In this document: positions 1-64,000 of the stretch, in pieces | Position numbering within the stretch: position 1 is the stretch's first letter | How the letters are laid out: every line of letters starts with the position of its first letter | NCBI GenBank assembly: GCA_034687125.1 | Contig: JAQGBZ010000242.1 | Coordinates: 1-64,000 of the forward strand | DNA from: Neelides folsomi | Taxonomy: Eukaryota; Arthropoda; Collembola; Neelipleona; Neelidae | Reading direction: 5' to 3' | Length of the DNA: 64,000 nt | The notes under the pieces: generated by a model | What the model was told of the DNA's origin: nothing | Database searches by the model: none | Seen by the model: only the letters and a program-made list of their open reading frames with translations | Program-made: the position numbers and the translations under genes

Positions 1-42
1 AAGGATTACCATTCCTATACCTATGCCGGGAACATAGAAAAA

Positions 43-76
43 GGTGATCTTAACCGAGGGGTGATCTTAACCGAGG
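43..76. repeat. 17-bp tandem duplication
   Basis: The unit GGTGATCTTAACCGAGG occurs twice back to back (43-59 and 60-76). I see no gene in the first 342 bases apart from what is probably the 3' flank of PDCD2. Confidence 0.8.
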
Positions 77-342
77 TCGAGTGTACTATTAATATTGGTA
101 GGTACTTTATTTTATTAAGTATAGCACTCTCATAAAATAGCACATTAAATATGTACATACCTAAACACCATCTAATCCAACTATGAAATAAATATTATAA
201 ATTAATATATTAATTATACGATTCATAAGCTAACATTAATGTTAAATACTAAATTAATAAAAAAAATGTGTACCATACATGTAAAATAATGAGAGAAAAT
301 GAGAAAATAAAATAGGATGTTTCATAAGAAAATTATTCTTTA

Positions 343-1697
343 TTATTCTTTAGAATCAGGTTTAAAATCCTGCTTCCAAGCAAATTCATGAACATAGGAA
401 TCAATGGGACAGTTTTGAGAGCAGGTGTAAATGGCTACTGTTCCCCAATCAAGATCTTCACAAGATTCACTCCCGAGATAATTGAGCATCTGGGGCATGA
501 GTTGGAACTCGAAGACCCGGGGACCTTTGCAGGATTCACATGGTGGAATACTTGAAGTCTCAAGCTGATTCTCATCAGCAACCCAAAGAGGAGTTCCACA
601 ACGATCATAACGAAGGATTTGATCATGATGGTACGCACAGCGTTTGGTAAACTTGTTGAAAACTTTGTCTGATTTGAACGAAGCTGCTTCCATTAAATCC
701 TTTTCTGATGCTGTCTCGTCTACAATAACAATAAATCTTAAATTGTACTCTTTTATCAATTCACTAAAATAACAATTATATTTATTTATCGAGACAAATT
801 AATATAATTTTATTTTAATTTTATTTTAATTTTATCTAAATCATTTTCAATTTCTGTTAAAAAAATAAACCTAAAGTTCCAGCTTTTCCTTCGGATGCCA
901 ATTTCTTAAATTCTTCCAATCTTTCTTTATCACTCTTCCCTTTCGTTTGCTCCTTTGGAATTACTTCAGTGTCAATTACAATTTCGAATTCTTTAAAATT
1001 GAACGTATTCTTGTTGGTTGATGTTTCCAATTTGAAATCTTTATAAGAAATAATTTCATTACTAAATACTAAAAATTTGGTTTATACAATTATATCAGAT
1101 ATAATACTACCATACTAAAAGCTTATTCAATTTATTAGTTTATAAAGAATTTATTTTGTTACCGGCATCGTTGCATTCATCTTTATGTCCAGCTTTCCAG
1201 TCAATGGCTTGATGATCCTTTGTGCAATAATTGACTCGTTTGCAATTTCCACAAGATTGAGATCCAAACACGCCGCAAACTCTGCATAATTTCACTCCAA
1301 ATTTTTCAGGAGCGATATCTATATACTTTTTACTCGTCTTTATTGGCTCTGATGAGTAAAACTCATTCTCTCTTTTCAATTGTGATCGGACGACAATGAA
1401 ATTTTTGTTTGAATTCCTCTCAACACAGCATCTCTTGCTGGTACAGACGAAGATGAAAATGGTCCGATGAAAAGAGTCGTCCGAGTCTTGAGGAGCGTAG
1501 ATTTGTAACAAGAATTTTGTAGGGCCATCACAAGATTTACATTTGATGTCGTTGGGTTTTGGCAAATTTTTAAGTTCAAGCCATGAAGGTTTTCCTCCTA
1601 ATTTGGAAACAAAAAAGGCACTGCTTAATTTCCAACTTTCACGTTCTTCGACGAATCCCAATTCCACCGGAACTTCTTTCTCTGCCGATTGACTCAT
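343..1697 (-). CDS. PDCD2: Programmed cell death protein 2 (PDCD2), MYND zinc finger
   Basis: Three exons: 1697-1163, 1068-871 and 719-343, giving 369 aa (human PDCD2 is about 344). The start is the ATG at 1697; the upstream in-frame codon is only a GTG. The N-terminal part has the C-x2-C and FLLQ-x-YAP pattern of the family. A MYND zinc finger follows, about residues 138-175. Exon 2 encodes FNFKEFEIVID and a charged linker. Exon 3 is the conserved C-terminal domain with VFEFQLMPQMLNYL and LDWGTVAIYTC. Splice phases agree (phase 1 at both junctions). The last acceptor was placed at 721/720 because acceptors further upstream break the frame. The family acts as a chaperone for 40S ribosomal protein uS5 and is nuclear-cytoplasmic; that role is known from relatives, not seen here. 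Confidence 0.93.
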
Positions 1698-3624
1698 CCT
1701 ATACACAAAATTAAATTATTTTAAGTTGTGATATAATAACTCGTGATTTAATTATGATGTAAATAATTTGTAATTAATCCAATCATTATTTACCTTTACC
1801 TTTTTAATGGCTTAAATGAGGCAAAACAATTTCTTGTTGACGAATACACGTGCTATCATATGCTTAAGAAAAATGGCAGAGTTTAGGTTCATAAAGTAAA
1901 TATTGTCGCAATTAGTACTAAAATTTTTACTCCACGAATATTTGCTTTTTTCTCCTATACTATGCCTATTATTGCCTATAAAGGAAAAATTTGTTGTATA
2001 ACTCGTTAGAGTGCTTTAATTCAAGTGTGCAAATTTATAACTACCTAATAATCAGCATTGTATTACCCACTCTTCAATTACGTCGATTTAATAGTGATAG
2101 ATAAGTAGACAATTGCAATTAAATTGAGAAGTATGCAAATAAAAGCGAAGGATTGAAATGGTTTGATATTAGAATGTACTTTATGTACTTTATTCTTCGA
2201 TTATCAACTTCAAATTTTATAAATTTAATATTTTGATTATCAATTAAATGTATACAAACTACTGATTGTGTGATTTGAGTTTGCAATTAAATTCTAATCC
2301 TTATTAATGATTAATGATTAGTTATAATTTCAAAATACTTAAATATTTCTATACACATACACAGATAGTCTTTATTAGCTCTTCGTTGAGTTAAATTTTA
2401 CGATTCGAAAAGAGCGAATTATGATTTAAGTGATTTAACAAATGTTAACACTGGATATCATACAATAGCTAATACATACAATGTAATGACTTAAAAATTG
2501 AGCTATTATGCATAAATCTATTATAGTTAAGCTATGATATGTTAATTAGTTTATAAAGTTAGTTTAAATCTAAAGTGTAAATCCTCATTCAAGATTTATC
2601 TTAAGAGTGTTTTACTCAATAGGTTTAGATAAAGAACAAACATTACATTATTGCGAACAAGTAAATGAAGATTATAAAAATAAAAATACTAATAAACGCA
2701 TTTAAAGAACTCAAATACATAAAAAATAAAGGCGAATATTGTAAAAATAAAGTATGTTAATGAACTATCAGTACAATCTAAATATTTCCAAATTAGACCT
2801 GTTTAAAAACTCGTATAAAGAGAATGAGTACAATTATATTTAATAGGAATTAAATTATTCATATTTTATGCCACTATCAATCAGGCGTTAAAATTATTAA
2901 CATTATCACTTGTTTTAGATATACATAGAAGGATGTGGATGTGGTAATGTTTAAGGCATTTAAGTTAAGGCATCACTTTTGACGCTAATCTCTTGCATGT
3001 GTATCATAATACAATATAATATATAATATTTACTTCGTCTAACTACATTGTATTATTAATTACAAATGTATACATTGTAATAATTCGACATTTATATTAT
3101 TTAATTAATTAGTTCCCTTTAGAATAATATCAACGTTCACATTCAAAGAACATTGATTTTATTTATAAGAAGCTAAACAGTTCAATGTAGACAACGAAGA
3201 GGAAATGGCATTTCTGGTCTTAAGTCAAAAATCGAATCCTTATCTTCTATATTACAATTAACTTATTATTAGCATTTAAATATTTCCAGTACACTCCATT
3301 TAGGAATGTTATTTTCGAATGCATCTGGGTTATTAAAGAGGTACGTCAAGTTGACAATTTTCTTCATATAAAACTCTTTTGTTAATTTAATAAGCTCATC
3401 TATTAGATTGCATTATTCTTGTAGACAAACTAGGTTTAGTTTCTTGAGGAATGTTTTGTGTAAGCAATAAATTGAATCCTAATGGCTTCCGCATTATTAA
3501 ATTATATTGACTCTCATGTAAAATACAAAGTTCACCTCCAAATCCATTTAACACAAGGGTGAATTTTTAATAAAAAGACAATAAATATAAATTTCTATAT
3601 TTGACAGTTCTTAATGAAGGCACA
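1698..3624. other. Intergenic, no gene seen
   Basis: AT-rich sequence between the 5' end of PDCD2 and the 3' end of the MICAL-like gene, both on the minus strand. It should hold the PDCD2 promoter and the MICAL-like 3' UTR. I found no splice-consistent coding segment and no obvious RNA gene. Confidence 0.6.
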
Positions 3625-6600
3625 TTAAACCTCGCTCTCATCTTTATCTTTATCCTCATCAGTAAGCCCTTTACTCCCTTTTCTTTTTTTCTTCCCAAAA
3701 AATTTAATTTTTACACTTTTCTTCTCCTTCTTTTCTTTATTCTTCTTGCTCTTTTTCCCCGAATCAGGCGGTACAGGCGGAGCTATAGGTCCCGGCGAAC
3801 GTGATCTCGATCTCGACCCCGTTCTCGAACTCGGACGTAGTGAGAATGAACCAAAGGACTGAGAAATCCTAAGTTCTTCTTCCCTCTCCACTTGACGGTG
3901 ATAATCGAGCCATTCAACCACTTCGTTTCGTTCGTCCACCAACTTCAACATCCTTGATAAATAAATGAGAGTTAGGACGTGGATGAGATGAAAAAGATGA
4001 AGAAGGTAGCTACCTGTGAATGAGCATCTGTTCCACAGTGGCATGATCTTCAGCTCTGTCCTGGAGAGGCGTGTTCATGAGGACCCGAACTTGAAATTCG
4101 AGTTCCGCCTGCATCTCCTATTTGGGAACAAGAATTAATTATGGACCAGATCAACCATTCTGCTTCCCATTACTAACTTCTCCACGTCTACTAAAGATTC
4201 TTTTCTCTACTCTCTTACGTCTCATCATCTCTCGCCTTAATGAAATATTATTTAATGAAAGAAAACAAGATCTGCTCATAGGGCTAATATATTTTTTAAA
4301 ATCCCATTATTAAATTAGATTCTGAGAAGTTGATGTTAGATCCAAAAGGATTTGAATGCCAAGCTCTTTTATTCCCTCCACATATCCACACACGTCGCGT
4401 TTCCACATGCCCAAATCTGGTAAAAAATGATTTTAGCAACAAAGAAAACATTTTCAAATGTCCACCTCCTTTCTTACTCAGCTAATAAATGATCGTGACA
4501 TTTGAGATTCATATTGGCAAGAATAGCAAATGACATTCCGATTCCACGCCTCTTCAATGATTTCTCCATCAAAGGGTAAAAAAGGAAAGGTCAAAGATTG
4601 TAAAAAGCCCAAATCCATACGTCTGTCAATTCTCCCGACTTGGATAAGTCCAATGAAGACATAATGAAGAAAGAAGGCGCAAGGGAATGATGTCAAATCT
4701 CCGCCTCAAACCTGACCCATATTCCATCCCAACTACTCGTTTCTCCTCGATAAAACAAGGCTCAAGTTCATCAGAGATTTTAATGCGGCATTCAATAATC
4801 AATGAAGTTCTCCTTTGTGAGTGAGCAAATGCCCTCCAGCATGATACAAAAAATCTCATGTTTTCCTCCGCATGGACTTCACAACCAAATCCATTTCTTT
4901 ACATTAAAATCCAAAGACCCCCAATCACCATCAGAGTTAAAAGATAAAGAAAATGTGTCGAGTCGTAGGTTTAGGTTTAAAAGCACTTTAAGCCACCTCA
5001 TACTCAATTGGTTTAAAGTACAACCCTCATGTTTATTCTCTTCCAACTTTACAATTCATTTTAACCATTTGGTGAGAAAAAGTTGGAGTGACGGGGAAGA
5101 GAAAATTATAAAAAAAGAGCTTCCTTGTTCGTGGCGAGGAGGCCGCTATTCGGCCAACAAATAAAGAATATCAAAGATGAGCCACTTGACCTGTCTCAAA
5201 CTGTGAGAGAGAGGAAACCACCGCTTCTCCCTTTCTTTTTTCGACAATGGGTCTTCTCTCGTGAATCTCATCAATTTCATATTACCTAACCCAAAGACCC
5301 AAACTGACGACAAATTACAGGAAAACATTCCCAAAACCTGTCCCTCCCTATAAAATATTTTTTTAGTTAAAAAATATCTCTCCTTCAATCTACAACTAAT
5401 GTTAAATATCAAATCCATTGAACTTTTAAGATTATTCAATTATTCTTATCATACCGCCAATCCCCAAACAATGAAACAATTTACTATTTAACAATCCCAT
5501 AAAATTAACCTATTAAAATTAAACATGTTATAAATCAACTAATGAACTAAAATTTAAATTAAAGATGTTATAAACTCAACTAATTAAATAAATGACCAAA
5601 TGAGCGAGAGATGATCAAAATTAACAAAATCTCAATGGGAGAATAAAGAGAAAATTCATTTTAGAATAATGTTCATATGGCTAGCGAGAGTTTAAATAAA
5701 ATACCTCCAGGCGATGGCCCCGTCGAAGGTACTCGAGTTCTGTTTGTCGCCTCAGAATGTCATTCTTTTCATTGACAACACTCCAGAGCTGAATCATCAT
5801 CTTATCCAACTGCTCGGTCTCCTCCTCGCCCTGCTTCAAAAACATACATTAATAAATATAAGATTGGTGGAGTGAAGAGGGTCGGAGGAAAAGAAGCCCA
5901 GTGGGACACCTTCAGCCTCCTTTTCTTTCAATTACAATCCCCTTCGAGACATTCACCAAGAGAATGGAACTAATAAAAATGGATCATAAACACACTCTCT
6001 ACAGTACTCTATCTTCTGTGTGTATTTACATTTCGCCCTTCTTCTGCACTTAAACCTCCTCAATTCTACACCTTTTACAATTATCCTCCTTCTTAACGTC
6101 TTCATCTTCTCTTTGACTTCATGTATACCCTACAAATGTATGTATACGTATATTTGTAATAGTTTTCCTAGGTAAATATTATATGTAAGTTATAAAGTCT
6201 TGAATTTGAGAGTTGTTTCTAATCTCTCTTGTAGTGTCTTGTAAATATAAAGTGGCATTAGGTTCCATTGTATTAAGTTAGAAACACTCCCATGTTCTTT
6301 CCTTTTATATTTCCTCAATTATGTTTTACAAGAGAGTTTGCGAGCTTGAAGTTGTCCTGTTACAGGAAGTGTTACGTTCCTCTTATCGCCCCTTTGACTG
6401 AGAGACCGCAAGCTTTCTTTAGATCTACAAATCCCCCAAAGACTCACAAGCGACAATCAAAACGACCCGCTTCCTCGGCCCAAATTAACAAAAATACTCT
6501 TTGTCCATGTGCAGAGATTCAACCAAACATAACGTGATCAGAATTTGAATTTACTCAACCACAATAACAATAAATAAAGATAGAGAGCTATATCCCTCCA

Positions 6601-9600
6601 TGTCCAAAGGCTTATGGTAAAACTTTCAAATATGAACCATCCTTTTTTATACGACTACCTAAACTAACTTACTCTCTTTTAACATTAAGTATGTGCACTA
6701 ATACATTTCTGAGGCTTATCATTAGTTAGAAGAAGCCATGTGTTTTATGTATTATAAAGGGAGTTAAAAGAATTGATGAAAAAGTTACCTGTTCTTCGTC
6801 AGGGTCTTCAACGTTGTTCATGAACTTCCGAATGTTTCCTTCTAAAGTGATGCCTTGTCTTTCGAGCTCCCGTTCTTTGACTTCAAGGTCCGCCAATTCC
6901 CTTTTGATCGCATCTTCAGGCAGCGGCTCGACTTTTCTCCGTGGCGGCGGAGCCCGACGCTTCTTCCGGTATTTCCCAAGGGAGGAATTGCTCTCGTGGT
7001 TCTTAAGCCCTTTCATTAACCCTGGCGGGGGCTTGATCACTTTTTGTTTCGCATCTTCCTTTTCCTTCATATTTTTTGGACTTACATTCCTCGGTTTCGG
7101 ACTTGGACTCCGTGGAGTTCGAATTCGAGTATTTTCTAAATTCCTAGGTGGACTTTTGCTAGAACTTCTTTGACTATTGGTTGCAGGGCTTGAAGATCGC
7201 GATCGTGGTTTAGTTCTTTCAGGCACGGAGACAGTCGAATTTCTCTCCATTGGAACAGGGACGGATTCTGCAGGGACTTGCGGGGCTTTCGGAGCTCTTC
7301 GTTTTGACCTCGGACTTGGAACGGGTCTTTTTGCCAAAATCTCCGAAGACTCAGGACTTAAAGGAGGCGGATTGTCAAACTTCTTACTTGGGACAGCCTT
7401 AAGGATTGAGATGGGGCTTTTAGGTATTGGTTTTAATTCAGGCGGTGGGACAGAAAAATTCGCTGCATTATTTCTAGAATTAAAAGTTGGAGGTGGAGGG
7501 GCGGGGCTTTTCCTCGGTTTCGGTTTCGGATTATTCGGATCTCCTAAATTGGCCTCTAAGGTTCTTTTTGCTGGAGTTGGAATGTGACTCTTTGGGATGG
7601 TTCGTGAAGGGAGATTGTGGGATTCTTCAGGCTCATCCTCATCATTTTCGAAAGGATTCTTTCCTATTGACTCACTTGAAGCGGCTCTTTCTTGCACACG
7701 CAGCGTTTCTTCTGATTCAAAAGGATTGAGCTCAGCAGGGTAATAGTCTTTATTAATCCATAATTGAATGGCGTTCGGCTTCGGCTTATCCTCTGTGTGG
7801 TTAACGAGAGAGTCAACCGGCTCGTCGTTGCACGACTCCTTCGACTCCTCCTCTCCTCTCTCAAACTCCAATTTACTAGGAACGGTACTTAACGAATTAT
7901 CACTTTCAACTTTGTTACCTTCACAGATTTCTTCATCTTCCTTCAATTCATTTTCCCCAACTTCTTCATTTTTCTTTATTTCAATTTCTTCATTTTTCCC
8001 TATTTCAATTCCTTCATTTCCCCTTACTTCAATTTCTTCATTTTTCTCTTCGGTAATTTCTACAATTTTCTGATCATTAATTTCTTCGTTTTTAATTTCA
8101 TCTTTTATTTCATTTACAATTTGATCACTTCCTTCATTCACAATTTCATTGACTTCATTTTCTTCATCTTCATCAAATGGATTATTATTAACTTCCTTAT
8201 TAATGTCTGAGAAGGGGAGTGAAGTTGTTGACACAGTCCCAAGAGAGGAATCTTCAATTGGTTCGTTTTGAGTGTCTGGGTCGTTGTTGATCGAAGGGGA
8301 ATGACTTCGTTTATGGAACTCGGCCTGACAGAGACTTTCAAGGCACATGAGAAGGCCTTCAGAACTCATGTCAGCCGTATGAGGATTCAAAACACAGCCA
8401 CAATTGAAACATCTAAAGCAGCTCCGATGAAAGAGCTTCTTCGCAAATAAAACCCGCTCCGAGATGAACACGGGGTTTTGACAAATTGCACAAAGAGAAG
8501 AAGTTGAGAGAAGAACAGGACGAGTGAGATGACGCTTGGACTCGGATTCGATTAATTCCCGATCGCTCATTTCCCCCAAGTCCCTTTTTCCTGCCCTACT
8601 CTCCTAAAATAATAATATTTGCATTTATAGTTTGGAAATTTAAGCACGCACTCGGTGTTTTTAAAACCCTTTTGGAATTGTAAAACTCTTTATGTTTGAT
8701 GTCATAAAATGATTTATGTGTGAACTAACATTAACATTAAGTGAACTATTAAAAGAAATATAAGTAGATAACAATGAACAACTCTGGTGATATTTTCAGA
8801 CTCACAAAAATAAGCACATGAATCTAAGACCCGTTATTACACAAACAAAGGTTAAAAATAATAACTATTAAATTGTGATCCTCCTCTGCAAATACGGCAT
8901 TATGAAAGGAATATAAATTATATTCCTTTATAAAAAATAGTTATACTTAAAAATTCCTTATACTTTTATGTCAATATTATTACACCATAGTGTATGTAAG
9001 AGTACCTAAAATGTGTTAAATATGAAATGGTGTATTTATTCAGTCTAACAAAAACCAAAGCTCCGAGTTGAACTCTGAGGAGACTCAGGACGGTAAAATG
9101 TCTATAAATGACGAAGCTGTTTTTTCTCTCACTTCCTTCGTCATTCTCCTCATCTTCACTCAATTAACCATTTAGCTCGACTTTTAGAGATCATTGCCGT
9201 GTGAAAGAAAAGGAGTTGTATAACATATAAAGCAAGACCAATCTTCAATCCACACGTGTGGAATAGAAGGATCGCATTTAAAGGCATTTCGAATCAAGCT
9301 CATTTCATAAACTGGTTATTTGTCTCAACATTTGAACTTTAAAGCAAATTACTTATATAACTTCTAATTTAACAGAATAATGATTCAAGTTGTGTCGAGA
9401 ATTTATTTTAAGTAAATCAATTGTTCAAGGTTCTTAATTTAACTATTCTTGTTTGATTGGAAAATTGTTTCAAGAAGAGCCAGAGCCGTATGATGTTAAA
9501 ACATCCTGTGGTTCTATTGTGTGTATTTTTATATCCAACATAATGGCTGAAAATGATAGTTAAATGGGAATTTGCTCAAATAGGCATGTACCTGATGATG

Positions 9601-12152
9601 TACAATTGGTCATTTAGCAAAAGATTTCAGGTTTGAACTGCCCCATCATCTCCACACTGTCCTCCTGCACTCCAACAAGGAACAAAGAAGGGAAAACCGG
9701 AAACATTAGGATTACCAACAACAATGTCCACAAATCCCACAGAATTATCCAATGGGAGGAATTGAAGCAAAAAGCAAATCATAGGAGAACAACTTTTTTC
9801 TAAAAAGAGATTAGAGAAAGACATCGCGAGCAAAATTTTATTTAGAGGGAGGCGAAAAAGACGACGGAATAAAAAGCAATATATTATATTAATGACAGAG
9901 CAAATGAGTTTAACAGAAGGAATTAGATCATTTTGGAAGACCATAATTGTCATTCACACTTGGTGATAATAAATAACTATGTAATTAGTTCTTATAAAGA
10001 CTTTTAAATTTCTGTAGAGGTGAAGTGAAGTGAAGTGAAGGACGACCGTAGAAGTATAAAAGTACAAATGTCCAAATAAGAATTGAAAAATAGAATGGTG
10101 AAGGATGTGAAGCGCATATTAAGAAATGGATAATAATTATTCTTATGGATGAGTGTGGGATTTAGATTTGGATTCTTTTTTTCTCCAAGTGGCCTTTGAG
10201 TCACTTCCAAAAAGAGAAGACTCAACTTCTCCCTCACACGGGTCACACTTTTGAGTGACGGGACAAGGAATGAAGCTTTATTTGAAACTAAATGAACACT
10301 TTTTATTTACTTTTAAGAACTGATGAAGAAATCATCTTTTCACACAACTCGAATAACTCGACGTGATAAATAAAAGATTTATGAAAAGTCTCACATGAAT
10401 AACAGACATATAAACAAATAATAAAGAAATTATGAGTCTGAATAAAACATGTCTGCTATTCCAAATCCACTTCTCTTTTTTGCATCTCATAAATTCATCT
10501 TTCGAACAATGAACTGGGAAAAATAATAGAAATTAGCAAGTGAGATAATTTGAATCAAAACATAAAGAAACGCTTTTAGGCCGTTTTTTAATATTGAAAA
10601 CTTTTATATAATAAAATGATTAAGTAATTTATAAGTCAGTTCATTTTTTGAAATCCTCGTTGACAATTGCTTTTTATTAAGTTTGGTTTTGGATAGTTTA
10701 CGACTCTTCCGCTCATTTAATTTAATTGGTCCATGGGAAAGTTGATGTGTTAAATGTCAATGAAATGGAAAAAGAAAAGGGAAATGACGCAAAAGATAAG
10801 CTATTAGTAAGACATTCCAATAAATTAAATTAGAAGGAAAATCAAACAAGACAATCAGAGAGGGAAAAGGAATGAAACAGTTTACACAGGAATTGATTAT
10901 GAAAAAATATCGTAAACTTTTTTTGCAAAGTATGCAAAGTCAAATGATTTGAATTGACTCGTGAGTAAAATAAAGCATGGGGTCGGCCCTTATCACCTTG
11001 TTGCAATTGTGGTAGAAAGCTCAATAATTCCTTGTTTAGGAGAATAATCAGCATTTGATTGAAGGATGAAAAAAATTGTCCTTGTGGGCCCATACAAAGA
11101 CTCATTATTTTATTAGCCAAGAGAAAGTTGAGGAAAGAAGCCAGGAGAGTCAAGTGGCCTCAAGGGACAATCATACACAAATACTCCACACACGTTGTTG
11201 AGGGAATCGACGAGGAGGATGAAAAAGTCAATGAGAGAAATTGATTGTTCATTAAGGAAGTACACGTTACTTTTTATTATTAGTAGGTCATGTGTAAGAT
11301 GCGCTAATGAGAATAGGAAAGGGAAACCTCCACCGAGTCGCAGTTGGACGAAGAAGGGAGTAAGAAAATGTCAAGTTCTGACCTTATCCGAAGTTTCCTT
11401 TTCTGGAGACCGGGACTCGGACTCCTTGGGTCGTCTGGGAGAAAAGGGGGATTTCTTCTCGGCGTTCTTGAAAGTACTGTAGAACTGAGCCACGTAGGTA
11501 AGGACGGAGAGACGATCAGGAACTTCATGGGCGACCATGTCTTCGGGGTCAAGAAGGGCCGGGATGCCGAGTTTCGACTCTGCAACTTCAAATGCTAGCG
11601 AACAGTTGCCGACAATGTCTGATGGCTCAAGTTTATCAAATTCGCTGAAATAAAAAAATTAAATTATAGTTAAACTCGTCAAATCGAAATAAATTAAATT
11701 TATTAAAATTGTAAAATCAATAATGAATCATCTGGCTCGTGATAAAATATTCATCGCATACTGAAATTGAACTTAAATAAATAATATAAATGATTCGTGC
11801 CTCAAGATTGATCTATATTATATATTATTAATAAGCTAAGGATGAGTTAGATAAGAATTATTTTTAGTTTCGAATCTTAACGTGGGTTTACATGAGGTCA
11901 GGACGAAATCGGTGGATGAGAGCGCAGAAGGCCAAACCTGAGTGAAATATTTATTATAAATTAAAATTGGAATGGAAATGTTCGGTGTCTCACTCACACG
12001 TAATGAAAATCGTGAAAAATGAATCATGATTAAATTTCTTTACCATTTCTCCAGCTAGTGGTCATGTTCCTGATTGTGACCCCGGGATATCCGTCAGTGA
12101 GTTGACGGGCCCATTCTTCAAGAGCCATCGGTCCTCTCTTCTCACGCGCCAT
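3625..12152 (-). CDS. MICALL: MICAL-like protein (CH, LIM and bMERB domains)
   Basis: Seven coding exons: 12152-12044, 11937-11892 (46-nt microexon), 11644-11383, 8603-6789, 5830-5705, 4117-4014 and 3952-3625. All phases agree, giving about 929 aa. Residues 9-110 are a calponin-homology domain ([51 protein letters not shown]). Residues 177-234 are a LIM domain (C177, C180, H198, C201, C204, C207). An acidic repeat region and a Pro/Arg/Ser-rich linker follow. The bMERB (DUF3585) Rab-binding helices span about 696-840. The C-terminus is Lys-rich. There is no FAD monooxygenase domain, which separates it from MICAL proper. Three NPF motifs followed by acidic residues (280, 432, 455) fit binding to EHD proteins. 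Relatives link Rab8/10/13/35 membranes to EHDs and actin in endosome recycling; this role is by homology. Confidence 0.93.
8604..11382 (-). other. Large intron between the CH and LIM exons of the MICAL-like gene
   Basis: A 2.8 kb intron. The donor follows the codon AAG at 11383 and the acceptor is TTATTTTAG just before 8603. It contains a short GAAGT microsatellite near 10020-10040. I see no nested gene on either strand; the open frames here lack splice support or family resemblance. Confidence 0.6.
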
Positions 12153-12290
12153 CCTTCTACTGACCTGAGGATGAGAAAGAACTACCTCAATCTCAAGAAA
12201 TAATTGACTTTATAATCAACCATACCTGAAACTTACTCCGCTCCGCCGCTCCAAACTACTACACTATTCACTATACCAATATTACAAGAG
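12153..12290 (-). promoter_or_regulatory. Probable non-coding 5' exon of the MICAL-like gene
   Basis: Upstream of the ATG at 12152, an acceptor (CATCCTCAG) ends at 12165 and a donor (TTTCAG followed by GTATGG) lies at 12225. This suggests a 61-bp intron in the 5' UTR and a first exon upstream of 12226. The transcription start is not identified. Confidence 0.45.
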
Positions 12291-13224
12291 CTTTACAATC
12301 ACCCAAAATATTATTTTTAAAAATAGATTTAAAAATTTAATAAAAATAAGAGAAACATTTAACAATGTTTTATTGGCAACTTTATAAAAATTTTGAATGA
12401 CTTTTCTCGTTCAACCTTTCTCAAAAATCTTTTCAATAGATAAAAATATGTTTAAATAAATAAAAAATATTTTCCTTTAATAATTAATAACTAGAGAGGG
12501 GCGTAAGTTCACGTAAGGGACCAAATGAAGTTTTTTCTCCCTTGTAAGGGTTCTTAAATTGGGTTGAGTTCGAATGGAAGAATCCAACTCCGGTCCTGTG
12601 CACAGTTGGGTATGTATTTACCCATGACATCACGTGTTGGAACTCGACCGCCCCACGTATAAAAACCCCTATACCTTTTTCTCCGACCCCCATGGCATAA
12701 AAAAGAGCAGCCACAAGCAGGTCTGATAGAACAAGTGGGTTCTTCCCTTCACCTTTTTTTATTCTTTTTCCATCAACTCTCCAGGTTCCATTATAGAGAT
12801 TCCATTATACCTTCAAAACTTGAAAAGGGGAGAAGAAGAGACAGGTGCCCTACTCTCACAAATACACCCTTGTGCACCTGAACAAAATGGGAAAACTTGG
12901 ACTTTTAGTATTTAAAGCATAAGATTCAATGTACACAAACACTCTCACACATCTTCAGGACTTTAAGTGAATCCATGAATTAAACGTTGGAAGCCTTTAA
13001 ATGTAGCTATGAATTTAACGTTATTTGGTAGCATTTAAATGAATCTATGAATTTAATAGTATTTGGCAGTATTTAAATGAATATTTGGATTAAGTGTTAT
13101 TTGGCAGCTTATGCCTTTATTTTACATTTAAATATACAAAGTTTGAGATCCTACAATTACAATACGAATTGGAATTATAGTTCACAGTTAAGAAACATTG
13201 AAATTGAGTAATTAAGAGACAAAG
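12291..13224. other. Intergenic; orphan TATA box and tandem repeats
   Basis: Lies between the 5' end of the MICAL-like gene and the 3' end of the Gly-rich gene. It has a more GC-rich island at about 12480-12740 with a plus-strand TATAAAAACC near 12658 and CACGTG upstream, but no convincing coding region downstream. A 38-bp tandem repeat at 12961-13108 is listed separately. Confidence 0.5.
12961..13108. repeat. Minisatellite, four units of 34-38 bp
   Basis: Diverged direct repeats at 12961-12994, 12995-13032, 13033-13070 and 13071-13108. They share a core like ATTTAAATGAATC, then TATGAATTTAA, then TATTTGGCAGC. The first unit is shortened by 4 bp. Confidence 0.8.
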
Positions 13225-13973
13225 TTAACCGCTGAATCCACCAGAATTAGCAGATGCTTGGGCAGATGAAGCTGAAAATCCGAGTCCTAAACCTCCAGCG
13301 TTGAAGGATTGGGAGGAAGCTTGGGATTGAGCATTGCTTCCTCCAAATCCACCAAAGTTTTGACTTCCTGAACTTGCTGCAGCGTTTGCGGCTGAACCAG
13401 ATCCACCAAATCCTCCACCTAATTTAATGATAATTAATTAAAATTTAATTTATAATAGAGAAACATATTAGAGTGGTCAATTCTAGACAAAAAATAATAA
13501 TATGTATAAAGATATGGTATGATAAAGTAATTAAAAGATTAATTTACCTCCAGCATTAAAAGATTGAGATTGTGCAGCTGCATTGGCATTTGAACCAGTA
13601 AATCCTCCGGGTCTGTTGTATTGACCTCCGAACCCACCCGGACCGTGGTGTCTTCCACCGGGTCCACCAAATCCACCTGGTCCACCAAAACCACCTTGAT
13701 ATCTTCCACCACCGGGTCCACCGAAACCTCCTTGTCCCTGAAATCCTCTCGCAAATCTGTCGTCTATATAAAATAAAATTTATCAAAATATTATAATTAT
13801 AATTTATAACATTTTCAGATTCAAGTGTGTTTTAAGCAAACAAATATAAGTAATTAAATCCGTAACAAACTACTTAAATAATGTTGATTATATTTCTTAC
13901 GAGAAGGAGCTGCGAAGATGAAGTTGATCGAAAGGGTCACAATGACAATAACGAGAACAAATCTTTGTTGCAT
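13225..13973 (-). CDS. Secreted Gly-rich silk-like protein
   Basis: Three exons: 13973-13901, 13763-13548 and 13418-13225, both junctions phase 1, giving 160 aa. Residues 1 to about 22 form a signal peptide with the hydrophobic core FVLVIVIVTLSINFIF and a cleavage site before or after APS. Exon 2 is dominated by GGFGGPGG repeats with Arg, His and Gln interspersed. Exon 3 is rich in Ser, Ala, Asn and Gln. A module resembling AQSQSFNAGG ends exon 2, and SQASSQSFNAGG recurs in exon 3, so the two may share an origin. Composition resembles fibroin, cuticle or glue proteins. I cannot name a family. A TATA box lies about 190 bp upstream. The N-P-D-G proteins at 15.8 kb and 24.7 kb have similar tails and may be distant relatives. 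Confidence 0.85.
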
Positions 13974-14163
13974 TTTGAGACTGTGAGAGTTATAGGAAAA
14001 GTGTGAATGAATCCAAGCTGACTTTGAGATCAGGCAAGAGAGGTTAAATGGATCTGAATGGTAATTTGGTTCTTAATGGCCTCTTTGTATTTCACTTGGG
14101 TTTAGCACAAGTTGAAGTTCAAGAGGACGAAGGGATCTTGACTGGGAACTGACGAGAAAGAGA

Positions 14164-14174
14164 TTTTATATATA
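14164..14174 (-). promoter_or_regulatory. TATA box of the Gly-rich gene
   Basis: TATATATAAAA read on the minus strand, about 190 bp upstream of the ATG at 13973. This would put the transcription start near 14135-14145 and give a 5' UTR of about 165 nt. Confidence 0.55.
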
Positions 14175-14179
14175 GAGAG

Positions 14180-15834
14180 AGATTTATTTGAAGAACCTTT
14201 TTAACAACTACCTTCAATTCTGACGAATACTCATTCACATGCGGATCATCCTCGCTTCAAACATTGTAAATTAAGGTATATCCGGATACATGTTATATGA
14301 ATCTCTTCTGCGAATTATAATAGAGATCCTCTACTTTTTATCATACCAGACTCCACAGATGAAGGTACCTGGTGAGACCAAGCTTCATGAAGGAATAATA
14401 ATTCTCACCCGCAAATGAGAACTGAAGGTCTTACGCCTTAAATTAGTCGAACATTATTTTATTGCCGAGAAAAACCAAAAGGCAAAATGAATTATTCATT
14501 GCTCTTTGAAACAATATGATTAGCCAAAATTAACCCCTCCATTCTCTGCGTCACACGCATAAAAATACAAAAAGATAGGAACCGTCTTCACATTCTTACT
14601 ATTGAAGTTTTTTAAAATTAATCCATTTAATGAATTATTATTATCAAATTCGAATTTTTAATCGTTTTCTCAAGGTTGAAAGAATAAACCGATTATTATG
14701 CCAATTTTTGACTATTTTGTTTCAAAAAAGTAAGATAAAAAGATAAATGGCATTTTTGAACAATTGGAAAAATAAGATTGCGAATTTTTTGCGAAAGAAC
14801 CAAATGCTACACGCAAATCATTATTCTATTCAAATTATAGTGTAGGTAAGCGAACAATGCGAATTCTTCCTATAATCATCTGATGACATGATGAGTGTGG
14901 CCAATGCAAAAACCTTGGCCTTTAAAGAACTTTAATAAACGGCTCTCCTCACGTTTACATATTATCATCATACAAGCTATTAATTCTTTATAAAATCCAA
15001 GTTGGTCAAGTAGTCAGGTTTGTTACATGAACAGCTCATCTAATACTAAACCTTCCAAGTTTAATGTACTAATATGGTTAAATGGTTATCTATTAATTTA
15101 TAAGACCTCATGCATGCCAAATTAAATTTTTATCATTTTGGCAAATCCGAGAACTGAGGAGTCATTCGGGAAGTGTGAGGAATTTTAGCGAGTTTCCGGT
15201 TAGGGAATTTTGATGGTCATTTAATTTAGTTCCTACATTCGTCTTGACGTCTTGAGTTCTGCATTATCATTAGAGATCTATTCGAGGATTTGTGACGTAT
15301 TGAAGTTGTTGGTTAAATAGCTAAAGACGAATGATGACGTTGACAAACAATTTTTCTCATCAGTTTCTCAGAATGGAATGGAACTAAAAGCTTTTTACTT
15401 TAATTACATTTATAAAGCTAGTCATTTAACGATATCTAAATTGATAAATTACGTGACCTCTGATGAGAATGAAATTCTTATTTACACATAAGCCCTGTGT
15501 GGTATATAAAGAATAAAGAGTGAGGGTAAATATTAAAAACAATTTTTATCGGTAGTGAACAAAGGAATTGTTGATGAGGATTTGAACTTATGACGCCTGT
15601 AGAGATAGAAAAATGAGAACAGGTATCTTTAAGTGTGAGTGTATGAGATCAATGAGATGTGCTATGGAAAAAGGCTTTTTGCAGGAGCGAATGATAATTT
15701 TCTAACCTTGTTGGCATCTTTTCCTCTTTACGTAAATCCCCAATTGCACCACTCATCTTCTCATTTGAACAAATGATTGAATTGGAGTTGAGCGAACGGC
15801 GAGAGAAGACCTCAGCTTCTCACTCTGGACCAAA
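14180..15834. other. Intergenic between two divergent silk-like genes
   Basis: No coding segment seen. It should hold the upstream regulatory regions of both neighbours. A plus-strand TATATAAAG near 15502 could serve the gene starting at 15835, but would imply a 5' UTR of about 300 nt. Confidence 0.5.
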
Positions 15835-16654
15835 ATGAGAAACCACCGATCCCAATTCGAATCTTTTCTCTATTTACAATCTTTGGGAGTTTTAATAACT
15901 TTGAGCATTTTGATTACTCAAATTGTTTCTTTTCCAGTTCCTGAACCTCAACAGGTAAGAAACACCAATTAACTTTATTACAATTAATCGTAATAAATAA
16001 TTTACAAATTTTAATTAAATATAGCTTATTTATTCCTGGATATTTATTTATTGAATAATACATTGTATAGGGCTTTAGTAGAAGAAATCCTAATAGACCA
16101 CCAGGAGCTCCCGGACCTCAAAATCCTCCACAATCGCAGAATGTTGCTAATCGACCTCAAGTGACTTATACAAAGAATCCAGATGGGACTTTCTCAGCTT
16201 CAGTTTCTGCTTCACAGGCCATTAATGGTCCTGGAACAAATGGAGCCTTTGGTTTTTCTCAATCGTACACATTCGGACCAAAGGTTCGTTTTTTGCATTT
16301 TTTAAGTCTGATAGCATAGCTTTTTATCTCCTTATTTAATTTTATTTATTGAATGTTTGTCTAATTTTTGTTTTAATGTAGGGATCTTCGTTCAGTGGAA
16401 GCCAAACAGCTTCATTAAACGGGAAGCAACCAGGAGGAAACTTTGGATTTAGCCAAAGTAATTCTCTATCTGGAAGTCAGGGCCCGAATGGTTTTGCCAA
16501 CGCTGGTTCAAATTCTGCATCCTCAAATTTCCAAAATCCCCTTTTCTCAAGCTCTCAAGCAAATGCGAATGCTTTTGCTAATCAAGCTAATTTTAATCGA
16601 CCACCAAATGCTTTTGCTAATCAAGCAAATTTTAATCAACCACCGAGATTTTGA
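15835..16654 (+). CDS. Secreted Asn/Ser/Gly-rich protein with an N-P-D-G module
   Basis: Three exons: 15835-15954, 16071-16283 and 16382-16654, all junctions phase 0, giving 201 aa. Exon 1 encodes a hydrophobic leader (about residues 19-33, LGVLITLSILITQIV) ending at SFPVPEPQQ, probably a signal peptide with a long N-terminal region. Exon 2 carries a Pro-rich stretch, then the module VTYTKNPDGTFSASVSAS and FGFSQSYTFGPK. Exon 3 is Ser/Asn/Ala/Phe-rich with two copies of NAFANQANFN near the C-terminus. An AATAAA signal lies at 16754. The exon at 25432 has the matching pattern (TPDG, then FGLSEQFSFGPK, then an intron, then GSSFS), so the two are paralogous. Function is unknown; a structural silk, cuticle or secretion role is inferred from composition only. 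Confidence 0.86.
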
Positions 16655-17871
16655 TTATTTATCTTTTGTATAAGTAATTAAATAGTTAAAATTATATTTT
16701 GTTTTTTTAAACTTTTGTATTCTTATATTAAAAACGTTTTGTTTAGTAATCGTAATAAAAGAGGTCGCAATGCAATGTTTTGTAATGCCCCAATTTACTC
16801 AAAATGTTTAATAAAGGAAGCTAAAAAAGCTTTTGTAGTTTATGTTTTTCAATGCTTTAACAATTTATTTACGATTAAATAGATGATGGGTAGGTACGTG
16901 CAGACAAGTCACATTTAGCACATTTACAACATGGTCATAGCTCTTAAATTGGAATTAACATTTAATAAATACTAAAAAATAAGTACAATTTGCAATGTAA
17001 AGTTGTATTACACAATTAACTAAATAATGAAAAGTCCTCACATTAAATAACAAGTGTTGATATTAACTATTTATATATTACATAATTTAAAATGAGTATA
17101 AAATTCGGACTAGTGTTTAAGACAGCTCAAAATAACAAAGATTGATCACTAGATAATACATGTCTGTTTCAGCTAATTACATTATCTTTGCAAAAGTGGC
17201 TACCTTTAATATGTCATGTCTAAAAGTAGCAACTAATATCATATTAAATAATTGGCAAATGCAAGAAAATGAATAAAGTATGTCTTTGGATTGAATTAAG
17301 CTAGGAATTAACGATTATTCACGATTATAAATAACTTGTCATTATTAGTCAATTGAACAATTTCATTGTATATTAAAATCCTTAGACTCAATTAATTAAA
17401 TGAATATAGTTAAGTTAAGTTAATTCTTTCTTCTGCTTTTCTAATTATTCAGGAATTTTTTTTTATAAATCACAATATAAAAAGTTAATTATGCATCATT
17501 CAGATGAGCAATTTAAATATTACATTTTAGTGGTAATTTCAAATGTCTGAACAAACTAATTATAATATTAGGCTCATAAATGTTCCAGTATTCTTAAAAG
17601 TTAAAACAAGTTTATCATAAAATTACACAAGTCTTATAATGTTGAATTTAGTCGAGTAAATATATTTAAATACATAATATTAAAATTGAAACTGGGGAAT
17701 TACTAATATTTAAATCTTGAAAATTACAAATTAAGTTTAATTACATTTTTAATATTTAGACAAAGAGCAGGGTTAAAGACTAGTCACGTGAATTAAACAA
17801 GGGTTCTTGACATCTTTGAATCTTAATTATTATTTTATATGCACATAAAGAGATATTAAATGGAATCCCCT
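16655..17871. other. Convergent intergenic region
   Basis: Very AT-rich, between the 3' ends of the plus-strand N-P-D-G gene and the minus-strand exchanger. Apart from the polyadenylation signal at 16754-16759 I see nothing. Confidence 0.6.
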
Positions 17872-20800
17872 TCAATCCCTGGGATTAAAATCTTCGTCAA
17901 TATTTCCTGCAAAGTACGAATTTTCTTCATCACATAACCTTAAAACCTAAAAAAAGAAATTCAAACGAGCAAAAATTAAATTCCGAATCGCATGCCTCTT
18001 TCCCAAATCTTCAATTCTCATCCAGCTGAATATAAGGTTAGTTTAGCAATTTATATAATTAGTTAGTTAAAATCATTAGATAACAAAAACAATTAGTCAA
18101 AAGTATAAGTAAGAGCCAAGTGAGGATTCAAATCTACAAGGTGCAGTGTGGTGTTAATGATTAAAATAAAAAACTACGTTAAAAATTAAAAATGAGTTAA
18201 AACTAAAAGACTAAAAAATTAACCTTTAAATGTAAAATAATGTCGATGTCGATTAAACTCAAATAATAGAAGGTTCATATGTAAAATCCATCTGCTTCGA
18301 TGTCTAAATGACAAATAATCATAAACTAATAAGACAATGTAATTTTAAAGTTTACAAGTCAATGAACCAACATTATCTACAAAGTGATCAACTATAAAAA
18401 ACAATAATAAATACTAAAATAAATCATACAATTTTCATATAATAAAGGATAATCATCAAATATTTAAAAATGAAATTACCCTTGGCAAGTCATGTTGGTT
18501 TTCCATGTGGGCGAATGTCGGTTCTCCACTCAATGTATTGATTGGCTCAACCCTTTCTTGTGTCAGTTGCTCCGTTGTAGTGAGAAGTCGTGCAAGCGGA
18601 GTGCAAAACACGGGCATTGTTTCCAACAACGTAGGTCGACTATGTGTCAAGAGTGGTTTCATATATTTAACATCAAAACTGGTCCAAGCCCTCGCTAAAA
18701 GAGCTTTGTCAGTTTTCTTCGTCCCTCCTTCAACATACGGCTCCGTTCCTTCAGACTTCAAATACAAATTAATTAAAAACAATTATATAAAAAGAAAATT
18801 ATTAAAAGTCGAATAGTGCACAAACATCGAAAGTGACAAATAATCAAGTAACAATAAAAAGTTCACACATTCAAAAATTTCATGAAATTCGTTATATATA
18901 AATTATTTGTAAAATAGAATAATATCTGTATCATTCTAAATATTAATTTTGCGTGCAAAAATAAATATTAAATCAGATTTTACACATTAAATACAAATTA
19001 GTACAATGTTAGTTTCAACAAATGAAGGAAGTGGAAGCGAGCAAAGAATGGGGAATACATGACGAGACGATAAAAACAGAAAGTGAGAAGGTGCGTTTCC
19101 TTACTTTATTTCCTCCGTCCAAAGGTGTGTACATCTGAGGAGAATGAAAATTAAAGTGAGAGGAAGTTGAAAGACCAAAACACCGACGGATTCCAAGTGA
19201 CATAAAAAGCAAAACAATGCATCCTATCTTTATAGCCTCTACACGCTTATTAGTATAAGTACAAATATTCTATTTGTTAAAATACAAATTATTATTTACT
19301 TCTGACTTTAAGTAAGTAAAAACCGTTTTGGTTAATTAATACAGAGTACATTAAGTTATAACAAGTGTTTTTAAATCCACGCAATGTTTAATGAATTTAA
19401 CATTACAAATAGTTGAAATACTTACGCTTCGCATGTGAAGTTGCATGCATTCAGTCTCGTCATCAACTCCGATCCTAAATCAGATAATACGATAATACAT
19501 TTGAATAGTTACCCATCTTTACATTTTAAAATCGTTTTCTTTTAATTTAAATTTAAAAATTAATTAACATACGGAATGTTGAACCAGCTTAACAACTGGG
19601 TTATAGAACCACCACAGACCTAAACAAAAAAAGCGTCATTTAACTATTTAAAAATTACGTTGATACAAACGAGAAATGGTGTGAGGTAAACTTACAATGA
19701 CGGTGACAATTACTATGAGACTAGTCGTTGTCAGAAGGGTTTGTCTAGCCTCTGAAAGAGTGTTCCGAATTGCCAGTGCGAAAGCAATAGCCCCACGAAG
19801 TCCCGAAGCGAAAAGAACATGTTGGAAATTCCATGAAATTTTGTTCTTTCTTCCAAGATTCAATAGGGAACAGAGAGGATAAATATTCGCAGCTCGTCCA
19901 GCAATTATGGCGACCTATCAAAAATTCGACATCAAGAAAATAAAATTAAACTAATGAAGATTTAAAATAAAATAGTTTATTATTAGTTTTAAAATGAAAA
20001 AGGAATGGCTTACAAATGCCCCAACGATGAAAACAGGGTCGAAATGATGTTTTGGGAAAGTGAACATAGTGACTCCAATGTAGCAGAAAATAAAATTTTC
20101 GGCCAGAAAATTGAGAAGTTCAAAGAGATGTTTAGTTCTGAGCCTTGAGTCCCTTGACAAGTTGTTATAAGTGTAATGGGCTTGACAAATTCCGCAAAAC
20201 AATACAGCAACAATTCCTGTACAAATCATTAATTTTCATTTATTTAAATCTATAAAAACTAAATCTTATATAGGTATTTACTTAATTTGAGCTAAATGTA
20301 GTTATAATCTTAAATACAAAGCCCTTATAAAGTAAGGACAAATAGGATAGTATCTTTATGAAAATTAAATGCAATTATATTAAATTTCTTAAGTAATTTT
20401 ACAAAAATGAATTGATTTTCCATGTCTTTTAAATGGAAAGGCAAAAAACAATTGAGCTCAATTCGAACATTTGGCTTTTGGAGGAGAAAAGTATGCTATT
20501 TCGGAAATTAATTTGATTTTGGTGGTTTCTAACGATTTTATAATAAATGTTTTAAAACATTTTGAAATTGTGAAGATACACAAGATTATATTTCAAATGT
20601 GGAATTTGAAAATTAATTTGTATTATATTTAATTAAGCATCCGATCATTTTCTATAAGGTGGGTTTGATTAGACGGTCCTTCTTTTAATTATCAATTCGA
20701 TTATTATAGATTTGAAGAAATTTTCATCATAGATTACAAGTCACGAATTTAGATGAATTTAGATTCCGTCCTTCAAGATATCAATAATTAGATGTTTAAT

Positions 20801-22902
20801 ACAGACTATTTTAAATAATCCTAAGCAGGAAATTAATTAAACCAAGAGAATTGTTTCTTAATACACTATTCAAATTGATGTACTCATTTGTTAACATATA
20901 AAACGAAAAGTTATTTTAAGTGAAATTAAAAATCTGCTTTAGAAACTACTAAAATCAAATTAATTTCCGAAATAGCATACTTTTCTCCTCCAAAAGCCAT
21001 TTGTTAAGTAAAAGAACTCTTTACGTTGTTTAAATTGACATTCTTATAGTAACTGCGCTATTCCTATTTGTCCGAACTATGTATAAAGTAATTTTACGTT
21101 ACCTGTCAAATCAGCAGCTTCTGCTATGAGAAATGTAGAATATGACATGAGCACGAAAAGGGCCGTCTCCAAAATAGGAAAATCACGAACCTAGCACAAG
21201 AATAAATTAAGAATTTTTTTAATTAAAACATCAAGAGACATCGGTACTTGGTAATTAATTCCGTTAGTAAAACTGGTCTTACATGAGTGAATTTTGTTAA
21301 TAGGGCTGTTGCACAACCCATGGCTCCGCCGATTAAAAACGAAGAAGTAAAAGTCCAAGCGAAAACTCCAAGGGAGTTTGTAAATGCCGAAAGCTGGAAC
21401 CCGCCAGCGTACTGTTCCCCATAATTTTGAATAGCACTAGAAAAATTAACATTTGACTTTATCACAAAACTCTTTTAAGCATTGTCTGATAAGTTACATT
21501 TTCGAATTATTGATTTACCTTGAAAGTACAATAGCCACAGCATCGTTCAATACACTTTCTCCGAATACCAACGCGTAAAGATTCTGAATAAATATTACAA
21601 TTTATTAATTTTACTTCATAATACTGACCGATTAAATGACCTATCTGTATTTATTATCCATATCTTTATTATTAAAAATTTAAATAAAGTTAAATGGAAT
21701 TAAAAAAACAAAAATGAAGAAATTGACTAAAACTTACAACGTCAACATGGAGATCCGAAAAAATGGCAAGAATCGTAACAGGATCGGTTGCAGAGATCAA
21801 AGCTCCAAAGTAGAATGTGTCAAGGAACGTAAATGCAGCACCACTAGCAGTCGTAAATGCGTATAAAATTCCTCCAGTCACACTATTCAATTAAATATTT
21901 TTCTCAATGAATTTCATCTTGTATTAATTTATATTGTATTAATCAATCAGTAATTTACAAATAAAATCTTACACAGCAGAAATTGTCGTTCCAATAAAAG
22001 CCAAAGTGAAGATGGTTCCCAAATTTCGAAAAAAATATTTTCGTTTTAGACTGTATCCCGCATTGAATATAATTGGTGGCAGTAGAATGTTGAAAAATAT
22101 TTCAGGGTCAAATGTTGCCTTTTGTTCAATTTGTTTTGCCTCTCCGTCACGAACTTCGCCCTATTAAAATTATACAGTAAAGAGTTAAACTCACGTTTAA
22201 TTCTATTTATGTAAAATGTTAAACCCTTAATTTGAATACGAATAAAATCTTTTTTAGGTAATCAATAATGAAAATGTAATACCTTGAAGTAATAAGCATA
22301 AGTTCGGTTTTTCCCTAAACTGGCATTTGCTTTCTTTGGGAGATGCAGCCAAAGACTGTCAGGCGGTGAAGATCCGTTTACATCTAAACTTCCTTTCTTT
22401 GGGGAAACCCAAAGATGTGTTGACTCTTCCGCAACATAAGTGTACTTTAAAATTGCACCAACAGCTAATCCTATAATTAAATATTTCATTGAAATTAACA
22501 AACATTAAACCAATATTCCTGTATGAAATTCATAAATTCATATAATTTACAATATACAGAGTACAAGTAGAGTAAATTCAATATTTTATTTAAATATTAT
22601 AAAATTGATTCTAAATTGATTAAAATGTATATTATGTCAATTTTAATACCGTAAATAACAGCGAGACCGGTTTCATGCAGAAACCTAATCCTTCGGTGCT
22701 TAAATGCCCAAATGGTCAAAACAGTAAGACTGAGAAGAATCGTAAAGAGAAGAATATTTAGCGAGTCGAGTCGGTGATTTTTCTTCGCTTTTTCGTCCAA
22801 TTCCGCATCGCTTGGTGCACACGACACTCCATAAGCGACACTGATCGAAATAAACAATGACCAAGCCCTTTTTCCCATCCCCCGTTCAATGATTTTGACC
22901 AT
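17872..22902 (-). CDS. SLC9A6/7/9-like: Endosomal Na+/H+ exchanger, NHE6/7/9 type
   Basis: Fourteen exons: 22902-22650, 22470-22283, 22160-21973, 21882-21738, 21583-21519, 21436-21283, 21190-21103, 20216-20014, 19914-19696, 19619-19573, 19474-19426, 19134-19105, 18755-18480 and 17946-17872. Phases agree throughout, giving 659 aa. NHE6/7/9 hallmarks are dense: [60 protein letters not shown] (242-247), [14 protein letters not shown] (265-278), [36 protein letters not shown], and [10 protein letters not shown] in the cytosolic tail. The Asn-Asp pair of the transport core is N271-D272. Relatives swap Na+ or K+ for H+ to set endosome and Golgi pH. The 30-nt exon at 19134-19105 ([10 protein letters not shown]) is flanked by strong splice sites in phase 0 and may be alternative. 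The intron before exon 8 contains an inverted-repeat element. Confidence 0.94.
20336..21073. mobile_element. Inverted-repeat element (MITE-like) in an exchanger intron
   Basis: The outer ends are GGACAAATAGGA (20336-20347) and its complement near 21058-21073. Further inside, a 58-bp block at 20473-20530 is repeated inverted at 20941-20998 with two mismatches. Spacer is about 410 bp. It fills most of the 886-bp intron 20217-21102. No transposase is encoded. TATAAAGTAA occurs just left of the element and again about 9 bp beyond its right end, a possible but imperfect target duplication. Confidence 0.6.
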
Positions 22903-24697
22903 GATTAAGTTTTCTTTCCTCTTTCGCGTGGAGCCCAAGGATCAATTTTCATTCCTAAATTCTTACTACTTTGATCGAAAAACGATTGAACTTGGTCAAC
23001 TTCTTGTAAAAATCTTTCCCAACCCTAATTACCTTGAACTTCAATATAAATAGAAAATGTAAGTGAAAAAGTAAACTGCGCGACTCATAACATTTAGGAT
23101 GACTAATTCCCTACGTCAGTCTACCGAGAACCGAGAATGACTATCTTGATCAAGACAATTATTAAAGAGAATTTCTCTTCTTAGAGATGTTTAAAAGAGG
23201 AGTGGGGATCAAATAAACCTAGCTAATTATGCAAATCCTCGCAGATGGGCAAAGTCGGATTAGATCGCAAGGTCCAAATGGCAATGTTCCTAATAAGTTC
23301 CTGCTGGACGAAAATCGAGAAGAAAACACTCCCCGTTTTATTATCACTCCCTCTGCTCTTAATTTAAAACTGATATTGTCCTACAGTTTAAAGTATCAAT
23401 TAAAGTTAATTCCCTGTGAAACTCCCTACTCCACCTTAATAATTCAATCAATTTTATACACCTTGATTGAAGGATATTAAACTAAAGTAGCAATTCAGTA
23501 AAAGTGAATTATTATTAAATAGAAGTCTCAAGTAATCACGCGCGAATGTTCTCACTTTATTGCGTCTGGTAACTCGCAAACTCTCTATCTAAAAATGCTC
23601 AAAACCGAACCAAACCCGGTTTTGCAAGATACTCATACTTTAAGATACACACATAAAATACATATTACGTAAGTATTAATGTATTATATTATATTATATC
23701 GTTGCATAGAACTACTTCCACTATACGCACATCAAACGAGTCGCTTTAGTCAAGTCATCATTCTCATCATGCTTTTCTCTTCATAAGCATATATTATTTG
23801 TCATTAAAGACGCACAATGACTCATACCTTCATTACGACTATGACATTAACGACATTATGACATATGACATAAAATGGTTAAATATTACAAGCTAAACTT
23901 TTTTTTTCAATTATGAACATATGACATGTGAGAGACCGGATATTCAATTGTTAATGATCTCGTGAATAAAAGCATAATCTAACATTCATTTACGCGTTAA
24001 TATTTAGATATGTATATCGTACATTAATAGGTCTGTACATTTTTTAATCATAAAATATCATTCCATGTTATTTGACTTTCAAATTAAATAATGCTTATCT
24101 GTGTGGTGTAGAGGAATTATGTAGATGTTTAGAAAAAGAAAATGATCAACAAAAAATGTAAAAGGTTCATGTGACAAATGGGAAGTGTTTAAAGTTGGGC
24201 TTTTCCATGTTACATATTTACCATTTTTGGAACACGAACAGATATAATGTGAAAGCCTCCTATAATCGTAGGTCATTTCTGTGTATCCAGTATTAGTATA
24301 GTATTAATACGAGTGTCGTGATATCATGAGATGATTATTGGTATTTGTTCTGTATTATATCAATCTAGAGATTGTCTTATACTTCCCTATATTTGTACAT
24401 AAACAAAATAAATTCTTACATTTAGATAATAAAGTGAGTAAGCAGAACTTGACATTCTGCAATTTAACGACCTTTCTAAAATCATATCAGGTGTACATGA
24501 ATATAGGACATTAACAATGAGGAATTCCCAAATTCATTTACATCAAAATGAAAATAGACTCGATATGAATGCCACAAAACGCTGTCTTGTTCTTGACTTG
24601 AGAAGGGCAAGAACTCCAGAATAAGACACAAATTGCAGAAGCTCTTCCTTGAATTTTAACCGACTTTTTTTGACAAAACTTATTGTTGAATTTAATC
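22903..24697. other. Divergent intergenic region
   Basis: Between the 5' ends of the exchanger (minus) and the N-P-D-G gene at 24698 (plus). AT-rich. I see no exon supported by splice sites or family resemblance and no clear TATA box. Confidence 0.55.
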
Positions 24698-25242
24698 ATG
24701 AAGAATTTCCCCAGCTTTTATTTTCTGCTCGTCCTTTTTATTCTTGCTCAATCTGTTGCGGTATTCGCCAAACCAGTTCCAGATCCAGCAAGGGTAAATA
24801 TTTATTCAAAAATCCACGTTTTCATTGTTTGTATGTATATCGCTTTGTGGGTACTCATGCATAATTATTTTAGTTAAATTACATTTTAGATTTGTGGTTA
24901 GTTTGAATGATTATAATTTTTCCGTATAATTTAATGCATGTTACACAATATTAAAAGGGCAATGGTGGAGAAGGAAGCTTATATCGAGTAAATCCTGATG
25001 GGAGTATTTCTGGAGGATTTAATGTGGCCAATTCTCAAAATTATGCTTCGGATAATTTCGCCCTCAGCACAAACTACGCTGTGGGTACGAACTTTAATGC
25101 CAAGCCTGGCCAAGGATCAATAGTGAAAAACACGAGCAATGTTGGAGTCAGCACTGCCATCAAAGTCAAACTCCCTGATATCTCAGAACAATCATTGTTT
25201 ATTCCGAATAGTCAAGCCCAGCGTCTTCAAAACTTTAACTAA
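24698..25242 (+). CDS. Secreted protein with an N-P-D-G module
   Basis: Two exons: 24698-24793 and 24958-25242, phase 0, giving 126 aa. Exon 1 is a clean signal peptide (SFYFLLVLFILAQSVAVFA) followed by KPVPDPAR, close to the PVPEPQQ that ends exon 1 of the 15.8 kb gene. Exon 2 opens GNGGEGSLYRVNPDGSISGG and continues Asn/Ser/Ala-rich without Cys, ending in SQAQRLQNFN. A polyadenylation signal AATAAA begins at 25249, only 7 nt after the stop. The donor of exon 1 (phase 0) could also join the acceptor at 25432, see the next entry. No known function; probably extracellular and structural. Confidence 0.82.
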
Positions 25243-25431
25243 ATTCTTAATAAAACGAAATACATTTAATTCTCCCACATTTTATACGAAATAATATGCT
25301 TGCATGTATTTATTAACTTTGTGCATGCCATTTACAATGTTAGACTACAAGTAATATAGAATATAATGCAATTAGAATATAATTAATTATCATAAATCAT
25401 AAATGAATTTCAAAGAATTTCAAATTGAAAG

Positions 25432-25876
25432 GATAAACGCCAATTGAGAATTCATCAAACTCCTGATGGCCAAATTGAAGGATCATTCGCTTTTGCAAAT
25501 ACGATGGCATTTCCTGGAGGAGCAGATTCATTCGGACTTTCTGAACAATTCTCATTTGGGCCAAAAGTATGAACATTATTTCAGTAACATAACACATGAG
25601 TTTGTATATTCAAACTTTTGTAATTTCATAAATGTGATATATGGAATTAATCGATTCATTTCATTTCAATATATTATAAATACATTCTTTGTTCATTTTC
25701 AGGGTTCTTCATTTTCGGAGAGCAACTCGAACTCGATGAATTCCAATATTGGCGGTAATTCCATGTCTTTTTCTAATGCAAATGCTATGGCTAACAGTTT
25801 TAAAAATCCTTCGTTTGGGAACATGATGCCAAATCTTGGAAATCCATTTAATAATAACAGATTTAATTATAAATAA
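25432..25876 (+). CDS. Two exons of an N-P-D-G family protein without a visible first exon
   Basis: Exons 25432-25566 and 25703-25876, phase 0 on both sides, 102 aa plus stop. The first reads DKRQLRIHQTPDGQIEGSFA and ends with FGLSEQFSFGPK. The second begins GSSFSESNSNSMN and ends FNNNRFNYK. Layout and sequence parallel exons 2 and 3 of the gene at 15.8 kb. I find no signal-peptide exon between 25243 and 25431. The acceptor at 25430-25431 is in phase with the signal exon 24698-24793, so this may be an alternative 3' part of that gene. It could instead be a gene whose first exon was lost. The acceptor's pyrimidine tract is weak. Confidence 0.55.
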
Positions 25877-26661
25877 GTGACTACATAGTTTCAGATTTAG
25901 TAAAAATCTCCAATACACTGTAAATTTCTCTAATATGAAACTCTTGTTATACATCAGTACAATGCACAATAGATATTTTATAACCTTATAAAATTAGATA
26001 ATCAATACACACACTTATGACATTAATGACTCTCAACTCTAACATGACATAAAAGAATGAACAATAACTTTGTTAGTTAATCAAGTTAATCAAAATACCT
26101 AAGTGTGTTTTGTGCGTTTGCAATTTATAACAAATCTAGTTCTTCATCTCAATTGAAATAAAATAAACGATTTTCAGATATTTTTACTGAATTGCATTTA
26201 TTTCGCACTAAATATTTTTAAATTGTTACTGTAAGGTGTTTAAATAACATTCAATATGCGTCTCATTTCATTAAATACTAATTAATAAAACATAATTAAT
26301 AATTAGTTTAGTATTATATAAATATTAAAAACCATATTGTACCAAACCAACTCCCATTATGAAGACAAAGAACAGAATTCAATTTTCCATCAATTCATCA
26401 TTCCAGCTATGGTTCTATCCCTTGCTTCCTTTTGAATGATCAAATAAGTATGTGAGATAACATGGCATGGCGCGCAAAAAGTAAAAGGAGAAAAGGCAGT
26501 GTAAAAGTAAATGAACAATAAATCCATTGATAAACTTGTTAATGAAATATTAAAGTTTGGTTATAAATTTTAAATATGTTAAATAATTTAAAGGTTTTGA
26601 TTTGATATTATTAGTAATCTACTTTATAAGTAACTCGATAATAAATTTCAAGTTCGATAAA
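25877..26661. other. Intergenic upstream of BLM
   Basis: AT-rich, no gene recognised. It probably contains the 3' UTR of the N-P-D-G exons and the BLM promoter. Confidence 0.55.
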
Positions 26662-32008
<5,347 letters not shown>

Positions 32009-32957
32009 TTTAAATTATTTAACTATAAAATAAGTAATTTTCATATTGTTAATTTTATCATTTGCATTCTTTTATCATTTGTAACATATATCTGATACAT
32101 ATTGCATTTGAACATTTTTAGAATCTGATTTATAATTTTTACTCATTTTAAATGCATAAGTAATATCATTTTGAGTTTGTGACCTCAATAAACATTACAT
32201 TTTTAAATACTCATAAAGGAGCTCATATTATTTCACAAAATATTTATTTAGCATAATTATGTAAACATCCAAACGAAGTTAAAAGAAATAAAAATTATAT
32301 TTACAAAGGATCATTTGACTCATTTGATTTAATAGGAGAGTTAAAGTCTATTGAAGTTGTTTATTTAAAGTGTTAAACCTGGGTGATTTATTTTAGTATG
32401 ACTGTTTCTAATAAGCTTATGGAAAACATTGTATGAAAGGATCAAATAATCCTCTCTATAGAGGTGAAGAGGAAGGAGCTCTGGATAGTTGTGAATTTCT
32501 CACCCTTTACAAACCTCGCATGAATTGATAATAAGCAGCATAGGAGAAATGTAGGCCAAGTGAAGTATGCTCTCACTTGTTGAAACTTACGAGGAGTTCA
32601 CTCACTCTCGCTCTTTTACAAGTCTAGTGATAAGGCGACCACCTTCAGTCTTCAGTCTTCAAAGCCTTCTTACTCCTAAGACTTCCAACATTAAGAAGTT
32701 CCCTTCACTCGGCCCAACTAACACAAGTGGGGAGGTGGGGAGAAGCTTCGAAAGTCTTTTTCCCTTCCACCTTCAAAGGATTCTCATTCAGTCGATGAGG
32801 ATCTCTTGGGCCAACTCTTCCCTCCCGGCCACTCTCCTCATTATTGTCATGTGCTATTTGGCCAACCCTCTCTCTACCCTCGATCATCGCTGAATCCCAC
32901 TGTGAAAAAAAAAAGATTTTTTAAATCAAGCTCAACTTTAGAAGTATACTCAAGAGG
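32009..32957. other. BLM 3' flank and SH2-adaptor promoter/5' UTR
   Basis: Contains the BLM polyadenylation signal (32187-32192). The segment 32540-32900 is more GC-rich than its surroundings and carries tandem TCTTCAG motifs near 32645 with initiator-like TCAGT. This is probably the promoter and 5' UTR of the gene starting at 32958. The 108-aa open frame here shows no domain and is taken as chance. Confidence 0.45.
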
Positions 32958-35900
32958 ATGGATTTCAAAATGATGGAAAGTGATGGGAGTGATGAAGTTA
33001 GTGATTGGGGATCAGACTTTGACGACTGCGATGAAGAAATTGATAAGGTGAGTTTTGATTCTTTTCTTAATCCACGTGTGCTCAAAACCATTCAACTTTC
33101 TTTGTTTACCAATATGTAGATTATTTGATTTTTGCTCAAGCTCGATATTTTATTTTCATCATATTTCAACATATACCTACACCATATACCATAAATATTA
33201 TTTGTATTATTATCTATCCCTTCACTTCAATGTTGATGCCTTGTGCAAGTGATACATGATGCGAGTACGTACTTACTCATTGTTTTAATATACTGAAATT
33301 GTATGAAGTCTCGAAGGAGAGTATTAATGGAGAGGAATTGACTTGATTACTCTCATTGTTCTCATTCACTATTAACTAGTTTAATTAGCTCACCCTTTCA
33401 TTCATCCTCATTGCATGAGCTCCTTTTTACGCTACTTATCTATTTTCTATAAAACTTGGTATCTGGAAATTTAGCATTGTTTGGCTAATACCGGGTTTAT
33501 TGAGGCTGAAGCTGAAGTTCAGGAATTTGGTTATTCTAGTACGGAAACGAGAAATTATAAAAGTAAAGCTTGTTTTGTATAAATTGGTTTTACTTTTAAA
33601 GAGGAAAGAGAGACTTATTTTATTTAAAAAAGTAATTTGGTTTTGGTGAGTGGGGCAAGTGGAGCTTTAAACTTGAGTCTGTCAATTGAATCAAATCCAG
33701 AAGAACTTCTTTATGCAATGTAGTCTAGTACGTATTTAATGTATTTAACCTTTATTGGTTCAATCTCATCTTGGGGTCATTGTGGGAGATTGAGTCAATT
33801 TTTGTTGAAATGAAGTTTGAAACTGGGTTTTTCTGGGTAACCTGAACAGTCATTTCAAAGCCGCAAATCAGGTCGACAGTGGGCATAGGACCCATAATGT
33901 CCATTTACACCACTTTGAGAGACTTTTGAGTCTTTGAGGGCTTTTGGGAGATTTAGAACTTACACAGCTGGATTTAATCATTTGGCTCTGAAAAATATCT
34001 AAAGAGTCTAACTCTTATATTAAACACTTGTAATGAAACTTCATCCTTTCACAAAGTCACAATTATTTCTTGTATATTTCACTCTCAAGTCATTTCTACA
34101 TCGAAGGAATATGAAGTTGATCTAATTTGAGTTGAGCTTGAGCGAGTTTTCACAATTTCCTTATCGGGAATGGAGGAAGAGATCTCCATATATTTCCAAC
34201 TCCTATTCATCCAAATCCATAAGTAATTGAACTTATTATACTCGTAATTTATTCTCTTCTTATTCCAACTTAACAATACAAGTTATATTTGGTGGTCGTC
34301 ATTCGCCCATTCCAAACCAGAGCTAATTGGAATGAGGCGTTGATTGAAATATTTTTTCATTATAATTTTTTACGCATTTGATTGAGACTTTTTAAAAGGT
34401 GTGCAAAACTAATTAATATAAACGTATATGTACTTATTCTTTGAATGTAGGTAGCATGATGTTGAGATATTTGTATGTATGCACAGTGCACCAAACGGTT
34501 AAACACGTAGGAGTCAAATGTTGGAATCCTTCTTAAGATGAAGCCAAGGCAAGGGCAAATATTTAAATATGGAGTTGAGCTTGAACTATTTCTCTTCTCT
34601 CCTTCTCTGAAAAAGGATTCTCTTTAATCCCATTATGCTAATGAGTAATTCCCTTTGATAAATCCATCGCCAATTCAATGTCAATTTGCCAATTCGGTAA
34701 TAGTGCCGATTCATAATAATTCATACTAATGAACAGATAAACCTGTCTCGGGTTTTAATAAACCTGACGTGGTTAACAATTTATGGCTTAGATTCGCAAA
34801 TATTGAATCTGTTGAACGGAAACAATGACTTTTTACAATGCGGAAGAAAAATAAAATAGACCAATAGTGGGCGAATGGATATGAAAATAACATAAAATCA
34901 AAACCTACAAGTTTTTTAAGTTGTTATTAAGTTGTATTATTTTTTGCATTAAGGTGTGTTTTATTTATTACTTTAAATGGAATGAGGATTTAAACCTTTA
35001 TCTTCACAGCTCATCTAATTAATGAGCGAAAGAAAATTTTCACTTGGGCTATGATCAGTTATACCTAAATATATTCTTTATATTTATTTGATACCTGAGA
35101 TTCTTAGTTATAGAAAATCCAAAACATTATTCAGACTGACATTGTCCATAATTTGCTACTTATTGCATGAAAAATACATTTATTTTTCATTTCCGACTTC
35201 AGAATTATCCTTCCTGGTTTTTTAATCCCAATCTTATAAAAGTACTTATTTAACTATTATGCTAATAATGAATTAAGAAAAATTAGTATAATGCTACGTA
35301 AGTTTCCAAATAGAGGAAAAATGGGTTGTTTACTATTACGCCAAGCTGAGTTATTTTAATTACACAGAGATACAACGTTGTTGTCGATTCCTAATTCCTA
35401 CACACCTTTATATGATAATAATTATTTTTACAAAGTTAAGCACAGAGTGTTATTGTGATAAGAAATCTAAATATTTCCCAGACCATGAATAATGAGCCAC
35501 TAATACAACTACAAGAATTACAACTAAAGATAATAATTCTATTCCATCAACTTTATTTAAGTAACAATTTACATACGACCTTTTGTTTAAAAAATTAACA
35601 AATGATATAACGTAAACTTCCTTTTGTACTTAAACCATTAAACCTCACAACTTAAGACTTGTAACTTTACAAGTCTTAATAATATTATACATAAAGTTAC
35701 ATTGTTTCATTATAACCACAACATGTAATAATAATATACATTTTGTATATTTCATAAAAATTTCATATATCAGTATCATTTCATATTGGGAATTTCTACC
35801 TGTCAATTCATTGCAAAGATTCTTTGAACCAATTCGAATTAGGTAATTAGTTATTTATCATAAGCAAGTGAGATGGAAAGATTCATTAGACATAAGGAGG

Positions 35901-38900
35901 AATATAAATCTTGATTTCTTCACTGCTTCACGCTTTCATTGTCAAAATGAGTGAGAATTTTTCTCAGGGCAAATGAAGATCGAAGTTATTATTTCCCCGT
36001 AGGCATATGGAGTATTTAATGATACAAAATACGTGGATAGGGATGGAAGGATTATACTTTGTATATGTACAGATAGTTTAGCAAAGAGAGATCCGAACGA
36101 CAGAGAAATCGAAATTCACCTTTTCCTTTAAGGTCAACATTTATACAGTAATATTTGAATGAAGGTTTTGATAAAATATTATCATTACTGTAATTCTTGC
36201 ACTGCATAAATTCCACTTTTGGACCATCTTTCTTATTTGAGAAGAAAAACTGCATTTCTTTCACTTTCAAAACTCATCTTAAAGAATTTCTTATTCTTTG
36301 CCTCGTGCAACACAACACGTCCATGCTTTTTATGACCATCAAACTCGTTTGTGAATAATATGAAACAAAGTTAATTCGCTTTAATTCGCCCCTTGCGTGA
36401 AATTGTGATTCTCATAAAGGTAATAAAACTAAACGGATTTCGATGAATTTTAATAAATATGTATGATTTTGCCCTTCACTCCCAGCTTTGTAATCAAAAT
36501 TCAAAACGGAAACTAAGTTTAAGGAGGAAACATTAAAAGTTGGATTATTCGCAATTTCGCAAAAAGGAAGTTTGATAACGTTTGTTATTCTTCATGTTTT
36601 TGTCAATATTAGCATATTTTCAGAATACTGTGAAAGAAACAGTTGAAATGAGACAAATGAACCTGGAGATATCATTAACCTTATTATCTTTTTAATATCT
36701 CTTCATTTGTATGCGAAATGAGTACAGTAATTTGGATGGTTCCTTATGTCGTTCGTTCTGATTCTCCAAACCGCTACGTCATTTTTCCACATTGGGTGCT
36801 CAAACCCGTTAATAATAATTACAATTACAAAAGTTGGATATGAAAACTTTGTGACTTGGTCATTATTTTGTGTCACAACAAAAGTCACAAAAAATCTCTT
36901 TTCATCCCAATAAAAATCATACCTTTTAATCCAATTATACATTAAATAGGATTATCAAATACCATTTCAAAATGTAATTCAATTACACAAGATTCATAAG
37001 ATTTAACTTTGTAATTTTGTTCGGGTAAATACAGAAATTCAAACAAGTGAATCAGCTATTGTTAAAAATTGTTAATGTAAACATTTCTCACAAAGGATAA
37101 ACTTGCTTAACTTATTGTTAAATCTTTGGAATTCATTTTTGTAAAGTTTCTTGCTCCATTTTCTTCACCAGCTTTATAAAATCCAAAGTTAGGTTTTATA
37201 AATTCTTTCAAGAGTAGCAGATTCTTTCAACAAGAGCTCATCTCTTTAAATGAGAGAGCTCCATAGCACACTTTAGAAAGATAACCATCTTCATCATTTT
37301 ATCCTTGTTGTTAATATAAAAAAGGCCCCGTTGGCAGATGGCATTTTTCCAAGAAAAGGACACATAACTGAAATGTTAATTGGGGAGAAATTATGAGAGC
37401 GTGTATTTAGCAGGAAGGAAGGAACAACTTGTACAAAAATTTCTCTCATTTCCGAAGTGCGAAGATTCTTGTTGAAGGAAAACTGACCGTAGAGTACAAT
37501 AATAAAATAACCAAATACACCTGTAGGATCCATTGTATACAATAAATATACACGGATAATATACACGGAAAGAATGTAGCTATAAACAAGGACACTTCAA
37601 CACCTCAATGATTCCAATCTATAAAAAAGAATTAAAGGAAGGAAAAAGGGCAGGAAGCGTCGCATGTCGCATCCTTCCTCACGCTGGACTTGTTGAGGAA
37701 ACCGCGTCGAAATGAAAAACTGAGTTTCAATCCGTTCCGGCTATTTCAATCCTCTTTCCGCAATTCTTCCCTTTTTGAGCTCCAATTGTCCAATTGGTCT
37801 TGTGGGGGAGTGCAAGTGAACTGTCGCTCAAATGACATGTGAATAATAGAGTAATAAGATGGAATTGAACCTTAACGAGATTCGCCTTTTCTCTCCGGAA
37901 GGGAAATCCAAAATCTTACTCAAATATTAAATCCCTCCAATTACAATTAAATACTTACATACATTGTATATAATACTTTCAGTATATACCTAGCATTTCT
38001 CTGATATATCTCCGATTTAACAATTTGAACCTTATGCTTAATTGTTCTTAAAATATTTAATAGATTTAATACGTGTACCATATTGTATTTATATAAGTTT
38101 TGTTAGCTATATTTAAAAACAACAATTCAAATTAGTTTGGATTGTTCATCATTGAATTTGGTTTGAAAAGGGGAAGTCGAACAATTGGGAATTCCTTCAT
38201 TATGTTTACCCTGGCGTAATGAAATACAAAAAGAGAAATTGGTAGGATGACAAAGAAGTGGATGAGTGTCGAAGAAGAATTCATTTCCTATAATCCTCCA
38301 AATTCATTTACCATTTGTTCACCATTACGAGCAATATCTTGCATAACTATTTACTATGAATACTATTTACACATTTTGCTCTCTTCCTTCTTCCAATTGT
38401 CGGCGACTTTGCATTCGTTTCGGCTTCCCCAAACATTTCCCATTTCGGCTTCCACCAGCATTTTTGGTACATTCATAAATACTTATCAGTACAAAAAATG
38501 GTAAATGTAAATAAACCCCGACATCGAGTGTTTGAGTCATTTGAAGGAAGAGAAATCTATTTAAAATAATACGACGATAAATCATCCGCCATTTAGTAAA
38601 ACAACTTCAGTCTCATCTTTATTTGTAAAGTGAATGACGGTAGGAATTGATTGATTTCTCCAAACACCACGACGATTCCATTAATCTTAATCACAAATGT
38701 ATTTACACCAACACGAGATTCAATAATAAGGCTTCAACTTTAAAGACAATAAAGTTAAAGAATATAAAGGAGTGTATTTTACCATCTCTTTGATATTATT
38801 TACCCTTTGAAAGTCAGAAGTGAAATCAAGAAGTGAATTGTCCAAACAGATTAGACTTTGAAATATCTCTATTACCCAAGCCCGCTATTTGCCTTGTTTT

Positions 38901-41900
38901 TGACTAAATGTTTATTCATTCCCTTTAATTTTAAAAACATTTTTCCCTTTCTACTCATACAGAGATAACAGAGTTTTTCATTTTACAAACAATAAACATA
39001 TTTATTAAAGATTTTGAATATTACTCATATGTGTGTATGTTAATAATCATGTGGATAATCCTTGAATAAAAAGTTGAACAATTGAAATATGACATGTAAA
39101 GGAATGAGTCAGAATTCACAGGAGGGTTTCCCGACTCTTCGTCTTCTTTATGATCTTCAGTTTCTTCAGGATGTTTGGAATATCAAAAAATACTTTCACT
39201 TTTATGTCTCATTTTCTTCTTTTCAAAATGCTTTTTTCTCTTTCATTCTCGAGGACAAAAAGAAGCTCGTGGGGTTTTGGTTGTCGGAAGATTATCAATA
39301 ATAATCATCCCTTGACGGTTTTTGAATATCAAAATGAGATATGCTTCATATGAATATAATATAATAATGAATCATATCTACATTAATCTTTGATCATGAT
39401 ATTTAGTTATTTATCGAATGCTAATCCCTCAATGGACCAGAATCATCCCATAGTTGAAAAGAGTGATGGGATGAATGTCAAAGTGTTAATTGAAATAACA
39501 GTTTCATTCCAACTTTTCATTTTGCACTTTCAGATCTCATAAGTCACTCACTTTTCAACTTGTAATGACCCTTAATTCATCTTGCTGTTCTTTCCCATTC
39601 GTATTTAACGCTTTAAAGCACATTTCTTTCCGGACTCACACGTCTGATTCATCTGTTGCTAACTTTGTATGTATTATTGTATACTTAAATATTATTTTGT
39701 ATGCTGTTTGTGTAACCGGCATGTTGACTCGATCAATTTCTTCTTCTTTACTTTCTTAACAAATGGAATGCCGAGGGAGAATGTGAGAGAATTGACTTTG
39801 AGAAAAAGATCTCCGTGAAGAATCCCATTTCAGGTGCATGTTTCCTCTCATTTAGAAAAGTAAAGAGTTGTTTTCAAGGATTAAAGCGAGTGATCTCGAA
39901 ACGTATTCTTCACTTACAGTTCTCTCCTATAAGTGCATGTTTATGTTCGTGATTACTTGAATATTATTTTCACTTTAGCTTAAAGGAACTTTGTACTTTA
40001 ACTAATATTGAAGTTAATGTACATGTTTATTAAGTATCTTTTTTGTAGAGTAAGAGGCAATAAGTGAATTTGCAATGTTCCCTCCCTCTCACAGGCACTT
40101 GTGAAGGAGAGAATGGAAATGAGAAATGACCATCTCCCACATGGCGCATAATGGAGATTAACCTTAAGATAGTTAAGAATGAATGAATGGGAAAAGTCAC
40201 TCACCGTTCCACATTCCAATAATGATCCAACGCCAACGGGAGTTCAGACGGCTTCGACACAAGGATTCAACATTCTTAATGTTCTTAAGCTTAAATTCCA
40301 TATTTTTATGATCATTTCAAACTTTCGATTTCGATTCCTCTGCTAATTAGGAGTTTGCTTGGAAGAAGGAAACAGGTATTATACAAACCTCGCCTTCACG
40401 AACTATCAACATTTCAAGTTGGAATACGAATTCTGATTTAAAGACCCTTTGACCCGATTTCCTCCTTTATGAGGCTCTATGAAGTGAAATCCTCATTAGC
40501 AACAACGAGAACCTCCTCTTGCAATTCACTCCAATTTATGATTTATTCTAACTTTCGATCTCATCTCATTGACACCCAGCTCATTCATTGATGGAGGGAT
40601 CAAAAACAGCTGAACCCCAATTAAAAAGAAAATAAGACTCATTAACACTTGCCTTGTTTATAAAATATATTTAATTAATTATGAAAAACTTTCTTTCATT
40701 TGATAAGTTGAGTTTGATGAGTCTTTGAGTAATTAGCAGAGTAGCAGACTTTAGGAGTTTGATCAGTGCGCCATACAATGAAGGTTAAAACCTTTTATTT
40801 ATTTAAATAATAAAAATCAGTGATAAGTAGAAGCTAATAACAATAACAATCAATAGCTCTTTAAAACTCAACTTACCGTGAATATTACCTTCAAAGCCTA
40901 CTAATGATTAGCAATAAAAAGGATAATATTACAATTATTAAACTATTTTGCTTTTTGGGTTTAGAGAAAGCGTCAGTCAATATGATGGAAAAAAGGAATT
41001 TAATGAAGCACATAAATGTTTTCGAGTTTCAATTTACGATTTCTGAATTTTTCCTTGAACGACTCTTTTAATGAATGAACCATTTATCGAGCTTGAGAGA
41101 TCATTCCACTTTTTTCATTATTTCCAAATGACCACATTAATTTGAAAGTGTCTGTTTGTTGAAGGTGCCGAATGGAGACATCTACGAAATCCCCGATGGT
41201 AAACCATCAATCCAAATCCCAACAGCAGTCGTTCCAGAATGGCTCAGGAAGGTCAGCGATGAAAATGCTCAGCCGCCGCAGCAATTGTCTCAACAACCGC
41301 AAGTGTACATTGAACACGTTTTGTTACCAACAAGAGCAACGAAGGTAATTCACATTTTCCTTATGTTAAAGACAACAAGAATGGAAAATCATAAATATTT
41401 ACTTTGAGTGATCTTACACGAACGATGGTTTAGACAAAATTATTAAAATTAAGGATTTTGACGCCTGATGGCTGAAGGCCTTTTGACGAATTTATCAAAT
41501 TGTGGTTCCTTGCTGTGCTTAATATATGCAAAAAGAAATAGAGATTGATGAGGATAATTAAATGATATTAGCAGTGGAACGAGAAAGAATAAAACTGGGA
41601 CTCGAATTACGGCCAAGCTGATTTTAAAAATTAGCAGTTTCATAAACGATCCCTTTGTTCATTCTTTTGTCTCTTGGATGGAAATGAGTCCTTTCATTTT
41701 TAACAAAGTAATATCACGAGAGTTTGAATCCGATAAAGCTATAACTATGTAAGATATAAATATAAAATATCATTCAATCCTTCAATAGGGTTGTAAACGA
41801 GTGAATCGAATGAGATTCCCAACGGCATAAAAAAATATTAACAGCTAAATAAAAAAAAGTCCAACCTCATGTTTTTAGTTAAATCTCTGACATGCAGAGT

Positions 41901-44900
41901 GTTCCATTGTTCAATGAAAAGAAGACGTTAGTAAATATTTCAAAAAGAACTAATAAGTCAATGTGAAGTGGGCCACTGGCAGAATAAATAAGAATTGAAA
42001 AAAGGAACGAGAAAAAAGTTCAATGTGAATTATGATTTTACGAGATTTTTTATAAGTATTAGAAGGAACGATGATGATGAAGGAATTTATTTGATCCTTA
42101 AATGCCTTTAAAGTGGTTCATGGAATAATGAGAAGTTAAGTTAGGAAAAACTTTAATCATCCTATACTTTACTTTGGCCGCCTTGACCAATTTCCCTCTT
42201 CGTTAAAAATACATAAAATCGTTATATGAGGTTTTATACACAATTTAACGCACTTTAAGAATTTATATACTTTTCTTATAAAAATTTCAAAAATAAATGA
42301 GCTATTTAAAAAACAATGTAATTATTCTTGAATAATGTTCATTAACATTTTTAACCAAATGAGTGAGTTCAATCAACCAATTTAAAAAAATGATCCAAAT
42401 TAATGTTTTTTGTTTTCAGGAGGAAGATTCAAAGAATTTCATTGAGACTCTGAAAAGAAAGTTGAGTCAGAAGAATTTGCTGGTCGGTAAATTGTCTGGC
42501 GGAGTGGGTGACCCCAAAACGAGTGGCGAACATTTGCCGATCGTCCCCACTGACTACGGTACGGCACTCTCATTAACATTCCCATTGGCACCGCAGTGGC
42601 TTCCACAGCAATCAACCAACACCCAAATAATACAAATGTCCCTTCAGCTCTTGTCCTTCTCTCAGAAGCCGACTTTAATGAATCCGTCTAGTATGATTTA
42701 CATCTCGCCGCTCATGTTCACCCCTCGGCTCCACCAACAGCTTTTTCTTTATAATTAATCATTATCCTGCTTGGTACCACTTGGGGCCTTTGCACTTTTT
42801 CGCTTAATTCTATTCAATCGTGAGAATGCCTCAAAACACTCATAAAGTCATAAAACATAAAACTATCCTACTTTTTTCCCTAAAACGATTCCTGAATTTA
42901 AACCATATCAAAAGAATTCACAAATTCATGGCATTAACATTTCCTTATTAAAATTTCATAAACCACCTTATGCACATATTTTAAAACTACAATTATTCTA
43001 CCTGTATATTAGTTATTATTTACTAGCATTACTACAAATTTTGTATACATATTTCCTTAAATAAGTAATATTTCTATTTATGCATAAACATTACGCCACG
43101 CATCTGAACGCATATTTTATTGTTAAGTTTTATTTTGGTTGTTTTCCTTGTAAATCTTTTAGTTTGGTTTAACGCCTCGTGCCTATTCGGAATGTCTCAT
43201 AAATATGTAAAGAAGATGGCCATAAATAAGATTAAAATGGCCATTGTGGGGAATTAAAGAATAGGAATAAAACCACGTGTTTCGTCATTCCCAAACTCCA
43301 CAACCTCAGAATTTAAGCAAATAAGGGATGAAGTAATTTTTACTTTTCTTCTCGATATTCTCCATAAAGCCGTATTTCTTCAATTGATTTCCCAATCTCC
43401 TCCACCACGAGAGCGGATAACACATGGGGGCGGAAAGTGAGATTGAATGAGATAATGAGAGATTCGCCGCCTTCAAAAGGGCATTGGGCTTATTAACTTC
43501 ATCTCAACATCACCAACCTCCCTGAACATTCATTCGCACTCATCACAAAGGAAGGCATTAAAGTGCATTTCTTTACAGACTTATCAATTCTATTATTCTG
43601 TAGATAATTCCCTACATTTACACTTCCAATTACTACCAAAGAATCAGTTGTATGAATAATTGCATTATGATCAATGGGGGAGAGAATTTCTTAATCACGC
43701 CCTGGTGGCTCTCTTTCATTGCCAATTGTTGTGTTAAATAGTTGACAAATATCTTCGGGAGAAGAAAGCCGTATGACCTTTAATAGAGAGATTCAACAAG
43801 TGATGTAAAGTTCAACATGGAGCTGCATTGTAAAAAAAGGGCAGACATAGAAGATGAAAAAAACAACAACATTATGTGTTGATTTCATTTGGGAACTTTC
43901 ATAACTGTGGAATGTAATTCTTCCATCGGGTCTTTGGCTCTTATTTGTCAGGATCGTCTCCTTTGACCCCCATTAATTTCCATCAAAGAGAAAAAAACCA
44001 TGAAGAATTTAACAATCATCCGGAATTTCTTGATTTGTTTATAACTACAATTTTTCTTGCAATAGAGATCCACATGGTTCATTGGAGGATTTGATCTCTT
44101 CAATCTTTTCATATAATCAACTCGTTCTTTCCATCTCATGCTATGTTTAATTGAACCTATTACATTCCCATTACAAAATTCACACCGTTGCACTTTCCAA
44201 GTTTCCAACCACTTCCATCCCCACCATGAGATAATAAGAAGCTGAATCGAAAATGAAACTATGATTTTTTATCTTGGCTTAATTGATGATTTTGTTCAAT
44301 ACCTGTATGTATGAATCTTGTACTTTCTAATGGCCCTTTCTTGATTTCCAGATACAGATTATAAAATGAAGAAGATCAAAGAATCCCTACAAAAATTCCC
44401 CTGGTTCTATCGCGTGGACCGGACCAAAGCTGAACTTATTTTGGAAAATTGTAAGTTTCTTAAAATTAAATTATGGTTCGTGATTAACTAAAAGGGGAAT
44501 ATATTTTGAATGCAAAACGTATGATCACTTTTGCCAAATTGGAATATCCATTTAGGACCGAGTGACAGATGTTCCATTTTCCTTTCAAAGTGACTAACCT
44601 ATATTAGAAGATCTTGATGACGAGAAAATGAGCTCTTTTCATCAACTTTTCTCATTCATGCCATTCAAACGTCACATTTATTCATGTGCCTTCTCTTAAC
44701 ATCTTTCAATCCCCAAAAGACCCAAAATGAGAATCATCTTTAAATCACTTTATCTACACTCTTTTTTTATCTATACTTTTTTAAGACTCTTAGAATTTTT
44801 ACACAAAGGGTCGTTAGCTATCGTAAAAACCCTATAACTAAAACCTTTATTTTTACGAAACCACAAAACTTCGATTTTAACATATTTTTAAAATTTTTTG

Positions 44901-45210
44901 AAATTTTCGATATATTGTAGACATGTCTGACGGGTCGTTTCTGGTGCGGGAGTGTTACCACGGAGGGGCCAATGTTCCTTTCACCCTCACTATACGATTC
45001 GGCCAGAGGCTGTTCCACATTCAAATCCGAATCCGGGCAGATTCTCACTTTGCGCTTGGGACGTTGAAAGTGAACGAGATGCATTTCCCAACTGTGCAAG
45101 AAATGATTGAAACTTACAAGAAGCTCCCGCTGCAGCTCCACACAAATGGGAAATTCTTCGGAGAGACAAAACTCACACTTCCACCAATTGTTTACTCATT
45201 TTCAAACTAA
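32958..45210 (+). CDS. SH2 adaptor of the BLNK/SLP-76 type
   Basis: Five exons: 32958-33047, 41165-41344, 42420-42558, 44352-44450 and 44921-45210. Phases agree, 265 aa. The N-terminus is acidic (DEVSDWGSDFDDCDEEIDK). Y37 sits in DIYEIPD, a potential phosphotyrosine docking site. The middle is Pro/Gln-rich with a conserved-looking VLLPTRATK block. The C-terminal SH2 domain spans about 150-262 with WFYRVDRTKAELIL, the phosphate-binding arginine R179 in SFLVRE, and FGQRLFHIQIR. This SH2 resembles those of BLNK, SLP-76 and CLNK, scaffolds downstream of Syk/Src-type kinases. No SAM domain is seen. Extra short exons in the long introns cannot be excluded, since the family usually has a longer linker. 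AATAAA lies at 45245. Confidence 0.82.
33048..41164 (+). other. 8.1 kb first intron of the SH2 adaptor gene
   Basis: The donor is AAG followed by GTGAGT at 33048 and the acceptor is TTGTTGAAG at 41164. Read on both strands, it shows only AT-rich non-coding sequence and short unsupported frames. It may contain enhancers or further small exons that I cannot identify. Confidence 0.5.
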
Positions 45211-45608
45211 AAGATGCATTTAAAATTACGATAATTTACATTAAAATAAACCAACAAATCCAGAGTTCGTCTCTCCTTCTCTTTTCTGTCAATCAGTGTC
45301 ATCATTCATTATAAATGAACAATCAATTTTTGTTAAACTGTAATAAAAATTATAAATAATATTTATAAAATTATTATAGGTTCAAAAATTAGTTGAAGTT
45401 AAAGCTATAAGATTAAACACTCGAAATCTTGGGTTACCAATGGAAAACTTTTTGTTAATTATACGGAAAGAAAATTGCCAAATCTGAGGTTTGGGATAAT
45501 AAAAGATAAGTATAAAATTTTAAAATACACAAATCCGTCTCAGTCATTTCCTTGTTCCTGCACTTGGCATAAAAATGCATTAAAAATGCCATCCACAAAG
45601 ATACGAAG
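45211..45608. other. Short intergenic spacer
   Basis: Holds the AATAAA of the SH2 adaptor gene (45245-45250) and must hold the promoter of CCDC61. No TATA box is evident. Confidence 0.6.
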
Positions 45609-48600
45609 ATGAGTTCAGACAACAACGGAGAACTTTTGTCAACTTGGACGTTCAAAGATGGGAAAGAGTATTTGCTCTCGCTCCGTATCAAAGATGCTCC
45701 AAAATCTCTTGACATCCTCATCTCTGACAAAATTACCGCAGAAGAATGGAGCGCCCAATTCGATTCCAAACGTAACAACCATAAAATTCACATAGTACTT
45801 TAAATCCCATACTTTAAATCCCATAAATTAATGCGTGTTTATATGCAGAGCTGTAATATATTTGTAAATGTACAATTAAGAATCGAAAGTCAAATCACGA
45901 ATTGAACCAGATTATTATTTGTACTGAGAGGCCGACGAGAGCATTGTAATTATTTTATAACTTTGGGGAATTCCGTTTCGTATTTGTATAATCAGAAAAG
46001 GTAGAAAGTGTTAATTCTAATCTAAAATAAAGTGAGAGTTTTCGAGGCCCTTTAAAGCCTTGAATTGAGAATTTTAAAATTTCCAATAGACGTCCCTTTT
46101 CCTCTTTGGCATTGTCTTGTGTGGGGCCTTCGGTGTGCCCTGAAAGGGAAAGCAAAGGTGCTTTTGTCCATTCACCTTTTATTACCTTTCTTCTCACCAT
46201 CAGTATTAATACCTTCTGTCCTTGACCTACATAGCCAAAACATATAAATAAGTTCCTATACATTTATCCATACAATACCATATATGATATTCCATTCACT
46301 CATTGTTGATTCAATATTTAATTTACAAATAAACTGTCGATAAAATCATATAATTAATATAAATAAAATTTCAATTACCATTTTAGACATCGAGACCCTG
46401 ACTCAAAGAACTGGGAATTACAAAACCTTCGACACGTTCATCTCTATGATTAAATATGCCATTCTAAAGGTATCAATGAATTTAAGGCTATAAGGCATAA
46501 TGTAACAAAACATTTTTAAAGCTTTTTAACTCATTGTATAAATTTATATATAAGAAAAGCGAATCTGTCCTTTTGGACCTTATGTCATACGAAGACTTAA
46601 AAGGAATCAGAAATATGCTCAAAACACGCCAATCCCAATATTCAAATCTCCTCCAACATAGCAATGAAGAAGGATCAGTGGAAGAAACGTCGAGTCGAAC
46701 TGAAATCAACGAGTCAGGACCAGGATCCAAAAAATATTTTATCGTGACTTACGTCTCCGAATTTGATACGTTAATAATGTCACGAATACTAACCAATCCT
46801 AATAAAACGATACTAAATCACGAATATCAATTAACAACACACAATACACAAATTAACAACCAATTTAATAAATTAAAATAAAAATTAACCAATGAATCAA
46901 TTAACTTATTTATAGTGCTCATTATCCCCTACCGTTACTAAATTCAGCCCCGCCGAACACTGCCAAAATGCAGAAAAGCATTAAGAAGCTCATGATGGAA
47001 ATTTCCCAATTACGGTCGAATAATGCAGAACTGCAAGAAGCCTTCAAACTAATGCAGATCCGAGAAGGCAATTTAGACGCTGAAAAGGAGGAGGAAGATT
47101 TGAAAAAAACGTCTTCGAAGGTTCTTGAGCTGGCCAAAGCCTCAGGGAAAGGGATGGAAGGAGGAATTTACTATCGGAAACTCTTCGAACTCGTCGGCAA
47201 ATTGGAGCAACAGATCATTTGCGAACGTGAGGAACATTCGGAAGCGATGCACAATCTCCAAACAGAGAACACCTTTCTTCGGCGTAAAGTAGGTTATCTT
47301 GGTTTGATCAAATGGCTTTATCTCTTGGTCGTGAGGGCTTCGGGTCCAACCCCCGCACTCTTCCACACACATACAATTACAATTAAGGAGAGGGCAATAA
47401 CCAATACACGCATACATACCATTGATATCTCTCTCTCTGAGTCTCTCTGTATTTTGAACGTTTGATCATATCACGTAAGTCTGGGCCCATTATGAAAAGG
47501 CTTGTCTTGAAGATCAGCCAGCTTTCCTTTCCCCAACCCAATCACACGCCAATTACTCAAATAAACAAATAACATTTATCTTTATATGAAATTCATGAAG
47601 ATATCTGTACAATGAAAATCATTTATCTGTATGTAAATTAATGAAGAATATGAAATTGTTAAACTCTATGCTTTTTAGTTTGAAGAATTCGATGGGAGTG
47701 GAAGGAAAGAAATGAGAAAGAAAAATTTGGACGAGAATAACAATGTCTTTAGGACGAGGAATCCCTCTGAGAAATATAGAAGGTAAAGTGAATGTGATTC
47801 AATTGTGATGCTCTCAATGGTTTAATTAAGCTTTAAAAGATGAAGTAATGAACATTGTCGAAAAGGAGTGTTTGAATGAACAATCTAATGATTGTGTTAA
47901 AATTCCTCTTGACTCAGACGCGGATCCAATTCCTTTCATATTGAGCTCAGAGAGAGCGATCGGCCCGAAAGGAGCCGAAGTAAAAGGATGAAGTCTTTTG
48001 GAGAACTTAATGACAGAAATGTTTGGGCATTTAAATGTGCATCAAGAACAAGAACGCCTTCGCCAGGAAGCAGATTTGATCCAACGGCTTATGTAAAAGA
48101 GAAAAAAATGAAAGAGAATTTCATTAAGAAAAGGTTCAATTATTTTTTAATTGGATTTCTATGAAATGCTAATTAATATATAATTACAATTAATTACTCT
48201 ATCTCACTATCTACTATAGTTTGTTAAATTTAACTTTAATAAAAAAATTTAATTTGGTTTTGATAAAGTTCTGGATGTATTAGAATTGAGAGGAGGCGAA
48301 GAAAAGAAATTAATGGTTCAATAGCTTCAGCTCCGTCCCGACCAAGCTCACTTGAATCGGTTAATCGGAAAAAGTTAACTACTGAAAAAGGTCAAATGCC
48401 GATGCCAAAAGTTCCGACAAAGTTCAAGGGATCTGTAGATTTAATTTACACTAAAAGAAACCGGGAATTTTCTCCTCGACCTTCACGAAAACTTCATGAG
48501 CCGACGACTTCTTTCACTTCCGACGATCCGCCTCGAATTCGCCCCAAGAAGGAGAACGAAGAGGAGATGAAGCGAAGAGGAAGAGATCGAACACCGAGGA

Positions 48601-49081
48601 GTTTAATGAGGAACAATGTAGTCAAAAATGAGAAGAAAGGGAAGTTGAGGAGTCGAAGCGCCTCGTTGTCTTCATTACGACAGGACTCCGAAGACAAGGA
48701 AGGAACTCAGGAGTTTATTGCAATTGATCGGATTAAAAAGAGTAGCATGAACCATCAAAATCAAATTGAAAAAGAAGAACAACGGAATTTGGGAATCAAA
48801 GAAGGTAAGATTTATTTACAATTTAATGGGAATTTAATTACAATTCAATTTCTTTGACCGATTTAAACATGATTTATTGCTAATTATTAACTCGGTAAAC
48901 TGGTAAACAGTTAATTGCTATAATTTATATTGTTTTAATTGTAGAAATGGTTGTCACCTTTGGGGATTTGGAAGAACGGATCAAAAGTTTAGATAATCTC
49001 TTTGAGCGAAAGTTTCGTTCTTCGTCCCTCCTTCTCAAGAAAGAAGAAACATCGCCGGGTGAAAGTCGGAGCGAGACATAA
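45609..49081 (+). CDS. CCDC61: Coiled-coil domain-containing protein 61 (VFL3 homolog)
   Basis: Eight exons: 45609-45771, 46387-46469, 46555-46769, 46916-47288, 47679-47782, 47951-48133, 48284-48804 and 48945-49081. All phases agree, 592 aa (human about 512). The N-terminal head (1 to about 170) carries DILISDKITAEEWSAQFDSK, TQRTGNYKTFDTF, SESVLLDLMSYEDL and VSEFDTAHYPLPLL, matching the CCDC61 head of the SAS6/XRCC4 fold. A long coiled coil spans about 175-285. The basic Ser/Arg-rich tail includes RTRTPSPGSRFDPTAYV, typical of the family. In algae and vertebrates the protein sits at centrioles/basal bodies and orders their attached fibres and microtubules. Its presence suggests a ciliated cell type, possibly sperm. 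AATAAA at 49173. Confidence 0.92.
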
Positions 49082-49461
49082 ACCGATATTTAATTGTCAA
49101 ATTTTAATTTATTCATTATCAATTAGTTCAAATGTTAGATTCACAAAGTATTCAAAATGTAAATCTATCACTAATAAAATTCTCTTTCTTAAAAGACTTA
49201 AATCAAATATGAAAAATCAATTGTTCATTAATGTAATCATAACATGGTTAATAAAAGCAAAGTGGATACATTTAACACCCTTGCATTTAACAAAAGTAAT
49301 AAATACAATACTCTCAAATTGCATTCTCTAATTATTCGCTATTATCATTATAGTTTAATAATAATATATCTAAGTATAAGTATCAATATTTGTTTCGTAT
49401 CAAATATTTTTAATAATTGTGAGGTATTCTAATCTTATGGGTGAAGACATGGAAGAGCTGA
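49082..49461. other. Convergent 3' flanks
   Basis: Between the stop of CCDC61 (plus) and the stop of the His-rich peptide (minus). Contains the CCDC61 polyadenylation signal at 49173-49178; otherwise AT-rich and empty. Confidence 0.6.
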
Positions 49462-50196
49462 TCAGTGATACGGACGACGAAGTCTGCGAGTCTAAAAGCA
49501 AAATGAATAAGCTAATGAGATGAGAAGTAAAGACTCAATTTCAAATACCTGATGGAGTGGAGCATGTGGAGGTGGACGGCCGAGACCTGGTCCATGTGGT
49601 CCAACGTGTCCAGGTTGTCTGGCGCCCAGAAAAGCATAACCCTGTATTCAAACAACCGTTAGATGAACTTTCTGTTATTTTCTTATTTCATAAAATATTA
49701 TTTATACATTTTTTCAGAATATTACTTTCTATCTTATAAAGTATTGAATGCTTACCGAATTAGAAGCATGAAGTTCAGATCTCAAATGATGAAGAGATCC
49801 CTAAAGATAAATCATAACCAAATTGAACCCATTTATAATCTTCACAAAATTATTACAAAAAGTATTTAAGACTGTATTTATAATATAGAATTTAATATCA
49901 AACAAGTAATTATAATTTAATAAATAATTTGATTGAAATCAGGGTCAAATAAAGTAACATAAAGTAATAAAGTAACTATCAATAAATATTAAAAAACTAT
50001 AAGTTTAATTTAAATAAATAAATAAATAACAAGCGAACATTTAATAAAATATTATAAAATAATGTTATTTGATTTATCTTACTCTATGAGGATGATGCCC
50101 ATGGGACATTCCTTGAGTGCGTCGATGATGATGTGGATTTGCATATCCAGCGCCCAAAACAAAGAGAAAAACGACCACGCAAATGCTTATTTTCAT
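49462..50196 (-). CDS. Small secreted His/Gly/Pro-rich peptide
   Basis: Four exons: 50196-50083, 49800-49756, 49641-49549 and 49491-49462, all phase 0, 93 aa. Residues 1-19 are a signal peptide (ISICVVVFLFVLGAGYA). The mature part has no Cys and about a dozen His, with NPHHHRR, SHGHHPHR, a Gly/Pro/His stretch (PGHVGPHGPGLGRPPPHAP) and a basic end TRRLRRPYH. The last 30-nt exon is the least certain: without that splice the frame runs on for 18 codons to a TAG at about 49493. The composition recalls His-rich antimicrobial or metal-binding peptides. No family is recognised and no function is claimed. Confidence 0.72.
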
Positions 50197-50772
50197 TTTG
50201 TCTCTCTTATGGTTGAACTCTGAGTTGACCCAATTTTGGTCTGTTTGAGGATCTTTCTAACCAATTTGTGGAAGTTCAAGGTGAAGTGAGGGAGGTAAAA
50301 AGGCAAAAAAGCAAAAGGGAGGGTCGAAGGGTCTCTGACCACCTAGGGATGGGACTTACAGATATTTTATGTACAAATAATCTTCAAAACCAATCTTCAG
50401 CTTCAATACATTTTCCTTTCTCCTTATGGATAAGGTACATTTTACACAGGTAGAAATACTATAATTATATACCTACTTAATATTTGAGGTAAATACATAC
50501 TAATATGTTATATGACTTATACTTATATGCAACAATATACTAACTACATATAATATCCAGGTACTAAAACATATACTATGGTACATGTAATAAGTATGTA
50601 GTTCGTATTGTGTAAAGGTATGCATCATCTCATATTGAATATCAAGAGGTTCCAACCATATTAGGTATATAAATACAAACAAATATGGATACATTTATGT
50701 AATTTCAGTTGTATTTGAATTTCGTATTTCATTAAAAGATGATTATTTTATTATCGAAGACGTATGAGTGAA
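50197..50772. other. Intergenic, AT-rich
   Basis: Between the 5' end of the His-rich gene and the 3' end of the mut-7-like gene, both minus strand. It contains A/T-rich runs with repeated TATA-type words at 50460-50720 and no coding segment. Confidence 0.55.
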
Positions 50773-52975
50773 TCAAACAATATTATTATTGTTAGTCAAC
50801 GATGAGAGGATGTTGGCGTTTGGGTCTTTATAAACAATTTCCACCAGTGTTGACTCTTCATTTTCGTTGAATTTCTGGGCATCTTGCTTATTTTTAAGAA
50901 TCAACTTCTCGAGCTCAATTCCTTCCCAGTAAACTTTCCCACAGGCGTCGCAAATGTAAAAGTAATCAATGTGGTTGATCAATCCAAGTGGAACTCGACT
51001 TAAATCAATTGCCGCCTCTGTAATATTAATTACCAAAATAAATATACTTACCATTTAGAGTAAATAAATTAAATATTGTAGTTATTTGAAATCTGTATGA
51101 TAAGAATTATATTATTAAATAAAGTGCTATGCTTGGGATAAAACCAAATATTTTCTCAATGGTACATGTAAAGCATGTTAAACCTTTTCTTGTTAGAAAT
51201 TTCTTATTTTCTGAATCTAGCTTGAGGCGCGTTGCGCTTATGAGCTTCCATTTCTTCTGATATCGTCCGCCGTAATTGAGCGAAGAAGGAACGGTTTCAT
51301 CTTCTATTGAATCCAATCGCTTCATATCACTTTCCCTCCTTGGCTTCCTCGCAGGGTTTTCCTTCATTACGAGCTTCTTCATGTCTTCAGGTGAGATGTC
51401 GATGAAAACTTCTTCATTGCAATTCTGACAACGTGTGAACACATCTGCTTCAAGAACGAGAATATTAAAATAGGCCAATACTTCACGAAGCTGCTCCAAT
51501 ATTGATCCAGATTGAACATCATAACATTGTTCAGAAGGAAGAGCTGCCGAGATCTATAAACAATATTAACAAAAGTTCTAGTATACACCCATTATAGATT
51601 TCATGATTGTTTTAGAATTTAGAAACTTTAATTTTTAATAGTACATTGTTCTTTATTTATTTAAGATTTTTGAATGCAAAGTTATTAACTATACTGAAGG
51701 CAGCCCCTTGAGTTAAAACAACTCTTCCTTCGGTCATTGCGTAATTTGCGCATCTGATATGAGATTCATTTTGGAATATACCAGTCGTATCAATTCCACA
51801 TGCTCGTAATTGTTTGGCTAACCCTTTAATTTAAATTACATAATTGGTAATTAAATTAAAATTACATAAATAGAATAATTAAACATAATTAAAATATATA
51901 TTAATTTTATATACTATTAATTTTTTTTATAAAACCTCGTAACATATTGTCGCAAATAAATTTAAAAGACTCCACATATTTCTTCTCAACATTTGGACTC
52001 GAAATTGAGATTTTCCTTCTATTTTGATCAGGTTTTCGGTTATTGGCCACAGCCACTGTGCTCACAATGTCAAAAGCAGTTGAATTGTTTTCCGTTTCAA
52101 CACTTGCGAAAGTCTTTTGACTCATTAAATGATTTTCGATTATGGACTTTACGTCAATGTGAGATTTCCGGGATTTCAATTTCAAAGATTTGAGAACCTC
52201 CATAAGAGCTGCAGTTTCTGCGACAGCGTATTGAATTTGCTCTTTTCTTAAAGGACGACGTTCCCAGTTTGAATATTGCTCATCTTTCTTGATGGCAAAT
52301 CCCAAGTTCAGATAAATCATTTCGAGCAATCCAGCTTCTTCTGAACTTTCTATAAAATCCAATTAATAAATTCATTTAATAATGCAGCATTTTTTTAAAA
52401 TAATAATTTATTGGAAAAAATTAATATGCAAAATATGTAATTGATTACGTTTATTGCCAAATTGTTAAAACCTTTTCGCGAAGAATAAAAGTAAGGATCC
52501 AATCTCAATATTTCGTTATTTATGATATCAAGGTCCAATGTATGAATGAATTCATTTTTCATTTTTTCCCATTGTGGAACTGTTTTTGATAGCATTGTGA
52601 TGATATTGTTAGCTTCATACGTCACTTTCACGATTCTCTAAATTATCAATCTTAATGAATCACTAATTCTACCATAATTGTAAATTGGTTCACCTTGCTA
52701 GCAAAGAAAAATTTGTAAAGTTCATTCCATCTATGGTTCTTTTGATCGGAGTTGGCTCTCAGGGCTATCGTGTCAATAATGTAGATCTGACTTCCCAATG
52801 AAATCAGAATGAGTGGAACTCCTCGTTTCTCTGCGAGCAACGGCTTCCATTTCACGTTGAATCCCACGTAGACGCAATTGTTCGCATCGTGCTCAACTAT
52901 TACAAGGGACGCCATCAATTGCTGAAGCAATTCGTCAATACCTTGATTATTTGTTATAATACGAGCCTTGTCCAT
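50773..52975 (-). CDS. EXD3-like: Exonuclease mut-7/EXD3-like protein, catalytic residues altered
   Basis: Six exons: 52975-52694, 52637-52472, 52349-51936, 51823-51690, 51553-51145 and 51017-50773. Phases agree, 549 aa, much shorter than mut-7 or human EXD3 (about 900) because the helical N-terminal region is absent. Residues 25-230 form a DEDDy 3'-5' exonuclease fold (IYIIDTIAL, QYSNWERRPLRKEQIQYA). Residues 275-545 form the Mut7-C domain (CDNMLRGLAKQLRACGID, then C-x2-C pairs of a zinc ribbon ending FYICDACGKVYWEG). The usual D-x-E of ExoI is N40-V-K42. The ExoIII Y-x3-D is Y190-x3-E194. The Mut7-C L-T-x-D is L-T-Q-G327. It is therefore probably inactive or changed in activity. Mut-7 acts in small-RNA silencing in worms. 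The exon 2 donor was chosen by phase. Confidence 0.85.
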
Positions 52976-53871
52976 TATCTTAATTTAACTTAATATTTAT
53001 AGATTAAAAAAATTGTCAAAATTAATAAAATATTTAAAAAATATTTAAAAAAAATCAAGTGACTTAAAAACAAATAAATCTGTAAAATTCCCTTGTATAC
53101 GATCATTATGTTAATGATATAATATGCTCAATGAAACTTATGAAATGATATTTATAATGAAATTTTAATGAACCAACAATAAAATAAGTATTGTAATATG
53201 AATAAGTTAACCAAAGGTACAGAACCGTTCACGAGGCGGCGAGGATCTTCGCATTATTGGAGCATTATAGAAAAATCTTTCACGACATCTATGAAAGAAA
53301 TTTATAATTTGCATTTAGTCTAAAAATTGATAGATTGCAATAAAAAAGTGTGGTACACTGCCCCAACTGATGTTTGATCGGATAGGCTTGGCCTTTCATG
53401 TGTTTGGTGGCAAATTATTACCTTATAAGGCTATTTATAAGATTATTAAGACTCCTTAATAGTCTTACATAATAGATTATTGTAATAATTCAATACTTGG
53501 ACATAAGATACGTAATACATAAACAATTTACTTCAATTCTTCTAAAAAGATTTGACAGGATTTAATTCAAGATAATATTTTAATCCATCTATAATAAGTA
53601 CATGTGTTATTGATTAAAGTTTAAAATAATTTATGGAAATTAAGAAGTCAAGCTGAAAAAGTTCAAGCGTAAGCTATCAGTAAAAAGAGCTTATTCATTG
53701 ACGCAAACTTAACAATAATGAAATATTATTTTAACCAATAGGATTAACTCAACATCTGTTTCATTAACTAAAAACATTTTAGATAATGAATAGCGTCTAT
53801 TTAAACGAAATGCTATTTGGGTCTTGGATCTATTCATTTCTTTTGTTCTTCCTGTAATTATCAAAGTTAAA
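52976..53871. other. Divergent intergenic region
   Basis: Between the mut-7-like gene (minus) and AChBP-like A (plus). AT-rich, no gene. A weak TATTTAAAC at about 53797 could be the TATA element of AChBP-like A. Confidence 0.5.
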
Positions 53872-55293
53872 ATGAAAATGATTTGTTTCATTGTGGGAGT
53901 ATTATTTTTGGGATCAGCCCTTGCAACTGAAGACACAACACACGCTGGTAAAATTAAAATTGCATCTCTTTACAATATTTTATTTTTGTCTCCAACAATA
54001 AGTTTTAGCATCGATTTGACACTTTCCAATGAGAAAAATCTATTTACAAAAATCTATAATATAATTTATACAAAGATGTTGCTGGACCAGGGCCTTATGG
54101 AAACGCTGCAGGACGGGCTGAGCTGAGGAAATTCCTATTAGGAAATTACGACCGAATGAACATTCCCGATAACGTTGCTGTCAAACTTGGAGTCAACCTT
54201 TTAGCATTGGAACTTGTAAATTAATACTCCTTTTCCATATATATATATATAATATATATTTAACCAATTACAATTTTGTTCTAGATTTATCTTTTATAAT
54301 ATATTAGAATGTAAATATTTTAAACTTTGAATTTCATAAAATTTAGGATCCGGTTAAAGGAACGGCTGAAGGTAACACATGGGTCCAAATGGTAAATTTT
54401 TTTATTATTGTATTATTTATACTATTGGAAAGATTATTGGAATATTGGATTATTGGAAAGTTTCTTCTTCCTCTCTTCTTTAATATGTTTGTTTATTAAG
54501 TTATTAATCCAAAATTTGCTGTTGTTAAATTGTTAGCTCTGGAATGACGCAAGACTGAAATGGGACAATGAAACCACTGGAATAAATACCTTGCGATTTG
54601 GAGCTGATGAAGTTTGGAAACCAGACATTACTTTGTTCAACAGGTAATTTCAAAAACGCGTTTTTCTAACATTATTGTATGTAGATAAATTATAAAATTT
54701 ATTCTTAAATAATGTTTGGTATCATTACATTTTAATCATAAATAGCGCAAACATGAAGGACATGATGAGCTGCTCGAACACAAATGTCGTAGTTTTCTCA
54801 ACTGGTGATATCATTTGGGTAATCAACTTAAACTCTGACATACAATTTTTTAACGAACCGTCCAATTCAGCATTTTTTAATTACTTTAATTTTTAGGTTC
54901 CACCATGCCATATGTCTGCTCATTGCAATATCACGACAAATCAAGATTTGCAATTGGCCACTGAACAAACTTGCACCTTCAAGTTGGGCTCATGGACTTA
55001 TGATCAATATTCAATGGATGTCGGTTTTTATCAAGACGTAAGACATTTTAAATTTCATTATTATCAATATTAAATTAAAAATTAACATTTTAATTAACAT
55101 AATGTCATGTTTGATTTTACAGAAAGCTTATATGCAAACTGAATATTTCGGCTCAAGAAAATGGAAAATTGTGTCCAACGAAGCTGTAAGAACTTCAACT
55201 GTTTATTCCTGCTGTGCTGAACCATATCTTGACATTACATACAAATTCACCGTTCACCGAATCCTGAGCGACAACTCTTGCCACCAAGAATAA
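53872..55293 (+). CDS. Secreted acetylcholine-binding-protein-like A (nicotinic receptor ligand-binding domain)
   Basis: Seven exons: 53872-53947, 54076-54215, 54347-54391, 54537-54643, 54746-54818, 54897-55037 and 55123-55293. Phases agree, 250 aa. A signal peptide (MKMICFIVGVLFLGSALA) leads directly into a Cys-loop ligand-binding domain. The N-terminal helix contains LGNYDRMNIPDN. Loop D is VQMLWNDARLKW. Loop A is VWKPDITLFN, with Phe where receptors usually have Tyr. Loop B is GSWTYD. Loop C is YSCCAEPYLDITY with the vicinal cysteines. The Cys-loop has 15 residues between its cysteines instead of 13. Extra cysteines occur in MMSCSN and VPPCH. The protein ends just after the domain, with no transmembrane segment, so it is soluble and extracellular like molluscan AChBP. 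Ligand binding is inferred. Confidence 0.9.
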
Positions 55294-56001
55294 GCTATAT
55301 TTTTAATACCAAAATAACAATGGTTAAATTCCAAATAATTGATAAAATAATTAGGAAAATTTGTTATTGTCATAATTAGGAATATTTGATAGTTATATAA
55401 ATTACATTATTGTACATGATATAATTAAAGAGCAAAAAATTAATAATAACAGCTCATTAAAATGTAAAGTCTCAACAAAAGGACCTTGGCCAATTGAGGA
55501 CAAAGTGATTAAAATTGCAATGTCAAAAAGAGATTCATATGGAAATTGTTTATGATTGGAAGTCAATTGATTTTAATTCTCATTTCATGTGTTTTGAACG
55601 TGTCTTTGATCCATCGCACTGGATTTATTCATAATAAATATTTAAATAACATAATCTTTATACAAGATGTGTTTTCTCCTCTTCTACTTTTCCATTGGTG
55701 ATGTTTGATCCTGGCAAATTAATGGCTTTGTTTATTCGGCACAGACACTCAACTTCATACAGACACCGAATTAAAAAATTTTTAAACGAACACAATAGCT
55801 TTTTGTATTTTAACTTTAAAGCAAGAATTAAAGAGCAAATATAACAATGATACAGTGCAGTGTATTTAAATACACATTTTTACTGTACAGTATAATGTGC
55901 TTTAATCATCGGCTTATATTGACAAAGTTAAGCATTGTTATATTGATCTTACTAATGATGTGTCGGTCTCATTGAGCCAATGAGGCCAATTAAAAGAATA
56001 A
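55294..56001. other. Spacer between the tandem AChBP-like genes
   Basis: AT-rich 3' flank of gene A and upstream region of gene B. No exon seen. A TATA box follows at 56002. Confidence 0.55.
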
Positions 56002-56027
56002 TATAAAAGAGCATGGACAGGGTCAGT
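56002..56027 (+). promoter_or_regulatory. TATA box and TCAGT initiator of AChBP-like B
   Basis: TATAAAAG at 56002-56009 and an arthropod-type initiator TCAGT at 56023-56027. The spacing is slightly shorter than usual. They lie 65-90 bp upstream of the ATG at 56092. Confidence 0.6.
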
Positions 56028-56091
56028 GGAAATCAATTGGAACTGGAGTTTTCATAATCCTCACCTTGTTCGTTCAAATTTAGCATTCAAG

Positions 56092-57514
56092 ATGCGAGTT
56101 TGCATTACGCTCGCCGTTTCTTTGCTCATAATCGGATTTGCATACTCCATCCCCACAGACGACAATAAAGGTTTAACACATAATTTAATCAACATATTTA
56201 TTTAATATTTGAATATGTCATTAAAATATATTATAATTATTCATATTCTGAAAGATTTCGAGAATGTTATTGAAGAGGTCAAGAAGACAAATGACGAAAA
56301 ATTGAACAAATTCGGACGGGAAATGACAAGCAACGGCAATGCGGAACAACGGTCGAAAGTTAGGGAATTGGTTTTGTCAAAATATGACAAAATGAACATT
56401 CCTGATGATCCAAATGTCTCATTTGGAGCAACTATTTTACACATTGACATTGTAAGACTTTGAAATTAAAATTTAAGTAATTTCTTATATACAGAATTAA
56501 AATTAGATATTGTATTACTAAATTATTTTATTTTCTTACAATAGTTTATTAATTGATCTAAAATAATAATAAAATTACATTTATTCTTTAGGACGAATCA
56601 AGGCGAACTGTTGAGTCAGATGTCTGGTTTAAAATGGTATGAAAATTATAAGTTAAGCTATATGTTAAGCTAACAAAACTAAAAATTATAATTATAAGCA
56701 AAATAAAATTAAAATAATATTCTTTTTAATATTTGAAAGATGCAAAATTATTGATTTATTTTATTAAAAAATAATTAAATTAAAATTAAATAATTAAATT
56801 TTTTAATATTAATTAAAATTTAAAGACTTGGACAGACTCGCGCCTTAAATGGAACAAAGAAGAAATGGGCGTCAGTCATATGAGATTTGGGCCCGACGAA
56901 GTTTGGAAACCAGATCTCACGCTTTATAATAGGCACATTCCTATATTAAATTCTAATCATTTTAATCAAAATTCTAAAAAATTAAATAATTAATATCAAT
57001 TTTGGAATACTCTTTAGCCGAATGAACGGAAATGCCATTGAGCAATGCAAAGACACAAACACGATCGTTTACAACACCGGGATGGTTCTTTGGGTTCCTC
57101 CATGTCACATCTCGGCCAATTGCGACCTCACATTCTCAAGAGGAAATGTTTTGACTCCGGATCAAAATTGCTATTTTAAATTTGGTTCTTGGACTTATGA
57201 TGGATACATTATGGATTTGAACTTTTACAATAAAACGGTTAGATTTAAATTAACTAAATTACATATTTTTTCTTAATTAAAATAATTGATTTTTTAATTA
57301 TGGAATCTTTTATTAATTAATTCAAAATATATTTAAAATTTAGCAACCTCAAATGGATATCGACCACATGGGAAAGAATTCACAATGGCGAATTACAAAG
57401 AACGTTGCTGAATTGAACAAGAAGTTTTACTCATGTTGCAAAGAACCTTACTTGAGCATCAACTTTAACTTCACACTCTCAAGAGAATTTGAAAATGATA
57501 ATTGCAAAATTTAA
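56092..57514 (+). CDS. Secreted acetylcholine-binding-protein-like B
   Basis: Six exons: 56092-56170, 56255-56451, 56592-56636, 56826-56932, 57018-57237 and 57344-57514, 272 aa. Tandem paralog of gene A: exons of 45, 107 and 171 nt match exactly, while A's exons 5 and 6 are one exon here. Signal peptide MRVCITLAVSLLIIGFAYS. Loop D is WFKMTWTDSRLKW, loop A VWKPDLTLYN (Tyr kept), loop B GSWTYD, loop C FYSCCKEPYLSINF. The Cys-loop spacing is again 15, and the extra cysteines (EQCKD, VPPCH) are shared with A. A longer N-terminal helix (about residues 27-75) precedes the domain. No membrane segment follows. The fourth intron starts GC rather than GT (AG then GCACAT); the conserved exon length supports this. 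AATAAA at 57583. Confidence 0.9.
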
Positions 57515-58151
57515 TTTTCACAAATTAAAATAAGTTCTAAACCTTGAATTTTGGATCATACGATTTGCATAGTCGTATCATGAATAAATATTAGTCATTT
57601 CCACACATAAAATTTATTCTGATTTTCAATTTTCTTTTCATTAATTTCATCTACGTCAACCAGTATTAATACTAGCATCGGTATTTTCAGTATCAGAGCT
57701 TTCATATATCTAATATGAAACTGATATTTAATTCTAAATAGTTATAAAATATTAACCCAACGGCACGTAATAATTGCTCATATTTACTTTAAAAAATTTA
57801 ACTTTGAATTTTATTGTTTTAAATTGCGTCTTATTTTCCCTTGACTGGAATTGACCGTGAACTTCAATATTTCAATTTAAATAATATTCTAAGAATATTT
57901 TATTAAAAACAAAAAAACTTTAATTCAGTCATATCAAATCAAGGTTATATAAAACAATGGTATAGTCCAGAAAGACATATTCAATAAGATAAAATTAATG
58001 CACGACCGTTTTTGGAAAATAAATTGACGGGATATGACAGATGAATTTCTTTGTAAATTATTCGTAGAATTATCACAAAACATACTATAATATATATTTA
58101 GTAATGTTTAGATTAAAAAAATTTAACCAATAATTCATTAAAAATCTTTCC
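57515..58151. other. Intergenic; 3' flank of AChBP-like B
   Basis: Contains a small imperfect palindrome (TCATACGA and TCGTATCA, about 57557-57580) just before the polyadenylation signal at 57583. The rest is AT-rich without genes. Confidence 0.55.
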
Positions 58152-58160
58152 TATAAAAGG
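58152..58160 (+). promoter_or_regulatory. TATA box of the papain-family gene
   Basis: TATAAAAGG, 55 bp upstream of the ATG at 58207, predicting a start near 58180 and a very short 5' UTR. Confidence 0.65.
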
Positions 58161-58206
58161 AGCCAAGTTTTATTTTAAAAAACACTCATGAAAATTAAAT
58201 TGTAAA

Positions 58207-59792
<1,586 letters not shown>

Positions 59793-60331
59793 ATCATAAT
59801 TTAATTATTAACAAGTTATTCAATGTCTTCTTTCTTCCAATAAAAGCAAAATGTAAAATTTAAATCGTTTACAGATCAATTTCATCAATAGACAAATAAT
59901 TTGAATTTAATTTTCTTGTTTAGTGTAAATAAATCATCATCATTCATCATGCGTCATAAAATCATAATATAAAATCTAAAAAACTTATGTTAAAATGGAT
60001 TAACAGTAACATTAAACGTTTAAGTAATTAGCACAATCCAACATAACAAAATATAATTGAGACATTAACCTAATATGGTTATATATTAGAAGCATTGTTT
60101 TCGTATTTTTTAAACAAATAACGAGGGAACTCGTTTAATGTTACGTCACATGACGTCATGTCTTTCTTTCGTATTCGTTTCGTTGTCCTTTTGTGCTATT
60201 TGCATATATGACTTTTTCCTCTTGCTTAAACGTGTAGAGACGCCATGAGGTCGTGAAAGTCCAAAGCCACTTCTTTAATTCCATTTTAATTCTTAACCAT
60301 TTAATAATTGTTCCCAATTTTTAACTTTGTA
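59793..60331. other. Intergenic spacer
   Basis: Contains the AATAAA of the protease gene (59839-59844). The part near 60120-60180 includes GTCACATGACGTCATG, a CRE-like palindrome that may belong to the promoter of the next gene. Confidence 0.5.
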
Positions 60332-62053
60332 ATGTCTAGAACCAGTAAAGTAGGACCAAATTGTCTTCGGGTGTCGGTCTGTTGGGCGAATCCCCCATTG
60401 GAATTGAGGAAGCCAGATCTTCCATTTCTCATTTACCATTTTAATTCTTCAAAAGACCAATTAATCGGATGGGCCAAGGAGAAAATTCTTAAATTTGCCA
60501 TTGATTCGTATGGGACTGATCGGTACGAAAAGATTCAGAATTATAATCGCTCCTTCAATCAAAAATTTGCAAAAGTAAACGACTCCATCGATCTCAACCA
60601 TGTTTCCGGGCCCAAAGTGAGACCCGAGGACGACGAAAAGACTTTAGAATACTACAACAATCTTGGAACTGGTGACATCGGATTCATCTTCGAAACGAAG
60701 GAATTTGGCACGGGGAGAGTTTTCGTTGACATCGAAGTACTGGACGCAAGGAATGAATTCATCGTCGATCTGGGCCAAGACACAATCGGATCTTTGAGGT
60801 CCACTCTGTTGACTGCAGTAAACCCGAAGTATATCAATGTCTTGTACCAAGTTGGAACATCGCCAATTTTACGTCTTTTTATCGACGACGATGAAAATAT
60901 TGGGTCAGCAGTTGGACGCGACGGGAATCTGTTCATACTCCAACTACGATCAAGTACCAATATCGTATTGAACATTCGATCTTGCGACATGTTCCCAATG
61001 TACCATCGGATTATTATCAAGCCAGACGAAAGAGGATTGGACATCAAAAATCGGATTTTCAAACTTACGAATATCCCAATAAAAAGACAGATTTTGTGGG
61101 ACGGCGACGAGGAGTTTTCTAATTCGGATCGTTTCGCTCTCGGAAAGGAACTCGAAAATAATGAATTTCCACTCTCGATTACGCTGACAAAAACTGAAGA
61201 TACAGGTAAGCATCATATCAATGTATAATTTTCTTTATAATTATTAATGAACAATTAATTTTATTAATTGAATCGTGAATAATCCAATTTTATTTACAGG
61301 AGGACCTTATTCACAAATCCCAGTATTTTCTGACGAGAAAAAACTTCAATTGGCTGATATTTCGCATTCGGCTCACATTAGAGAATCTCCAATGACTGTG
61401 CGACTCAAAAGCAGATGGTGGCGGATTACATTGGGAGGACTCAATTTTGAAGCCATTTGTGGGAATAACAATTGTTTGGCTTTCACAAAACAGATCGTTG
61501 CTCCTTGGGGTCATCAACCTTTCAATCTCAAATTTGATCTGACGAAGGTGAGTTATCCAATTTATTTGAACTGATTAATTATTAAATTATTATCTATCAA
61601 ATAAATCAATATTCAATATTATCTTGTATTAATATTCCTGGTTTATTATTTGTTTAGGTGAAGTGTCCATTGTGTCTCACAAATGTAAAGAAAATTCTGA
61701 CTTTTTCTTTCACTAACTGCCACTGGAAAATGTATGGAATGAAGAAGAACGGCTCTGATTGTGAGACTAAATGGAACACTGCAGGGAATTCTTACAATAC
61801 TGTTTATGGACAAAGAAGTTTAACAAAGTCAGATGGGATTTCCCTTTGGTCCCATTTGTTCATTGTCACATTGCCGCTAAAGAGCGGATTTAAGACATTG
61901 GACGTTCCAAACGTTTGTGGCGGCTGTTTGGAAACAATCGTTTGTGAAGAATTGATAAACACCTGTTTGACCTCAAACCACTCGCTTCATATTGGATGCG
62001 ATTTTTCCACTTGCATTTTTTGCTCTCTGAAGAATCACGTTAATATAAATTAA
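60332..62053 (+). CDS. Ubiquitin-like and RING-H2-like zinc protein
   Basis: Three exons: 60332-61205, 61300-61547 and 61658-62053, 505 aa, phases agree. Residues about 130-206 and 210-287 each look like a ubiquitin fold; the second is clearer (LDIKNRIFKLTNIPIKRQIL, then WDGDEEF). Residues about 320-460 form a Cys-containing module starting GLNFEAICGNNNC, with pairs C345/C350 and C377/C380 and FTNCHWKMYG. I recall similar modules in uncharacterised proteins of rotifers, fungi and amoebae; this needs a search. At 461-496 the pattern C-x2-C-x12-C-x4-H-x2-H-x2-C-x4-C-x2-C resembles a RING-H2 finger with one spacing slightly long. No signal peptide. Possible ubiquitin-ligase role, inferred only. 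The start is the first ATG in frame. Confidence 0.78.
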
Positions 62054-63914
62054 TTTTCCCTTTTTATTGGATTGAATTTAAATGAATTTTTTATGAACTT
62101 TTAGTAAGTTTAATTTGCATTTTAGATTTTAATTATTATAAATTTTATTTATGACTCATTTTTAACTTTTTTATGTCATTTTTAGAATGATTTTTAGATT
62201 TATTCAATTCAATATAATTAATTGTACGTTTTTACGGAAAATTTCATTTAGAAATTTAGATTAATTTGTTAGTGTTAAATAGCGATAAAATTTATAGATA
62301 AACCATTATAATTTTTATGTTCAGTTTATTAATATTGTTGATTCAGGTTGTAATTGCATGTTAAATATTTTATCAATTCTATTTATTGAATTTTGTACTT
62401 TTATATTTTCGATTGTAGCAAATAAATTAATGAAATGCTTATTTTTTGTTTATTTTGTTAACATTATTGACAATTTAATAATACTCTTGGTCATATAAGT
62501 AATAATATTTACTATTTATTCATTACATACATTACAATTAGGTTTCAACTACCATATTCATCATTTAGTAAAAACCAATTTAATCATGAATTAATTCATT
62601 AATCTTAATAATTATGTATGAGTATGAAAAGCATTCCACTTATAATAATCAAAGAGGTAAAATATACGTGTTTAATGCATTTAAATTTTAACTCGCAATT
62701 TTTAAACATCCTTTTCTATAAATACTGAAATATAATCAATCATAAACAAAGTATTATTATGTTAATTATTAAAACATTTTAGATCTACTAAAATTGTTAG
62801 TATTTATTACCATTCATATCACCGAATTGTATTCAATTATATAAAGTCAATAATCAATAACTTTATTCATATACATAAGTACATAGATGTATTAAACAAC
62901 TTGTTCAAAAAAGTAAGATGCCCTTACATGTATTGTAAAAAAGTTTTTAATAAAAATTATTAAAAACCGATCTTTGATATATTAATAATATAGTATAAAC
63001 TTTTTCCAACTATGCGTGCTTCTGAAATCGTGTGCAACATTTTTACTTGATGTTTATAAACGTATACAATGTCATATTATGTTACCAATACAATGCAATG
63101 GTAGACTATGTATCATATTTATTTATTTATAACCCTAAAATTTAAGATATAATGTTTAAACGTACTAAAAAAGCATTGTGGTTGCCGTATACTTATAAAC
63201 ATACATATTATTGAGTATACGTAAATTCTATTTAAATATTAAATGAGTTCAAGTCGCGTCAGGATTTGGATAATCGATCAATCTCGAGTCCAAGAGATAT
63301 TTAGATTACAAAGGGGATACATGAAGTGAAGACAGAAGCGGGATTTAAAGTAAGAAATGAATTTCTTACAGATAATTTATCTATTTTTCTTTTTCTTTCC
63401 AAAATTTCCACTTCTATTTGACATTTAAATTTAGACATAATTTAAGACTTGTAGCTTAAAGTTTTATAAAATTATAAGTGATTTTTTAACTTTGTATAAT
63501 TTAGTTAGATCTAAATTGTCGTTTTACAATTTTTTTATTTACTCCTTTAGTTGTTGAACAATAAACAAATAAATTGAATTGTTTCAAAAACCATCATGAA
63601 TTTGGATTTTCAATTTTATACTTGAAGTAATTTTATAATAAGCTTAATTTTATAATCACATCCTTTAGATTTTATCTAAGTAACTTACATGCCATTTATT
63701 TCATGCAAAATTACTCTCATGAATATCTGCCAGTACTTTTAACATAATAGGAGAAACCGACAATTTGCTTTTTCAATTCAATTACTTTATTACTACAAAG
63801 ACTGTACCTTTACATATAATAATATTCTAAAATGTAGCTATGATGTATAGACATTAATTTATCTAACATACAAAATATAATATAAAATACATTCTTTAAT
63901 ATTCATTTACATTA
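62054..63914. other. Gene-poor AT-rich region
   Basis: 3' flank of the UBL-RING-like gene followed by about 1.8 kb of very AT-rich DNA. I see no coding exon, RNA gene or clear repeat. Confidence 0.6.
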
Positions 63915-63917
63915 CAG

Positions 63918-64000
63918 CTCTCCAAAGTAAAACGATTACACGGTATCATTGCCGAGCACTCAATTATAAGTCGGACGAGACACGAGAGGACGAAACGAAG
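63918..64000 (+). CDS. Possible partial exon at the window edge
   Basis: A candidate acceptor (ACATTACAG) is followed by 83 bases that stay open in the first frame and are distinctly richer in CG than the preceding 2 kb. No domain is recognisable from 27 residues. It could equally be a promoter or UTR segment. Confidence 0.2.

Follow-up and report, generated by a model that had tools for sequence, protein, structure and literature searches.

The window analyzed here is a stretch of 64,000 nucleotides on contig C242 of the Neelides folsomi assembly (75.1 Mb, 840 contigs). Two neighboring genes on its plus strand encode ligand-binding domains of the nicotinic receptor type, and the predicted interval 53872..57514 fits them to the base, position 53872 being the start codon (ATG) of gene 1 (g1) and 57514 the final base of the stop codon of gene 2 (g2). 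The g1 gene (53872..55293) has seven exons (53872-53947, 54076-54215, 54347-54391, 54537-54643, 54746-54818, 54897-55037, and 55123-55293, the last including the stop codon), separated throughout by GT-AG introns, and encodes 250 amino acids. The g2 gene (56092..57514) has six exons (56092-56170, 56255-56451, 56592-56636, 56826-56932 with a GC donor, 57018-57237, and 57344-57514 including the stop codon) and encodes 272 amino acids. In spliced alignments with a profile that includes g1 and g2 themselves, the two genes scored 527 and 636, and none of 100 dinucleotide shuffles exceeded 38; with a profile built solely from human alpha-7 and alpha-6 they scored 270 and 275.5, and none of 100 shuffles exceeded 56. 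The introns within the domain were recovered by both profiles, including the human one; the first intron, after the signal-peptide exon, is not covered by the profile and was placed by reading frame and splice signals alone.

The pair had been described as lying beside other secreted genes, which is borne out for one neighbor and should be read as applying to that neighbor only: a papain-type cysteine protease gene (58207-59792) that follows g2 in the same orientation has a signal-like first exon and PF00112 matches on exons 59072-59365 and 59526-59792. Elsewhere in the window lie a Mut7-like exonuclease on the minus strand (51107-52984; Mut7-C match under the cut-off), a DEAD-box helicase, RecQ-like by eye (27970-29577), a LIM-domain protein (6726-8603), and frames with PDCD2_C and zf-MYND (343-1715).

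A family of at least four genes without a channel domain

A genome-wide search of the same assembly with PF02931 gave 76 exon-level matches, and searches with individual proteins revealed two further genes that are built alike, one at C822:7826-9423 on the minus strand and one at C358:6883-8113 on the plus strand. Single-protein searches of the assembly with g1, g2, and the C358 protein yielded no fifth gene of this design; as the search scores the best candidates only, four is a minimum. Over the aligned length, g2 and the C822 protein are 61% identical, the C358 protein is 45% identical to each of these two, and g1 shares 38 to 40% with the others, including 40% with g2. In a tree of 25 rows the four genes form one clade (96/91), apart from this genome's own receptor subunits. 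Within this clade, g1 is outermost and g2 stands beside the C822 gene, so the tandem pair does not stem from a recent duplication. The notion of a tandem pair thus stands as to adjacency, but the two genes belong to a family of at least four and are not each other's closest relatives.

A mitochondrial locus of the assembly (PF00115 match) has the order trnI, trnQ, trnM, nad2-like frame, trnW, trnC, trnY, cox1, trnL(taa), cox2-like frame, trnK, and trnD, with nad2 and cox2 named by eye; trnL(taa) between cox1 and cox2 we take to mark Pancrustacea, and this order is presumably pancrustacean. The position of trnL(taa) led us to discard a chelicerate source, which the small genome and the existence of a spider AChBP had initially suggested. 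The DIOX_N domain (PF14226), to our knowledge unusual in animals, has eight exon-level matches, on contigs C223, C54, C96, C346, and C318. Isopenicillin-synthase-like genes are known from springtails, and these matches would fit such genes; a condensation domain gave one weak match in the assembly, under the cut-off.

The sole Pfam family in the g1 and g2 proteins is PF02931, the nicotinic ligand-binding domain, present in full (6.7e-38 in g1, 1.2e-39 in g2), so that both consist of a single recognized domain, as do acetylcholine-binding proteins (AChBPs). The predicted signal peptides are supported in both genes by a signal-like hydrophobic N-terminus encoded on the first exon (53872..53947 in g1, 56092..56170 in g2, both on the plus strand), recognized by eye and by Kyte-Doolittle (KD) maxima over 19 residues of 2.0 in g1 and 2.2 in g2. 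Past residue 30 the maxima are 1.12 in g1 and 0.89 in g2, and in all four proteins of the family they are at most 1.12. A nicotinic receptor channel subunit has four membrane-spanning segments; the g1 and g2 proteins end before the first of these (M1), as had been predicted, the chain running 6 to 9 residues beyond the part that can be aligned with receptors and the stop codon falling where M1 would begin. The in-frame stop comes at roughly the same point, where the domain ends, in all four genes. The channel family PF02932 has 58 matches genome-wide, none of them on C242, C822, or C358; this absence alone is no proof, since two divergent receptors of this genome, on C185 and C57, also escape PF02932 despite the transmembrane-like frames downstream of them.

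That PF02932 misses these two receptors is one of the points that would fit truncated, misread, or decaying receptor genes, their membrane exons missed or the genes themselves pseudogenes, a reading that we regard as very improbable. It could also draw on the single hydrophobic frame within the 798 bases 3' of g1 (KD 2.29, a value that 17 of 200 shuffles attain) and on the GC donor of g2; 3' of the remaining three genes, hydrophobicity is what shuffles give as well (98, 86, and 97 of 200). The shared position of the stop in four of four genes argues against it, as do the short intervals between each stop and the start codon that follows (798 bases between g1 and g2, 692 bases beyond g2) and the changes in cysteines common to the four genes and absent from the receptors. 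The GC-AG intron of g2 (56933..57017, plus strand) has an equivalent in the C822 gene, which also uses a GC donor at this place, so that the feature looks inherited rather than a sign of decay. This weak-donor intron is common to g2 and C822, with GT at the same place in g1 and C358. Reading frames are open across all exons, and by the NG86 method dN is below dS in the five of six pairs with values, no dS value being obtained for g1-g2; in the closest pair, g2-C822, dN is 0.22 against a dS of 1.47. As dS ranges from 1.47 to 2.8, near or beyond saturation, these values show constraint but not its strength.

Ligand site, cysteines, and relation to the receptors

In the alignment with Lymnaea AChBP, the four genes keep W53, Y89 (F in g1), W143, Y185, C187, C188, and Y192, which we take to be ligand-site residues. 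The aromatic box and the vicinal cysteine pair are thus complete in four of four genes except for phenylalanine in place of tyrosine in loop A of g1, as in AChBPs; the predicted loops A to D and the vicinal-Cys loop C of an alpha-type site are present in both g1 and g2, with the same proviso for g1. In g1, the Cys-loop and the loop B tryptophan are encoded at 54897..55037, and the last exon (55123..55293) carries loop C with the vicinal cysteine pair, the domain end, a C-terminal cysteine, and the stop. In g2, the exon at 57018..57237 encodes extra cysteines in E-x-C and PPC motifs together with the Cys-loop and the loop B tryptophan, and the last exon (57344..57514) the vicinal pair, a C-terminal cysteine, and the stop (all on the plus strand).

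The Cys-loop is lengthened to 15 residues in all four genes; it has 13 in human alpha-7 and in each of the ten receptors of this genome that were listed, and the AChBPs of Lymnaea and Aplysia have a loop of 12. Its P-x-D motif, found in ten of these ten receptors, is missing from all four genes and from both mollusc AChBPs, so that none of the four has the 13-residue loop with a P-x-D core that is typical of receptor subunits. In receptors, it is with the P-x-D region that the loop contacts the channel, and the loss of this motif fits freedom from the membrane. Three further cysteines are common to the four genes, located before loop E, in the PPC motif, and near the C-terminus, which brings the mature chain to seven cysteines in each case (those of the signal peptide excluded). 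As this number is odd, at least one cysteine must be unpaired or have its partner in a different chain. This suggests that subunits or rings may be joined covalently, as has been proposed for the pentamers of Biomphalaria BgAChBP2, which also has an odd cysteine (PMC3423370).

The altered Cys-loop and the extra cysteines, which indicate release from receptor constraints, could also accompany a soluble domain repurposed for non-nicotinic ligands, such as mineral or matrix binding of the kind known from mollusc AChBP relatives that bind amorphous calcium carbonate; a di-pentameric variant binding calcium carbonate is named in the Biomphalaria paper (PMC3423370). A disused site would be expected to lose its residues, and their completeness in all four genes (with the single Phe for Tyr in g1) makes repurposing unlikely in our judgment, though it deserves some weight.

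The four genes and most receptor models have introns in common at columns 31 and 46 of the profile, both in phase 0, and at column 81, in phase 2; the exceptions are C185, which lacks 81, C65, which lacks 46, C115, with 33 instead of 31, and C21b and C566b, whose models do not reach the first. The last intron, in phase 0, is at 154-155 in the four genes, at 154 in C173a2, at 157 in C173a1 and C57, and at 146 in six canonical models, C185 having no late intron, unlike the other divergent receptors. This late-intron match is suggestive only, because it lies in a gap-rich region and the profile includes the four genes.

Such introns bear on whether the genes are contaminating DNA of another animal, for instance a mollusc, a possibility that the original prediction had itself named and that appears extremely unlikely. 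AChBPs are best known from molluscs, and base composition differs somewhat among the contigs (GC of 0.32 in the window, 0.27 in the C822 and C358 stretches). What was found, however, is four copies over three contigs of one assembly, with three introns in common with the assembly's own receptors and a late intron close to that of its divergent receptors. In contrast, the Biomphalaria AChBP genes are described as having intron 1 alone in common with non-molluscan receptors (PMC3423370).

For the tree, 19 of 26 spliced models were used; C173a was left out as the same gene as C173a2, and C173b, C157, C59, C237a, C237b, and C237c as anion-channel-like or poor models. Implausible ends were trimmed from C566b, C1b, C1c, C21a, C21b, C57, and the anion rows, and the in-frame stop of C173a1 was written as X. 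With the mollusc AChBPs included, the four genes group with them at 30/26 only. In a second tree, from which four more rows chosen after the first tree had been dropped as long (the two mollusc AChBPs, C185, and C1c), C57, C173a1, and C173a2 form the sister group of the four genes (89/93). With the mollusc AChBPs in the data, a union of the four genes with C57, C173a1, C173a2, and C185 survives the test (p-AU 0.417), which does not positively show it. A union with C21a, to which the four have the shortest path among the receptors, is rejected (p-AU 0.032).

The loci on C185, C57, and C173 (75-80 kb) were considered as further soluble genes, being free of PF02932 there, but transmembrane-like frames follow each of them, and they are therefore read as divergent receptors. 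C57, C173a1, and C173a2 resemble the four genes in their late phase-0 intron; together with C185 they differ from them in the downstream transmembrane-like frames and in a 13-residue Cys-loop with P-x-D. C173a1, whose model contains a single in-frame stop, and C173a2 lack the vicinal cysteine pair. On C566, a contig of 31 kb, two closely similar alpha-type receptor genes stand in tandem. An arachnid receptor survey describes a divergent group (PMC9219234), and our guess is that C57, C173a1, C173a2, and C185 correspond to the arthropod divergent/beta-3 group treated there.

Proposed function and comparison with known AChBPs

Judging from the sequences, the products of g1, g2, C822, and C358 are probably secreted, receptor-derived AChBP-like subunits, likely pentameric, that would bind nicotinic ligands and act as a buffer or toxin trap. 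The sequences show the gene structure, the domain, the site residues, the lack of a channel, the common Cys-loop and cysteines, and signs of constraint; export from the cell, pentamer formation, disulfide linkage, ligand, tissue, and role we infer. A nicotinic receptor gene, perhaps from the divergent subgroup of this genome, would have lost its membrane-spanning part, leaving a domain that is channel-less by sequence and may be secreted. By homology, such domains would assemble into pentamers with aromatic-box sites between subunits, and the odd cysteine could bond subunits or whole pentamers covalently. Given the retained aromatic box, the secreted rings may bind acetylcholine or other nicotinic ligands in the extracellular fluid, and would thereby either buffer acetylcholine or trap nicotinic toxins; the cholinergic buffer that was originally proposed is plausible.

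A broader hypothesis, which we offer tentatively, is that the genes represent a pancrustacean multi-gene AChBP family that arose from a divergent nicotinic receptor independently of the molluscs, and whose products, linked through the odd cysteine, may form a multivalent trap for acetylcholine or for plant or microbial nicotinic toxins, including neonicotinoids. AChBPs have been described from molluscs, an annelid, and a spider, and they serve as the standard soluble models for nicotinic receptors; a pancrustacean family, if real, would provide a natural arthropod template closer to insecticide targets than the snail proteins. It would also be another case of a receptor head freed from its channel, would make the open question of AChBP purpose testable in an arthropod, and, as a ligand sink, could alter neonicotinoid sensitivity.

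The original prediction described soluble AChBPs as best known from molluscs and annelids, to which an arthropod example, already reported from a spider, is to be added. No pancrustacean AChBP gene was recognized among the papers listed by the literature searches (titles and starts of abstracts, with most subscription papers outside their reach), and this partial coverage means that the absence is no proof of novelty; in two papers that name AChBP alongside a shrimp or earwigs, the protein used or cited is that of the snail.

Among solved structures, the best relatives of both proteins are vertebrate nicotinic receptor alpha subunits, with the Capitella, Aplysia, and other AChBPs scoring lower (in the top 60 out of 181 and 167 matches, respectively). 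The soluble AChBP of the annelid Capitella teleta (4afg) is among the relatives of both proteins in the PDB but lies outside the rows of the tree, and g1 scores higher against the vertebrate alpha subunits. The gastropod AChBPs (Lymnaea, Aplysia, Biomphalaria) likewise consist of a secreted ligand-binding domain alone, with an aromatic box and a vicinal cysteine pair. Those of Lymnaea and Aplysia lack P-x-D as the four genes do, although their Cys-loop is shorter; the extra cysteines of the gastropod proteins differ from those described here, no supported clade unites the two groups, and their introns point away from a shared origin. Biomphalaria AChBP1 has phenylalanine in loop A, as does g1, and the roles discussed in that paper are suppression of cholinergic transmission, neutralization of phytotoxins, and, for one variant, calcium carbonate binding (PMC3423370). 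The sole arthropod AChBP reported in the searchable papers is CsAChBP (KT183363) of the spider Cupiennius salei, before which, according to its report, AChBPs had been known only from molluscs and one annelid (PMC4569296). CsAChBP has 246 amino acids and, like the four proteins, lacks a transmembrane region and has a lengthened Cys-loop; it differs in being a single chelicerate sequence with a loop of 16 rather than 15 residues, the likeness being drawn from its published description (PMC4569296).
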